Source of the DNA: Cyanobacteriota bacterium
Lineage (GTDB): Bacteria; Cyanobacteriota; Cyanobacteriia; PCC-6307; Cyanobiaceae
Length of the DNA stretch: 48,717 nt
Assembly (NCBI GenBank): GCA_026389285.1
Contig: JAPLID010000160.1
Location: 1 to 48,717 of the forward strand
Direction of reading: 5' to 3'
Part shown: one piece after another, positions 1-48,717 of the stretch
How the letters are laid out: each line of letters starts with the position of its first letter
Numbering within the stretch: the stretch's first letter is position 1
The notes under the pieces: model-generated
The model's database searches: none
Seen by the model: only the letters and a program-made list of their open reading frames with translations
What the model was told of the DNA's origin: nothing
Translations under genes and position numbers: made by a program

Positions 1-1
1 G

Positions 2-160
2 CTGGCGGCCGATGGCCTGGGGTTGCTCAGTGGCCTGCTGGTGGATCAGGCGCCATCGCTGATCCGGGCGCTGGCGGCGGCCGGCTGGCATGGCGAGCTG
101 GCGGCCCGCCAGGATCCCTGGGGGCTGATGACGATCCGGCGACTGGCAACTGTTGCATAA
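2..160 (+). CDS. prmA: PrmA C-terminus (ribosomal protein L11 methyltransferase), partial
   Basis: This is the last 52 codons of a gene that begins before the window; the stop is TAA at 158-160. The visible tail reads LLSGLLVDQAP, then GW, then DPWGLMTIRR, the usual ending of PrmA, which methylates ribosomal protein L11 using S-adenosylmethionine. The catalytic domain is not in view, so the call rests on this tail plus my memory that prmA precedes petF in related picocyanobacteria. Another Rossmann-fold methyltransferase is possible. Confidence 0.55.
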   Translation: MAADGLGLLSGLLVDQAPSLIRALAAAGWHGELAARQDPWGLMTIRRLATVA

Positions 161-240
161 GGCACACTGATCTGTGGCCTGCCTTTGATTGGCCTTCCCG
201 GCCTGCAGGCCTCAGATCGCCGGGAATGCCCCCTGTCGGA

Positions 241-262
241 TGTAGGAAGGGCGGGTCCTACA
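241..262. promoter_or_regulatory. Inverted repeat in the petF leader
   Basis: TGTAGGA at 241-247 is perfectly repeated in inverse as TCCTACA at 256-262 around an 8-base GC-rich loop. It ends 41 bases before the petF start codon. A 12-base palindrome, GGCCTGCAGGCC, lies just upstream at 200-211. No T-run follows either, so they are not classical terminators. They could be an mRNA hairpin in the ferredoxin leader or protein-binding sites. Function is inferred only from position. Confidence 0.35.
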
Positions 263-303
263 GGTGCCTGGCTTTCGGGTCCCTGTGAGCCCCAATCTCT
301 TCC

Positions 304-603
304 ATGGCTTCCTACAAGGTCACCCTCGTCAATGAGAGCGAAGGCCTCAACAAGACGATCGAGGTTCCTGATGACCAGTACATCCTCGACGCTGCCGAGG
401 AGCAGGGCATTGATCTGCCCTACTCCTGCCGTGCCGGTGCCTGCAGCACCTGCGCCGGCAAGCTGACCTCCGGCACCGTCGACCAGTCCGATCAGAGCTT
501 CCTCGACGACGACCAGATCGAGGCCGGCTTCGTGCTCACGTGCGTGGCCTACCCCACCTCCGACGTGACCATCAAGACCCACTCCGAAGAAGAGCTGTAC
601 TGA
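304..603 (+). CDS. petF: Plant-type [2Fe-2S] ferredoxin, PetF
   Basis: A 99-residue soluble ferredoxin carrying electrons from photosystem I to ferredoxin-NADP reductase and other acceptors. The cluster-binding cysteines are clear: CRAGACSTC (CxxxxCxxC, residues 40-48) plus a later Cys in VLTCVAYP. The C-terminus EEELY is typical of photosynthetic ferredoxins. The length matches the roughly 97-99 residues usual for the family, and ATG at 304 gives the standard start MASYKVTLV. The gene stands alone, with a structured leader upstream and a strong terminator about 240 bases downstream at 842-864. Confidence 0.95.
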
Positions 604-841
604 TTCCGGGCTTTCCGGGCCGGAGCGGCTGCTCCCCGCTGGTCGATGCCAGCTGGGAGCAGCCAACTTTCCGGTTCAGTCCACTCCTGGTTCATCGCTG
701 TGGCTGCCTTCTTGGTATTCCTTTTTCTCTGACACTGACGATCTGTTCCCAGGGCCTGCCCATTGAGCCCCCTTCAACCGTCAGCTCAGTGGAACCACTT
801 CTGTGACCATCGGCAACTCTTTGCTTTCTAAGCCTCTCTCT

Positions 842-864
842 GCCACCCTGCGGGGTGGCTTTTT
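842..864 (+). terminator. Rho-independent terminator downstream of petF
   Basis: A perfect 7-bp stem (GCCACCC at 842-848, GGGTGGC at 853-859) with a TGCG loop is followed by five T residues (860-864). It is the clearest intrinsic terminator in the window and is placed to end petF transcripts. Oddly, only one G separates the T-run from the ATG at 866 of the next open reading frame. Confidence 0.8.
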
Positions 865-865
865 G

Positions 866-1255
866 ATGTCCATCCAGGTGCATGCAGTGCTGGAGTCCGG
901 CAGTGAGCACACCAGTCCCGGCGGTCAGTACAGCTATCGCGTGCTCGGACCCTGCTGTCGCCTGTTTGATCGGGAGGAGCTGCCCTGGCCCTGCTGCCGC
1001 TTGGCCTGGCGCAGCAAGGAGCCCAGCTGGCGCCGCGTGGGGCGCCGCTTCGTGGCCGATCTGGCGGCCCGCCGCTGCCCCTCCTATGCGGTCGAGCTGC
1101 TGCAGCCTGGAGCACGGCCCACCCGCACGGTGATCACTCTGTTCCCGCAGCGCCTGGCCCCGGCCCTGCAGGAATGGTGGTACAGCAAGCAGCCGGCCTC
1201 GATGGAGCCCTGCAACCTCACACCGCCTCAGCCCCCGGCGGATTGTGCCGCCTGA
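866..1255 (+). CDS. Conserved-looking hypothetical protein, 129 aa
   Basis: A soluble, Arg- and Cys-containing protein of 129 residues with no signal peptide or membrane segment. Visible features are YSYRVLGPCCRLFDREELPW, a tryptophan-rich stretch (LAWRSKEPSWRRVGRRF) and PTRTVITLFPQ. I do not recognise a domain. The ATG at 866 was chosen because an in-frame upstream GTG at 803 would force the terminator hairpin to be translated. With the ATG start the mRNA leader is interrupted by that terminator, so expression may depend on read-through or an attenuation-like device. A real gene is supported by codon use in one frame; function is unknown. Confidence 0.6.
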   Translation: MSIQVHAVLESGSEHTSPGGQYSYRVLGPCCRLFDREELPWPCCRLAWRSKEPSWRRVGRRFVADLAARRCPSYAVELLQPGARPTRTVITLFPQRLAPALQEWWYSKQPASMEPCNLTPPQPPADCAA

Positions 1256-1349
1256 CCCTGGCGGCTGCAGCGTCCTCAGGCAATGGGGCGAGGCCAGGGC
1301 AAGAAGCCAGAGGAGGCGGCTGGGCTTGGGCGGGCAGGGGTTGACACCT

Positions 1350-1379
1350 AAAAAAACGGCCCCCCCCAGGGAGGCCGTT
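1350..1379 (-). terminator. Intrinsic terminator for psbV
   Basis: AACGGCC (1355-1361) pairs with GGCCGTT (1373-1379) around an 11-base loop. On the minus strand the stem is followed by a run of seven T (complement of A 1350-1356). It lies about 90 bases after the psbV stop and fits termination of psbV. The plus-strand gene at 866-1255 ends nearby, but the T-run orientation favours the minus strand. Confidence 0.75.
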
Positions 1380-1466
1380 GCGGAAACGTGGGTTCGATTT
1401 CGGGGGCAGCGCTGATGGCCTCAGCCCCCAGCCAGACGCCCCCGACCGAACCGAGGGGCCAATGGA

Positions 1467-1979
1467 TCAGAAGTAGATCTTGCCGCCGCCCCATTGCAGG
1501 CCCTGAACCTTGGGGGCCACCAGGATATAACTGGCGATCAGGCGCAGATCGTCGTCGTCGAGGTTGCGCATCTGCAAGAACACGTCGCTGCTGCGCATGC
1601 TGGGGTGCACATCGGAAATGCTGTACTCACCGTCATAGGAGGTGGGATCCTTGAGATAGTCGACCAGGGAGTCGATCGAATCCCGCGGCGGGGTGGCCAG
1701 GGCCAGGGTCTCGGGGTCGAGGCCGACGTTCTGGTTGGTCTTGGTGATGCCGCCGGCATGGCAGGTGCCGCAGCTCGTGTTGAACAGCTTGCGACCGGCT
1801 TTCACGTCCTTTTCGCTGAAGGTGACGAGGGTGCCATCGGCGGTCGCCGGCACCGTGAGCTGCTCACTGCTCCACTGGGCCGCATTGGCGGGAGCTGCGA
1901 AGCAGACCAGCAACGCCAGGGGCAGGATCAACAGGGTCCGGGCTGCGGCTCGAAGGGCGGAGCGAAGAAAGAGGGCCAT
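1467..1979 (-). CDS. psbV: Photosystem II extrinsic cytochrome c550
   Basis: A 170-residue lumenal c-type cytochrome that stabilises the oxygen-evolving complex of photosystem II. The N-terminus is a Sec signal (MALFLRSALR, then LLILPLALLVCFAAPANA), so export to the thylakoid lumen is expected. The haem-binding motif CGTCH lies at residues 70-74, and the C-terminus GGGKIYF is diagnostic of PsbV. The ATG at 1979 was preferred over an in-frame ATG 17 codons upstream because it leaves a compact signal peptide. A strong terminator follows at 1350-1379. Confidence 0.93.
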   Translation of the reverse strand: MALFLRSALRAAARTLLILPLALLVCFAAPANAAQWSSEQLTVPATADGTLVTFSEKDVKAGRKLFNTSCGTCHAGGITKTNQNVGLDPETLALATPPRDSIDSLVDYLKDPTSYDGEYSISDVHPSMRSSDVFLQMRNLDDDDLRLIASYILVAPKVQGLQWGGGKIYF

Positions 1980-2075
1980 GGAAGAAGCCGGCGAAATGGC
2001 GGTTAGACCGCGACTGAGACCTTGTATCACGGCCGATGGGTCCCCCGCTGGGGAATCACGCGAACTGTTGCAGGC

Positions 2076-3062
2076 TCAGCCCTGAACCGGCTCCTCCGCC
2101 GCGACCACATCGATGCTGAGGAAATCCCTGGCCACCTGGGTCTCCGGGAAGATCGCCCGCGCTTCGGCCACCAGGTCGTCGGGGGTCATGGGATTGCCGG
2201 GTAGGTAGCGCGGGCTGAGATGGGTCAGGACCAGGCGTTTGACCCCGGCTTCCAGGGCCGTCTGGGCCGCCATCGTGCTGGTGGAGTGCTGCCGGGCGAT
2301 CGCCAGCTCCGCTTCGCCGTGGCAGAAGGTGGATTCGTGGATCAGCAGATCGGCGCCGCGGGCCAGCTCCACGGCCGCTTCACTGAACACGGTGTCAGTG
2401 CAGTAGACGATGCTGCAGCCGGGCCTCGGTGGACCGCAGAGGGCGTCGCCGCGGATGATGCGCCCATCCTCCAGGGTCACGGTGCGGCCGGCCTTGAGCT
2501 CGGCGTAGATCGGGCCGGGCGGAATCTCCAGTTGCCGAGCCATGGCGATGTCGAAGCGCCCGGGGCGGGGCTTCTGGTCCACCCGGTAGGCGTAGGCGGG
2601 CACCCGGTGGTTCAAGGGGGTGCAGCGCACCGTCAGGTCGTCGTCGTCCAGCACCAGGGCGCCGCTGTGGGCGGCCTCCCTGACCCGGTGGGTGCGCAGC
2701 GGGTAGCCGATGCGGGTGGAGGAGGTGCGCAGGGCCCCGTCGAGAAACTCGCGCAGCGGGTCGGGGCCGTAGAGGTCCACCCCCTTGCAGGCCCCCGCCA
2801 GCCCCAGGCTGGCCAGCAGGCCGGGCAGGCCGAAGACGTGGTCGCCATGCATGTGGGTGACGAAGATCCGTCGCAGCTGGGAGACCCGCAGCTCACTGCG
2901 CAGAAACTGGTGCTGGGTGCCTTCGCCGCAGTCGAACAACCACAGTTCGGCCCGTTGCGGCAGCCGCAGGGCCACGGCCGAGACATTGCGGGAGCGGGTG
3001 GGTACGCCCGAGCTCGTGCCCAGAAAGGTGACCGGCACGGTCCGCTGCTTGCTGAGCCGCAT
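2076..3062 (-). CDS. rnz: Ribonuclease Z (tRNA 3'-end endonuclease)
   Basis: A 328-residue metallo-beta-lactamase-fold enzyme that trims the 3' trailer from tRNA precursors. Seen directly: [12 protein letters not shown] at the N-terminus, the zinc-binding HMHGDH motif (HxHxDH, residues 70-75) and later conserved pieces [24 protein letters not shown] and VLTHLSPRY. These are the ordered motifs of the short-form RNase Z. The ATG at 3062 gives the normal family length; the same frame stays open about 100 codons further upstream, but that region overlaps the divergent gene and looks non-coding. Confidence 0.93.
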
Positions 3063-3121
3063 GTTGTCATGTCGTCCGGGCGGTGCGGACGCCGGAGGGT
3101 GGTCGGCGACCGCCGGCGCGG

Positions 3122-3127
3122 TCACAA
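3122..3127 (+). promoter_or_regulatory. Possible -10 element for the SpoIID-domain gene
   Basis: CACAAT at 3122-3127 lies 32 bases before the ATG at 3160. It is five of six to the TATAAT/TACAAT-like -10 pattern used by cyanobacterial group 1 sigma factors. The same GTCACAAT string precedes the M23 peptidase gene at 44656. No clear -35 is seen, so this is a weak call. Confidence 0.3.
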
Positions 3128-3159
3128 TGGGGGGCCCCGTGCCGCTGCCGCCGGTTCTG

Positions 3160-4764
3160 ATGCCCCTCTTCGGCTCCCGGAACCAGGATGTTTCCCTGGT
3201 ATTGCGTCGCCTGCGCGCGTTGGGTCCAGGCTTCAGGCCGGCCGGCCTGGCTTTGGTGGCGCTGACACTGGTGGCGCTTGGGGTTGCGCCTCGGCTGGTG
3301 CCCCGGGTGCTAGCGGCGGCCGCTTCCACGGCGAGGCTGGAGCCTGTCGCCGCTGAGCAGGCCACTCCTGCCGCCGAAGCGCCGCCCCTGGTCAGGGTGT
3401 TGATCCGTCAGCAGACCAGCCTGGCCCTGGCGGCGGCGGCCCCGCCCTTGCGACTGGCCGATGGCCAGGGGCGCCCGCTGGCGGAGATCGCTCCGGAGCA
3501 GTCCTTCGAGCTGCGTCAGGAGCAGGCAGGCCTGATGGTTGTGATCGCGCGCGCCGATGGCGCCGCCACGACCCTGGGCCCCCTTCAGGGTGATCTCTGG
3601 ATCGTGCCCCTACCAGCGGTGGGCCGCTCGCCGTTGCTGACGGTCGAGGGCCATCTTTATCGCGGCCGGTTGCAGGTCAGGGCCGGCGGCGACGGTCGCC
3701 TGCTGGTGATCAACCAGTTGCCGTTGGAGCGCTACCTGCCCAGCGTGGTAGGCAGTGAGATGCCGGCGAGTTGGCCGCTGGCGGCACTGCGGGCCCAGGC
3801 GGTCGCCGCCCGCACCTACGCCATCAGTCAACTGAAACCGAAGTCCCTGTTCGATCTCAAGGCCACGGTCGACAGCCAGGTGTACCGGGGGGTGGAATCG
3901 GAGACCGATTCCACCCGGACGGCGGTGGCCAGCACCCGCTCCCAGGTGCTGATGCAGGACAACGCCATGATCAATGCCGTTTTCCACAGCAGCAGTGGCG
4001 GCAACACCGAGGACAGCGGCGAGGTCTGGAGCCGCCAGCTGCCCTATCTGGTGAGCGTGCCCGATTTTGACGAACGGTCGCCGGTGCGTCAGTGGAAGCT
4101 GCGGATTGAACCCGATCAACTTCGCCGCGCCTTCCGCGAGACCGCCGGTGTCAGCCGCATTGATGTGCTCGCCGTCAGCCGCACCGGGCGGATCCGGCGC
4201 GCCCGGGTGAGCGGGCCGGCGGGCAGCCTGGAGCTCACCGGTGCCGAGCTGCGCCAACGCCTGGGCCTGCGCAGCACCCTGGTGCAGGCCTTCAGGCTGG
4301 AGCCCGTTGCCCAGGACCGTCTGGCCCCGCCCGGCGTCATCGCTCAGGCGCTGCTGGGGGCTCAGCCCGTTTCGCCCCGGCCGAACGCGACGGCCTTGGA
4401 TGCGGCAGCCCCCTCAGCGGCCGAGTCCCTGTGGGATTCCGCCACGGGAGCGATTTCCAGCCTGCTGGCGCCACCTCCACCGCCACCGCCACCGCCACCG
4501 CCACAGCTGCAGCTGCAGCCGCTCCCCCAGGCTTCCGCAAGCGGCTCCGCTGGCGGCTCCGCTGGCGAGGATCGAGCCACCCCCATAGCTCCTTCGCCGT
4601 CCAAGCCGGCTCTGGAGCTGGTGGTGGAGGGGCGTGGCTTCGGCCATGGTGTGGGCATGAGCCAGTGGGGGGCCTACGCCATGGCTCTGCAGGGACGCTC
4701 CCACGAGCAGATCCTGCGCCACTACTACCGCGGCGTTGAACTCAAGCCGTACATCAACCCTTGA
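3160..4764 (+). CDS. SpoIID/LytB-domain protein with proline-rich insertion
   Basis: A 534-residue exported protein of the SpoIID family. Relatives act on peptidoglycan: SpoIID is a lytic transglycosylase and LytB an amidase enhancer. An N-terminal hydrophobic segment ([12 protein letters not shown]) suggests a signal or anchor. The core includes [33 protein letters not shown] and HSSSGG, and the family C-terminus [19 protein letters not shown] lies near residues 490-508. Between core and C-terminus is a low-complexity insertion of about 90 residues with 11 consecutive prolines (codons 4471-4503). An ATG at 3127 is an alternative start. Its TGA overlaps the TTG start of nagB, so the two are probably coupled. 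Confidence 0.85.
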
Positions 4765-5573
4765 GCCAGGATCTGATTCGCACTGATGCCACCGGCGCCA
4801 CCGGCGGTGCCGCCGCCGGTTTCGAGCTGATCGAGCTGGCGGATCCTGTCGCCGTGGCCGAGCACGTGGCGGCCCTACTGCTGCATGAGCGGAGGCGGCG
4901 GCCGGAGCTGCCCCTTGGCCTGGCCACCGGACGCACCATGGAGCCGATCTACCGGGCCCTAGCCCGCCAGATCGGCCAGCTGCCCTTTGCCGAAGGCGAG
5001 CGCCTGCGGGAGCGTTGGCTGAGTTTCAACCTCGACGAATACGTGGGCCTCGCCGCCGAAGATCCCCGCTGCTTCCGCTCGGTGATGACCGAGCGGCTGG
5101 TGTTGCCCCTGGGGCTCGATCCCGAGCGGGTGCGCTTGCCCGATGGCACCGCCGCCGATCCCGATGCCGAGGCCGATCGCTACCGCCTCGAACTGGAGGC
5201 CGCCGGTGGCGTGGGCCTGCAGGTGCTGGGCCTGGGGCTCAATGGCCATGTGGGCTTCAACGAACCGCCCTGTGGCGCCGATGTCCGTTGCCGCTGCATC
5301 AACCTTTCGGCCTCGACCCGGGCTGCCAATGCCTCGGCTTTCGGGGGCAATCCGGAAGCGGTGCCGGCGCGGGCCATCACCCTGGGGCTGGGGGAGATCA
5401 TGGTGGCCCGCAGCATCCTGCTGGTGGTCACAGGTGCGGCCAAGGCCGGCATCTTGCGTTGGATCCTGCAGGGGCCGCCCACGCCGGAGCTGCCCGCCAG
5501 CTGGCTGCATCGCCATCCGCGGGTGCTGGTGGTGGCCGATCGGGCGGCCCTGGGCCGCGGCGACAACGGCTGA
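4761..5573 (+). CDS. nagB: Glucosamine-6-phosphate deaminase-like protein
   Basis: A 270-residue sugar-phosphate isomerase-fold enzyme expected to convert glucosamine-6-phosphate to fructose-6-phosphate and ammonia. Conserved motifs in order: LPLGLATGRT (51-59), FNLDEYVGL (89-97, catalytic Asp) and LGLGLNGHVGFNEP (156-169, catalytic His and Glu). The Asn before GH matches the Bacillus-type NagB subgroup rather than the E. coli form. The only start that spans the N-terminus is TTG at 4761, which overlaps the TGA of the upstream SpoIID gene (TTGA). A shorter start downstream cannot be excluded. Pairing with a peptidoglycan-active protein hints at amino-sugar recycling, which is inference. Confidence 0.85.
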   Translation: MSQDLIRTDATGATGGAAAGFELIELADPVAVAEHVAALLLHERRRRPELPLGLATGRTMEPIYRALARQIGQLPFAEGERLRERWLSFNLDEYVGLAAEDPRCFRSVMTERLVLPLGLDPERVRLPDGTAADPDAEADRYRLELEAAGGVGLQVLGLGLNGHVGFNEPPCGADVRCRCINLSASTRAANASAFGGNPEAVPARAITLGLGEIMVARSILLVVTGAAKAGILRWILQGPPTPELPASWLHRHPRVLVVADRAALGRGDNG

Positions 5574-5603
5574 GGCTGAGGCGGGGAGGGGGGGGGGCTG
5601 GCT

Positions 5604-6389
5604 TCAGTCCTGCGAATAGCCCAGGACCGCCTCCAGCAATGACTCCTCCGCCTCCAGGTTGGCCGTGACGCTGCGCACGTCCTCCAGCTCCTCCAGCACG
5701 TCCAGCATGCGCAGACAGGCCCGCAGGGGCTCCGGGGCATCGATTCGGCAGGCGCTGCCCGCCAGCCAGCGGTGCTCCCAGCTCTCGACGTCCAGGCCCT
5801 GAAGGCGCAGACCGTCCTGCAGGGCCTCCAGATCGGCGAAGGCGCCCTGCACCTCCAGGTGATCCGCCTCGAGGTTGTAGCCCAGCACAGCGGGTCCCCC
5901 CGCCTCCTCAAGGGCAAGCAGCCGCTCAAGCAGCTGTTCCTCATCCAGCTCCTGGGGCCGCAGCCGCACCAGCGAGCGCTGCTCGAACAGGTAGCTGACG
6001 CAGCCCGTCTCGCCGAGGTTGCCGCCGTTTTTGCCGAAGGCCAGACGCAGCTCGGCGGCGGTGCGGTTGCGGTTGTCGGTGAAGGCCTCCACCAACACCG
6101 CCACGCCACCGGCTCCATAGCCCTCGTAGCGCACCGCCTCGAAGCGCTCGGCTTCGCCGCCGGCCTGGCCCGAACCCTTACTGATCGCCCGTTCGATGTT
6201 GGCGTTGGGCACCCCGGCCGCCTTGGCCTTCTCGATGGCGGTGCGCAACTGGAAGTTGCCGGCCGGATCGGCTCCGGCCCTGGCGGACACCATGATCTCC
6301 CTGCCCAGGCGGGTGAAGACGGCGCCGCGCCGGGCATCGACCACCGCCTTGGTGCGTTTGATCTGGGCCCATTTGCTGTGGCCGGCCAT
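5604..6389 (-). CDS. yebC: YebC/PmpR family protein
   Basis: A 261-residue member of the widespread YebC family. The signature start [12 protein letters not shown] is intact, as are [34 protein letters not shown] and [17 protein letters not shown]. Family members were first described as DNA-binding regulators; more recent reports assign some of them a role in translation through proline-rich stretches. Which applies here cannot be told from sequence. The ATG at 6389 is chosen because the signature begins there, although the frame stays open upstream. It converges on nagB, with only 30 bases between the stops, including a run of 10 G. Confidence 0.93.
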
Positions 6390-6848
6390 CGCGGTCAGGG
6401 AAGAGGCGGGGGGACAGGGAAGAGCCAGGCCTGGTGGGGCCTGAACTAGCGCCGATCGGGCTGGAGATGTCACCGGCCCGGAAAGGGGGCCAGCCCTCCA
6501 TTCTTCACCGGCACCTGTCGGTATCGGCGTGGCTGGCGCACCAAGCGATGCGTTGCCTTGGCTGAGCGGCTGTGGCCCGATCGGGAGTGGTCGGAGCCGA
6601 TCCCCCAGCGGAGAAGGCCTCAAGCGGCCCATGCATCACTGCGTCTCAAGCGGAGTCCCAATTGGGGCCTCAATTGGGCAGGCAGAAGCAGCAACCTGCT
6701 CCAGCCTTGGCCGAGTCGGACCGGGCACCGGTATGAGGTTGACCCCACGGAGTGATCTGGGTGCTCATGGCCGCTGATGGGCAGGGGCCGACGAGCCTTT
6801 TGTTGGAGCCTGGTTCAGCTGGTGCCGGGAACGCTTAACCGGACCCGT
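6390..6848. other. 459-base intergenic region with a perfect hairpin
   Basis: No convincing gene lies between yebC and truB. The one structured element is an 8-bp perfect inverted repeat, CCCAATTG (6657-6664) and CAATTGGG (6671-6678), with a 6-base loop. No T-run follows on either strand. It could be a weak terminator for truB, an operator, or part of an untranslated RNA. The yebC promoter must also lie here, but no clear element stands out. Confidence 0.4.
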
Positions 6849-7949
6849 TCAACCGGCCGCCGCAACCACCAGCTTCGGCTGCAGCAGCCCGCTGCCATCG
6901 GCGCGGGCGATGCCCGCCAGGCTGCCGTCCGGTGCGACCACGGCGACGGCGGCCTCGGCCGGGCGTGCCGCGCTGTCGGTCAGGGCCCTGCCGCAGCGCC
7001 AGGCGGTCAGTTCCGCTTCGCTCAGGGCGTGGCGGCCCAGGTGGTGGAGCGCCGCGAGTGGATCGAGCAGGGGCGGCAGGGGGTCCAGCTCCAGTTGCTC
7101 CAGGGGGACGGCGCTCTTGAGGTCAAAGCCCAGGGCGGCGGTGCGCCGCAGCTGTGCCAGGGCGCCGCCGCAGCCGAGCTGTTCGCCCAGATCCCTTGCC
7201 AGGGAACGGATATAGGTGCCGGCGGAGCAGTCGATGGCCAGCTCCAGTTCACCGCGCTGCCGATCCCAGGCCAGCAGCTCCAGCCGCTCGATGTTCACGG
7301 GCCGTAGCGCCAGCTCCATCGCTTCGCCGCGGCGGGCGCGCACGTAGGCGCGTTCGCCATCCACATGCACGGCCGAGATCTGGGGCGGACGCTGCAGGAT
7401 GTCGCCTCGGAAGGCGGCGAGCGCCTGCTCGATCGCCAGCCGATCCAGGGACGGCAGCGGCGACTGGCTGAGGATTTCACCTTCGAGATCGTCGCTGCTG
7501 GTGGTCAGCCCCAGGCGGATCACGCCTCGGTAGCTCTTGCCGCCGTCCAGATAGGGCAGCAGCCGGGTCGCCGGTCCGAGGGCGATCGGCAGCAGCCCTG
7601 TCACGGCCGGATCCAGGGTGCCGCCATGGCCAACGCGCCGCAGGCCGTAGCGGCGCCGCACCCTGGCCACGCAGGCGTGGGAGGTGAGGCCCGCTGGTTT
7701 ATCCAGCAACAGAAAACCGCAGAGCTCCTGGGGGCCTGCGGTGGGCGGGCCGGCCGCAATGGAAACCCGCTGGGGGGCCTCGGTGGGATCGTCTGTTACA
7801 GATTCCGAGCTCAAGGGCGGGTCCAGACGCAGAAGCAGGCCACGCTCCACCAGCAAGCCGTGGTCCAGCAGCAAGCCGTGGCCGCGGGATTTGATCCCAG
7901 CCCCTGAGCTAGTCCCCGTCTTCCCGCCAGAACCGATAATGGATTTCAT
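6849..7949 (-). CDS. truB: tRNA pseudouridine-55 synthase
   Basis: TruB makes pseudouridine 55 in the T-loop of tRNAs. Conserved motifs are clear: GFLLLDKPAGLTSHACV, VGHGGTLDPAVTGLLPI (catalytic Asp), KSYRGVIRLG, QRPPQISAVHVDGERAYVRAR and CSAGTYIRSLARDLGE. The conserved domain begins near base 7730 and is the usual length. About 70 N-terminal residues upstream of it look non-conserved and low-complexity, so the true start is uncertain: ATG 7949 is the last ATG, and later GTG or TTG codons are possible. The enzyme identity is secure. Confidence 0.88.
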   Translation of the reverse strand: MKSIIGSGGKTGTSSGAGIKSRGHGLLLDHGLLVERGLLLRLDPPLSSESVTDDPTEAPQRVSIAAGPPTAGPQELCGFLLLDKPAGLTSHACVARVRRRYGLRRVGHGGTLDPAVTGLLPIALGPATRLLPYLDGGKSYRGVIRLGLTTSSDDLEGEILSQSPLPSLDRLAIEQALAAFRGDILQRPPQISAVHVDGERAYVRARRGEAMELALRPVNIERLELLAWDRQRGELELAIDCSAGTYIRSLARDLGEQLGCGGALAQLRRTAALGFDLKSAVPLEQLELDPLPPLLDPLAALHHLGRHALSEAELTAWRCGRALTDSAARPAEAAVAVVAPDGSLAGIARADGSGLLQPKLVVAAAG

Positions 7950-7962
7950 CCGCCACAACAGC

Positions 7963-7987
7963 AACCGCCGCCGGAATGGCGGCGGTT
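7963..7987 (-). terminator. Candidate terminator hairpin downstream of rpmA
   Basis: AACCGCCGCC (7963-7972) pairs perfectly with GGCGGCGGTT (7978-7987) around a 5-base loop. It sits between rpmA and truB, about 110 bases after the rpmA stop. On the minus strand it is followed only by GCTGTTG rather than a T-run, so it may be a weak terminator or an RNA-stabilising hairpin. Confidence 0.45.
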
Positions 7988-8096
7988 ATCGGAAGCTCCG
8001 GCCCACTATTGGCCGAAGGCGATGCCGGCTCGGCATCTGGATGAGCGGGGGAGTCCGGGAGCGATGGGTTCAGCATCGCCGCAGATGGGCCGCGGC

Positions 8097-8360
8097 TCAG
8101 GCGACGGCGACGTGGATGCGCTTGCGGTTACGCAGGCCGCGCTTGATGCTCTCGAAATTGACCACGCCATCGGTGAGGGCGAAGAGGGTGTCATCGGAGC
8201 CCCGGCCGACGTTGTTGCCGGGCAGCACGGAGGTACCGCGCTGGCGGATCAGGATCGAGCCGGCGCTGACGGTTTCACCGCCGAAGGTCTTGACCCCCAG
8301 ACGCTTGGAGTTGGAGTCGCGGCCGTTGCGCGTCGAACCTGTGCCTTTCTTGTGGGCCAT
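8097..8360 (-). CDS. rpmA: 50S ribosomal protein L27
   Basis: An 87-residue bacterial L27 near the peptidyl-transferase centre. The start [20 protein letters not shown] and [29 protein letters not shown] are canonical. There is no cleavable N-terminal extension of the Firmicutes type. It follows rplU with a 77-base gap, the normal rplU-rpmA operon order, and both are transcribed away from kaiA. Confidence 0.97.
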
Positions 8361-8437
8361 GGGAAGGGGAAGCGAGGGGAGGGTGTTGGGTTAGGAGGCG
8401 CCGAAATCCGGCGACAGGAGCGTTGGCAGCTGGATGC

Positions 8438-8833
8438 TCAGCCGATCGTTTTGCCGCTGACACTGATCGACTGCACCATCACGCGGGTGAGTTCCTGGCG
8501 GTGGCCGTTCTTACGACGGGTTTTCTTCTTGGGGCGCATCTTGTAGACGATGATCTTCTGTCCGCGGCGGTGGGCCATCACCTTGAGCACGACCGTGGCG
8601 CCGCTCACATAGGGCTGGCCCACCGTGGTGCCTTTGGCGTCCTTCACCAGAAGCACGTTTTCAAGCGTGATCGTCTCGCCTTCCTCGGCGGCGATGCGGT
8701 CGAGGTCGAGGTAGCGATCATTCTGGATCCAAAACTGTTGGCCGGAGGCCTCGATGATCGCGTAAGCGCCGGTGGTGTCCGGGCTGGGGGCGGCCTCGGC
8801 GGCGCCGGGGCTGGTGACTGGGGTCTCACTCAT
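8438..8833 (-). CDS. rplU: 50S ribosomal protein L21
   Basis: A 131-residue L21. The conserved core runs from AYAIIEASGQQFWI through LENVLLVKD, VVLKVMAHRRGQKIIVYKMRPKKKTRRKNGHRQ to LTRVMVQSI. A low-complexity N-terminal extension of about 20 residues (MSETPVTSPGAAEAAPSPD) precedes the core. It is first in the rplU-rpmA operon and diverges from kaiA across 188 bases. In related Prochlorococcus, kaiA is missing and this locus marks where it was lost; here the cluster is complete. Confidence 0.96.
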   Translation of the reverse strand: MSETPVTSPGAAEAAPSPDTTGAYAIIEASGQQFWIQNDRYLDLDRIAAEEGETITLENVLLVKDAKGTTVGQPYVSGATVVLKVMAHRRGQKIIVYKMRPKKKTRRKNGHRQELTRVMVQSISVSGKTIG

Positions 8834-9021
8834 GGGCGTGGGGGCGTGGCCAGGCTGGCGATGGGCCGGCGAAGGATCAGAAGACCTTCGCGCCTCTCAC
8901 CATTGAGCCTGGACTCACAGCAATTGGAAGACAAACATAGAGTTTGCCCTCCAGGGCTGGTCTACGTCAACATTCTGGCAATCCAGAACCTTCTCCCCCG
9001 ACGTGCCCCCGACCCGAATCG

Positions 9022-9936
9022 ATGCCTGAACCAGCACTCACCATCGCCTGTCTGATCCGGACCCCGGCCCTGGCCGATGTCTGCGGTCAATGGCTCAGCG
9101 GCAGTCGCTGTCAGGTGGAACACTTTGATCCGGCGGCTGATCCGGCCTTGGTTCTCGATCGCCGCCGCGAGGATTTCGACGCGGTGCTGCTGGAAAAGGG
9201 CACGTTGGATGGTGCGACGTATCAGCAGCTGAATGAGCTGGGGCTGCTGCTGCCGGCCGTGGTGATCGGCGAGGTGACCGGTCAGATGGAGTACCACGAC
9301 GCCGAGGTGCACCTGCCCCAGGATCAGCTTGAGCAGCTCAGCTACAGCCTGGATGCGGCGTTGTCGCGTTTTGTGCGGCGGGGGCTGCTCAGCTCCGGTA
9401 GCCTCAGCCCAGGCAATGGCGAGGGCCGCTCCAATCGCTGGAAGCTGGCCAATCGGCTCAAGGGCCGGCTGAGTTATCTCGGGGTTTATTACAAGCGGGA
9501 TCCCGGCCGCTTCCTGCGCAATCTGCCTGCCGCGGATAGGGAAGAGCTGCTGCGATCGCTGACGCGGACCTACCGTGATCTTCTGCTCAGCTACTTCCGT
9601 GATCCGGCCGCCGCCAACCAGGCGCTGGAGAGTTTCGTGAATACGGCTTTCTTCATCGATTTGCCGATCACGCAAACGGTTGAGATCCACATGAACCTGA
9701 TCGAAGGTTTCTGGAAGCAGTTGAGGCTGGAGGGACACAAACAGGATTCCCTTCAGGATTCCCTTCAGGATTACCGACTTGCCCTGTTGGATGTGATGGC
9801 CCATCTCTGTGAAATGTATCGACATTCCATCCCGCCTGATTCACCCTTAACCTTGACCCCCTCCAGTACCGAGACCTTTCGTTCAGGCCCATCGTCACGA
9901 TCGGTGACGCCCCTGCGTTCCACAGAGCTGCACTGA
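9022..9936 (+). CDS. kaiA: Circadian clock protein KaiA
   Basis: A 304-residue KaiA, the activator of KaiC autophosphorylation. It has an N-terminal receiver-like domain (about 1-130: [27 protein letters not shown]) and a C-terminal four-helix domain that binds the KaiC tail ([43 protein letters not shown]). Compared with the well-known 284-residue protein it has two differences: a 12-bp in-frame tandem duplication giving DSLQDSLQD (9742-9765) and a 30-residue tail after SIP. ATG 9022 is chosen because IACLIRT follows at once. The stop lies one base before the kaiB ATG, consistent with a kaiABC operon. Confidence 0.95.
9742..9765 (+). repeat. 12-bp tandem duplication inside kaiA
   Basis: The 12-mer CAGGATTCCCTT occurs twice in a row (9742-9753 and 9754-9765), followed by a partial third copy, CAGGATT. 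It is in frame and adds four residues (SLQD) to the C-terminal helical domain of KaiA. Identity between copies is complete, suggesting a recent slippage event. Confidence 0.85.
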
Positions 9937-9937
9937 T

Positions 9938-10318
9938 ATGACAACCCGCAAGACCTACATCCTCAAGCTCTATCTGGCTGGCAATACGCCAAACTCGATG
10001 CGGGCACTCAAGACACTGCGCAACATCCTTGAAACCGAGTTCAGAGGCGTTTATGCGCTCAAGGTAATCGACGTCCTCAAGAATCCGCAGCTGGCCGAGG
10101 AGGACAAGATTCTCGCCACGCCGACCCTGGCCAAGATCCTGCCGCCGCCCGTGCGGCGCATCATCGGCGATCTTTCGGATCGCGAGCGGGTGCTGATCGG
10201 CCTCGACCTGCTCTACGAAGAGCTGTTTGAGGAGGGCTACAGCCGCGATGACGAGGAGGGGATCTTCGGCTCCGCTGATGCCGAGGCGGCCCCAGCGGCC
10301 GATGCAGAGCAGCCGTAA
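9938..10318 (+). CDS. kaiB: Circadian clock protein KaiB
   Basis: A 126-residue KaiB, the fold-switching protein that binds phosphorylated KaiC and sequesters KaiA. The first 100 residues are highly conserved: [71 protein letters not shown]. The usual protein is about 102 residues, so roughly 24 acidic, Ala-rich residues ([20 protein letters not shown] and on) are extra at the C-terminus. The start ATG is one base past the kaiA stop. A gap of 87 bases separates it from kaiC. Confidence 0.97.
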
Positions 10319-10405
10319 GCGGAGCCCGGTTTCCCCTGAACTCCTGCGGCAGCCTCTCCTCCCCGCGACTCCAACTCTCTCCTGACTCTTTCAAGCACAC
10401 CTTCC

Positions 10406-11944
10406 ATGCCGGATTCCACGCTCACCAGCACGCCCCCGATGCAGGTGCAGAAGCTGCCCACGGGGATGGAGGGATTTGATGACATCCTCCACGGAGGCCT
10501 GCCAATCGCCCGCTCGACCCTGATCAGTGGCACTTCGGGTACCGGCAAGACCGTTTTCTCGTTGAATTTTCTTTATAATGGAATCCGGGATTTTAATGAA
10601 CCCGGTATTTTTGTAACCTTCGAAGAATCGCCTCTCGATATTCTCCGTAACGCCGCCAGCTTCGGCTGGAACCTGCAGGAGATGGTGGAGCAGGACAAGC
10701 TCTTCATTCTTGATGCGTCGCCCGATCCTGATGGCCAGGATGTGGCGGGTAGTTTCGACCTTTCCGGTCTGATTGAGCGCATCAACTACGCCATCCGCAA
10801 GTACAAGGCCCGGCGCGTGGCGATCGATTCGATCACGGCGGTCTTTCAGCAATATGACGCCGTTTCCGTGGTGCGGCGAGAGATTTTCCGCCTGATCGCC
10901 CGGCTCAAGGAGATCGGGGTGACCACGGTGATGACCACCGAACGCATTGACGAATACGGCCCGATTGCTCGCTATGGCGTCGAGGAGTTCGTCTCCGACA
11001 ACGTGGTGATCCTGCGCAACGTGCTCGAGGGTGAGCGCCGCCGCCGCACGGTCGAGATTCTCAAGCTGCGCGGCACCACCCACATGAAGGGCGAGTTCCC
11101 CTTCACGATGGGCGCCCAGGGGATCAGCATCTTTCCGCTCGGTGCCATGCGCCTCACCCAGCGCTCCTCCAATGTGCGGCTTAGCTCCGGCGTGCCACGG
11201 CTCGATGAGATGTGCGGCGGTGGCTTCTTCAAGGATTCGATCATTCTGGCGACCGGCGCCACCGGCACCGGCAAGACCCTGCTGGTGTCGAAGTTCGTCG
11301 AGGATGCCTGCCGTAACCGGGAGCGGGCGATCCTGTTCGCCTACGAGGAGTCGCGCTCCCAGCTGCTGCGCAACGCCACCAGCTGGGGTATTGATTTCGA
11401 GCAGATGGAGCAGGACGGTCTGCTGAAGATCATCTGTGCCTATCCCGAATCCACGGGCCTGGAGGATCATCTGCAGATCATCAAGACCGAGATCAGCCAG
11501 TTCAAGCCCTCACGCATGGCGATCGATTCGCTGAGTGCCCTGGCCAGGGGGGTGAGCCACAATGTTTTTCGCCAGTTCGTGATTGGGGTAACGGGCTATG
11601 CCAAGCAGGAGGAGATTGCGGGCTTCTTCACGAACACCTCCGAGGAGTTCATGGGTAGCCATTCGATCACTGACTCCCACATCTCCACGATCACCGACAC
11701 GATCCTGATGCTCCAATACGTGGAGATTCGCGGCGAGATGGCCCGGGCTCTGAACGTGTTCAAGATGCGCGGCTCCTGGCACGACAAGGGCATCCGCGAG
11801 TTCGTGATCACCGGTAACGGTCCCGAGATCAAGGACTCCTTCTCCAACTTCGAGCGCATCATCAGTGGGGTGCCGCACCGCATCACCACCGACGAGCGGG
11901 CCGATCTGGCCCGGATCGTGCGCAGTGTCGAGAGCGAGAGCTGA
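10406..11944 (+). CDS. kaiC: Circadian clock ATPase/autokinase KaiC
   Basis: A 512-residue double-RecA ATPase at the heart of the cyanobacterial clock. Two Walker A motifs are visible, GTSGTGKT (42-49, CI) and GATGTGKT (284-291, CII), with catalytic Glu pairs in TFEES (73-74) and AYEES (314-315). The phosphorylation site ITDSHISTITDT is intact; Ser427/Thr428 correspond to Ser431/Thr432 of the reference protein. The C-terminal KaiA-binding tail is slightly shorter than the 519-residue reference. Codons around 10560-10625 are unusually AT-rich for this window. It converges on nblS with 17 bases between stops. Confidence 0.98.
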   Translation: MPDSTLTSTPPMQVQKLPTGMEGFDDILHGGLPIARSTLISGTSGTGKTVFSLNFLYNGIRDFNEPGIFVTFEESPLDILRNAASFGWNLQEMVEQDKLFILDASPDPDGQDVAGSFDLSGLIERINYAIRKYKARRVAIDSITAVFQQYDAVSVVRREIFRLIARLKEIGVTTVMTTERIDEYGPIARYGVEEFVSDNVVILRNVLEGERRRRTVEILKLRGTTHMKGEFPFTMGAQGISIFPLGAMRLTQRSSNVRLSSGVPRLDEMCGGGFFKDSIILATGATGTGKTLLVSKFVEDACRNRERAILFAYEESRSQLLRNATSWGIDFEQMEQDGLLKIICAYPESTGLEDHLQIIKTEISQFKPSRMAIDSLSALARGVSHNVFRQFVIGVTGYAKQEEIAGFFTNTSEEFMGSHSITDSHISTITDTILMLQYVEIRGEMARALNVFKMRGSWHDKGIREFVITGNGPEIKDSFSNFERIISGVPHRITTDERADLARIVRSVESES

Positions 11945-11961
11945 GCGACTGCCGGCGCTGG

Positions 11962-14013
11962 TCAGGCGCTGAACTGCTCCTGGCGGTGGTAATCGCGCCG
12001 TTCCGCCTGTACCGCCAGCTCGTCGGTGTCGGAGTGCTCCAGGGGGAGATCAAACCAGAAGGTGGTGCCTACCCCCGGTTCGCTGACCATGCGCACGCGG
12101 GTGCCGTGTTTTTCGAGGATGCCACGCACGATCGATAGGCCCAGCCCGGTGCCTGCCTCGGTGTGCACGGCGTTCTCGACCCGGAAGAAGCGCTCGAAGA
12201 TGCGTTCCTGATCCGCCGGCGAGATGCCGTAGCCCGTATCGGCGATTTCGATCCGCAGCCTGGGCAATGGTGAGGTGAGGGCGCAGTTGGGATTGCTGCC
12301 CGGTTGCGTGCTGGGGTCGAAGAGACAGAGGTCGGGCCAGGGATAGGCCCGCAGCTTCAGTGAGCCTCCGCGGGGGGTGAACTTGAGGGCATTGCCCACC
12401 AGGTTGTCCAACACCTGCAACAGCAGATCCCAGTTGCCAAGAATCCTGGGCAACTGATCATCCGCCTCGAACCCCAGTTTGACCCCCTTGTCCTCGGCAT
12501 TGAGGCGGTAGGTGCGCAGGGTCTGCTCGATCGCCGGGGTGATCTCCATCGGCTCCAGCTCCCAGACCCGCTCGGCCTCCAGCCGCGACAGATCGAGCAC
12601 GTCGTTGACCAGCCTGGTGAGGCGATCGGTTTCGGCATTGGCGATGCCGAGAAACTCCTTGGTCTGCTCCGGGCTCAGCTGATCGCCGAGGTCGTAGAGG
12701 GTTTCGACGTAGCTCTTGATGTTGAACAGCGGCGTGCGCAACTCATGGGAGACGTTGCTGATGAAGCGGCTCTGGGCTGCATTGAGCTCCACCTCCCGGG
12801 TCAGATCCTGGATGGTCATGGCGATGCCCTTGAGGCTCTCGCCGCTGGCATCCCGCACCGATTGCAACACGATCCGCAGGGTGCGGGCCGGTTCGCCGAA
12901 GCTGCAACGCACATCGGTGGTGTCCCGTTCATTGGCCATCAGGTCGATCAGGGGCGAGTGCAGCTCCATGGCCAGGCGATCCGGTAGTTCCTGCACCAGT
13001 TCGTTGCCTTCGAGATTGCGGCCCTCCCAGCGGAACAGGCGCCGAGCGGTGGGATTGACCAGCACGATGCGGCTGTCGGCGTCGAGCAGCACGGCCCCAT
13101 CGGCCATCGTGGCAATCAGGGATTGCTGCTTCACCTGGGCGGCGGTGAGCTCCTCGATGTTGGCGGCTTTGTAGACCTCCAACTGGGAGGCCATCGTGTT
13201 GAAACCCTCCAGCAGCTCCCCCAGCTCGCCGCCCACCGGCAGGGCGATGCGGGTGGCGAAATTGCCGCCGGCCACCTGGCGCACCCCCCGCAGCAGTTCC
13301 TTCACCGGCCGGATGATCGTCAGGGCGTTGAACACCGAGCCCAGGATCACCAGCACCCAGATCGAGATGAACACTGCGGTCGTCACCTCGCGGGTGAGGG
13401 CCGCGCTGGCGATCACGGTCTCGTTCGGATTGATGCCCAGGGCCACCACCCCCAGATAGCGATCGGCGGCCACGATCGGCACGAACACATCGGTGACCAG
13501 GCCATCGGGTGTGAGGTGCTGGCGGATCAGCGGGTTGTCGGGACGGCGTTGCAGATCGGCCGGCAACTCAAGCCTGCGGCTGAGCAACTCCTCGCCGCTG
13601 GCGGTGGTGCCGCTGCCATTGCCCATGGGAATGCCGAGGTAGATCACCCCTTCGGCATCGGCGAAGACGATGTAGCGCAGGCTGCGGCTCGATCGCCAGA
13701 AGCGTTCCGCCACCGAGGCCAGCTCCCGGTCACTGCCCTCCGCCACCAAGGGGGTGACATTGGCTGAGAGCAGCAGGCCCAGATCGCGGGCGTAGCGGGT
13801 GTCGCTCATCTGGGCATCGCGCTGAATGCCGTTGAGCGCGAAGAAGGTGATGCCCGTCATCAGCAGGCTCACCACCAGGGTGGCGACCGCCAGCAGCTTG
13901 GTCTGCAGGCTGAACTCGGCCCACCAGCGCCTTAGCCGCCTCAGCCAGTCGCTGCCCTGAGCCGGGGGGGCGACCGGGTTGGACCGGGCTGGAAGCGCCT
14001 TGGCCTGAGTCAT
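11962..14013 (-). CDS. nblS: NblS/Hik33-type sensor histidine kinase
   Basis: A 683-residue membrane kinase of the NblS (Hik33, DspA) type, which in cyanobacteria controls responses to high light, nutrient and cold stress, usually through RpaB. Order seen: TM1 (about 37-60), extracytoplasmic sensor, TM2 (about 213-235), HAMP linker, PAS (about 295-400), HisKA with SHELRTPL (phospho-His 423), N-box DNLVGNALKF, G1 DTGYGI (592-597) and G2 GTGLGLS. Architecture and length fit NblS, and the position next to purD and kaiC supports orthology. Its ATG overlaps the purD TGA by 4 bases (ATGA), so it is probably translated with purD. Confidence 0.88.
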   Translation of the reverse strand: MTQAKALPARSNPVAPPAQGSDWLRRLRRWWAEFSLQTKLLAVATLVVSLLMTGITFFALNGIQRDAQMSDTRYARDLGLLLSANVTPLVAEGSDRELASVAERFWRSSRSLRYIVFADAEGVIYLGIPMGNGSGTTASGEELLSRRLELPADLQRRPDNPLIRQHLTPDGLVTDVFVPIVAADRYLGVVALGINPNETVIASAALTREVTTAVFISIWVLVILGSVFNALTIIRPVKELLRGVRQVAGGNFATRIALPVGGELGELLEGFNTMASQLEVYKAANIEELTAAQVKQQSLIATMADGAVLLDADSRIVLVNPTARRLFRWEGRNLEGNELVQELPDRLAMELHSPLIDLMANERDTTDVRCSFGEPARTLRIVLQSVRDASGESLKGIAMTIQDLTREVELNAAQSRFISNVSHELRTPLFNIKSYVETLYDLGDQLSPEQTKEFLGIANAETDRLTRLVNDVLDLSRLEAERVWELEPMEITPAIEQTLRTYRLNAEDKGVKLGFEADDQLPRILGNWDLLLQVLDNLVGNALKFTPRGGSLKLRAYPWPDLCLFDPSTQPGSNPNCALTSPLPRLRIEIADTGYGISPADQERIFERFFRVENAVHTEAGTGLGLSIVRGILEKHGTRVRMVSEPGVGTTFWFDLPLEHSDTDELAVQAERRDYHRQEQFSA

Positions 14014-15455
14014 GGCTGGGCGGGGTGGCTGGGGACGTTGGTGGTGGGGCGCCGCCGGACCTGGTGGCCGATGTCGCGCCGGTAGGTGATGCCTTTGAAG
14101 TGCACCTGGGCCAGTCCGTCGTAGGTGCGCTCGAAGGCGGTGTCGAAGTCGTCGGCCTGGGCCACCATCGCCAGCACCCTGCCACCGGAGGTCCGGCACT
14201 GGCCCTGCTCATCAAGGCGGCTGCCGGCATGGAACAGTTGCCGATCGTCGCTGACCTCCAGCGCGTCGCTGATCAGATCGCCGCTGCGCACCGTGCCTGG
14301 ATACCCCTCGGCCGCCGCGATCACGCAGGCACTGCAGCCCGGCAGGATCGTCAGGGGCGGCGCCTGCCGCAGCTGCCCCCGGGCGCAGGCCAGCAGCACC
14401 CGCGCCAGCTCGGGACCGAGCAGGGGCATCAGGGTTTCGCACTCGGGATCGCCGAAGCGACAGTTGAACTCGATCACCCGCAGGCCAGCGGCGGTGAGCA
14501 TCAAACCGGCGTAGATCACGCCGCGATAGTCGATGCCCCGGGCGCGCAGCGCCTCGAGGGTGGGCTCCAGCACCAGGCGCCGGGTCTCCTCCAGTCCGGC
14601 GGCATCGAGCAGTGGGGCGGGGGCGTAGGCCCCCATGCCGCCGGTATTGGGCCCGGTGTCGCCCTCGCCGATGCGTTTGTGATCCTGGGCCGGGGGCAGC
14701 AGCACCAGGTCCTGCCCGTCGGTGAGGGCGAAGACCGAGACCTCCGGGCCCTTGAGGGTTTCCTCCAGCACCAGGGAATTGCCGGCCTCGCCGAAGCGAC
14801 CGGCGAACACCTCCTCGATGGCCGAGCGGGCCTCCTCCAGGGTCGCGGCCACCGTGACCCCCTTGCCGGCCGCCAGGCCATCGGCCTTGACCACCAGGGG
14901 CTGGCCGTGGGCTTCCAGGGCCTCAAGGGCCGTCTCCAGGTTGTCGGCAGGCCAGTGGCGGGCGGTGGGCACGCCGGCTTCCACCATCAGGGCCTTGGCC
15001 CATTGCTTGCTGGCTTCCAGCTGGGCCCCAGCCGCTCCCGGGCCGAAGACGGGCAACCCCGCCTCGCGCAGCCGGTCGGCCAGTCCTGCCGCCAGGGGCG
15101 CTTCCGGTCCGATCACCACCAGATCGATGGCGAGCTCCAGGCAGGCGGCCCGCAGGCCTGTCGTGTCGCTTTCGGCCAGGGCCAGGCAATGGCAGCCGGC
15201 GATGCCGCTGGAGCCGCCGTTGCCTGGCGCCAGCCAGACCCCCTCCACCCCGGGGCAGCGGGCCAGGGCCCAGGCCAGGGCATTTTCGCGGCCGCCACCG
15301 CCCACCACCAGGATCCGCGCCGGCGCTCCTGCATCAGGACCGGCCGTCTCGGCGGCGGGGGCGGGAGCAGGGGCGCCGGAGGCTGAGGCGCCTGGGGCCG
15401 TGGCGCCGGGATTGATGGAGCCGGAAGCAGGGGTGGTGGCGCTGAACGGGCTCAT
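14010..15455 (-). CDS. purD: Phosphoribosylamine-glycine ligase
   Basis: An ATP-grasp enzyme of purine synthesis joining glycine to phosphoribosylamine. Motifs: ILVVGGGGRENALAWAL, VVIGPEAPLAAGLADRL, VKADGLAAGKGV, EETLKGPEVSVFALTDG, DHKRIGEGDTGPNTGGMGAYAP and EFNCRFGDPE. The predicted protein is 481 residues, about 50 more than usual. The excess is an Ala/Pro/Gly-rich N-terminus (residues 1-46) before the Rossmann motif. Either the start lies further downstream or this is a true extension. It diverges from the secreted hypothetical at 15507 and overlaps nblS downstream by 4 bases. Confidence 0.93.
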   Translation of the reverse strand: MSPFSATTPASGSINPGATAPGASASGAPAPAPAAETAGPDAGAPARILVVGGGGRENALAWALARCPGVEGVWLAPGNGGSSGIAGCHCLALAESDTTGLRAACLELAIDLVVIGPEAPLAAGLADRLREAGLPVFGPGAAGAQLEASKQWAKALMVEAGVPTARHWPADNLETALEALEAHGQPLVVKADGLAAGKGVTVAATLEEARSAIEEVFAGRFGEAGNSLVLEETLKGPEVSVFALTDGQDLVLLPPAQDHKRIGEGDTGPNTGGMGAYAPAPLLDAAGLEETRRLVLEPTLEALRARGIDYRGVIYAGLMLTAAGLRVIEFNCRFGDPECETLMPLLGPELARVLLACARGQLRQAPPLTILPGCSACVIAAAEGYPGTVRSGDLISDALEVSDDRQLFHAGSRLDEQGQCRTSGGRVLAMVAQADDFDTAFERTYDGLAQVHFKGITYRRDIGHQVRRRPTTNVPSHPAQP

Positions 15456-15506
15456 GGAGGGGAACTCACCACGGGGAATGGGCCGGCCGGAGGCGCCGCC
15501 GGTAAG

Positions 15507-16817
15507 TTGAACGGCGTGCCATCGACTTCGCCATTGTCCGTGACCGGCACCGCAGCTGCGGCACGGCGACGTCGCCGGCCTGTCCGGGGACCAGCCGCCC
15601 TGCTGCTCTGGCTTTGCCTGCCGGCGCAAACTTTGGCGCTTCCAGGCTCCGGCGGCGCCGCCAGCGCTCGCTCCATGGCCCCGTTCGCCAGCCGGCTGAG
15701 CGTGGCTGCCAGCACCTCCCTGGCGTTGGGACGTCCCGTTGTGGCCGCGACAACGGCTCCACCAGTGCCGGCCGTGATCGTCAGCCCCGGGGGCATCACG
15801 CCTGCGGCGGCACCGGCGCCGGTGCTCTCCGATGCGGCCTTCGCCAAACTGATCGCCACGGCCAGCCTGGAGACCCTCGATTCGCTCTGCCGCCAGCTGG
15901 CTGGCGACAACGCCATCGCCCGGCTGCGTCTGGTGCGGGATCGCCTGCTGACGATGCATCTGCCCCCCCAGCCTCTTGCGGTGGTGCTGGCCAATGCCGA
16001 TGTGCTGCTCAGCTGTCAGGCGCCCGATGCCGCCCTTACCGTGCTTGATCGCTATGGCCCCGCCCCCGGCGCCGAGCAGGTGCAGTGGCTCACCCTGCAA
16101 TGGCGCGCCGCCAATGCCGCCCTCGACCATCCCCGCGCCGCTCTGGCCCTCGAGCGCTTGGCGGCCGAGCGCTACGGCCGGCTGGAGGCCCTTCCCCTGC
16201 CGATCCTGCGGCGCCCGGATGGCAGCGTCATCACCCGCTCCGCCCTCGAGGTGCTGGCGGACCATCTCGAAGCCCAGGGCCAGGGCCGCACCGCCGGTCA
16301 GCTGCTGCTGCTCAGCCGCCAGAGCGACGGCGCCGCTGCCGCCAGACTGCAGCAGGCGATCCGCCTGCTGAGCGACCTGCCGCCCCAGGAGCTCGATGCC
16401 CTGCTGGAGCGGGCCCTGGAGCAGGCGGCGGCTGCCGGGGCCTGGAGTCTGGTCGCGGAGTTGCTCACCACCCAGGCGGCCCTGCCGGCCGCCGTGAGCG
16501 GCTCGCAGCGGGCGATCGAGCGACAGCTACGGCTGACCCGCCGGCTCGATGACGCCTACGGCGAATGGCGGCTGCGGCGGCAGGATCCAGGGGCCGCAGC
16601 CCGTAGCCTCGAGCTTGAGCTGAAACTACGTTCGCCCCGGGCCCCCGGGGGACATGCCGCCGATCTGCCCAGGCCGGTAGCCGGCGCAGAAGCTGACGCT
16701 GCTGCCAATCCGGCGCCGCCAGCCTCTCCAGCCCCATCAGCCATGCCGGCGGCCTGCCCCTTGATACCTGAGCCTGCGCCTGCCCTCACCCCAGCCCCCT
16801 TCAAGCTGACACCATGA
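15507..16817 (+). CDS. Secreted TPR-like hypothetical protein
   Basis: A 436-residue Ala/Leu-rich protein I cannot assign to a named family. The N-terminus has an arginine cluster ([10 protein letters not shown]) then a hydrophobic segment ([16 protein letters not shown]), consistent with export. The middle (about 110-360) is alpha-helical with repeated patterns such as [30 protein letters not shown], resembling tetratricopeptide-type repeats. The C-terminus is Pro/Ala-rich. The start is uncertain: TTG 15507, GTG 15516 or GTG about 15540. Its TGA overlaps the purC ATG (ATGA), so it is coupled to purC and close upstream of bamA. An envelope-assembly role is only inference from neighbours. Confidence 0.65.
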
Positions 16818-17569
16818 CCGCCGCCGCGATCGGAGCTCTCCTCTACGAAGGCAAGGCCAAACGGGTCCATGCCACCGATCAGCCCGATCTGGTGGCGGTC
16901 GAATACAAGGACGACGCCACCGCCTTCAACGCCCTCAAGAAGGCCCAGCTGACGGGCAAAGGGGCGCTCAATTGCCGCATCTCGGCCTTGCTGTTCGAGC
17001 ATCTGGAACGCCAGGGCATTCCCACCCATTACCTGGGGGTGCGCGATGCCCTCTGGATGATGGTGCGGCCGGTGCGGGTGATTCCGGTCGAGGTGGTGGT
17101 CCGCAACATCGCCGCCGGCTCCCTCTGCCGCCAGATGCCTATCGCCGTCGGCAGCCGTCTGCAGCCCCCCCTGGTCGATCTGTACTACAAGGACGACGCT
17201 TTCGGCGATCCCCTGCTCTCCGAAGCGCGCCTGGAGCGGCTGGGGCTGGTCAACCCTGAGCAGCTCGCGGCGATCCGGTCGCTGGCGCTGCAGGTCAATA
17301 CCGCCCTGGCCGAGCTGTTCTCCCAGGTGGGCCTGGAATTGGTGGATTTCAAGATCGAGCTGGGCTTCACCGCCGCCGGCGATCTGGTGGTGGCCGATGA
17401 GATCAGCCCCGACACCTGCCGCCTCTGGGATCAGGCCATCAGCGACAGCGAGGAGCGCATCCTGGACAAGGATCGATTCCGCCAGGACCTCGGCGGCGTG
17501 GTCGAGGCCTACGGGGAGGTCCTCAAACGGGTCCAAGGGGTATGTCCGGACCCCCGCTTCTACCGGTAA
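16814..17569 (+). CDS. purC: SAICAR synthetase (PurC)
   Basis: A 251-residue phosphoribosylaminoimidazole-succinocarboxamide synthase of purine synthesis. Motifs: [78 protein letters not shown]. Length is normal. The ATG overlaps the stop of the secreted hypothetical gene by 4 bases. Its own stop is followed at once by a 53-bp tandem duplication leading into bamA. Confidence 0.96.
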
Positions 17570-17571
17570 GG

Positions 17572-17677
17572 TCGGCAAAATTTGCGGCCTGGCCGCTTCG
17601 CCCCCGATCCCCATGCCAGGCCTCTCGGCAAAATTTGCGGCCTGGCCGCTTCGCCCCCGATCCCCATGCCAGGCCTC
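17572..17677. repeat. Perfect 53-bp tandem duplication at the bamA 5' end
   Basis: Two identical adjacent 53-base copies, 17572-17624 and 17625-17677. Each begins TCGGCAAAATTTGCGGCC and contains ATGCCAGGCCTC, so each carries a copy of the bamA start region. Because 53 is not a multiple of three, the first ATG (17613) is out of frame and only the second (17666) opens bamA. Each unit also contains the palindromic GCAAAATTTGC. Confidence 0.9.
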
Positions 17678-20314
17678 AGCCTTCGCAGGTCGCTTCTGAA
17701 GCCCGGCATCGCCCTGCCACTGCTCGCCGGAGCGATGCCTCTGGCGGCCATGGTGCTGCTGCTGCCCGGCAGGGCAGCAGCAGCACAGCAGGGCGTTGAG
17801 CCGGGGAGTCCCTCTTCTCAGGCCGCCCCCCCCAGCGTTGCTACTGCCCTGCACAACCAGGCGGCCCAGTCGCTCAAGGAGGTTCCCTCTGCCGCTGGCG
17901 TCCCCGCTGCTGCCTCCACCGCCGCTGCCCCTACCGCCGCTGCCCCTACCGCCGCTGCCCCTACCGCCGCCGCCGAGCCGGCGGATCAGCGTCCTAAGCC
18001 GCTTGTGGCCCTGGCTTCGGGAGCAAGCCCGGCCCAGCCCGCGGCAACGCCGGAGCGCTCCGGCAGCCGTATCACCACGGTCGTCTCTGCGGCCGGCTCT
18101 GCGGCCAGCGTCACCCCAGCCCGGTCTGATCAGTCCTCCGACCTGCTGGCCCAGGCCCCGAGCCCTGGCGGTGATCAGGCCCCTGCGGCTCCTGCGGCCG
18201 ATCCCCTGGTTCCGCCCGGCATGGGTGGCGCCCCGCAGAGTCCGGCTCCGGCCAGCCCCTTGAACGCCGAGCCGTCCCCATCGGCCCAGACCAGCCAGGA
18301 GCCGCGGGTACTGGTCAGCGAGGTGGTGATCGAGGGCCTGGACGGCCATCCCGAGCGGCAGCGGCTTGAGCTGGCCGCCTACGGCGCGATGAACGTCACG
18401 CCCGGCACTCAGATCACCCGCAGCGAACTGCGCACCGATCTGGCGGCCATCTATGCCACCGGCTGGTTTGCCGATGTGCGTATCGAACCGGTGGATGGCC
18501 CCCTGGGCGTGCGCCTCAAGGTGCAGGTGGTGCCCAACCCGGTGCTCACCAAGATCAGCCTGGACCCCGCCGATGCTGAGGTGCCCAAGCAGGTGGTGCA
18601 GGACACCTTCGCGTCGGATCTGGGCCGCACCCTCAATCTCAACACCCTGCAGACCCGCATGCAGGAGCTGCAGAAGTGGTACGGCGATCAGGGGTATTCC
18701 CTGGCCAGGGTGACCGGCCCCGGCCGCATCAGCCCCGATGGCGATGTGCAACTGGTGATCCGCCAGGGGATCGTCGATGGGGTTGAGGTGCAGTTCGTCA
18801 ACAAAGAGGGCTCCGCCACCAACGACAAGGGCAAACCGATCCGCGGCAAGACCAAGCCCTGGGTGGTCAGCCGTGAGATCTCCCTCAAGTCCGGCCAGGT
18901 CTTCAACCGCCGCAACCTCGAAGAGGACCTCAAGCGTCTCTATGGCACCGGTCTGTTCAGTGATGTCAAGGTCACCCTGCGGCCCGTGCCGGACAACCCG
19001 GGGCGGATCACGATCGTGCTCGGCATCGTTGAGCAATCCACCGGCTCCCTCTCCGGTGGCCTCGGCTACAGCCAGAGCCAGGGCGTCTTCGGACAGGTGC
19101 AGTTGCAAGACAGCAACTTGATGGGCCGCGCCTGGGATCTGTCCACCAGCTTCACCTATGGCCAGTTCGGTGGCCTGGTGGACATCACCTTTACCGATCC
19201 CTGGATCAAGGGTGATCGCTACCGCACCGCTTTCCGGGCCAAGGCCTTCGTCAGCCGTGATGTGCCTCAGATTTTCCAAAGCCAGGATAATGGCAATATC
19301 CTGACGGCCGGTGATTTTTACGAACCCCCGGGCACGTCACTTGCATTTAATATAAATAGCAACAATAATCCCCTCGGTAAAACGTTCGACTCGATTCAGG
19401 AGGCAATCGATGGCAGTGGGGATCTGAGTTGGTTCGACTACGTTGGGAATTCCGTTGTCATTCAGAGGGTTGGCGGCAACCTGCAGTTAGTGCGGCCGCT
19501 CAATGGCGGAAATCCCTTCAAGCGGGCCCCCTGGAACATTGTTCTCGGTCTGAGTGGCCAGGAGGCGACGCCAATGGATTTTTCCGGCACCTCCAGTCGC
19601 TACGGGGTTTCCAGTAACGATTTCAACGGTGATGGCAGCCAGCTGCCGACTGATTCGGTCATCTGCCTGGCCTACAACTGCGCCACTCATAACCAGTTGT
19701 TCGGGGTGAAGATTGCCGCGACCATGAACAACCTCAACGACCCCCGCAATCCCACCAAGGGCAATTTCCTCAGCATCGGTACCGAGCAGTTCATTTCCGT
19801 GGGTCCCGATTCCCCCACCTTCAACCGACTGCGCGCCAGTTACACCCACTACATCCCCGTCAACTGGTTGAAGCTGTACAAGGGCTGCAAGCCGAAGGCC
19901 GGTGAAGTAGCTGATTGCAAGCAGGCCCTGGCCTTCCAGGTCTCCGCGGGAAGCCTGATCGGCGATCTTCCTCCCTATGAAGCCTTCTGCCTGGGTGGCG
20001 GTAACTCGGTCCGGGGTTATTACGACTGCGACCTGGGTGTGGGACGCAACTTCGGGGAGGCCACGATCGAATACCGCTTCCCGATCTTCAGCATGATCAG
20101 CGGTGAGCTGTTCATCGATGGCGGCACCACCTTCGGCAGCCAGGCCAACGTGCCCGGCAATCCCGGTGGTCTGCTCGGCAAGCCCGGCGAAGGCTTCTCG
20201 ATCGGCACGGGCCTGATCGTCACCACGCCGGTGGGCCCCCTGCGTCTGGAGGTGGCCAGCCAGGATCTCACCGGCAACTGGCGCTTCAACCTCGGCGTCG
20301 GCTGGAAGTTCTGA
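17666..20314 (+). CDS. bamA: BamA/Omp85 outer-membrane protein assembly factor
   Basis: An 882-residue Omp85 protein that folds beta-barrels into the outer membrane. Signal peptide at residues 1-40 (LLKPGIALPLLAGAMPLAAMVLLLPG). Residues 41-212 are a disordered Ala/Pro/Ser linker with a 15-bp repeat. POTRA domains follow from about 213 (VLVSEVVIEGLDGH; VDGVEVQFVN; FNRRNLEEDLKRLYGTGLFSDV). The barrel includes GSLSGGLGYSQSQGVFGQVQLQDSNLMG, a canonical GGNSVRGYYDCDLG lid-lock region, and a terminal aromatic (GVGWKF). An AT-richer stretch at 19270-19640 encodes an enlarged Asn/Gly-rich loop. The ATG at 17666 gives a proper signal peptide. It shares one base with lpxC (TGATG). Confidence 0.93.
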   Translation: MPGLSLRRSLLKPGIALPLLAGAMPLAAMVLLLPGRAAAAQQGVEPGSPSSQAAPPSVATALHNQAAQSLKEVPSAAGVPAAASTAAAPTAAAPTAAAPTAAAEPADQRPKPLVALASGASPAQPAATPERSGSRITTVVSAAGSAASVTPARSDQSSDLLAQAPSPGGDQAPAAPAADPLVPPGMGGAPQSPAPASPLNAEPSPSAQTSQEPRVLVSEVVIEGLDGHPERQRLELAAYGAMNVTPGTQITRSELRTDLAAIYATGWFADVRIEPVDGPLGVRLKVQVVPNPVLTKISLDPADAEVPKQVVQDTFASDLGRTLNLNTLQTRMQELQKWYGDQGYSLARVTGPGRISPDGDVQLVIRQGIVDGVEVQFVNKEGSATNDKGKPIRGKTKPWVVSREISLKSGQVFNRRNLEEDLKRLYGTGLFSDVKVTLRPVPDNPGRITIVLGIVEQSTGSLSGGLGYSQSQGVFGQVQLQDSNLMGRAWDLSTSFTYGQFGGLVDITFTDPWIKGDRYRTAFRAKAFVSRDVPQIFQSQDNGNILTAGDFYEPPGTSLAFNINSNNNPLGKTFDSIQEAIDGSGDLSWFDYVGNSVVIQRVGGNLQLVRPLNGGNPFKRAPWNIVLGLSGQEATPMDFSGTSSRYGVSSNDFNGDGSQLPTDSVICLAYNCATHNQLFGVKIAATMNNLNDPRNPTKGNFLSIGTEQFISVGPDSPTFNRLRASYTHYIPVNWLKLYKGCKPKAGEVADCKQALAFQVSAGSLIGDLPPYEAFCLGGGNSVRGYYDCDLGVGRNFGEATIEYRFPIFSMISGELFIDGGTTFGSQANVPGNPGGLLGKPGEGFSIGTGLIVTTPVGPLRLEVASQDLTGNWRFNLGVGWKF
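17918..17962 (+). repeat. 15-bp x3 coding tandem repeat in bamA linker
   Basis: The 15-mer ACCGCCGCTGCCCCT is present three times (17918-17932, 17933-17947, 17948-17962) with a degenerate fourth copy. In frame it encodes TAAAP repeats in the disordered linker between signal peptide and POTRA domains, so copy number can change without shifting the frame. Confidence 0.85.
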
Positions 20315-21180
20315 TGGTCTCCTGGCCGAGTGATTACAGCCAGGCCTGGACCCTGGCGGGTTCCGCCGAGCGCGATGGCGTCGGGCTCCATGGCGGTGAG
20401 CGCACCCAGATACGGCTTGAGGGCAGTGAAGCCCCGGGCTACTGGGTCGGCTGGCTCGACGCTCCCGAGCTGCCATTGGTGCGGTTACAGCCAGGCCAGG
20501 TCAGCGACACCCAGTTGTGTACGGCCCTGCAGCTCGGTGAGCGGCGCCTAGCTACGGTTGAACATCTATTGGCCGCCCTGGCCGGCTGCGGCGTCAGCCA
20601 GGCCCGCATCCTGGCGTCGGGGGACGAGATTCCCCTGCTCGATGGTTCCGCCCTGCCCTGGGTGGAGGCCATCGCCGAGGCCGGCCTGACTTCGCTCGGC
20701 CCACGGTCGCTGCCGCCGCTGCCGGCTGAGCCGATCGTGGTGCGCCAGGGGTTGAGTTTCGTCACGGCGCTGGCGGCGGAGTCCCTGTCGATCGGCGCCG
20801 GCATCGAGTTTCCCCATGCGGCGATCGGCCGCCAGCTGTATTCCCTGGCCCTGACGCCCGAAGCCTTCGTGCGGGAGATCGCCCCTGCCCGCACCTTCGG
20901 TTTTCGTGATCAGGTGGAGGCCCTCAGGGCCGCCGGCCTGATCCGGGGCGGCGATCTCGACAACGCCCTGGTTTGCGACGGTGACCACTGGCTTAACCCA
21001 CCGCTGCGTTTCAGCGACGAACCCGTACGCCATAAACTCTTGGACTTATTGGGAGATCTGGCCTTGGCGGGTCTGCCGCAGGCCCAAGTCTTCGCCTATC
21101 GCGGGTCCCATGGCCTGCACACCGCCCTGGCTGCGGCCCTCAGCGCCGCCAGCGACCGAGTCCCCCCCGCGCCTGTCTGA
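20314..21180 (+). CDS. lpxC: UDP-3-O-acyl-N-acetylglucosamine deacetylase
   Basis: A 288-residue zinc deacetylase, the committed step of lipid A synthesis. Zinc ligands and catalytic residues are visible: [11 protein letters not shown] (Glu83, His84), [11 protein letters not shown] (His240, Asp244) and the catalytic His in SHGLHTAL (266). The N-terminal GVGLHGG signature is present. It starts within the bamA stop (TGATG) and leads fabZ-lpxA-lpxB. Confidence 0.95.
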
Positions 21181-21187
21181 AATCCTC

Positions 21188-21766
21188 TTGACCGTCACCA
21201 CCGCCACCACTGCCCCCGCAGGCCCGGAGGCCTCCACCGGCCCGGAGGCCCCGGACGAGACTGCCGCCGCCCCAGCGACCCCGGCCGGCCTGGATCCCTT
21301 CTCGCTGGCCGCTGCAGGGCCGGCCGCGGAGCCGGTGGTGCTCGCCAGCGAGCAGATCCTCAATCTGCTGCCCCATCGCTATCCCTTCGCCTTGGTGGAT
21401 CGGGTCGTGGCCTATGAACCGGGCCGTCTGGCGGTGGCGATCAAGAACGTCACCCTCAATGAGCCCCAGTTTCAGGGTCATTTCCCCGGGCGTCCGCTGA
21501 TGCCAGGGGTGCTGATTGTCGAAGCGATGGCCCAGGTGGGGGGACTGATCGTCACCCAGATGCCGGATCTGCCCAAGGGACTGTTTGTCTTCGCCGGCAT
21601 TGATGGCGTGCGCTTCCGCCGGCCGGTGGTGCCCGGCGACCAGCTGCGCATCACCTGCGAGCTGCTCAGCCTCAAGCGCAGACGCTTCGGCAAAGTTCGC
21701 GCCCAGGCCACCGTGGCCGGGGAGCTCGTCTGTTCGGGCGAGCTGATGTTCTCATTGGTGGACTGA
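21188..21766 (+). CDS. fabZ: (3R)-hydroxyacyl-ACP dehydratase
   Basis: A hot-dog-fold dehydratase of fatty-acid synthesis. Conserved: [17 protein letters not shown] (catalytic His), [20 protein letters not shown] (catalytic Glu) and [17 protein letters not shown]. The family is about 145 residues; here 192 are predicted from the TTG at 21188, eight bases after the lpxC stop. The first 48 residues are Ala/Pro/Thr-rich, so a later GTG near 21331 is also possible. Its place between lpxC and lpxA fits balancing of acyl chains between phospholipid and lipid A. Confidence 0.93.
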
Positions 21767-21770
21767 ACCG

Positions 21771-22592
21771 ATGACCAGTGCAGCCATGGCTCCATCGGTG
21801 CATCCCACGGCGGTGGTGGATCCCCGCTCCCGGATCGGCAGCGCCGTCGAGATCGGCCCCTATGCCGTCATCGGCCCCGATGTCGAGATCGGTGAGGGCA
21901 GCCGCATCGGCCCCCATGTGGTGATCGATGGACGGGTGCGGATGGGCCGAGGTAATCGCATCTTCCCGGGGGCCTGCATCGGTCTGGAGCCCCAGGATCT
22001 CAAGTACGGCGGTGCCCCCACCGAGGTAGTGATCGGCGACGAGAACACGATTCGCGAGTGCGTCACCATCAATCGGGCCACCCACGACGGTGAACAGACC
22101 CGGCTGGGTAGTGGCAACCTGTTGATGGCCTACTGCCACATCGGCCACAACTGTCACCTGGGAGACAGCATCGTCATCGCCAATGGTGTGGCTGTGGCCG
22201 GCCATGTGGTGATCGGCGACCGGGCCGTGATCGGCGGTGTGCTCGGCATCCACCAGTTCGTTCACATCGGCACGCTGGCGATGGTCGGCGGCATGAGCCG
22301 CATCGATCGCGATGTGCCGCCGTTCTCGATGATCGAGGGGCATCCCGGCCGCATCCGCGGCCTCAACCGCATCGGTCTGCGCCGCAGCGGCATGGCCGAT
22401 CGTGATGACGGCGCCCAGTTGCGCCAGCTCCAGGAGGTCTGGGCCCTGCTCTACCGCAACGATCTGGTGCTGGCCGATGCCCTGCGGGCCGCCCGTCAGT
22501 TGCCGTTGCTGCCCGCCGCTGAGGAGCTTTGCGGGTTCCTTGAGGCCTCGGTGGGACCTGGACGACGGGGACCGCTGCCGGCGCAGCGCTGA
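21771..22592 (+). CDS. lpxA: UDP-N-acetylglucosamine acyltransferase
   Basis: A 273-residue left-handed beta-helix acyltransferase, first enzyme of lipid A synthesis. Hexapeptide repeats run through the N-terminal two thirds ([22 protein letters not shown]). The conserved [29 protein letters not shown], and catalytic-His region [14 protein letters not shown] are present, then [19 protein letters not shown]. The start ATG lies four bases after the fabZ stop. The stop shares one base with lpxB (TGATG). Confidence 0.96.
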
Positions 22593-23806
22593 TGGTGCGC
22601 CTTCTGGTCAGCACCGGTGAGGTCTCCGGAGATCTGCAGGGGGGGCTGCTGATCCGTGCCCTGCATGAGGAGGCCCAGGCGCGGCAACTGGACCTGGAGG
22701 TGGTGGCCCTGGGCGGCGACCGCATGCGCCAGGCCGGCGCCGAGCTGCTGGCCGACACGGTGAGCATGGGAGCCATCGGCCTGCTGGAGGCCCTGCCCCT
22801 GGTGCTTCCGACCCTGAAGCTGCAGGCCAAGCTCCGCCGCTGGCTCGACATCCATCCCCCCGACGGGGTGGTGCTGATCGATTACATGGGGGCCAACGTC
22901 AACCTCGGGTTGCGGTTGCGCCGCCGCTATCCGCAGCTGCCGATCGTGTATTACATCGCTCCCCAGGAGTGGGCCTGGCGCCTGGGCGATGGGGGCACCA
23001 CCCGGCTGATCGGCTTCACCGACCGCATCCTGGCGATCTTCCAGGAGGAGGCGCGCTTCTACGCATCCCATGGTGCGGTCGTCACCTGGGTCGGCCATCC
23101 CCTGATCGACACCCTCGGCCAGATACCCTCCCGTCAGGAGGCCCGCGCTCAGTTGCATCTGGACCCGGATCAGCCCGTGCTGCTGCTCCTGCCGGCCTCC
23201 CGCCGGCAGGAGCTGCGCTACCTGCTGCCGCCGATGGCGGCGGCAGCAGCCCTGTTGCAGCGGCGCCATCCTGCGCTGCAAGTGCTGGTGCCGGCGGGGC
23301 AGGCAGGCTTTGAGCCGCTGCTGGTCGCGGCCCTGGAGCGCTCAGGGGTGCGGGCCCGGGTGATCGCCGCCTCCCAGGCCGATGATCAGTGGCCGCTGCT
23401 CTGCGCGGCGGCCGATGTGGCCCTGACCAAGTCGGGCACGGCCAACCTGCAACTGGCCCTGCGGGGGGTGCCCCAGGTGACCGGCTACCGCGTCAGCCGG
23501 CCCACAGCCTTCGTGGCCCGCCATCTGCTTCGCTTCAACGTGGCCCACATCTCGCCGGTCAACCTGATCCTCGAAGAGCGCCTGGTGCCGGAGCTGCTCC
23601 AGGACCGACTCACCCCGGCGGCGATCGTCGCGGCGGTGGAGCCGCTGCTCGCGGTCGATGGGGTCGCGGTTCGTACGATGCGCGAGGGCTATCAGCGTCT
23701 ACTCCTCAGGCTCGGGGAACCCGGCGTCACCCGACGGGCGGCGGCCGAGATCCTGGACCAGATGCAGACGGCAGCTGTCGTCCTTCCTGCCGATTCCTGC
23801 GTCTGA
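22592..23806 (+). CDS. lpxB: Lipid-A-disaccharide synthase
   Basis: A 404-residue GT-B glycosyltransferase joining UDP-diacylglucosamine and lipid X. Motifs: [56 protein letters not shown] and [18 protein letters not shown]. Length is slightly above the usual 380-390. It overlaps lpxA and msrA by single bases (TGATG at both ends), placing it inside a coupled envelope operon. Confidence 0.94.
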
Positions 23807-24432
23807 TGCGTCTGTTCTCTCTGCTGCTCAGCCTGCTTCTGCTGCTGGCGGGCCCCCTGGCGCCTGCCCAGGCCGCCACTGAGGAAGCCGTGCTGGCCGG
23901 GGGCTGTTTCTGGTGTCTGGAGCACGACCTGGAGGACCTGCCCGGAGTCCTGGAGGTGGAGAGCGGCTACAGCGGCGGCAAGCTCGCCAACCCCAGCTAC
24001 AGGCAGGTCTCGTCCGAGAGCACCGGCCATCAGGAGTCGGTGCGGGTCCGCTACGACAACACCAAAATTCGCTACGAGGTGCTGCTGCGTGCCTACTGGC
24101 GCAACATCGATCCATTGGATGGCAAGGGCCAGTTCTGCGATAAGGGAGATTCCTACCGGCCGGTGATCTTCACCACCGGTGCCAACCAGGCGGTGGAGGC
24201 CCGCAACAGCCTGCTGGCCGCAGCCAGGGAGCTGGGCAAGCCGGCCTCGTCGATCAAGGTGTCGGTCAAGCCGCTCACCCGCTTCTGGCCCGCTGAGGAG
24301 TATCACCAGAACTACGCCAGAAGGAACGCCCTCAAGTACAAGTATTACCGCTTCGCCTGTGGTCGCGATCGTCGCCTCGACGCGGTCTGGGGGGCGAAGG
24401 CACGCAGCTCGAACCGCTGGAGCGGCAGCTGA
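23806..24432 (+). CDS. msrA: Exported peptide methionine sulfoxide reductase MsrA
   Basis: A 208-residue enzyme reducing methionine-S-sulfoxide in proteins. The active-site GGCFWCLE lies just after a cleavable signal peptide ([23 protein letters not shown]), so it should act in the periplasm or lumen rather than the cytosol. Other family pieces: GYSGG, PSYRQVSSESTGHQESVRVRYD, and AEEYHQNY. Its ATG overlaps the lpxB stop, so it is the last gene of the bamA-lpx cluster, perhaps protecting envelope proteins from oxidation. Confidence 0.93.
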   Translation: MRLFSLLLSLLLLLAGPLAPAQAATEEAVLAGGCFWCLEHDLEDLPGVLEVESGYSGGKLANPSYRQVSSESTGHQESVRVRYDNTKIRYEVLLRAYWRNIDPLDGKGQFCDKGDSYRPVIFTTGANQAVEARNSLLAAARELGKPASSIKVSVKPLTRFWPAEEYHQNYARRNALKYKYYRFACGRDRRLDAVWGAKARSSNRWSGS

Positions 24433-24544
24433 AGCCAACGGAATCTGTAGCAATTGCAAAGAGATTAGGCGAGGTCGTGTTCGGAAATCCTTGCCAGCAG
24501 CGGATCGCCGTCCTTGCTTGGCCTCAGGGGGGCGCTTAGCTTTT

Positions 24545-24760
24545 ATGAGCCCCGATGGCTTCATGTGTATGTATGTGCTGACCATTCGTGACGGTCTGCA
24601 GACCCGCCATATCGGTCCCTATGCCAGTCCGGCCCAGGCGGCCGAGGATCTCGACGGGCTGCTGGCCGTGTGCGGGGAACGGGCCCATTGGCAGATTTAT
24701 GAACTTGAGGCTCCGGCTCGCCGCTCCGGCGAGGTGCTGTCGGCGGTTGCCGCCGCCTGA
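24545..24760 (+). CDS. Small hypothetical protein, 71 aa
   Basis: A 71-residue soluble protein beginning MSPDGFMCMYVLTIRDGLQTRHIGPY. The core MYVLTIRDG-HIGPYASPAQAAEDLDGLL looks like a compact beta-beta-alpha fold. I do not recognise a named family. A start at one of the internal Met codons (MYVLTIRD) is possible. It is convergent with the small membrane protein at 24767, with only six bases between stops. Coding status is supported by ordered codon use and by the absence of a competing gene. Confidence 0.6.
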   Translation: MSPDGFMCMYVLTIRDGLQTRHIGPYASPAQAAEDLDGLLAVCGERAHWQIYELEAPARRSGEVLSAVAAA

Positions 24761-24766
24761 GCCCGT

Positions 24767-25039
24767 TCAGTCTCTTACGCTCCGGGGGTAGCCCCGCAGC
24801 AGGCCGCTTTCGATCATCAGGCCCACCCCGGCCGTGATCAGGATCAGGCCGAGGGTGCCGTACCAGAACCAGGGCCCGGCCTGGGGCATCGCCGGGCCTG
24901 AGGCACTTCTGGCCGCCAGTTGCGACCAGGTCTGGATGCCCTTGCGGATCACCGCCTCGCCGAACACACACAACCCCGCCGGCAGGAGCAGAACCCCAAG
25001 CTGGGCTTTGACATACCAGCGGATCTTCTGGACGGCCAT
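24767..25039 (-). CDS. Small two-TM membrane protein, hypothetical
   Basis: A 90-residue protein with two hydrophobic helices: VKAQLGVLLLPAGLCVFGEAVI (about 10-32) and FWYGTLGLILITAGVGLMIESG (about 57-80). No catalytic motif is visible and I cannot name a family. ATG 25039 was preferred to an ATG eight codons upstream because the latter almost abuts pepA. It follows pepA by 26 bases on the same strand, so is likely co-transcribed. Confidence 0.65.
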   Translation of the reverse strand: MAVQKIRWYVKAQLGVLLLPAGLCVFGEAVIRKGIQTWSQLAARSASGPAMPQAGPWFWYGTLGLILITAGVGLMIESGLLRGYPRSVRD

Positions 25040-25065
25040 GGTTCCGTTGATCGCTGCGACCAAAC

Positions 25066-26556
<1,491 letters not shown>

Positions 26557-26622
26557 GGTTGCTGAACCGGTCTGAGCTCGGATCGTAGCGATGGCTGGCA
26601 GGCTTCTCTGGCCGCGGGCGCC

Positions 26623-27276
26623 TCAGTCGGGATCGGCGGTGAAAGGCGTGGCCCAGCGCTCCCGGGTCTCCTTGTTGAACGGCGGCAGCCAGCGGCGGAT
26701 CAGGGTCTGCTCGAGGCGCCGGCGGCCCTGGCTGTCGCCGGGCACATCACACCAGAAGCGGATGCTGAGGCTGGTGCTCAGCCCGGCCCGTCCAAGGGCC
26801 TCGCTGTAAGCCGCCAGGTACCTCTTGCAGTCGTGATCCCCTTTCCAGCGGCGGTCGGCGCAGCCGGTCTCGCCCACATAAAGCAGCAGGGGGGAGGGGG
26901 CTTCGGCGGGGCGATCCATCACCAGATAGATGGCGGCACCCTGCTGCGGGGCGCTGGGCCAGCGCCAGAAGGCCAGGCTCTGGGCCTGCAGCTCGAGGGG
27001 ATTGAGGCTGGTGGCGAGCTCCAGCGGTAAAGAGCCGCCGGTGCCGGCATCGAGCGCTGGATCGAACAGCAGCCCCTGGCTGGGTCCGGCGGCTAGCGCA
27101 GCCGCAGGTCCCCCGGCTGCGCCGGCGAACAGGGGGGACTGGTGCGCCAGCAGACGCTCCTGCCAGCACAGCAAGTGCTGGCGCGGCAGGGGGGGCGGCA
27201 ACGGCGCCGGGCTGGTGGCGGCCTCGGGGCTGGCCGCCGCGAACAGGTCGCCCTGGCGGCCAGGGGGGGCCGTCAT
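26623..27276 (-). CDS. GIY-YIG nuclease-like protein
   Basis: A 217-residue protein. Residues 1-110 are Ala/Pro-rich with no recognised fold. Residues 115-202 show a GIY-YIG-like layout: AIYLVM (115-120), LLYVGET (131-137), Arg142-143, Glu189 in RRLEQTLIRRW and Asn201 in PPFNKE. These match in order the two beta strands, catalytic Arg, metal-binding Glu and Asn of GIY-YIG endonucleases such as the UvrC N-terminus. The assignment is by motif, not by search. The ATG overlaps the TGA of the upstream helix-hairpin-helix gene (ATGA), so the two are probably translated together. Confidence 0.65.
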   Translation of the reverse strand: MTAPPGRQGDLFAAASPEAATSPAPLPPPLPRQHLLCWQERLLAHQSPLFAGAAGGPAAALAAGPSQGLLFDPALDAGTGGSLPLELATSLNPLELQAQSLAFWRWPSAPQQGAAIYLVMDRPAEAPSPLLLYVGETGCADRRWKGDHDCKRYLAAYSEALGRAGLSTSLSIRFWCDVPGDSQGRRRLEQTLIRRWLPPFNKETRERWATPFTADPD

Positions 27277-28019
27277 GGGTTCGGACGGCTGGCGGGGGGC
27301 AGGACCGGCCCGGTTGGAGCCGCCTGGAAGGCCACCCGGCCGATCCAGGCCTCGACGATCGCGGCGCTGAGCTGCAGGCGCTGTTGCAGATCTGCCAGAT
27401 CGCTGAAGGGCCGGCGCGCCCTCTCCCGCAGCAGGCGGGCCACCAGCTCCGCCCCGATGTCGGGCAGGCGCTCCAGCTCCCGGGGGCCGGCCTGATTAAT
27501 GGCGATCGCCTCAGAGCGGCGGGCGGCGGGTGGGGCCGTGCCGTACCAGCGGAACTCCAGCAGCGGTTGCCAGGCGTGGAGAGCGGCCTCGCTCAGGTCC
27601 AGCAGGCGCTGCAGATCATCGAGGCCGCTCAACTGAACGCCGCCGGCCTGGAGGCGCAGCAGCAGATCCACCTGCTCGCGGCGGCAGCCGGGCAGGCGCA
27701 GCCAGTCGGCGGCGGTGGCGCGGTTCACATCCAGGCGCCAGCCCAGGGCGGCCGCATGGCGCACCTCATCGGCGTTGCTGAGGCACAGGCCCGGATCATG
27801 GGCCAGTTTCAGGGCGAGCAGATCCCGTTCGATCGCGTCCGCTCTGTCGTGCTCGCCGCCGCGCTGATGGTCCTGGGCCGTATCGCGGCGGCCGGCTGAG
27901 GCCTGGATCCCGGCCGGCCCAGGTGAATCCAGGGGCTGATCGGCGGCCGGTCGGGGCAGCTGGCCGCTGGCGATCAGCAGCTGACGGGCGAGGGTATCGA
28001 GCCAGTGCCGCTGGGCCAT
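27273..28019 (-). CDS. Double helix-hairpin-helix (ComEA-like) DNA-binding protein
   Basis: A 248-residue protein with two helix-hairpin-helix regions: LDVNRATAADWLRLPGCRREQVD (about 96-142) and AINQAGPRELERLPDIGAELVARLL (about 172-228). The second is a textbook HhH as in ComEA (INxAxxxELxxLPGIG). No signal peptide or membrane anchor is seen, unlike ComEA, so it is probably cytosolic. It likely binds duplex DNA non-specifically. Its 3' end overlaps the GIY-YIG gene by 4 bases. The exact role is unknown. Confidence 0.75.
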   Translation of the reverse strand: MAQRHWLDTLARQLLIASGQLPRPAADQPLDSPGPAGIQASAGRRDTAQDHQRGGEHDRADAIERDLLALKLAHDPGLCLSNADEVRHAAALGWRLDVNRATAADWLRLPGCRREQVDLLLRLQAGGVQLSGLDDLQRLLDLSEAALHAWQPLLEFRWYGTAPPAARRSEAIAINQAGPRELERLPDIGAELVARLLRERARRPFSDLADLQQRLQLSAAIVEAWIGRVAFQAAPTGPVLPPASRPNP

Positions 28020-28065
28020 GCTGGCTTGAACCGTGGGAACGACGGTTTTGAACGTAGCGGTGTTC

Positions 28066-28782
28066 TCAGGGATCGGGCCAGTCGATCAGCCCGAGCCGCA
28101 GCCCGATCACGGCGGCGTGGGTGCGGTCGCGGGCCTGAAGCTTGCTCAGCACATTGCTGATGTGGGTCTTGACCGTGTCGAGGGACACCACCAGCTGCTG
28201 GGCAATTTCGCTGTTGCTCGCTCCGGTGACCAGCCTGGAGAGCACCTCCGTTTCCCGGGCCGTGAGTTGTTGCACCCCGGCCGCACCCGCCGCCACGGAA
28301 GGCGGACCCTCAACGTGGAACAGATCCGCCAGCTCCCGCTCGATGTAGATCCCCCCTCCGCAGACCGTGCGGATCGCGGCCAAGCCGGTGCCCAGTCCCA
28401 TGTGGGATTCCAGCAGAACGCCGTCGCAGCCGGCCTCGATCACCCGCTGCAGGCGAGCGCGCCGGGGCTGTTCGCAGATCATCAGCAGGGTGCGGGTGGT
28501 GCTGCGACGCCGCTTGACGGCGATCACCAGATCGATGCCGCAGCCGGCCTCCAGCCGGTCACTGGCGAACAGGAAGTCCGGTTGCAGCCTTTGCACCAGC
28601 GCCAGTCCCTCCGCTTCGGTGGTGGCGGCACCGAGGATCAGTTCAGGCGCGTCGACCGAGCCCATCAGAAAGCTGATCTGGGCCCGGCTGCCGAGGCAGA
28701 GCACCACACTGGCGCCCCGCAGCAGGTCGTGGGTGCGGAGGTTGAAGGCGCGGACCTGGGCCAGCAGGGGAGTGAAATCCAC
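28066..28782 (-). CDS. LuxR/NarL-type response regulator with atypical receiver
   Basis: A 238-residue regulator. The C-terminus (about 168-234) is a clear LuxR HTH: LTARETEVLSRLVTGASNSEIAQQLVVSLDTVKTHISNVLSKLQARDRTHAAV. The N-terminal 150 residues look like a receiver but lack its chemistry: no acidic pair near the N-terminus, the phospho-Asp position aligns to Ser in FLFASDRLEAGCG (Asp shifted by one), and the usual Lys is Glu in DGVLLES. It may act as a phosphorylation-independent regulator. It diverges from the DUF1825 gene over 144 bases. Confidence 0.85.
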   Translation of the reverse strand: MDFTPLLAQVRAFNLRTHDLLRGASVVLCLGSRAQISFLMGSVDAPELILGAATTEAEGLALVQRLQPDFLFASDRLEAGCGIDLVIAVKRRRSTTRTLLMICEQPRRARLQRVIEAGCDGVLLESHMGLGTGLAAIRTVCGGGIYIERELADLFHVEGPPSVAAGAAGVQQLTARETEVLSRLVTGASNSEIAQQLVVSLDTVKTHISNVLSKLQARDRTHAAVIGLRLGLIDWPDP

Positions 28783-28926
28783 GGTCAGCGATCGGGAGGG
28801 GGCTCAGGGGCAGGCCCCATGCTGCTGCCTTCGCCGCCGGAATACGTGGATCCGAACTCCCCAGAAGCGGCGGAGCTGAGCAGAATTGCCGTCACGCCTC
28901 CAAGACCTCCGAGCGGCACCGGTGCC

Positions 28927-29250
28927 ATGGCTTTCTTCGAATCCGAAATCGTTCAGGACGAAGCCAAACGCCTGTTCGGCGATTATCAGAGCCTGATGCA
29001 GCTCGGCAGCGAGTACGGCAGGTTCGATCGGGAAGGCAAGAAGCTCTATATCGAGCGCATGGAGGAAATGATGGACCGCTACGGCGTGTTCATGAAACGC
29101 TTCGAGCTCTCCGAGGACTTCCAGGCCAAGCTCACCGTCGAGCAGTTGCGCACCCAGCTGGGTCAGTTCGGCCTGACCCCGGAGACGATGTTCCAGCAGA
29201 TGCACCTGACCCTTGAGCGGATGAAGGACGAGCTGCAGAAGCAGACCTGA
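28927..29250 (+). CDS. DUF1825 family cyanobacterial protein
   Basis: A 107-residue soluble, mostly helical protein starting MAFFESEIVQDEAKRLFGDYQSL, with FDREGKKLYIERMEEMMDRYGVFMKRFELSEDF and QLGQFGLTPETMFQQM. This matches DUF1825, a short family conserved across cyanobacteria with no known function. ATG 28927 is the family start; an upstream in-frame ATG at about 28819 would add a Pro-rich stretch. Possible co-regulation with the divergent response regulator is inference. Confidence 0.85.
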   Translation: MAFFESEIVQDEAKRLFGDYQSLMQLGSEYGRFDREGKKLYIERMEEMMDRYGVFMKRFELSEDFQAKLTVEQLRTQLGQFGLTPETMFQQMHLTLERMKDELQKQT

Positions 29251-29296
29251 AGCTTCAGGCCAGGGGACGATCCGACGCTTCAACTTTGCTGGGGTC

Positions 29297-29341
29297 CAGC
29301 GTCGCGATGGGGAGCGTCGTGATGGGCAGCGTCGCGATGGG
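29297..29341. repeat. 15-bp x3 intergenic tandem repeat
   Basis: Three adjacent 15-base units of the form (C/G)AGCGTCG(C/T)GATGGG at 29297-29311, 29312-29326 and 29327-29341, with a partial fourth copy to about 29353. They fill the short gap between the convergent DUF1825 and periplasmic-binding-protein genes. No hairpin with a T-run is present, so the gap has no obvious terminator. Confidence 0.8.
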
Positions 29342-29360
29342 CAGCGGCGATGCCGCTGAC

Positions 29361-30587
29361 TCAGGGCCCCCAGCGCTGGGCGCCCAGAAAGGTCAGGTCG
29401 ACGAAGTCGCTGGCCTGGTGATCGCGCGGGCCGAGCGAGAGCCGGAAGCCGCCCAGATCCAGCTGGTGCATGCTCTCGAACGCCGTGACTAGGGCCTGGC
29501 GGCTCGGGTTCGCCCCCGCCCTCTGCAACCCTTCCGTCATCAAACGGGCCGCCAGGAAGCCCTCCAGGCTCGTGAAGCCGTAGCGGGCTGTGGTCTGCTG
29601 CCGGTGCAGCAAGCGCAGATACTCCGCCACCACCGGCACCCGCCGGTTCCAGGGGAAGGGCACCACCTGGCTGACGCCGATGCCGCTGGCCATGCCACCG
29701 GACAGGGAGTCCTGCAGGCCACCGGTGCCCACGAAGGAGACGTTCATCAGCTGGGCCGTGCCGCCGAGGCGCTGCAGGCTGCGGCTGAAGGCTGCGGAGC
29801 TCGGATAGGCGCTGATGATCACCACGGCGCTCGGATCAACCCGCTGCAGCTGCCGTGCAGCCCTGTCGGTGGCGGTGGAGTTGCGTTGCACCCCGGCGAT
29901 GGCCACGGGCTTCAGGCCGTGGCGGGCCAGGGCGCTGCGGGTGGCGCGCAGACCATCCTCACCGAAGGCATCCTCCTGGTGGAGCACGGCGATGCGGTGG
30001 CGGCCCGCTCGCACCAAATCGTCGACGATCCGGTCGATTTCCGCCTGGTAACTGGCCCTCAGGTTGAACACCATCGGCCGGAACGGTTCCCGCAGCAGGC
30101 GTGCGCCGGTGAGGGGCGCCACCAGTGGGATCTGCGCCTGCTCCACCAGCGGCAGGATCGCCTTCACCGTCGGCGTGCCCACATAGCCGAACAGGGCGAA
30201 GGCCTGCTCCGCACCGATCAGCTGGCGCGTGTTGCGCAGGGTCAGGGCCGGTTCGTAGCGATCGTCGAGCGTGATCAGCCGCAGCTTGCGGCCGTGAATG
30301 CCGCCGCGCCGGTTCACCTCGTCGAACCAGGCCAGCGCCCCTTCGCGGTAGTCGAGGCCGAGCTGGGCGGAGGGCCCGCTCAAAGGGGCCGACTGGCCGA
30401 GCACGAGTTCTTTGCTGGTCGGGGGTTTTGTCGCCTGCTGGCCTGGTGCGGCCGCCGGCGCTGCGGTCGGCATCAGTGTGGCGAGCAGCGGGATCAGCAG
30501 GGCAAGTCCACCCTGCGCCCCTAACCTCTGGCCTACCTGCGGCAACCTGCCGGTGCGGAAGCAGAAGCGCTGGAACCTCGTAGGCAT
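29361..30587 (-). CDS. LivK-type periplasmic ligand-binding protein (type I PBP)
   Basis: A 408-residue branched-chain amino-acid-type binding protein. An N-terminal signal (LALLIPLLATLMPTAAPAAA) precedes a type I periplasmic-binding fold: LVLGQSAPLSGPSAQLGLDYREGALAWFDEVNRRGGIHGRKLRLITLDD, RNTRQLIGAEQAFALFGYVGTPT, PLTGARLL, and IAVLHQEDAFGEDGLRA. No ABC permease or ATPase gene is adjacent, so transport is not supported by context. ATG 30587 was chosen for the signal peptide; its first 35 bases overlap the divergent channel-like gene that starts at GTG 30553. A sensor role is possible. Confidence 0.88.
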   Translation of the reverse strand: MPTRFQRFCFRTGRLPQVGQRLGAQGGLALLIPLLATLMPTAAPAAAPGQQATKPPTSKELVLGQSAPLSGPSAQLGLDYREGALAWFDEVNRRGGIHGRKLRLITLDDRYEPALTLRNTRQLIGAEQAFALFGYVGTPTVKAILPLVEQAQIPLVAPLTGARLLREPFRPMVFNLRASYQAEIDRIVDDLVRAGRHRIAVLHQEDAFGEDGLRATRSALARHGLKPVAIAGVQRNSTATDRAARQLQRVDPSAVVIISAYPSSAAFSRSLQRLGGTAQLMNVSFVGTGGLQDSLSGGMASGIGVSQVVPFPWNRRVPVVAEYLRLLHRQQTTARYGFTSLEGFLAARLMTEGLQRAGANPSRQALVTAFESMHQLDLGGFRLSLGPRDHQASDFVDLTFLGAQRWGP

Positions 30588-31739
30588 CGGCTCGGTGCTG
30601 CTGGCGACGATTCTGGCCATGATGGCGATCGCCCGGATTGACGTCACGCCGGTGCGTAGTCGCGACGCTCTGCGTCTGTCGTCCTCGGCCCGAGCCCTGA
30701 CCATCGATCCGCGGCAGCTGCCCCCCAGCGGCTGGAGCACCCTGCGCGGCGATGTGCTCAGCGACGGCGAGGCCCGCGTTGACCAGGAAGAGCTGGAGCG
30801 GGCCCCCCACCACGTCAAGGTGGGTGTGTACGCCAACACCGCTTCGGAGCTCGATCTCAGCATTCCCAGCTATTCCTCCAGCGGTTATGTCTGGCCAATG
30901 GCGCCACGATCGATCAGCGCTTCGGTCTGCTCAACACCCTGATCACCGATGCGCCGCCCCAGCTGGAGCCGGTGGCTCAGAAACCGGAGCGGCTCGCCGA
31001 TGGCAGCTATTACCAGCTGTTCACCTATCGGGGTCGCTATTACCTCGATCAGGCCAGCTTTCGCCATTACCCGTTCATGAGTGTCAGCCTGCCGGTGGCG
31101 ATCGAGGTCGACGACGTTGACGGCGGCCTCACCTACCGGCGGCTGCGGCTTGAGCCCGACATCCGCAACAGCGGCATGGGCCTTTACGCGCGCATCATCG
31201 GCTGGCTCAAGCAGGGCTGGTCGAGCGCCGAATACCGCCACCACTACGCCAGCAACTTCGGCCTCGGTGGGCCGGAGAGCGATTACAGCCTGATCCTGTT
31301 CGAGATCTCCTTCGGCACCTCGGCCTGGGCCTCGTTCTGGCGGCTGCTGCTGCCCCTGGCGGTGCTGATGGCGATGGTGCTGCTGGTGTTCAAGGTGCGC
31401 CCCGATGAGCAGGATGCCCGCGCCAGTATCCCGGTCACGGTGCTGCTGACCCTGGTCTTTCTGCAGCAGACCTACCGCGACGAACTGCCCATTCTTCCCT
31501 TCCTCACCTTCCTCGATCAGGTGTATGTGGTGGCCTATGTGGTAACGCTGGTGGCCTTCATCCTGGTGATCTGGATCGGTCGCCGTTACGCCGATATGGA
31601 GGCGATGGAGGAAGGCCCTGCCCGAAGTAATCTGCATCAACGGCTCGAAGACCTCGACAACAGCTGGCCCCTGGTGGTGGTGGCCTTCAGCGGCACCGCC
31701 ATCGCCTTCTCCTGGATGCTGATCCCTGCCGGCACCTGA
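30553..31739 (+). pseudogene. Cys-loop-type pentameric ligand-gated channel homologue, frameshifted
   Basis: Two reading frames make one protein of about 395 residues. Frame 1 (GTG 30553 to TGA 30942) gives a signal anchor (LVGIGSVLLATILAMMAIA) and the first extracellular strands, VKVGVYANTASELDLS then SSGYVW. From about 30895 the protein continues in another frame as LANGATIDQRFGLLNTL to the stop at 31739. It then shows the pre-TM1 strand YSLILFEISF, TM1 with the family proline (RLLLPLAVLMAMVLLVF, 31326-31397), TM2 IPVTVLLTLVFLQQTY, the LPILPFLTFLDQVY loop into TM3, and TM4 (31665-31724). This is the prokaryotic pentameric ligand-gated channel layout. A net change of 1 (or 4) bases near GTCTGGCCAATGG would restore the frame. 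Confidence 0.7.
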
Positions 31740-31813
31740 ATCGGTTCAGGTTTTCTTCCCCGGCGGCGGCTTCCTGTCGAGGCCCTTCGCCCTGCCCCTG
31801 CGGGCCCTTTGCG

Positions 31814-31819
31814 TACGAT
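31814..31819 (+). promoter_or_regulatory. Possible -10 element for tyrS
   Basis: TACGAT at 31814-31819 lies 34 bases before the tyrS ATG at 31854 and fits a TANNNT -10. No clear -35 is seen 17 bases upstream. Confidence 0.3.
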
Positions 31820-31853
31820 CCGGCGACCCGGCACCCCAGGCCCCGCAACTCCG

Positions 31854-33126
31854 ATGGTTGAGCAGCCCAGTCCCGCCGCGAACGCCGCCGCCCTGCCGGC
31901 CTGGCTGAGCCGCGGCCTGGCCGACCTGTTCCCTGCCGCTACGGCCCCCGAGGCGCTCGCCGACCCGGACCAGACCCTCGCCGCCCGCCTGGCGGAGGCC
32001 CGGCAACAGGGGCGGCCGCTGCGGGTGAAGCTGGGCATCGACCCCACCGGCTCGGAGATCCACCTCGGGCATTCGCTCCTGTTCCGCAAGCTGCGCGCCT
32101 TCCAGGACGCCGGCCATACGGCGGTGCTGATCATCGGCGACTTCACGGCTCGCATCGGCGATCCCACCGGCAAGAGCGCCACCCGGGTGCAGCTGAACGC
32201 CGCCGAGGTGGAGGCCAATGCCGAGACCTATCTAGTGCAGCTGGGGCTGGGGCAGGAGCCGAGCCGCGCCCTGCTGGATTTCACCACCCCCGGACGGCTG
32301 GAGGTGCGGCGCAATCGTGAATGGCTGGCGGGCATGGATCTGCCGGCGGTGATCGATCTGCTGGGCACCAGCACGGTGGGCCAGATGCTGGCCAAGGAGG
32401 ACTTCGCCAATCGCTACGGCTCGGGCACGCCGATCTCGCTGCATGAGTTCCTGTATCCGCTGCTGCAGGGCTACGACTCGGTGGCAATCCAGGCCGATCT
32501 GGAGCTGGGCGGCACCGACCAGAAGTTCAATGTGGCCATGGGCCGCGATCTGCAGCGCCACCACGGCCAGAGGCCCCAGTTCGGGACTGCCGGGGCTCGA
32601 TGGCGTGCAGAAGATGAGCAAGAGCCTGGGCAACACGGTCGGGCTGGTCGAAGATCCGCTGTCGATGTATTCCAAGCTCGAGAAGGTGCCTGATGCGGTG
32701 GTGGAGGACTACCTCACCCTGCTCACCGACCTCGACCTGACGGCGCTGCCGGAGAACCCGCGCGAGCGTCAGAAGGCGATGGCCTTGGCGATCACCGCAG
32801 GCCGCCATGGCGAGGCGGCGGCGGCCCAGGCCCAGGTGGATGCGGCCAAGCTGGTGGCGGGTGCCAGCGGCAGTGGCGCCGCTGAGGCGGAGGTGCCGGA
32901 GGCCTCCCTGGCGGCGGTGAACTTCCCGGCCAAGGCGTTTTATCTGCTGGCGGCGGTGGGTATCTGCGCCAGCAGCAGCGAGGCGCGTCGTGCGATCCAG
33001 GGCGGTGGCGTCAAGCTCGATGGCGACAAGTTGGCCGACCCCAACCGGGAATTCAGCGGCCCTGAGGAACTGGCCGGCAAGGTGCTGCAGCTGGGCAAGA
33101 AAACCTTCCGGCGGCTGGTGGGCTGA
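31854..33126 (+). pseudogene. tyrS: Tyrosyl-tRNA synthetase, frameshifted as written
   Basis: Class I synthetase that charges tRNA-Tyr. Frame A from ATG 31854 carries [17 protein letters not shown] (HIGH-type motif), [44 protein letters not shown] and PQFG. The frame then breaks at about 32585; frame A stops at 32693. A second frame resumes [16 protein letters not shown] (KMSKS motif) and runs through the S4-like tail KAFYLLAAVGICASSSEARRAIQGGGVKLDG to 33126. By family comparison about five residues (LLLPL-like, roughly 14-15 bases) are missing at the break. TyrS is normally essential, so a sequence error, a second tyrS elsewhere, or a real lesion are all open. Confidence 0.9.
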
Positions 33127-33129
33127 GTT

Positions 33130-33168
33130 GACAGACCGGAGCGACAGACCGAAGCGACAGACCGAAGC
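33130..33168. repeat. 13-bp x3 tandem repeat after tyrS
   Basis: GACAGACCG(G/A)AGC is repeated three times without spacing (33130-33142, 33143-33155, 33156-33168), starting four bases after the tyrS stop. Copies 2 and 3 are identical; copy 1 has one mismatch. It is non-coding. Confidence 0.85.
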
Positions 33169-33333
33169 ACGCTGCTGTCGTGCTGGGTTCAGCGGGCTCC
33201 CCTGGACGAGATCAGGGCAACAGGATCAGACGATGGTGAAGGGGAGTCACTGCTGACGCCGCAATGCGTGGATGGGATGTTGCCATCACCATCTCGAAGC
33301 GGGCCTTCCACACCTGCTTGCTGGCGCGCCGTT

Positions 33334-33486
33334 TCATGCTCCAGTCGTGCTCAGGTCAGGGTTGCTGATCATCAGCAGGCCTGAGCTGCCTGCGTCGAGC
33401 GCCCCCACGCAGATGGGACAGTCCTGGCTGCTGAAAGCCACAAAAAAAGCGGATCCAGCCCGGAACCGCTCGATGACCATTTTCAT
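33334..33486 (-). CDS. Possible 50-aa small protein with CPIC motif
   Basis: A 50-residue frame starting MKMVIERFRAGSAFFVAFSS, with a CPIC pair and a GLLMISNPD-type ending. It lies in the 580-base gap between tyrS and pyrF. The composition looks protein-like and the CxxC pair could bind metal or be redox-active. ATG 33486 is preceded by ATAAA and no clear Shine-Dalgarno; ATG 33480 is an alternative. I cannot link it to a known family, so it may be a chance frame. The rest of the gap (33169-33333, 33487-33708) shows nothing I can support. Confidence 0.35.
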   Translation of the reverse strand: MKMVIERFRAGSAFFVAFSSQDCPICVGALDAGSSGLLMISNPDLSTTGA

Positions 33487-33708
33487 TTTATGAACTTCTG
33501 TAACGCAACCGTGGCTCGGCTGGTGCAGGGCTCTACGGCGATGTCGCCCATCAGGGTTGGACAGGATCGATCGCTCAGGCTGGAGTTGCCCTGGGTCGGC
33601 CGTTTGCGGTCGTCGGCGCAGAGCGCGTGGACTCCCTCGTTGTGCAGGGCCAGAGGCCCTCGCAACTAGCGTCCCTCCAGCCATCTGCCTCCATCTGGGC
33701 GGCATCCC

Positions 33709-34437
33709 ATGATTCCAGCGCCCGCCACCGATCCGGCCGAGCAGATCATCCTGGCTCTCGATCGATCCGAGCGCGCCGAGGCCCTGGCCCTGGCCGCCGC
33801 CATTTCCCAGTTGCGCTGGGTCAAGGTGGGTTTGGAGCTGTTCAGTGCCGCCGGTCCATCGGTGGTGGCAGAGCTGCGGGAGCGGGGCCTGCGGGTGTTT
33901 CTCGATCTCAAGTTCCACGACATCCCCGCCACCATGGCCGGCGCCTGCCGCAGCGCCGCCCGCCTCGGCGCCGAGCTGATCACCGTGCATGCCTGCGCCG
34001 GTGCGGAGGCCCTGGCGGCGGCCCAGGCCGGGGCCCAGGCAGGCGCCGCCGCCGCGGGGCTGGCGCCTCCCACCTTGCTGGCCGTCACCGTGCTGACCAG
34101 CTGGCCGGTTGAGCGCTTCGCCGAAGAGCTGGCGATTGCCGAACCGGTGCCCACCTACGTCAACCGCCTAGCGGCCCTGGCGGCCAGCGCCGGCATTGGC
34201 GGCTGCGTCTGCTCTCCCCTGGAGGTGGCGGCCCTGAGGCAGGTTCACCCGCAGCCCTTCCGGCTGGTCGCCCCGGGGATCCGGCCGGCCGGCAGCGCCA
34301 CCGGCGACCAGGCCCGGGTGATGACCCCCGCCGAGGCGATCGCTGCCGGGGCCAGCCAGCTGGTGATCGGCCGGCCGATCAGCGCCGCCGCCGATCCCGC
34401 GGCGGCCTTCGCCGCCTGTTGCCAGGAGCTGGTCTGA
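33709..34437 (+). CDS. pyrF: Orotidine 5'-phosphate decarboxylase
   Basis: A 242-residue TIM-barrel enzyme, last step of UMP synthesis. Seen: [15 protein letters not shown], the catalytic signature [38 protein letters not shown], and [39 protein letters not shown]. Length is normal. A 157-base gap follows before the outer-membrane protein gene, with no terminator visible. Confidence 0.96.
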
Positions 34438-34594
34438 GCCGGCTTCGCCGCCGCATCCAGCCGATGGTTGCAACCCTTCCGCCACCTGGAGCGGCTTCTG
34501 CGGGATTGTCCTGTCCAAGGGCAGCGGTGGTGCGCAGCGGGCTCCATTCCAAGTGACCTAGAACCTGCTGCAACTTGATGCTGTGGTTCCTCCG

Positions 34595-35488
34595 ATGCCA
34601 GCCCCTGGATCGCCGTCGACCTTGCCGCTGCTCCGTTCCGGGCTGCTGCCCTCCTATCCCGTCTTCGCCGGTCTGAGCGGGCTCGTTCTGTCCCAGTTGC
34701 TGGCGGGAGCGGCTACGGCTGTTCCCCTGGTCGCAGCGGAGCCAGCCGCTCCGGCCCGCCCAGCTCCTTCCTCATCCCCAGAAGAGCGCAGCGGCCCCTA
34801 TCTGCGCCTGGGCGGCGGCCTCGACTGGTCCGCTCCCACCAGCTTCCGCGACCAGGGCTCCTGCGCCGGCATCACACCGCCGGCCCTGTTCGGTTGCGGC
34901 GCCGGCCAGAACGGACGCTCGCTGCAGGCGATGGGCTCCTTCGGGCAGACGCCCGTGCTCGATGGCGCCTTCGGCTATCGCTTCACGCCCTGGCTGCGGG
35001 CCGAAGCGCTGCTGAGCTGGCGTCCCCAGCTGGCCTTCAGTGGCCGCAGCAACTTTCGCGGTGCCGGACCCTCCCAGCCGGTGAGCGGTTCGGTCGAGTC
35101 GCTGGCGGCCTTCGGCGTCGCCTACGTCGATCTGCCCCGCATCCTTGGGGTGCGCCCCTTCCTCGGGGCCGGCATCGGTGCAGCCCGCAACCAGCTGGAT
35201 GGGGTCACGTACCGCTTCCCCGCGATTGCCGCCAATGCCTCGACGACCACTGCCAGCGGCAGCAGCAGTGGGGTGGCCTACCTGCTGACGGCCGGCGTGG
35301 CGGTGCCCCTCAGTGAGCGGCTCAGCCTTGATCTGGCCTACCGCTTCAGCGACCTCGGTCAGGTGCGCAGCCGCACCGGTTCGGCGACCATCGTCCGCCC
35401 CCGCGGTACCCGCAGCATCACCATCGCCGGCACCGAGGCCGATCTCCAGACTCAGGGTCTTCAGGTCAGCCTGCGCTACGCCTTCTGA
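34595..35488 (+). CDS. Outer-membrane beta-barrel protein (OmpA/opacity-like)
   Basis: About 297 residues. After a poor but plausible signal region (VFAGLSGLVLSQLLAGAATAVPLVAA) and a Pro/Ser linker, the mature part looks like an eight-stranded barrel. It has alternating strands such as GPYLRLGGGLDWSA, DGAFGYRFTPWLRAEALLSW, RPFLGAGIGAARNQ, LSLDLAYRFSDLGQV and a final strand GLQVSLRYAF with the C-terminal Phe used for BAM recognition. I cannot tell a specific function. ATG 34595 is used; GTG 34583 is an alternative. The BamA factor at 17666 would be expected to insert it. Confidence 0.75.
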   Translation: MPAPGSPSTLPLLRSGLLPSYPVFAGLSGLVLSQLLAGAATAVPLVAAEPAAPARPAPSSSPEERSGPYLRLGGGLDWSAPTSFRDQGSCAGITPPALFGCGAGQNGRSLQAMGSFGQTPVLDGAFGYRFTPWLRAEALLSWRPQLAFSGRSNFRGAGPSQPVSGSVESLAAFGVAYVDLPRILGVRPFLGAGIGAARNQLDGVTYRFPAIAANASTTTASGSSSGVAYLLTAGVAVPLSERLSLDLAYRFSDLGQVRSRTGSATIVRPRGTRSITIAGTEADLQTQGLQVSLRYAF

Positions 35489-35558
35489 TCGACGACTCAG
35501 CCACCCGACGGTCCGCGGAGCGGGTCGCGGGGGCCATCTCCCACGGCGTTCGCCGCCT

Positions 35559-35588
35559 GGGACCTGGGGTCCTGGGACCTGGGGTCCT
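35559..35588. repeat. 15-bp x2 direct repeat, each unit self-complementary
   Basis: GGGACCTGGGGTCCT occurs twice in tandem (35559-35573, 35574-35588). Each unit contains the inverted pair GGACC / GGTCC, so the region can form two small hairpins. It lies between the barrel-protein gene and the phosphotransferase gene. It may be a terminator-like element without a T-run. Confidence 0.75.
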
Positions 35589-35699
35589 GAGCCCTGCCGA
35601 TCGGGCATCCGGAGCTCAGCCCAGCTGAAGGACTGGCAGTCCTGGCCTGGGATCCATCGGATCGGCGTGGACAATGGCGCCGACTGCGCCCGAGGTCCC

Positions 35700-36857
35700 A
35701 TGCCTGAGACCAATGCAGGCTTGCCCACCACCGCCCGCGACCTGGCGGGCGACCCCCTGCTGGCGATCGCCGCAGCCTTCGTGCTGCCTGGTCCGGTGGT
35801 CGAGATCAGCCCCTTGGGCTCCGGCAATGTCAACGACACCTACCGGGTGCGGGTGCGCCTTCAGGACTGCCAGGCCGATCGGCTGGGGCTGCAGCGCAGC
35901 AACACCCGTGTCTTTCCCCAGCCTGAGCTGGTGATGGCCAACATCCTGCGGCTCGGGAAGCACGTGCAGGCCCACGCCGGCGCCGTGCTGAGCGGGCGCC
36001 GCTGGGAGGTGCCCCGGCTCCTGGCCGTGCGGGATCAGCCCGATCGCTGCTGGCTGGAGCTCGATGGAGAGGTCTGGCGCACGATCACCTACGTCAAGGG
36101 ATGCCGCAGCTGCGATGTGCTCGAGGATCGCCATCAGGCCCGTGAACTCGGCCGGGGCCTGGGCACGTTCCATGCCCTGATCAGCGATCTCCCCGTGGCG
36201 GAGCTCGCCGACACCCTCGAGGGCTTCCACATCACCCCGGGCTATCTCGTCCAGTTCGAGCGCGCCCTGCACACCAACAATGTGCCACTCACCCCCCAGG
36301 CGGCCCACTGCATCGCCTTCATCCGCGATCGCCAGCGGCTGGCCTTTGTGCTGGAAAATGCCAAGGCGGCCGGTCGGCTGCGGCTGCGGCCGATCCACGG
36401 GGATCCCAAGCTCAACAACGTGATGTTCGATCGGGCCACCGGCGAGGCGATCGCCCTGGTCGATCTCGACACGATCAAACCGGGCCTGGTTCACTACGAC
36501 ATCGGTGACTGTCTCCGCTCCGGTTGCAATCGTCTCGGTGAGGAGACGGCCGACTGGCGCTCGGTCCATTTCGATCTGGATCTGTGCGAGGCGATCCTTG
36601 AGGGCTATCTCAACCGGGCTGCCGCCTTTCTGAGCGAGGCCGACTACGACCATCTGTTTGACGCCATCCGCCTGATCGCCTTCGAGCTTGGTCTGCGCTT
36701 CTTCACCGATCATCTGGCGGGCAACTTCTACTTCAAGACCGATCACCCCGGCCAGAACCTGCAGCGGGCCCTCGTGCAGTTCCGGCTCACCGAGAGCATC
36801 GAGACGCAGGAGGGTGCGATCCGCGCGATGATCGAGGGGCTGCGGGCTGCCACCTGA
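35700..36857 (+). CDS. APH-fold phosphotransferase (NahK-like kinase family)
   Basis: A 385-residue kinase-like protein of the aminoglycoside phosphotransferase fold. Seen: PLGSGNVNDTYRV (nucleotide loop), the Brenner catalytic motif IHGDPKLNNVMFD, and LVDLDTIKPGLVHYDIGD (metal-binding Asp). The acceptor is not evident; relatives include N-acetylhexosamine 1-kinases and choline/homoserine kinases, so a small-molecule hydroxyl such as a sugar is plausible. ATG 35700 fits the fold start; the frame is open upstream but looks non-coding. The next gene follows after 15 bases. Confidence 0.8.
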   Translation: MPETNAGLPTTARDLAGDPLLAIAAAFVLPGPVVEISPLGSGNVNDTYRVRVRLQDCQADRLGLQRSNTRVFPQPELVMANILRLGKHVQAHAGAVLSGRRWEVPRLLAVRDQPDRCWLELDGEVWRTITYVKGCRSCDVLEDRHQARELGRGLGTFHALISDLPVAELADTLEGFHITPGYLVQFERALHTNNVPLTPQAAHCIAFIRDRQRLAFVLENAKAAGRLRLRPIHGDPKLNNVMFDRATGEAIALVDLDTIKPGLVHYDIGDCLRSGCNRLGEETADWRSVHFDLDLCEAILEGYLNRAAAFLSEADYDHLFDAIRLIAFELGLRFFTDHLAGNFYFKTDHPGQNLQRALVQFRLTESIETQEGAIRAMIEGLRAAT

Positions 36858-36872
36858 TGTCCGAAGATCCCC

Positions 36873-37415
36873 GTGCACAGTGATCACCGTTTCGCGCTCC
36901 AGCCCTTTGAATCGCTGCCCCTGCTGAAGGAGCTGGCGATCACCGGCGAGATCAGCCGTCGCGGCCAGCGGCTCGATATCCGCTACGACCTCCTGGGCGA
37001 TCTGGATACGGTACTGATTCCACCGCCGGCGCCCGAGCCCTGCCGGCTCGATGAGCTCTGGCAGAGCACCTGCTTCGAGCTGTTCCTGGCCCTCCCCGGC
37101 CAGGAGCCCTATTGGGAGTTCAACTTCTCGCCCGCGGGCCACTGGAACGTCTACCGGTTGGACGGTTATCGCCGCGCCCTGGCGGCGGAAGTCGCCTACC
37201 CGCGGCTTGATCTGCAGGTGGCGCCCGATCCCGGTGAGCTGCGGCTGTCCCTGGAGGCCGATCTGCCCCCCGGTGTGGAGGCGGACCAGCCGCTCGAGGC
37301 GGCGATCACCGCCGTGATCCAGCAGCGCTCGGGCCTGGTGAGCTATTGGGCCCTCGCCCATGGCGGTCCAGAACCCGACTTCCACCGCCGTGACGGCTTC
37401 CTGCTCAGCCTCTGA
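36873..37415 (+). CDS. DOMON-like domain protein
   Basis: A 180-residue soluble beta-rich protein. The core CFELFLALPGQEPYWEFNFSPAGHWNVYRLDGYRRAL resembles the DOMON-like/CBM9-like sandwich found in bacterial proteins that bind haem or sugars. There is no signal peptide. The start is GTG 36873, 15 bases after the phosphotransferase stop, so the two are likely co-transcribed. Ligand and role are unknown; a sugar-handling pair with the upstream kinase is inference. Confidence 0.7.
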   Translation: MHSDHRFALQPFESLPLLKELAITGEISRRGQRLDIRYDLLGDLDTVLIPPPAPEPCRLDELWQSTCFELFLALPGQEPYWEFNFSPAGHWNVYRLDGYRRALAAEVAYPRLDLQVAPDPGELRLSLEADLPPGVEADQPLEAAITAVIQQRSGLVSYWALAHGGPEPDFHRRDGFLLSL

Positions 37416-37592
37416 TCCAGGCTGAGCCTCAGGTCCAGCCCCTCAGGGGCAGCGTCCAGGGCTCAAGTGTCTGCGGCAACGGGCGTGGGGAGATCGGGGT
37501 CAAGATCAAGGCGACGGCAGCTGGCCTCTTGCTAGCCAGATCCGCTGCCAGGGAGCAGGTCTCCCCCCCCCCAGATCGGCGGATTTCGATGA

Positions 37593-39794
37593 TCAGCGGC
37601 TGGCCCGTTGCAGGTCAAACCGGTCCAGCCCCATCACCTTCACCCACGCCTGCACGAAGTCGTGGACGAAGCGCCCGCCGCCGTCCTGCTGGGCATAGAC
37701 CTCGACGATCGCCCGCAACTGGCTGTTGGATCCAAAGACGAGATCAGCGCGGCTGGCCGTCCAGCGCAAGCTGCCATCGCTGCGGCTGCGCCCTTCGTAG
37801 GTGGATTCGCCGGGGACCGGTCCCCAGACCGTGCCCATGTCGAGCAGGTTGACGAAGAAATCCGCGCTCAACACGCCGACACGCTCGCTGAACACGCCAA
37901 GACGGCTGCCGCCGCTGTTGGCTCCCAGCACCCGCAGCCCCCCCACCAGAACCGTCAATTCAGGGGCGCTCAAGCCCAGCTGCTGGGCCCGATCCAGCAA
38001 TAATTCCTCGGCGCGCAGCGGCAGATCGGCCCGCTGCCAATTGCGGAAGCCATCGGCCAGGGGTTTGAGCACGTTGAAGCCGGCGGCATCGGTTTGCTCC
38101 GCGCTGGCATCGCTGCGCCCGGGCCGGAAGGGAACGCTCAGCGGGTGCCCGCTGGCGGCGGCAGCCTGCTCCACGGCCGTCCCCCCGGCCAGCACGATCA
38201 GATCGGCCAAGGAGATGCGTTTGCCGTCGGTGCGGTTGCTGTTGAAGGCCGTCTGCACAGCCTCCAGCTGAGGCAGCACCCGGGAGAGTTGCTCGGGATC
38301 GTTCACCTCCCAGCTGCGTTGGGGCTGCAGCCGCAGGCGGGCGCCGTTGGCACCGCCGCGTTTGTCCGAGCCCCGGAAGGTGGAGGCGGACGCCCAGGCG
38401 GTGGCGACGAGCTCGCTCACCGTCAAGCCCGTGGCCAGGATCTGTTGCTTCAACGCCGGCAGATCGGCGATCTCCACCAGCGGATGGTCCACGGCCGGCA
38501 GCGGATCCTGCCAGAGGAACACGTCGGCCGGGACATCGGGCCCGAGATACAGCGAACGGGGGCCTAGGTCGCGGTGGGTCAGCTTGAACCAGGCCCGGGC
38601 GAAACAGTCGGCGAAGGCCTGTTGATCGTCATGAAAGCGCCGGGCGATCGGCTCCATGATCGGGTCATGGCGCAAGGAGAGATCGGCCGTGGTCATGATC
38701 GGCGCCGCTTGCAATCCCGGCACGTGGGCATCGGGAATCAGGTGCTCCGGTTTCACATCTTGGGCCACCCATTGCCAGGCGCCGGCCGGGCTCTTGGTGA
38801 GCTCCCACTGATAGGTGAACAGCATCTCGAAGTAGCCCTGATCCCAGCAGGTGGGGTTGGGCTTCCAGGCCCCTTCGATACCGCTGGTGATCGTGTGCTC
38901 GGCCTTGCCGCTGCCATAACGGTTGACCCAGCCCAGGCCCTGGGCCTCCAGTGGTGCCCCCTCCGGTTCGGCCTCCAGGTTGCTGGCGGGGGCGGCACCG
39001 TGGCATTTGCCGAAGGTGTGGCCGCCCGCCACCAGGGCAACGGTTTCCTCGACGGTCATGCCCATGCGGGTGAAGGTGTCGCGCACCTCGCGGCCGGAGG
39101 CCACCGGATCCGGATGGCCATGGGGTCCCTCGGGGTTGACATAGATCAATCCCATTTCGACGGCCGCCAGCGGTTGCTCAAGCGCGCCGTCGTCGGCATG
39201 GCGTTGATCGCCGAGCCAGGTGTTCTCCCGACCCCAGAACACCTCCTGCTGCGGCTCCCAGATGTCGGTGCGACCAGCGGCGAAGCCCAGCGTGGGCAAG
39301 CCCATCGACTCCAGAGCCACGGTGCCGGCCAGCACGATCAAATCGGCCCAGGAGATGCGGTTGCCGTAGCACTGCTTGAGCGGCCAGAGCAGCCGCCGAC
39401 CCTTGTCGAGGTTGGTGTTGTCGGGCCAGCTGTTGAGCGGCGCAAATCGTTGGTTGCCATGGCCGGAGCCGCCGCGGCCATCCGCCATCCGGTAAGTCCC
39501 GGCGCTGTGCCAGGCCAGGCGGATGAACAGGGCGCCGTAATGGCCCCAGTCCGCTGGCCACCAGTCCTGGGAATTGGTCATCAGGGCCCGCAGATCGGCC
39601 TTGAGGGCGCCGAAGTCGAGCCCGGCGAAGGCTTCGGCGTAGTCGAAGCCAGCCCCCAGGGGATTGGAGGCGGGGTGGTGCTGATGCAGCAGGCCGAGCT
39701 GGATCTGATCCGGCCACCACTGTTGGTTTGAGGTGCCGCCGGCGGGGGTCACGGCGCCCATGTGACCACTGAACGGACATTTTAGATCAGACAT
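37593..39794 (-). CDS. katG: Catalase-peroxidase
   Basis: A 733-residue haem enzyme that destroys hydrogen peroxide. Distal-side residues are visible in [13 protein letters not shown] (Arg92, Trp95, His96), with [13 protein letters not shown] supplying the Tyr of the Met-Tyr-Trp adduct and [15 protein letters not shown] the proximal His. The second, degenerate peroxidase domain is complete (about 410-733). ATG 39794 gives the usual start [10 protein letters not shown]. Downstream is a run of 10 C (37563-37572), and upstream a 322-base region of unusual composition with a run of 10 G. KatG is patchily distributed in picocyanobacteria, so gain by transfer is possible. Confidence 0.97.
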
Positions 39795-40116
39795 TCTTTT
39801 CGGAGGCCGCCTGAACGGAAAAAGGTGTTGGCAACACTATGCTCATTTCCTTTCGAGGCGACAAGTTTTCGGAGCCCGAAATGATCCCGCTCCGCATGCT
39901 GGTCAGCATGGTCCCCGCACAGCACGTTCCTTTTGCAGGGCTCTTTATTGCGCGTGTTGAACAACTCCGCACAACGAGTTGTTTCGAGTTCACTCCGCAG
40001 TCCGGAAGCGCCGATGAACAGGGGGGGGGGCGCAAGCGTGTCAAAGCGAGCTTCAACGTCGCCGAGACAGGATATTCAGCGGCCTATTAAAATATTCGCA
40101 ACCTTTTCCGGCATTC
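39795..40116. other. katG upstream region: AT-richer, palindrome, G10 tract
   Basis: This 322-base divergent gap contains the katG promoter region and the start region of the 40117 gene. Seen: inverted repeat CATGCT (39895-39900) / AGCATG (39905-39910) around GGTC; a run of 10 G at 40021-40030; and TATTAAAATATT just before GTG 40117, a likely -10 for the plus-strand gene. Several short frames cross it on both strands, none convincing. The 5' part could hold a peroxide-responsive operator, which is inference. Confidence 0.45.
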
Positions 40117-40443
40117 GTGTCAGCCCTGCGCCCCTGCCTTGGCACCTGGGGGCTCTATCTGCGCAACCGCAGGCTGATCGTGATCTACCCCCGCGGCAAC
40201 CGGTGCGAGACGCTGCTGCGTGGCCTGAGCCGCCGAGAACGCCGGGACGTCGACGTCTTTTACAGGGCCAGCACCTGGCAGCGGGAGGTGGAGGCGCGAG
40301 TGATGGCCAAACAGCCAACCCAGGTCTATTTCGGCTGGGTGGAGCGCTTCTGCGGCCGGGCAGGCGTCTCATCGCCTCTGCCTGCATCGGGGGCTCCGGT
40401 TGGCACGGCCGCTCCAGGCCCACCTGGCATCACCTGGAACTGA
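40117..40443 (+). CDS. Hypothetical protein overlapping DciA 3' end
   Basis: A 108-residue basic protein: MSALRPCLGTWGLYLRNRRLIVIYPRGNRCE, then ETLLRGLSRRERRDVDVFYRAS and WQREVEARVMA. The first 75 residues look like a real compact domain; the tail is Pro/Ala-rich and lies opposite the 3' end of the DciA-like gene (118-base convergent overlap). The start is GTG 40117, shortly after an AT-rich promoter-like stretch (TATTAAAATATT). No family is recognised. Confidence 0.55.
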   Translation: MSALRPCLGTWGLYLRNRRLIVIYPRGNRCETLLRGLSRRERRDVDVFYRASTWQREVEARVMAKQPTQVYFGWVERFCGRAGVSSPLPASGAPVGTAAPGPPGITWN

Positions 40444-40964
40444 GCCGCCAGCCAGTCGCGACGGCAGAAGCTGCAGTGGCCCCAGCGGGCCATCTCGCCG
40501 GCCGGCGCCGGCCGCTGGCAGTCAGGGCAGTCGGCCTGACCATGCACGTCGACGCGGCTGGGATGGCAGGCCCAGATTTCGGCCTCCAGGCTGGTGCCGG
40601 CGGTTGCTGTCGCAGAGGCGTGGTACTGCTGCACCCGTAGATCCCGCACCGTGAAGCCGGCCCCGCGCAGGGCTCCCAGCAGCTGGTGGCGGTGGTACTG
40701 CAGGGCCTGAAGCCAGGGGCCCGGCGCGGCTCCCACCGTCAGCAGGCCCGCCTGCAGCTGCAGCGGCCGGCAATGCTTCGCCAGCTGGGGGCCGGCGATT
40801 CGCGGCCAGGCCTGCCAGAGGGCAGCCAGATGGCCGTCCCGTTGCCATTCCTGCTGGAGAGCCTCCAGGCAGCTGGCCACGGCACTGGCCGGAGGCCTGG
40901 GCGCGGCGATCAGCAGCGACAGATTGCCGACGCGGCGGGTCTGCTGGCGGGAAGCCTTGGCCAT
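40326..40964 (-). CDS. DUF721/DciA-like protein with zinc-ribbon tail
   Basis: A 212-residue protein. Residues about 25-120 match the DUF721 (DciA) fold, a KH-like domain used in many bacteria to load the replicative helicase (LQQEWQRDGHLAALWQAWPRIAGPQLAKHCRPLQLQAGLLTVG). A C-terminal CPDC...CSFC arrangement (about 150-175) suggests a small zinc ribbon, an extra found in cyanobacterial versions. The last 30 residues are low-complexity and overlap the convergent gene at 40117. DciA function in this group is not established by sequence alone. Confidence 0.75.
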   Translation of the reverse strand: MAKASRQQTRRVGNLSLLIAAPRPPASAVASCLEALQQEWQRDGHLAALWQAWPRIAGPQLAKHCRPLQLQAGLLTVGAAPGPWLQALQYHRHQLLGALRGAGFTVRDLRVQQYHASATATAGTSLEAEIWACHPSRVDVHGQADCPDCQRPAPAGEMARWGHCSFCRRDWLAAQFQVMPGGPGAAVPTGAPDAGRGDETPARPQKRSTQPK

Positions 40965-41075
40965 GGCCGCAGGCTAGGGCGGCCCAGCAGGGGGAGTGCG
41001 GCAATCCGCTGACGGTTGCGGCGGCCCCGATTCACCGTTGTCGCTACTCTCTGATTTCGCCCCATCATCCAATAC

Positions 41076-41849
41076 ATGGGCTTCTTTGATCGGCTCAGCC
41101 GCCTGCTTCGCGCCAACCTCAACGATCTGGTGAGCAAAGCGGAGGATCCGTCCAAGATCCTCGATCAGTCCGTGGCCGACATGCAGGCGGATCTGGTCAA
41201 GCTGCGCCAGGCCGTGGCCAACGCCATCGCCAGCCAGAAGCGCCTGCAGAACCAGGCCGAGCAGGCCTCCTCCCAGGATCGTTTCTGGATGGGCAAAGCT
41301 GAGCTGGCCCTCAAGGAAAACCGCGAGGATCTGGCCCGCGAAGCCCTCACCCGCCGCAAGACTTACTCCGAGACGGCCACCGCCCTCAACACCCAGATCT
41401 CCAGCCAGTCCGGCCAGGTGGAGACCCTCAAGAACAGCCTGCGGGCGCTTGAAGGCAAGATCGCCGAGGCCAAGACCAAAAAGGACATGCTCAAGGCTCG
41501 CCAGCAGGCGGCCCAGGCCCAGGAGCAGCTGCAGAACGCCGTCGGCAATCTCGGCACCAACAGCTCCATGGCCGCCTTCGATCAGATGGAGGAGAAGGTG
41601 CTGGCGATGGAGGCCCGCAGCCAGGCCGCCGCCGAGCTGGCCGGTGCCGATCTCGAAAGCCAGTTCGCTGCCCTCGAGGGCAGCAGCGTCGACGAGGAGC
41701 TGGCCTCCCTGAAGACCCGACTGGAGGGGGGAAGCACGCCGATCTCTCTGCCGGCAGCCAACGGACCCGTGCCCCAGCTCGAAGCGGTACAGGTAGCCGA
41801 GGTGGACGCCGAGCTTGAGCAACTCAAGCGCTCGATCGAGAAACTCTGA
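41076..41849 (+). CDS. vipp1: Vipp1/IM30 (PspA family) membrane-remodelling protein
   Basis: A 257-residue ESCRT-III-like protein needed for thylakoid biogenesis and membrane repair. The N-terminal amphipathic helix MGFFDRLSRLLRANLNDLVSKAEDP is typical, followed by long coiled coils (DQSVADMQADLVKLRQAVANAIASQKRL; MGKAELALKENREDLAREAL). The C-terminal extension beyond the PspA core (VQVAEVDAELEQLKRSIEKL) distinguishes Vipp1 from PspA. It is divergent from the DciA-like gene and 70 bases upstream of the thioredoxin start. Confidence 0.94.
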   Translation: MGFFDRLSRLLRANLNDLVSKAEDPSKILDQSVADMQADLVKLRQAVANAIASQKRLQNQAEQASSQDRFWMGKAELALKENREDLAREALTRRKTYSETATALNTQISSQSGQVETLKNSLRALEGKIAEAKTKKDMLKARQQAAQAQEQLQNAVGNLGTNSSMAAFDQMEEKVLAMEARSQAAAELAGADLESQFAALEGSSVDEELASLKTRLEGGSTPISLPAANGPVPQLEAVQVAEVDAELEQLKRSIEKL

Positions 41850-41892
41850 CGTCGCGCTCAGTGGGTCCCACCGGCACGAGAGCCGGAATCCA

Positions 41893-41898
41893 TACAAT
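41893..41898 (+). promoter_or_regulatory. Probable -10 element of thioredoxin gene
   Basis: TACAAT at 41893-41898 is 22 bases before the GTG start at 41920, a good -10 match and spacing. It gives the thioredoxin gene a promoter of its own in addition to any read-through from vipp1. Confidence 0.4.
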
Positions 41899-41919
41899 CG
41901 GGGCAGCTATTCCCGGGCC

Positions 41920-42294
41920 GTGTCGACTGACCACAACGCCGAAGCTCCAGCGGCCGCTGCCGCCAGCGGTGCGCCCGCCGTGCTCGAACTGAACGACGAC
42001 AACTTCGCCGCCGAAGTGCTGGCCCGGTCCTCGGCGGTGTTGGTCGATGTCTGGGCGTCCTGGTGCGGTCCCTGCCGGCTGATGGCACCGTTAATGACCT
42101 GGGCCGCCGGCACCTATGCCGACCGGCTCACAGTCGGCAAACTCGAGGCCGACGGCAATCCGGGTAGCCGCGACGCCTACAGGGTTCAGGGCTTACCCAC
42201 CTTGATCCTCTTCCGCGACGGTGTCGAGATCGGTCGCCACGAGGGCGCCTTGGCCAAGCCCCAGCTGCAGGCCTTCCTGGATGCCCATCTCTGA
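41920..42294 (+). CDS. Thioredoxin family protein
   Basis: A 124-residue thioredoxin with the canonical WCGPC active site (residues 48-52: VDVWASWCGPCRLMAP), the cis-Pro loop QGLPTLILF and a short Ala-rich N-terminus. It should reduce disulfides in the cytosol. The start is GTG 41920, supported by a TACAAT element; the frame is open upstream into vipp1 but non-coding-like. Its last 14 bases overlap the aminotransferase gene, so translation is likely coupled. Confidence 0.93.
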   Translation: MSTDHNAEAPAAAAASGAPAVLELNDDNFAAEVLARSSAVLVDVWASWCGPCRLMAPLMTWAAGTYADRLTVGKLEADGNPGSRDAYRVQGLPTLILFRDGVEIGRHEGALAKPQLQAFLDAHL

Positions 42295-43489
42295 ACGCCT
42301 GGCCCTGCTGGGCAGCGGTGTCTTCGCCCGCAACGATCAGCGCAAGCAGGTCTATCAACGGCGCTGGCAGGCTGCCGCCCCGTCCGGGGAGCCGCTGCCG
42401 CCGCTGCTCGATCTCTCGCTCGGCTCCACCGATCTCCAGCCCCCCGCGGTGGCGCTCGATGCGATCGCCGCTGGCCTGAACCGGCCCGAGAGCGCCTCCT
42501 ATTGCCTCCACGGCGCCACCAGGCCGTTCCGGGAGGCGGTGGCCGGCTGGGCGGGCCGGCGTTTCGGCGTGGCGGTGGACCCGGACCGGGAGGTGCTGCT
42601 ACTGGTGGGATCCCAGGAGGGCACGGCCCATCTGCCCCTGGCGGTGCTCAATCCTGGCGATCCTGCCCTGCTGCTTGATCCGTATTACCCGTCCCACCTC
42701 GGCGGCCTGCAGCTGGCTTCGGCCCGGCCGGTGCTGCTGCCCCTTGATGCCGACAGGGGCTGGCGGCCGGATTTCGACCAACTGGCCAGCGCCGAATGGG
42801 ATGCCCTGAAGCTGATGGTGCTCGGCTTCCCCCACAACCCCACCGCCACCACCGGTGAACAGCTGTGGCTGGATCAGGCGGTGCAGCGGGCCCTCCGCCA
42901 CGACATCGTCCTGGCCCACGACAACCCCTACGTCGATCTCGCCCTGGATGGCGAAGCGCCGGCCCTGCTGCGCAACCCGGCCTGGCGCCAGTGCGGTATC
43001 GAGTTCTTCTCCTTCTCGAAGAGCTGGTGTCTGGGCGGCTACCGGTTGGCCTTCGCCATCGGCGCTGAGTGGTTGATCACGGCCCTGCGCCAGCTGAAGG
43101 GGGTGGTGGATTTCAACCAGTCCCTGGCCCTGCAGGCCGGAGCGATCGCTGCCCTGGAGCAGGCGCCCGAATGGCCCCAGCAGCTGCGGGAGGTGTACAG
43201 GGAACGGCGCGATCGCATGGCGGCAGCCCTGGAGGCCCAGGGCTGGCCGGTGCGGCTGCCGTCGATGGCGCTCTATTTGTGGCTGCAGCTGCCCGAGGTG
43301 GCCCGCCGTCGCGGCCTCAATTCGGAAACGTTCGCCGCGGCCCTGCTGGAGGGCACCGGCGTCTGCCTCACCCCGGGCCATGGCTTCGGACCCGCCGGGG
43401 AAGGCTGGCAGCGCCTGGCCCTGGTGCATCCGGCGGCGGAACTCGAGGCCAGTGCCGAGCGCATCGGCGCCTGGCTGCGGCAGCTGTGA
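42281..43489 (+). CDS. Class I/II PLP-dependent aminotransferase
   Basis: A 402-residue fold-type I aminotransferase. The cofactor Lys lies in FFSFSKSWCLGGYRLAFAIG (Lys247). Other features: DPYYPSHLGGL, LGFPHNPTATTG and HDNPYVDL. It resembles the group annotated as LL-diaminopimelate or alanine aminotransferases, but substrate cannot be assigned. It begins inside the thioredoxin gene and ends with a GTGA overlap into the biotin ligase gene. Confidence 0.88.
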   Translation: MPISERLALLGSGVFARNDQRKQVYQRRWQAAAPSGEPLPPLLDLSLGSTDLQPPAVALDAIAAGLNRPESASYCLHGATRPFREAVAGWAGRRFGVAVDPDREVLLLVGSQEGTAHLPLAVLNPGDPALLLDPYYPSHLGGLQLASARPVLLPLDADRGWRPDFDQLASAEWDALKLMVLGFPHNPTATTGEQLWLDQAVQRALRHDIVLAHDNPYVDLALDGEAPALLRNPAWRQCGIEFFSFSKSWCLGGYRLAFAIGAEWLITALRQLKGVVDFNQSLALQAGAIAALEQAPEWPQQLREVYRERRDRMAAALEAQGWPVRLPSMALYLWLQLPEVARRRGLNSETFAAALLEGTGVCLTPGHGFGPAGEGWQRLALVHPAAELEASAERIGAWLRQL

Positions 43490-44307
43490 TCGGCAGGATC
43501 GTCGCCGAGCGGCGGCGATTGCTGCGGCCGGCCGCCAGGGTTCCCCAGCCCGGTACCGGCCTGCCGCCTGCGCCGTTGTCCCCCTGGCGGTTGAGGGGTC
43601 TGGCGGTCTGTGCCAGCACAGAGAGTGAGCTGGATCGCTGGCTGGCTCAGCTGCTGCCGGCCAGCTCGGGAGCGCTGCGGCAGCCCCTGGCGCTGCTGGC
43701 GGTCCATCAGCGCTTCGGCCATGGCCAGCAGGGCCGGCCCTGGCTGGCACCCCGCGGTGGGGTCTGGCTCAGCGCCGCCCTGCCCTGGCCCGAGGATCCG
43801 GCCGAGGCGGCCGCACCGGGACTGGCGGTGGCGGTGGGTCTGGCCCTGCAGCTGGAGCAACTCGGCCTGCCGGTCCGGCTGAAATGGCCCAATGATCTGC
43901 TATTGGAGGGGCCGGATGGCCGTCTGGCCAAAGTCGCCGGCCTGCTGCCCCGCCTGCGGCTGCGGGGGAAGCGGATCCGCTGGGCGCGGCTTGGGGTGGG
44001 ACTGAACGGCCTCAATCCCGTACCGGCCGGGGCCATCAACCTGCGCCGCTGCCTCGGTACCCGGGGCGCCGATCCAGCGCGGTTAGCGGCCCGGGTGCTG
44101 CTGGCGCTGGAGTGGGCGATCGCCGCGGCTGGGCGGCCGGAGCAGGTGCGCGCCCTGGCCGAACAACGGCTGCATCGGGCCGCGGAGCCGCTGCGGCTCG
44201 ACGGCGAGGACTGGCGGCCGCTGGGTCTGGAGCGCGATGGTGGCCTTCGACTGCAGTGCGGCACACGCCAGCGGGTGCTGCAGCGGTGCTTTGATCTGGG
44301 CCCCTGA
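43486..44307 (+). CDS. birA: Biotin-[acetyl-CoA-carboxylase] ligase
   Basis: A 273-residue biotin protein ligase without a DNA-binding N-terminal domain. Seen: ASTESELD, GHGQQGRPWLAPRGGVWLS (biotin/AMP loop; the usual GRGRxGRxW is degenerate), LKWPNDLLLEG (conserved KWPND), and KVAGLLP. It biotinylates the acetyl-CoA carboxylase carrier protein. Lacking an HTH it should not repress transcription. The start GTG 43486 overlaps the aminotransferase TGA by 4 bases (GTGA). Confidence 0.88.
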   Translation: MIGRIVAERRRLLRPAARVPQPGTGLPPAPLSPWRLRGLAVCASTESELDRWLAQLLPASSGALRQPLALLAVHQRFGHGQQGRPWLAPRGGVWLSAALPWPEDPAEAAAPGLAVAVGLALQLEQLGLPVRLKWPNDLLLEGPDGRLAKVAGLLPRLRLRGKRIRWARLGVGLNGLNPVPAGAINLRRCLGTRGADPARLAARVLLALEWAIAAAGRPEQVRALAEQRLHRAAEPLRLDGEDWRPLGLERDGGLRLQCGTRQRVLQRCFDLGP

Positions 44308-44655
44308 ACCGTCGGCTGCCAGCTCCCGGGAGTCCTGCTGCGCCGCTGCGACGCAGGCCGCTCAAAACCCGTAACATCACACCCGATCTGCTGGTTCCGC
44401 CTTGAGATCCGGCACTCCGCAGACAGAATCGGCAGCCTTTCAGAGGGGCGGCCCTTTAAATTGTTTCCATTCCAAGCGACTCCATCTCAGCTGATCCGTA
44501 GGTGTTCCAGCCAGCCCATCGCTCAGCCGGAGCTCCGCGATTCTTCCGATCCGCTCCCAAGCGGGAACAGTGGCCTTGAGACAGGCCGGATCCGCGCTTG
44601 AGCCCTCGCTCTCCTCTCCGTACCGCCGTTTCGCGCCGTCACAATTTCCTCTCCC
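44308..44655. other. 348-base intergenic region before M23 peptidase gene
   Basis: No gene is supported here. A CACAAT -10-like element (44640-44645, ten bases before the ATG at 44656) is embedded in GTCACAAT, the same string that precedes the SpoIID-domain gene. It is too close to the ATG for a long leader. A TAACAT occurs at about 44370. An imperfect hairpin (CCTGC...GCAGG) is near 44335. Nothing else stands out. Confidence 0.35.
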
Positions 44656-45954
44656 ATGGCCTCCAAGCCCCTTCGCCTTCTGCTCCTGGGCCTGCTGGGC
44701 GCCGCGCCCCTGGCTGCCGTGCCCCTGGTCTTGGCGCAGCAAAGCGAAGTGCCTCCCCAGCCCGTGATGGTGCCTGAGGCCGCTCCCCAGCCCCCGTTGC
44801 CGCCGCCGCCAGTTTTGTCGGTGCCAGTGCAGCAGGCGAGCCCGCCGCCGGTGGCTGCGCCGCGCCAGCCCCTGGCGGAGACCCCGCTGCGACCATCGGC
44901 GGACGAGCGGCGCAATCTGCCCCCCCGTCGCTTCGATGCCTCCCTGGAGGCCCTTGAGCGGGATGGGGTGATCTCCCCGGCCGAACGGGTGCGGGTTCAT
45001 CGCGGCCTGATCGCCCCGATCAATGCCGTCCACCGAGAGGCCTGCAGCAGCGGAGCGCTGTCAAAGGTGGAGTGCGGCACCGGTGTGGTGATGCGCGGCC
45101 GGCTTGATGGCATCGGCTTCTCCTCAGGTGAAGGTCAAGGCTTAGCCGGGCTGAGCGATGGCACCGGCTCTGCGGGTATGGGACGCTTCAGCACCGATGC
45201 CCTGCCCCTCCCGCCCATCTCGGTGCCGGTTTCGGCCCTGCTTTCGGGAGCCGGTGGCACCTTCCGGCTCACCGATGTCTTCGGCCGGACCCCAAGACCG
45301 GCGGCGATCGCCGGCAATGGCAATGCCGGCCTGTTGTTTCCCCTGATCGGTTCGGCTGTGGTCACCAGCCCCTTCGGCTGGCGCCTGCATCCGGTGATGG
45401 GCAGCTGGCTGATGCACGCCGGCCGCGATCTGGCGGCCCCCGAAGGCACCCCCGTGGTCGCAGCCCTCAACGGCCGGGTAACGAGCAGTGGCCTGGCCGG
45501 CGGCTACGGCCTGGCGATCGAAATCGAGCACGACGGCCCGCGCCGCCGCACCCTGTACGGCCATCTCTCCGAGCTCTACGTCAAGGAGGGCCAGACGGTG
45601 CGCCAGGGGGAGGTGATCGGCCGGGTCGGCAGCACGGGCCTGAGCACTGGCCCCCATCTGCACTTTGAGGTGCGCATGCCCCAGGAGGGGGGCTGGGTGG
45701 CGGTGGATCCGGGCGAACTCGATCCCGGCAGCGGCCTGATGGCGGGCCTTCCCGGCCTGTCCGGCCTGGCGGGGGGCCAGTCCCCCGATGCCGTGGCGAT
45801 GTTGATGGGCCAGCTGCTGCAGACCCTCGAGCGGCCTCGATCGCCCCTGGCTCCCGCCGGGGCCCCGGCTGCTGCGGGTCCAGCGAATGGCACCACCAAT
45901 GGCACCGCCGTCCCTAGTGGCACGCGTGCGCCGGGTCAGGGCCAGCGGGGCTGA
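44656..45954 (+). CDS. Exported M23-family (LytM) peptidoglycan endopeptidase
   Basis: A 432-residue exported zinc peptidase. Signal peptide at 1-27 (LRLLLLGLLGAAPLAAVPLVLA), then a Pro-rich linker, a middle region with a Cys pair (EACSSGALSKVECGTG), and the LytM domain at about 230-350: SPFGWRLHPVMG, HAGRDLAAPEGTPV (His254, Asp258) and the GPHLHFEVR HxH motif (334-336). All metal ligands are present, so it is probably active. The tail is Ala/Pro/Thr-rich. It converges on the ABC ATPase gene with a 15-base gap. It likely trims peptidoglycan during growth or division. Confidence 0.92.
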   Translation: MASKPLRLLLLGLLGAAPLAAVPLVLAQQSEVPPQPVMVPEAAPQPPLPPPPVLSVPVQQASPPPVAAPRQPLAETPLRPSADERRNLPPRRFDASLEALERDGVISPAERVRVHRGLIAPINAVHREACSSGALSKVECGTGVVMRGRLDGIGFSSGEGQGLAGLSDGTGSAGMGRFSTDALPLPPISVPVSALLSGAGGTFRLTDVFGRTPRPAAIAGNGNAGLLFPLIGSAVVTSPFGWRLHPVMGSWLMHAGRDLAAPEGTPVVAALNGRVTSSGLAGGYGLAIEIEHDGPRRRTLYGHLSELYVKEGQTVRQGEVIGRVGSTGLSTGPHLHFEVRMPQEGGWVAVDPGELDPGSGLMAGLPGLSGLAGGQSPDAVAMLMGQLLQTLERPRSPLAPAGAPAAAGPANGTTNGTAVPSGTRAPGQGQRG

Positions 45955-45969
45955 GTCGCCCAGCCTGAT

Positions 45970-46743
45970 TCAGACGTTATGAATCCAGTCGCCCAGTCCA
46001 TCGACGATGTGGCCGTCCTTGAATTGCAGCACCCGTTCGGCCCGGTCCGCCACATCGTGCTCGTGGGTCACCATCAGGATCGTCATGCCTTGATGGTGCA
46101 GTTCGTCGAACAGATCGAGCACTTCACGGGTGGTGCTGGAATCCAGCGCGCCGGTGGGTTCGTCGGCCAAGAGCAGGATCGGCTGGTTGATGATGGCGCG
46201 GGCTACCGCCACCCGCTGCTGCTGGCCACCGGAGAGCTGATTGGGCCGGTTGTCTAGGCGTTGAGCCAGGCCCACCCGCTGCAGGGCCGCGGCGGCCCGC
46301 TCACGGCGCTCCTTCAGGGGCACGCCGGCGTAGATCATCGGCAGGGTGACGTTGTCGAGGGCACTGAGCTGGGGTAGCAGATGGAACTGCTGGAACACAA
46401 AACCCAGCTCCTGGTTGCGTAGGTCGGCCAGTTCATCGTCGTTGAGATGCTCAACCGGGGTGCCGTTGAGCCGATAGGTGCCCGTGGTGGGGCGATCCAG
46501 GCAGCCCAGGATGTTCATCGCCGTGCTCTTGCCCGAGCCCGAGGAGCCCATCATCGCCAGATATTCGCCGCGGTAAACGATCAGGTTGAGATCATCGAGA
46601 GCTCGCACCTCGGTGTCGCCGCTGCCATAGATCTTGGCGATCTGATCCAGTTCCGCGACCGGGCTCGGAGACGAGCCTGGCTCCCCTTTGGACAGGCGAC
46701 CCCGCAGGCGGGGCGTGGGCTCCAACCGCTGTGGCTCGACCAT
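45970..46743 (-). CDS. LolD/MacB-type ABC transporter ATPase
   Basis: A 257-residue ATPase of the MacB/LolD/FtsE group. Walker [10 protein letters not shown]-loop [26 protein letters not shown], signature [15 protein letters not shown], Walker [14 protein letters not shown] and His-loop VTHEHD are intact. This group pairs with MacB/FtsX-like permeases acting on envelope substrates, but no permease is adjacent here. ATG 46743 avoids overlap with ndhB; an earlier ATG at 46788 would overlap it by 32 bases. It is downstream of ndhB on the same strand. Confidence 0.9.
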
Positions 46744-46756
46744 GACCAGGCCTGGT

Positions 46757-48397
46757 TCAGCCAAGGGGGATCGCTCCACTACTGGCAATCGCCTGCTGCA
46801 GGATCGGCGTCCCTGCCACGGTGGAGTTGGCCCAGTTAAATAGGGGGCTGGAAAGAATCCCGCCGACGGCGGTCACAACAACGCAGCCCACCAGGGCAGC
46901 GCGCAGTGGTTGCATGCCTGCCACATTCCAGCTGATCGTCGGATAGTTCTTGACCACATCGGAGGCTTCCTGGGACTCCTTAACCACCATCATCTTGATG
47001 ACGGAAATGTAGTAATAAATCGAGATGACCGAAGTGAGAAGACCAACAACCACCAGTAGGTATTGATGATCGGCCCAGCCGGCGAAGAAGAGGTAGATCT
47101 TGCCGAAGAAGCCCAGCATCGGCGGTATGCCGCCCAGCGACAGCAGACATAGGCTCAATCCCAGGGTAATCAGGGGATCCTTCTGGTAAAGACCGGCGTA
47201 GTCAGCGATGCGATCGCTGCCGGTGCGAAGCGAGAAGAGAATGATGCAGGCGAAGGCGCCCAGATTCATGAACAGATAGGCGGCGATGTAAAGGACCATC
47301 GCTGAAAAGCCATCTTCGGTGCCGCAGACCAGGCCGATCATCACGAACCCCGCCTGGCCGATCGAGCTGTAGGCCAGCATCCGCTTCATCGAGGTCTGGG
47401 CCAGGGCTACCACGTTGCCCAGCACCATGCTGAGCACCGCCAGCACCGTGAACAGGAACTTCCACTGGGCGTCGAAACTTTCGAAGCAACCGACCAGAAT
47501 CCTCAGGGCCAGGGCAAAGCCAGCGGCCTTGGAGCCGACCGACAGAAAGGCCACGACCGGTGTCGGCGAGCCTTCGTAGACATCCGGGGTCCATTGATGG
47601 AAGGGAACGGCCGCGATCTTGAAGGCCACGGTGGCCAGCACGAACACGAGCGCCAGGGCGGTGATCGGGGTGTCCGAGGTGCGCAGGGCGATGGCGATTG
47701 CATCAAGACTGGTGGCTCCACCACTGAGCCCGTAAAGCAGCGAGGCCCCGTAAAGAAAAACCGCCGCAGCGGCTGAACCCACCAGCAGATATTTGAGCGC
47801 TGCTTCAGAGCTGCGCGCATCGCGCTTCATGTAGCCCGAGAGCAGATAGCTCGAGACCGACAGTGTTTCCAGCGAGATGAAGATGCTGATCAGATCCGTG
47901 GCCCCGCAGAGGACCATGCCCCCGAGGGTCGCGGCCAGAAGGATGGCGGCGTACTCGCCCACCGGCGTGCCGCTGCGCTCGACGTAGCGCCAGCTGAGTA
48001 ACAGAGAGATCAGCGTGGAGGCTGCCACCACCGAGCGCATGGCGATGGCGAGGTTGTCGGCCAGGAAAGCCCCGAGGAAGGAGGGTTCGGGTGCACTGTT
48101 CCATTGCAGGGCCAGCAGCACCAGCGCCGAGCCCAGGCCGCCATAACAAATAGGCGGTACCCAGCGGCTGGCGGCTTTCTCGCCGGCCAGATCGACCAGC
48201 AGGCAGACCAGCAGGGCGATCAATACGGCAGCTTCCGGGGCAATGCTCGCCGCGTTGAGCTGGAGATTGAGGCTGCCGGTGCTCAGACCGGAGCCGATCG
48301 CGGCCGTGGCATCGGCTGCTGTGGATGCAGCGACGGAGGCAACAGCGGATGCGAAGGTGACGGCAGTAGAAGTGGCGGCGAAAAACACGTCAGCCAC
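46757..48397 (-). CDS. ndhB: NAD(P)H-quinone oxidoreductase subunit 2 (NDH-1)
   Basis: A 546-residue multi-spanning membrane subunit of NDH-1, the thylakoid complex for respiration, cyclic electron flow and CO2 uptake. It has about 14 hydrophobic helices; conserved segments include [68 protein letters not shown] and [18 protein letters not shown]. The Ala-rich N-terminus (about 1-45) is longer than usual. A TATAAT element lies 28 bases upstream of the ATG. Confidence 0.96.
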
Positions 48398-48424
48398 AGC
48401 GCAAAAAAGGCTTCAGTGCTGGGG

Positions 48425-48430
48425 ATTATA
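48425..48430 (-). promoter_or_regulatory. -10 element of ndhB promoter
   Basis: The minus strand reads GCTATAATCCCC, a perfect TATAAT at 48425-48430, 28 bases upstream of the ndhB ATG. It implies a leader of about 20 bases. No good -35 match is visible 17 bases upstream, as is common for cyanobacterial promoters that rely on an activator. Confidence 0.55.
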
Positions 48431-48528
48431 GCGGTCGCTGCCAGAGGGCGACTGGTGGCTTCGGTGAGCGGCTGCGCACGGTGGGGCGAGCGATGCGATA
48501 AAGAAGGTGAGCGGTTCAGTGCCTATCC

Positions 48529-48717
48529 GTGGCCCACACCCTGGTCATCGTCGAGAGCCCCACCAAGGCCAAAACCATCCGGGGCTTTCTGCCGAAGGAC
48601 TTCCGTGTGGAGGCCTCGATGGGGCATGTCCGTGACCTCCCCAATAACGCCAGCGAGATCCCGGCGGCTCACAAGGGCGAGAAGTGGGCCAACCTCGGCG
48701 TCAACACCGCCAACGAC
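48529..48717 (+). CDS. topA: DNA topoisomerase I, N-terminus (partial)
   Basis: The first 63 codons of a gene running off the window. The start [21 protein letters not shown] is the TOPRIM beginning of type IA topoisomerase I, which relaxes negatively supercoiled [13 protein letters not shown] follows as expected. The start codon is GTG 48529, with AAGGTGA about 20 bases upstream. It is divergent from ndhB across 131 bases. The catalytic Tyr domain is outside the window. Confidence 0.9.

Follow-up and report, generated by a model that had tools for sequence, protein, structure and literature searches.

A periplasmic binding protein gene paired with a pentameric ligand-gated ion channel gene in Cyanobiaceae: a possible two-part chemical sensor

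The window, that is the whole stretch of DNA analysed, comprises 48,717 nt of contig JAPLID010000160.1 (GCA_026389285.1) from a Cyanobacteriota bacterium of the Cyanobiaceae, and the locus described here lies at 29361-31739. It holds a minus-strand gene for a type I periplasmic binding protein (PBP) and, head to head with it, a plus-strand gene with the layout of a pentameric ligand-gated ion channel (pLGIC) (Table 1). Scanning of the four nearest neighbours of the pair gave DUF1825, a LuxR-type regulator, a class Ib tRNA synthetase and OMP decarboxylase, with no transporter gene among them. Throughout, L-numbers denote the loci, and G-numbers the genomes, of the relatives compared.

Table 1. 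Features of the PBP/pLGIC locus and its flanks, in window coordinates.
Feature	Position	Strand	Remarks
Type I PBP gene, Peripla_BP_6, 408 aa	ATG 30587 to stop 29361	-	Profile, PDB matches, model
pLGIC gene, 5' part in first frame	30553..30894	+	GTG start to ...GYVW
Frame break in pLGIC gene	30895..30896	+	Lacks 37 nt found in the intact L155 gene
pLGIC gene, 3' part	30897..31739	+	Remaining extracellular domain, M1-M4, stop 31739
Head-to-head overlap of PBP and pLGIC genes	30553..30587		35 bp given these start codons
Channel N-terminal helix, residues 3-27	30559..30633	+	Probably an uncleaved membrane anchor
Channel linker, residues 31-84	30643..30804	+	Proposed PBP docking element; conservation from relatives, window row unscored
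Channel extracellular beta-sandwich, residues 86-268	30808..31319	+	Interrupted by frame break; contains Pro-loop YPF
Channel M1	31323..31394	+	Helix proline (residue 280)
Channel M2	31410..31478	+	Pore helix
Channel M3	31509..31604	+
Channel M4	31617..31721	+
Flank: DUF1825 gene	28927..29250	+
Flank: tyrS (tRNA synthetase class Ib family)	31854..33126	+	Frame-broken, 14 nt missing near 32584

The minus-strand product matches Pfam Peripla_BP_6 (7.8e-54; 184 bits against a cut-off of 31.7 bits) and, by sequence, the PDB entries 4kv7 (1.2e-54) and 3lop (5.2e-51), which are also the best structural matches of its predicted model (pLDDT 73.6, both termini poor), in agreement with the LivK-like protein named in an earlier, sequence-only reading. 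Among the 50 structures matching the model best, several contain, judging from their titles, hydroxybenzoates, phenylpyruvate or leucine. A hydrophobic N-terminal stretch followed by an A-rich site may represent a Sec signal peptide, and in two relatives (L042 and L049) a lipobox-like LSAC site would tether the PBP to a membrane. The “LivK-type” label should not be equated with leucine binding: at the position of LivK Glu226, presumably the ammonium-binding Glu, all 39 aligned family members carry Ser, which makes a LivK-like amino acid unlikely and points to some other ligand.

For the plus-strand gene, a Cys-loop-type channel with four helices had been proposed on reading across a frameshift, and the window channel was queried with an X placed at the frame break. 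Matches were obtained to NCBIfam LIC (5e-7, 28.8 bits; below the curated cut-off of 280.2), NCBIfam LGIC_1 (1.1e-5, 25 bits; below the curated cut-off of 500) and Pfam Neur_chan_memb (0.0017, 19.1 bits; below the curated cut-off of 28.1), all confined to the membrane part, and to ELIC in a sequence search of the PDB (about 1e-5); they fall on pLGIC models, and none places the channel outside that family. Pfam Neur_chan_LBD matched nowhere in the window's own genome, nor did it match the controls. The fold was taken from L033, an intact relative 88% identical to the window channel, whose monomer model (mean pLDDT 82.4) consists of a beta-sandwich and four transmembrane helices, the pLGIC fold. 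In Foldseek, the best 50 PDB matches listed for this model are all pLGICs or pLGIC chimeras, with GLIC (3eam) at the top (E 1.4e-18, TM 0.78 by target). By sequence match, and by the predicted fold of this relative, the plus-strand protein is thus assigned to the pLGICs.

Individual residues are consistent with this assignment. The beta6-beta7 Pro-loop proline (P186) and the M1 proline (P280), the latter already pointed out from the sequence, do not vary among the 36 aligned channels and are present in the window copy; the GYVW motif, which had been placed at the end of the beta-sandwich strands, in fact lies early in the sandwich. M2 reaches a mean identity of 97% among PBP-paired channels, and an acidic residue (D or E) stands two places before the pore-entry Arg in 18 aligned channel rows (numbering as in GLIC), suggesting that the channel is probably cation-selective. 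The Pro-loop has been described as the most conserved pLGIC position (PMC4795631).

An intact pLGIC reading frame is missing from the window copy. Alignment with L155 excludes a single-base frameshift: 37 nt present in L155 are absent at 30895, producing the break at 30894/30897 and removing W117, Q122 and other residues that all 36 aligned channels keep. The window's tyrS likewise lacks 14 nt relative to L155, and there is a third, split gene near 48.45 kb; with three genes broken in one window, an assembly error is likelier than decay. Among 201 family genomes, the other channel matches of at least 53% identity read through without stops. True pseudogenisation of the window copy is the less likely explanation, though a decayed pair does exist in L157 and probably in L156.

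The overlap of the first 35 bases of the two genes, as originally described, depends on the start codons: it spans 30553-30587 if GTG 30553 and ATG 30587 are the true starts, but an alternative in-frame TTG at 30545 would reduce it to zero. A candidate PBP start giving the same 35-bp overlap occurs in 12 of 33 divergent pairs (8 ATG, 4 GTG) and two ATG codons within one shared CATG in another 14, all of these starts being predictions. The PBP promoter probably lies inside the channel gene, and could add DNA-level constraint near the channel start.

The conservation of this arrangement was assessed by searching the 201 family genomes with both proteins, scoring up to 9 candidates per genome. 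At E<=1e-40 the PBP was found in at least 34 places in 27 genomes, and all 34 listed places adjoin a channel-type gene: by coordinates, 27 are divergent from a pLGIC (window included), one is convergent with a pLGIC (G075), and six are in line with a Bestrophin-like protein (G195, G106, G143, G051, G084 and G177). All six of the latter neighbours match Pfam PF14023, and a scan of the following gene in L084 and L086 revealed an additional PBP_like_2 gene. A profile of the six proteins found no relative by sequence in the PDB, so that “Bestrophin-like” is a name taken from the Pfam model only, and channel activity is putative on the same basis; the protein had no match in 292 phylum genomes, a set without any genome known to carry it.

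Starting from the channel, a divergently adjacent PBP is present in 30 of the 34 named loci L031-L064, the exceptions being L032, where the contig starts inside the channel, L050, L061 and L062. No PBP match at E<=1e-40 was found in the genomes of the last three (G047, G156 and G169), and the channel is present without a PBP in L050, L061/L062 and G544. In L065-L075 no adjacent PBP was detected, with L070, L073 and L075 beginning too close to a contig end to show one; the L070 channel match is 46% over a part, and L069 retains remnants of a pair at a contig edge. In a diverged channel type, six of six members are arranged convergently with a PBP, and L242 and L243, 40-42% identical to that type, have none. 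These counts indicate that the reading of the locus is not due to chance; the divergence of the two genes is conserved across picocyanobacteria, and adjacency recurs in the related genomes, where its complete lack would have spoken against the proposed pairing. The distance matrices of channel and PBP are also correlated over 30 pairs (r=0.906, a value to which shared species history contributes and which none of 10,000 permutations attained), and in tandem pairs each member clusters with its own kind.

The pair is found in varied surroundings. An ABC1-kinase family recurs in the flanks of 18 loci; in L031 it lies beyond the channel, and the next gene there is an Orn/Lys/Arg decarboxylase. L058 and L064 have a gene in common on the far side of the PBP, identified in L064 as a calcium/proton exchanger, and the remaining flanks are singletons. 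In the window's genus (41 genomes searched, 38 with DUF1825, 30 loci listed) the pair is located between DUF1825 and tyrS. Of the listed loci, 10 have DUF1825 directly beside tyrS without the pair, 7, the window among them, have the pair in intact or broken form, and in 13 the sequence after DUF1825 was not covered, two of these (L159 and L160) having been read further. The pair stands alone between the flanks in the window, L153, L155 and L158, and in L156, where both genes look rearranged; it accompanies an hdc operon, in either order, in L154 and L160; the hdc operon is alone in L159; and in L157 both partners are reduced to remnants next to an hdc operon that is itself intact. The contents of this site, together with the breakage of both partners in L157, indicate that the pair comes and goes as a unit.

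A gap that may be empty or hold the pair, the hdc operon or both is what would be expected if the two genes merely travelled together in a variable island, neighbours without a common function. This explanation is very improbable and has been largely refuted, as the pair recurs in several unrelated flanks and in two orientations, with a correlated constraint in the channel linker. The persistence of the pair across different flanks and in both orientations counts instead in favour of a single sensor.

The PBP could also be a transport protein that only shares its regulation with the channel. Here the common 5' region would serve co-regulation, the PBP would feed an unlinked ABC transporter, and the channel would act alone, for instance in osmotic or ion balance. 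A head-to-head overlap does imply linked expression, and permeases exist elsewhere in the window's genome, where two other Peripla_BP_6 genes each lie beside a PF02653 permease pair and a fifth PF02653 permease (C212) has no adjacent Peripla_BP_6 gene and might in principle depend on this PBP. The two permease pairs, however, already have their own PBPs, and the six of six convergent pairs have no common 5' region. Furthermore, a search of 54 loci (L031-L064, L084-L090, L111-L114, L153-L155, L158 and L233-L237), using as queries the five permeases of the window's genome and E. coli LivFGHM, found a Liv-type permease in 0 of 54, with two control loci positive; L052 alone gave a single match, to a generic ABC ATPase-like gene lying ~2.6 kb past the channel. 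Together with the non-transporter identity of the four scanned neighbours, this upholds the early observation that the PBP has no ABC genes of its own nearby. Distant relatives of the PBP also adjoin signalling receptors: among the 292 phylum genomes, four matches at E<=1e-30 lie outside the family (36-40% identity), and their neighbours are one MCP, one PilJ/HAMP protein and two sCache-HAMP-PAS-SpoIIE receptors. Since its members adjoin such different membrane partners, the PBP family looks like a sensor that serves several of them. With the linker constraint described below acting at the level of protein, co-regulation on its own is considered quite unlikely.

In the L033 model, the N-terminal helix (residues 3-27) is followed by residues 31-84, comprising two short strands and a helix, and then by the sandwich. 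The hypothesis that this 54-residue linker is of special importance arose from a prior region-wise comparison of channel identities; its boundaries were set from model secondary structure and fixed before the values were seen. Each channel was scored as linker identity minus beta-sandwich identity against 27 paired reference channels, with the window's broken channel left out and “unpaired” meaning that a channel has no PBP of its own. The score was -0.08 to -0.15 in all 29 PBP-paired channels, whereas the 12 unpaired rows all lay between -0.18 and -0.32, with no overlap of the ranges. The unpaired rows represent 11 distinct channels, L066 and G189hdc being the same gene, and come from 3-4 lineages only (three of them in the tree and G045_38 outside it), so that the p value of this comparison makes the evidence look stronger than it is. 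The two ranges would touch if L060hdc (-0.18), labelled unpaired and located next to a PBP whose head-to-head partner is a different channel, were relabelled as paired.

The same separation is seen at matched sandwich identity. Linker identity was 0.52 (197 paired-type pairs) versus 0.23 (4 hdc-type pairs) at sandwich identities of 0.6-0.7, 0.60 (35 pairs) versus 0.28 (7 pairs) at 0.7-0.8, and 0.81 (35 pairs) versus 0.49 (3 pairs) at 0.8-0.95, with one hdc-type pair outside the bins (sandwich 0.96, linker 0.77). Nested losses of the PBP agree with linker drift in unpaired channels: relative to their paired sisters, L061/L062 retain 58-64% identity in the sandwich and 24-33% in the linker, and L050 78-83% and 59%, respectively, the corresponding values for the paired comparison L042-L049 being 86% and 87%. 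At fourfold synonymous sites the linker is as variable as the sandwich (0.44 versus 0.42), which indicates that selection acts on the protein. In a further test on 30 distinct channels, with the cut-off fixed beforehand at -0.165, all 27 that could be scored fell on the predicted side (23 with a PBP, 4 without), although many are closely related to the references and for about one third of the 30 the adjacency was known before scoring; the three unscorable channels, all without a PBP, comprise one that is truncated and two with short N-termini (L242 and L243).

Three artefactual sources of the linker signal were considered and rejected. The gene overlap of 35 bp reaches residues 1-12 only; a promoter effect is at odds with synonymous sites that vary freely; and overall divergence does not account for L063 and the convergent type, which are about as diverged as unpaired channels, with sandwiches only 42-47% identical to the references, yet keep the linker and score as paired. 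The identity of the N-terminal helix and of M4 did not separate paired from unpaired channels, the paired L063 falling below the unpaired L061/L062.

A linker that is conserved in channels with their own PBP, and that drifts in those without, is the strongest sign of contact between the two proteins, and suggests that the pair works as one chemical sensor. Linker conservation, adjacency, co-inheritance, the lack of Liv-type permeases in the 54 loci, the receptor neighbours of distant relatives and the published N-terminal fusions of PBP-I domains to alphaproteobacterial pLGICs (PMC549065) all count towards this reading, in which the PBP docks on the linker and gates the channel, and to which a probability of roughly two in three is assigned. 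The channel would form a homopentamer of the cytoplasmic membrane, its beta-sandwich facing the periplasm, and the PBP would be a separate, detachable ligand-sensing subunit whose cleft would close on a small molecule. The ligand-bound PBP would then dock on the linker, which joins the N-terminal helix to the first beta strand, and so shift the pore between its closed and open states.

Gating need not involve lasting docking if the PBP captures a periplasmic ligand and hands it over to the orthosteric site of the channel, with free or delivered ligand acting on the pore. Adjacency fits such delivery equally well, and Tasneem et al. proposed that PBPs associated with pLGICs, as domains or as genes, may concentrate or sense a ligand in this manner (PMC549065). 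Delivery does not, however, predict PBP-dependent conservation in a linker outside the sandwich core, and the same PBP family adjoins receptors of other kinds, so it is thought unlikely.

The one-sensor reading may extend beyond the pLGIC. The chances appear evenly balanced that the PBP clade is an interchangeable sensor for unrelated effectors, namely the pLGIC via linker 31-84, with which it would form a heteromeric sensor-channel, the Bestrophin-like protein, the MCP and the SpoIIE-type receptors; such a common sensor module is suggested by the neighbours of related PBPs, which encode Bestrophin-like proteins or receptors. The natural role and opening stimulus of the bacterial relatives of nicotinic and GABA-A receptors are largely open, ELIC and GLIC serving as structural models with uncertain natural roles, and we know of no other ion channel gated by a soluble solute-binding protein. 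If correct, the sensor-channel would identify a natural input of bacterial pLGICs; the conserved, separable PBP would offer a direct way to that input, through the ligand of the PBP and then its effect on the channel, and the linker would provide a precise site for mutation.

The link between prokaryotic pLGICs and PBP domains, mentioned in the earlier reading, is real, and was described by Tasneem et al. in 2004 (PMC549065). According to these authors, PBP-I domains are fused N-terminally to alphaproteobacterial pLGICs (Magnetospirillum and Bradyrhizobium), PBP-II genes occur in predicted operons with pLGICs, and the cyanobacterial channels are of simple architecture (PMC549065). The fusions resemble the present pair in coupling a type I PBP at the N-terminal side of the channel, and differ in that the PBP here is a separate gene, mostly divergently transcribed; the operons share a stand-alone binding protein gene beside a pLGIC, with PBP-II in an operon there versus PBP-I (Peripla_BP_6), head to head or convergent, here. 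With published links thus consisting of PBP-I fusions and PBP-II operons, and with such a pair not described in literature searches for which subscription papers were mostly out of reach, a stand-alone PBP-I gene next to a pLGIC appears to be a new arrangement.

The channel shares its fold and M1-M4 layout with GLIC and ELIC, its best PDB matches by structure and by sequence, respectively, and differs from them in an identity of only ~16-18% in structural alignments, an extra N-terminal helix, the 54-residue linker and the PBP neighbour. DeCLIC similarly has an extra periplasmic module ahead of its pLGIC core, an accessory domain within the channel protein that is reportedly linked to calcium, whereas the PBP is separate here; to our knowledge, the N-terminal accessory domain of DeCLIC is not a PBP. 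The PBP would act much as maltose-binding protein does on its chemoreceptor, with an ion channel as the effector. More broadly, solute-binding proteins activate chemoreceptors, sensor kinases, c-di-GMP enzymes and Ser/Thr kinases (PMC9602780), and the likeness lies in the PBP as a detachable sensor, with distant relatives of this one adjoining MCP and SpoIIE receptors; the partners named in the available part of that source do not include ion channels, whereas the partner here is a pLGIC.

A channel type related to that of the periplasmic binding protein (PBP)-channel pair, about 36-38% identical, is encoded by the last gene of a histidine decarboxylase (hdc) operon, found at loci L159, L154, L157, L160, L117, L118, L119 and L244. 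The histidine decarboxylase scores over the cut-off of an NCBIfam equivalog; the scan was of L068, which contains the very gene of L159. The ~656-aa protein encoded next matched no family above cut-off and reads as a putative membrane-sensor-membrane protein. Both genes and that of the MFS transporter are all present in eight loci; a ninth locus, truncated where its contig ends, is not counted. This arrangement suggests that histamine is made, exported and sensed, with a Cys-loop-type channel as the sensor.

Coordinates of the features discussed
Feature	Location	Position	Strand
Histidine decarboxylase gene (hdc operon, first)	L159	7143-8402	minus
~656-aa protein gene (second)	L159	5172-7139	minus
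MFS transporter gene (third)	L159	4008-5168	minus
Channel gene (last)	L159	2728-3918	minus
Decaying PBP-channel pair	L157	1048-1801	
Probably decaying PBP-channel pair	L156	1228-3186	
PBP gene, then sCache-HAMP-PAS-SpoIIE receptor gene	L113	5684-9003	
PBP gene, then sCache-HAMP-PAS-SpoIIE receptor gene	L114	5938-9253	
Fifth PF02653 permease (L080)	G000:C212	9522-10283	
tyrS frame break, 14 nt missing	window	32584	
Another gene, split	window	48445-48463	

The pair itself is decaying in L157 and probably in L156. L157 has lost the 5' part of each gene and retains fragments of the PBP together with channel residues 273-395; in L156 both genes look rearranged. Two cyanobacterial-type pairs, L034 and L064, come from contigs whose titles name Bifidobacterium breve and Phycisphaerae bacterium MAG; these are probably mislabelled or mixed bins. 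Given the additional frame breaks in the window, gene predictions on its contig need care.

The fifth PF02653 permease of the window's genome has no Peripla_BP_6 gene beside it. At L084-L089, each of the six genomes encodes a PBP paralogue in line with a Bestrophin-like (PF14023) membrane protein; a scan of the next gene, covering two of these loci, identified a PBP_like_2 (phosphate-binding-like) gene in both. At L113 and L114, the receptor gene directly follows the PBP gene, apparently forming another PBP-receptor unit.
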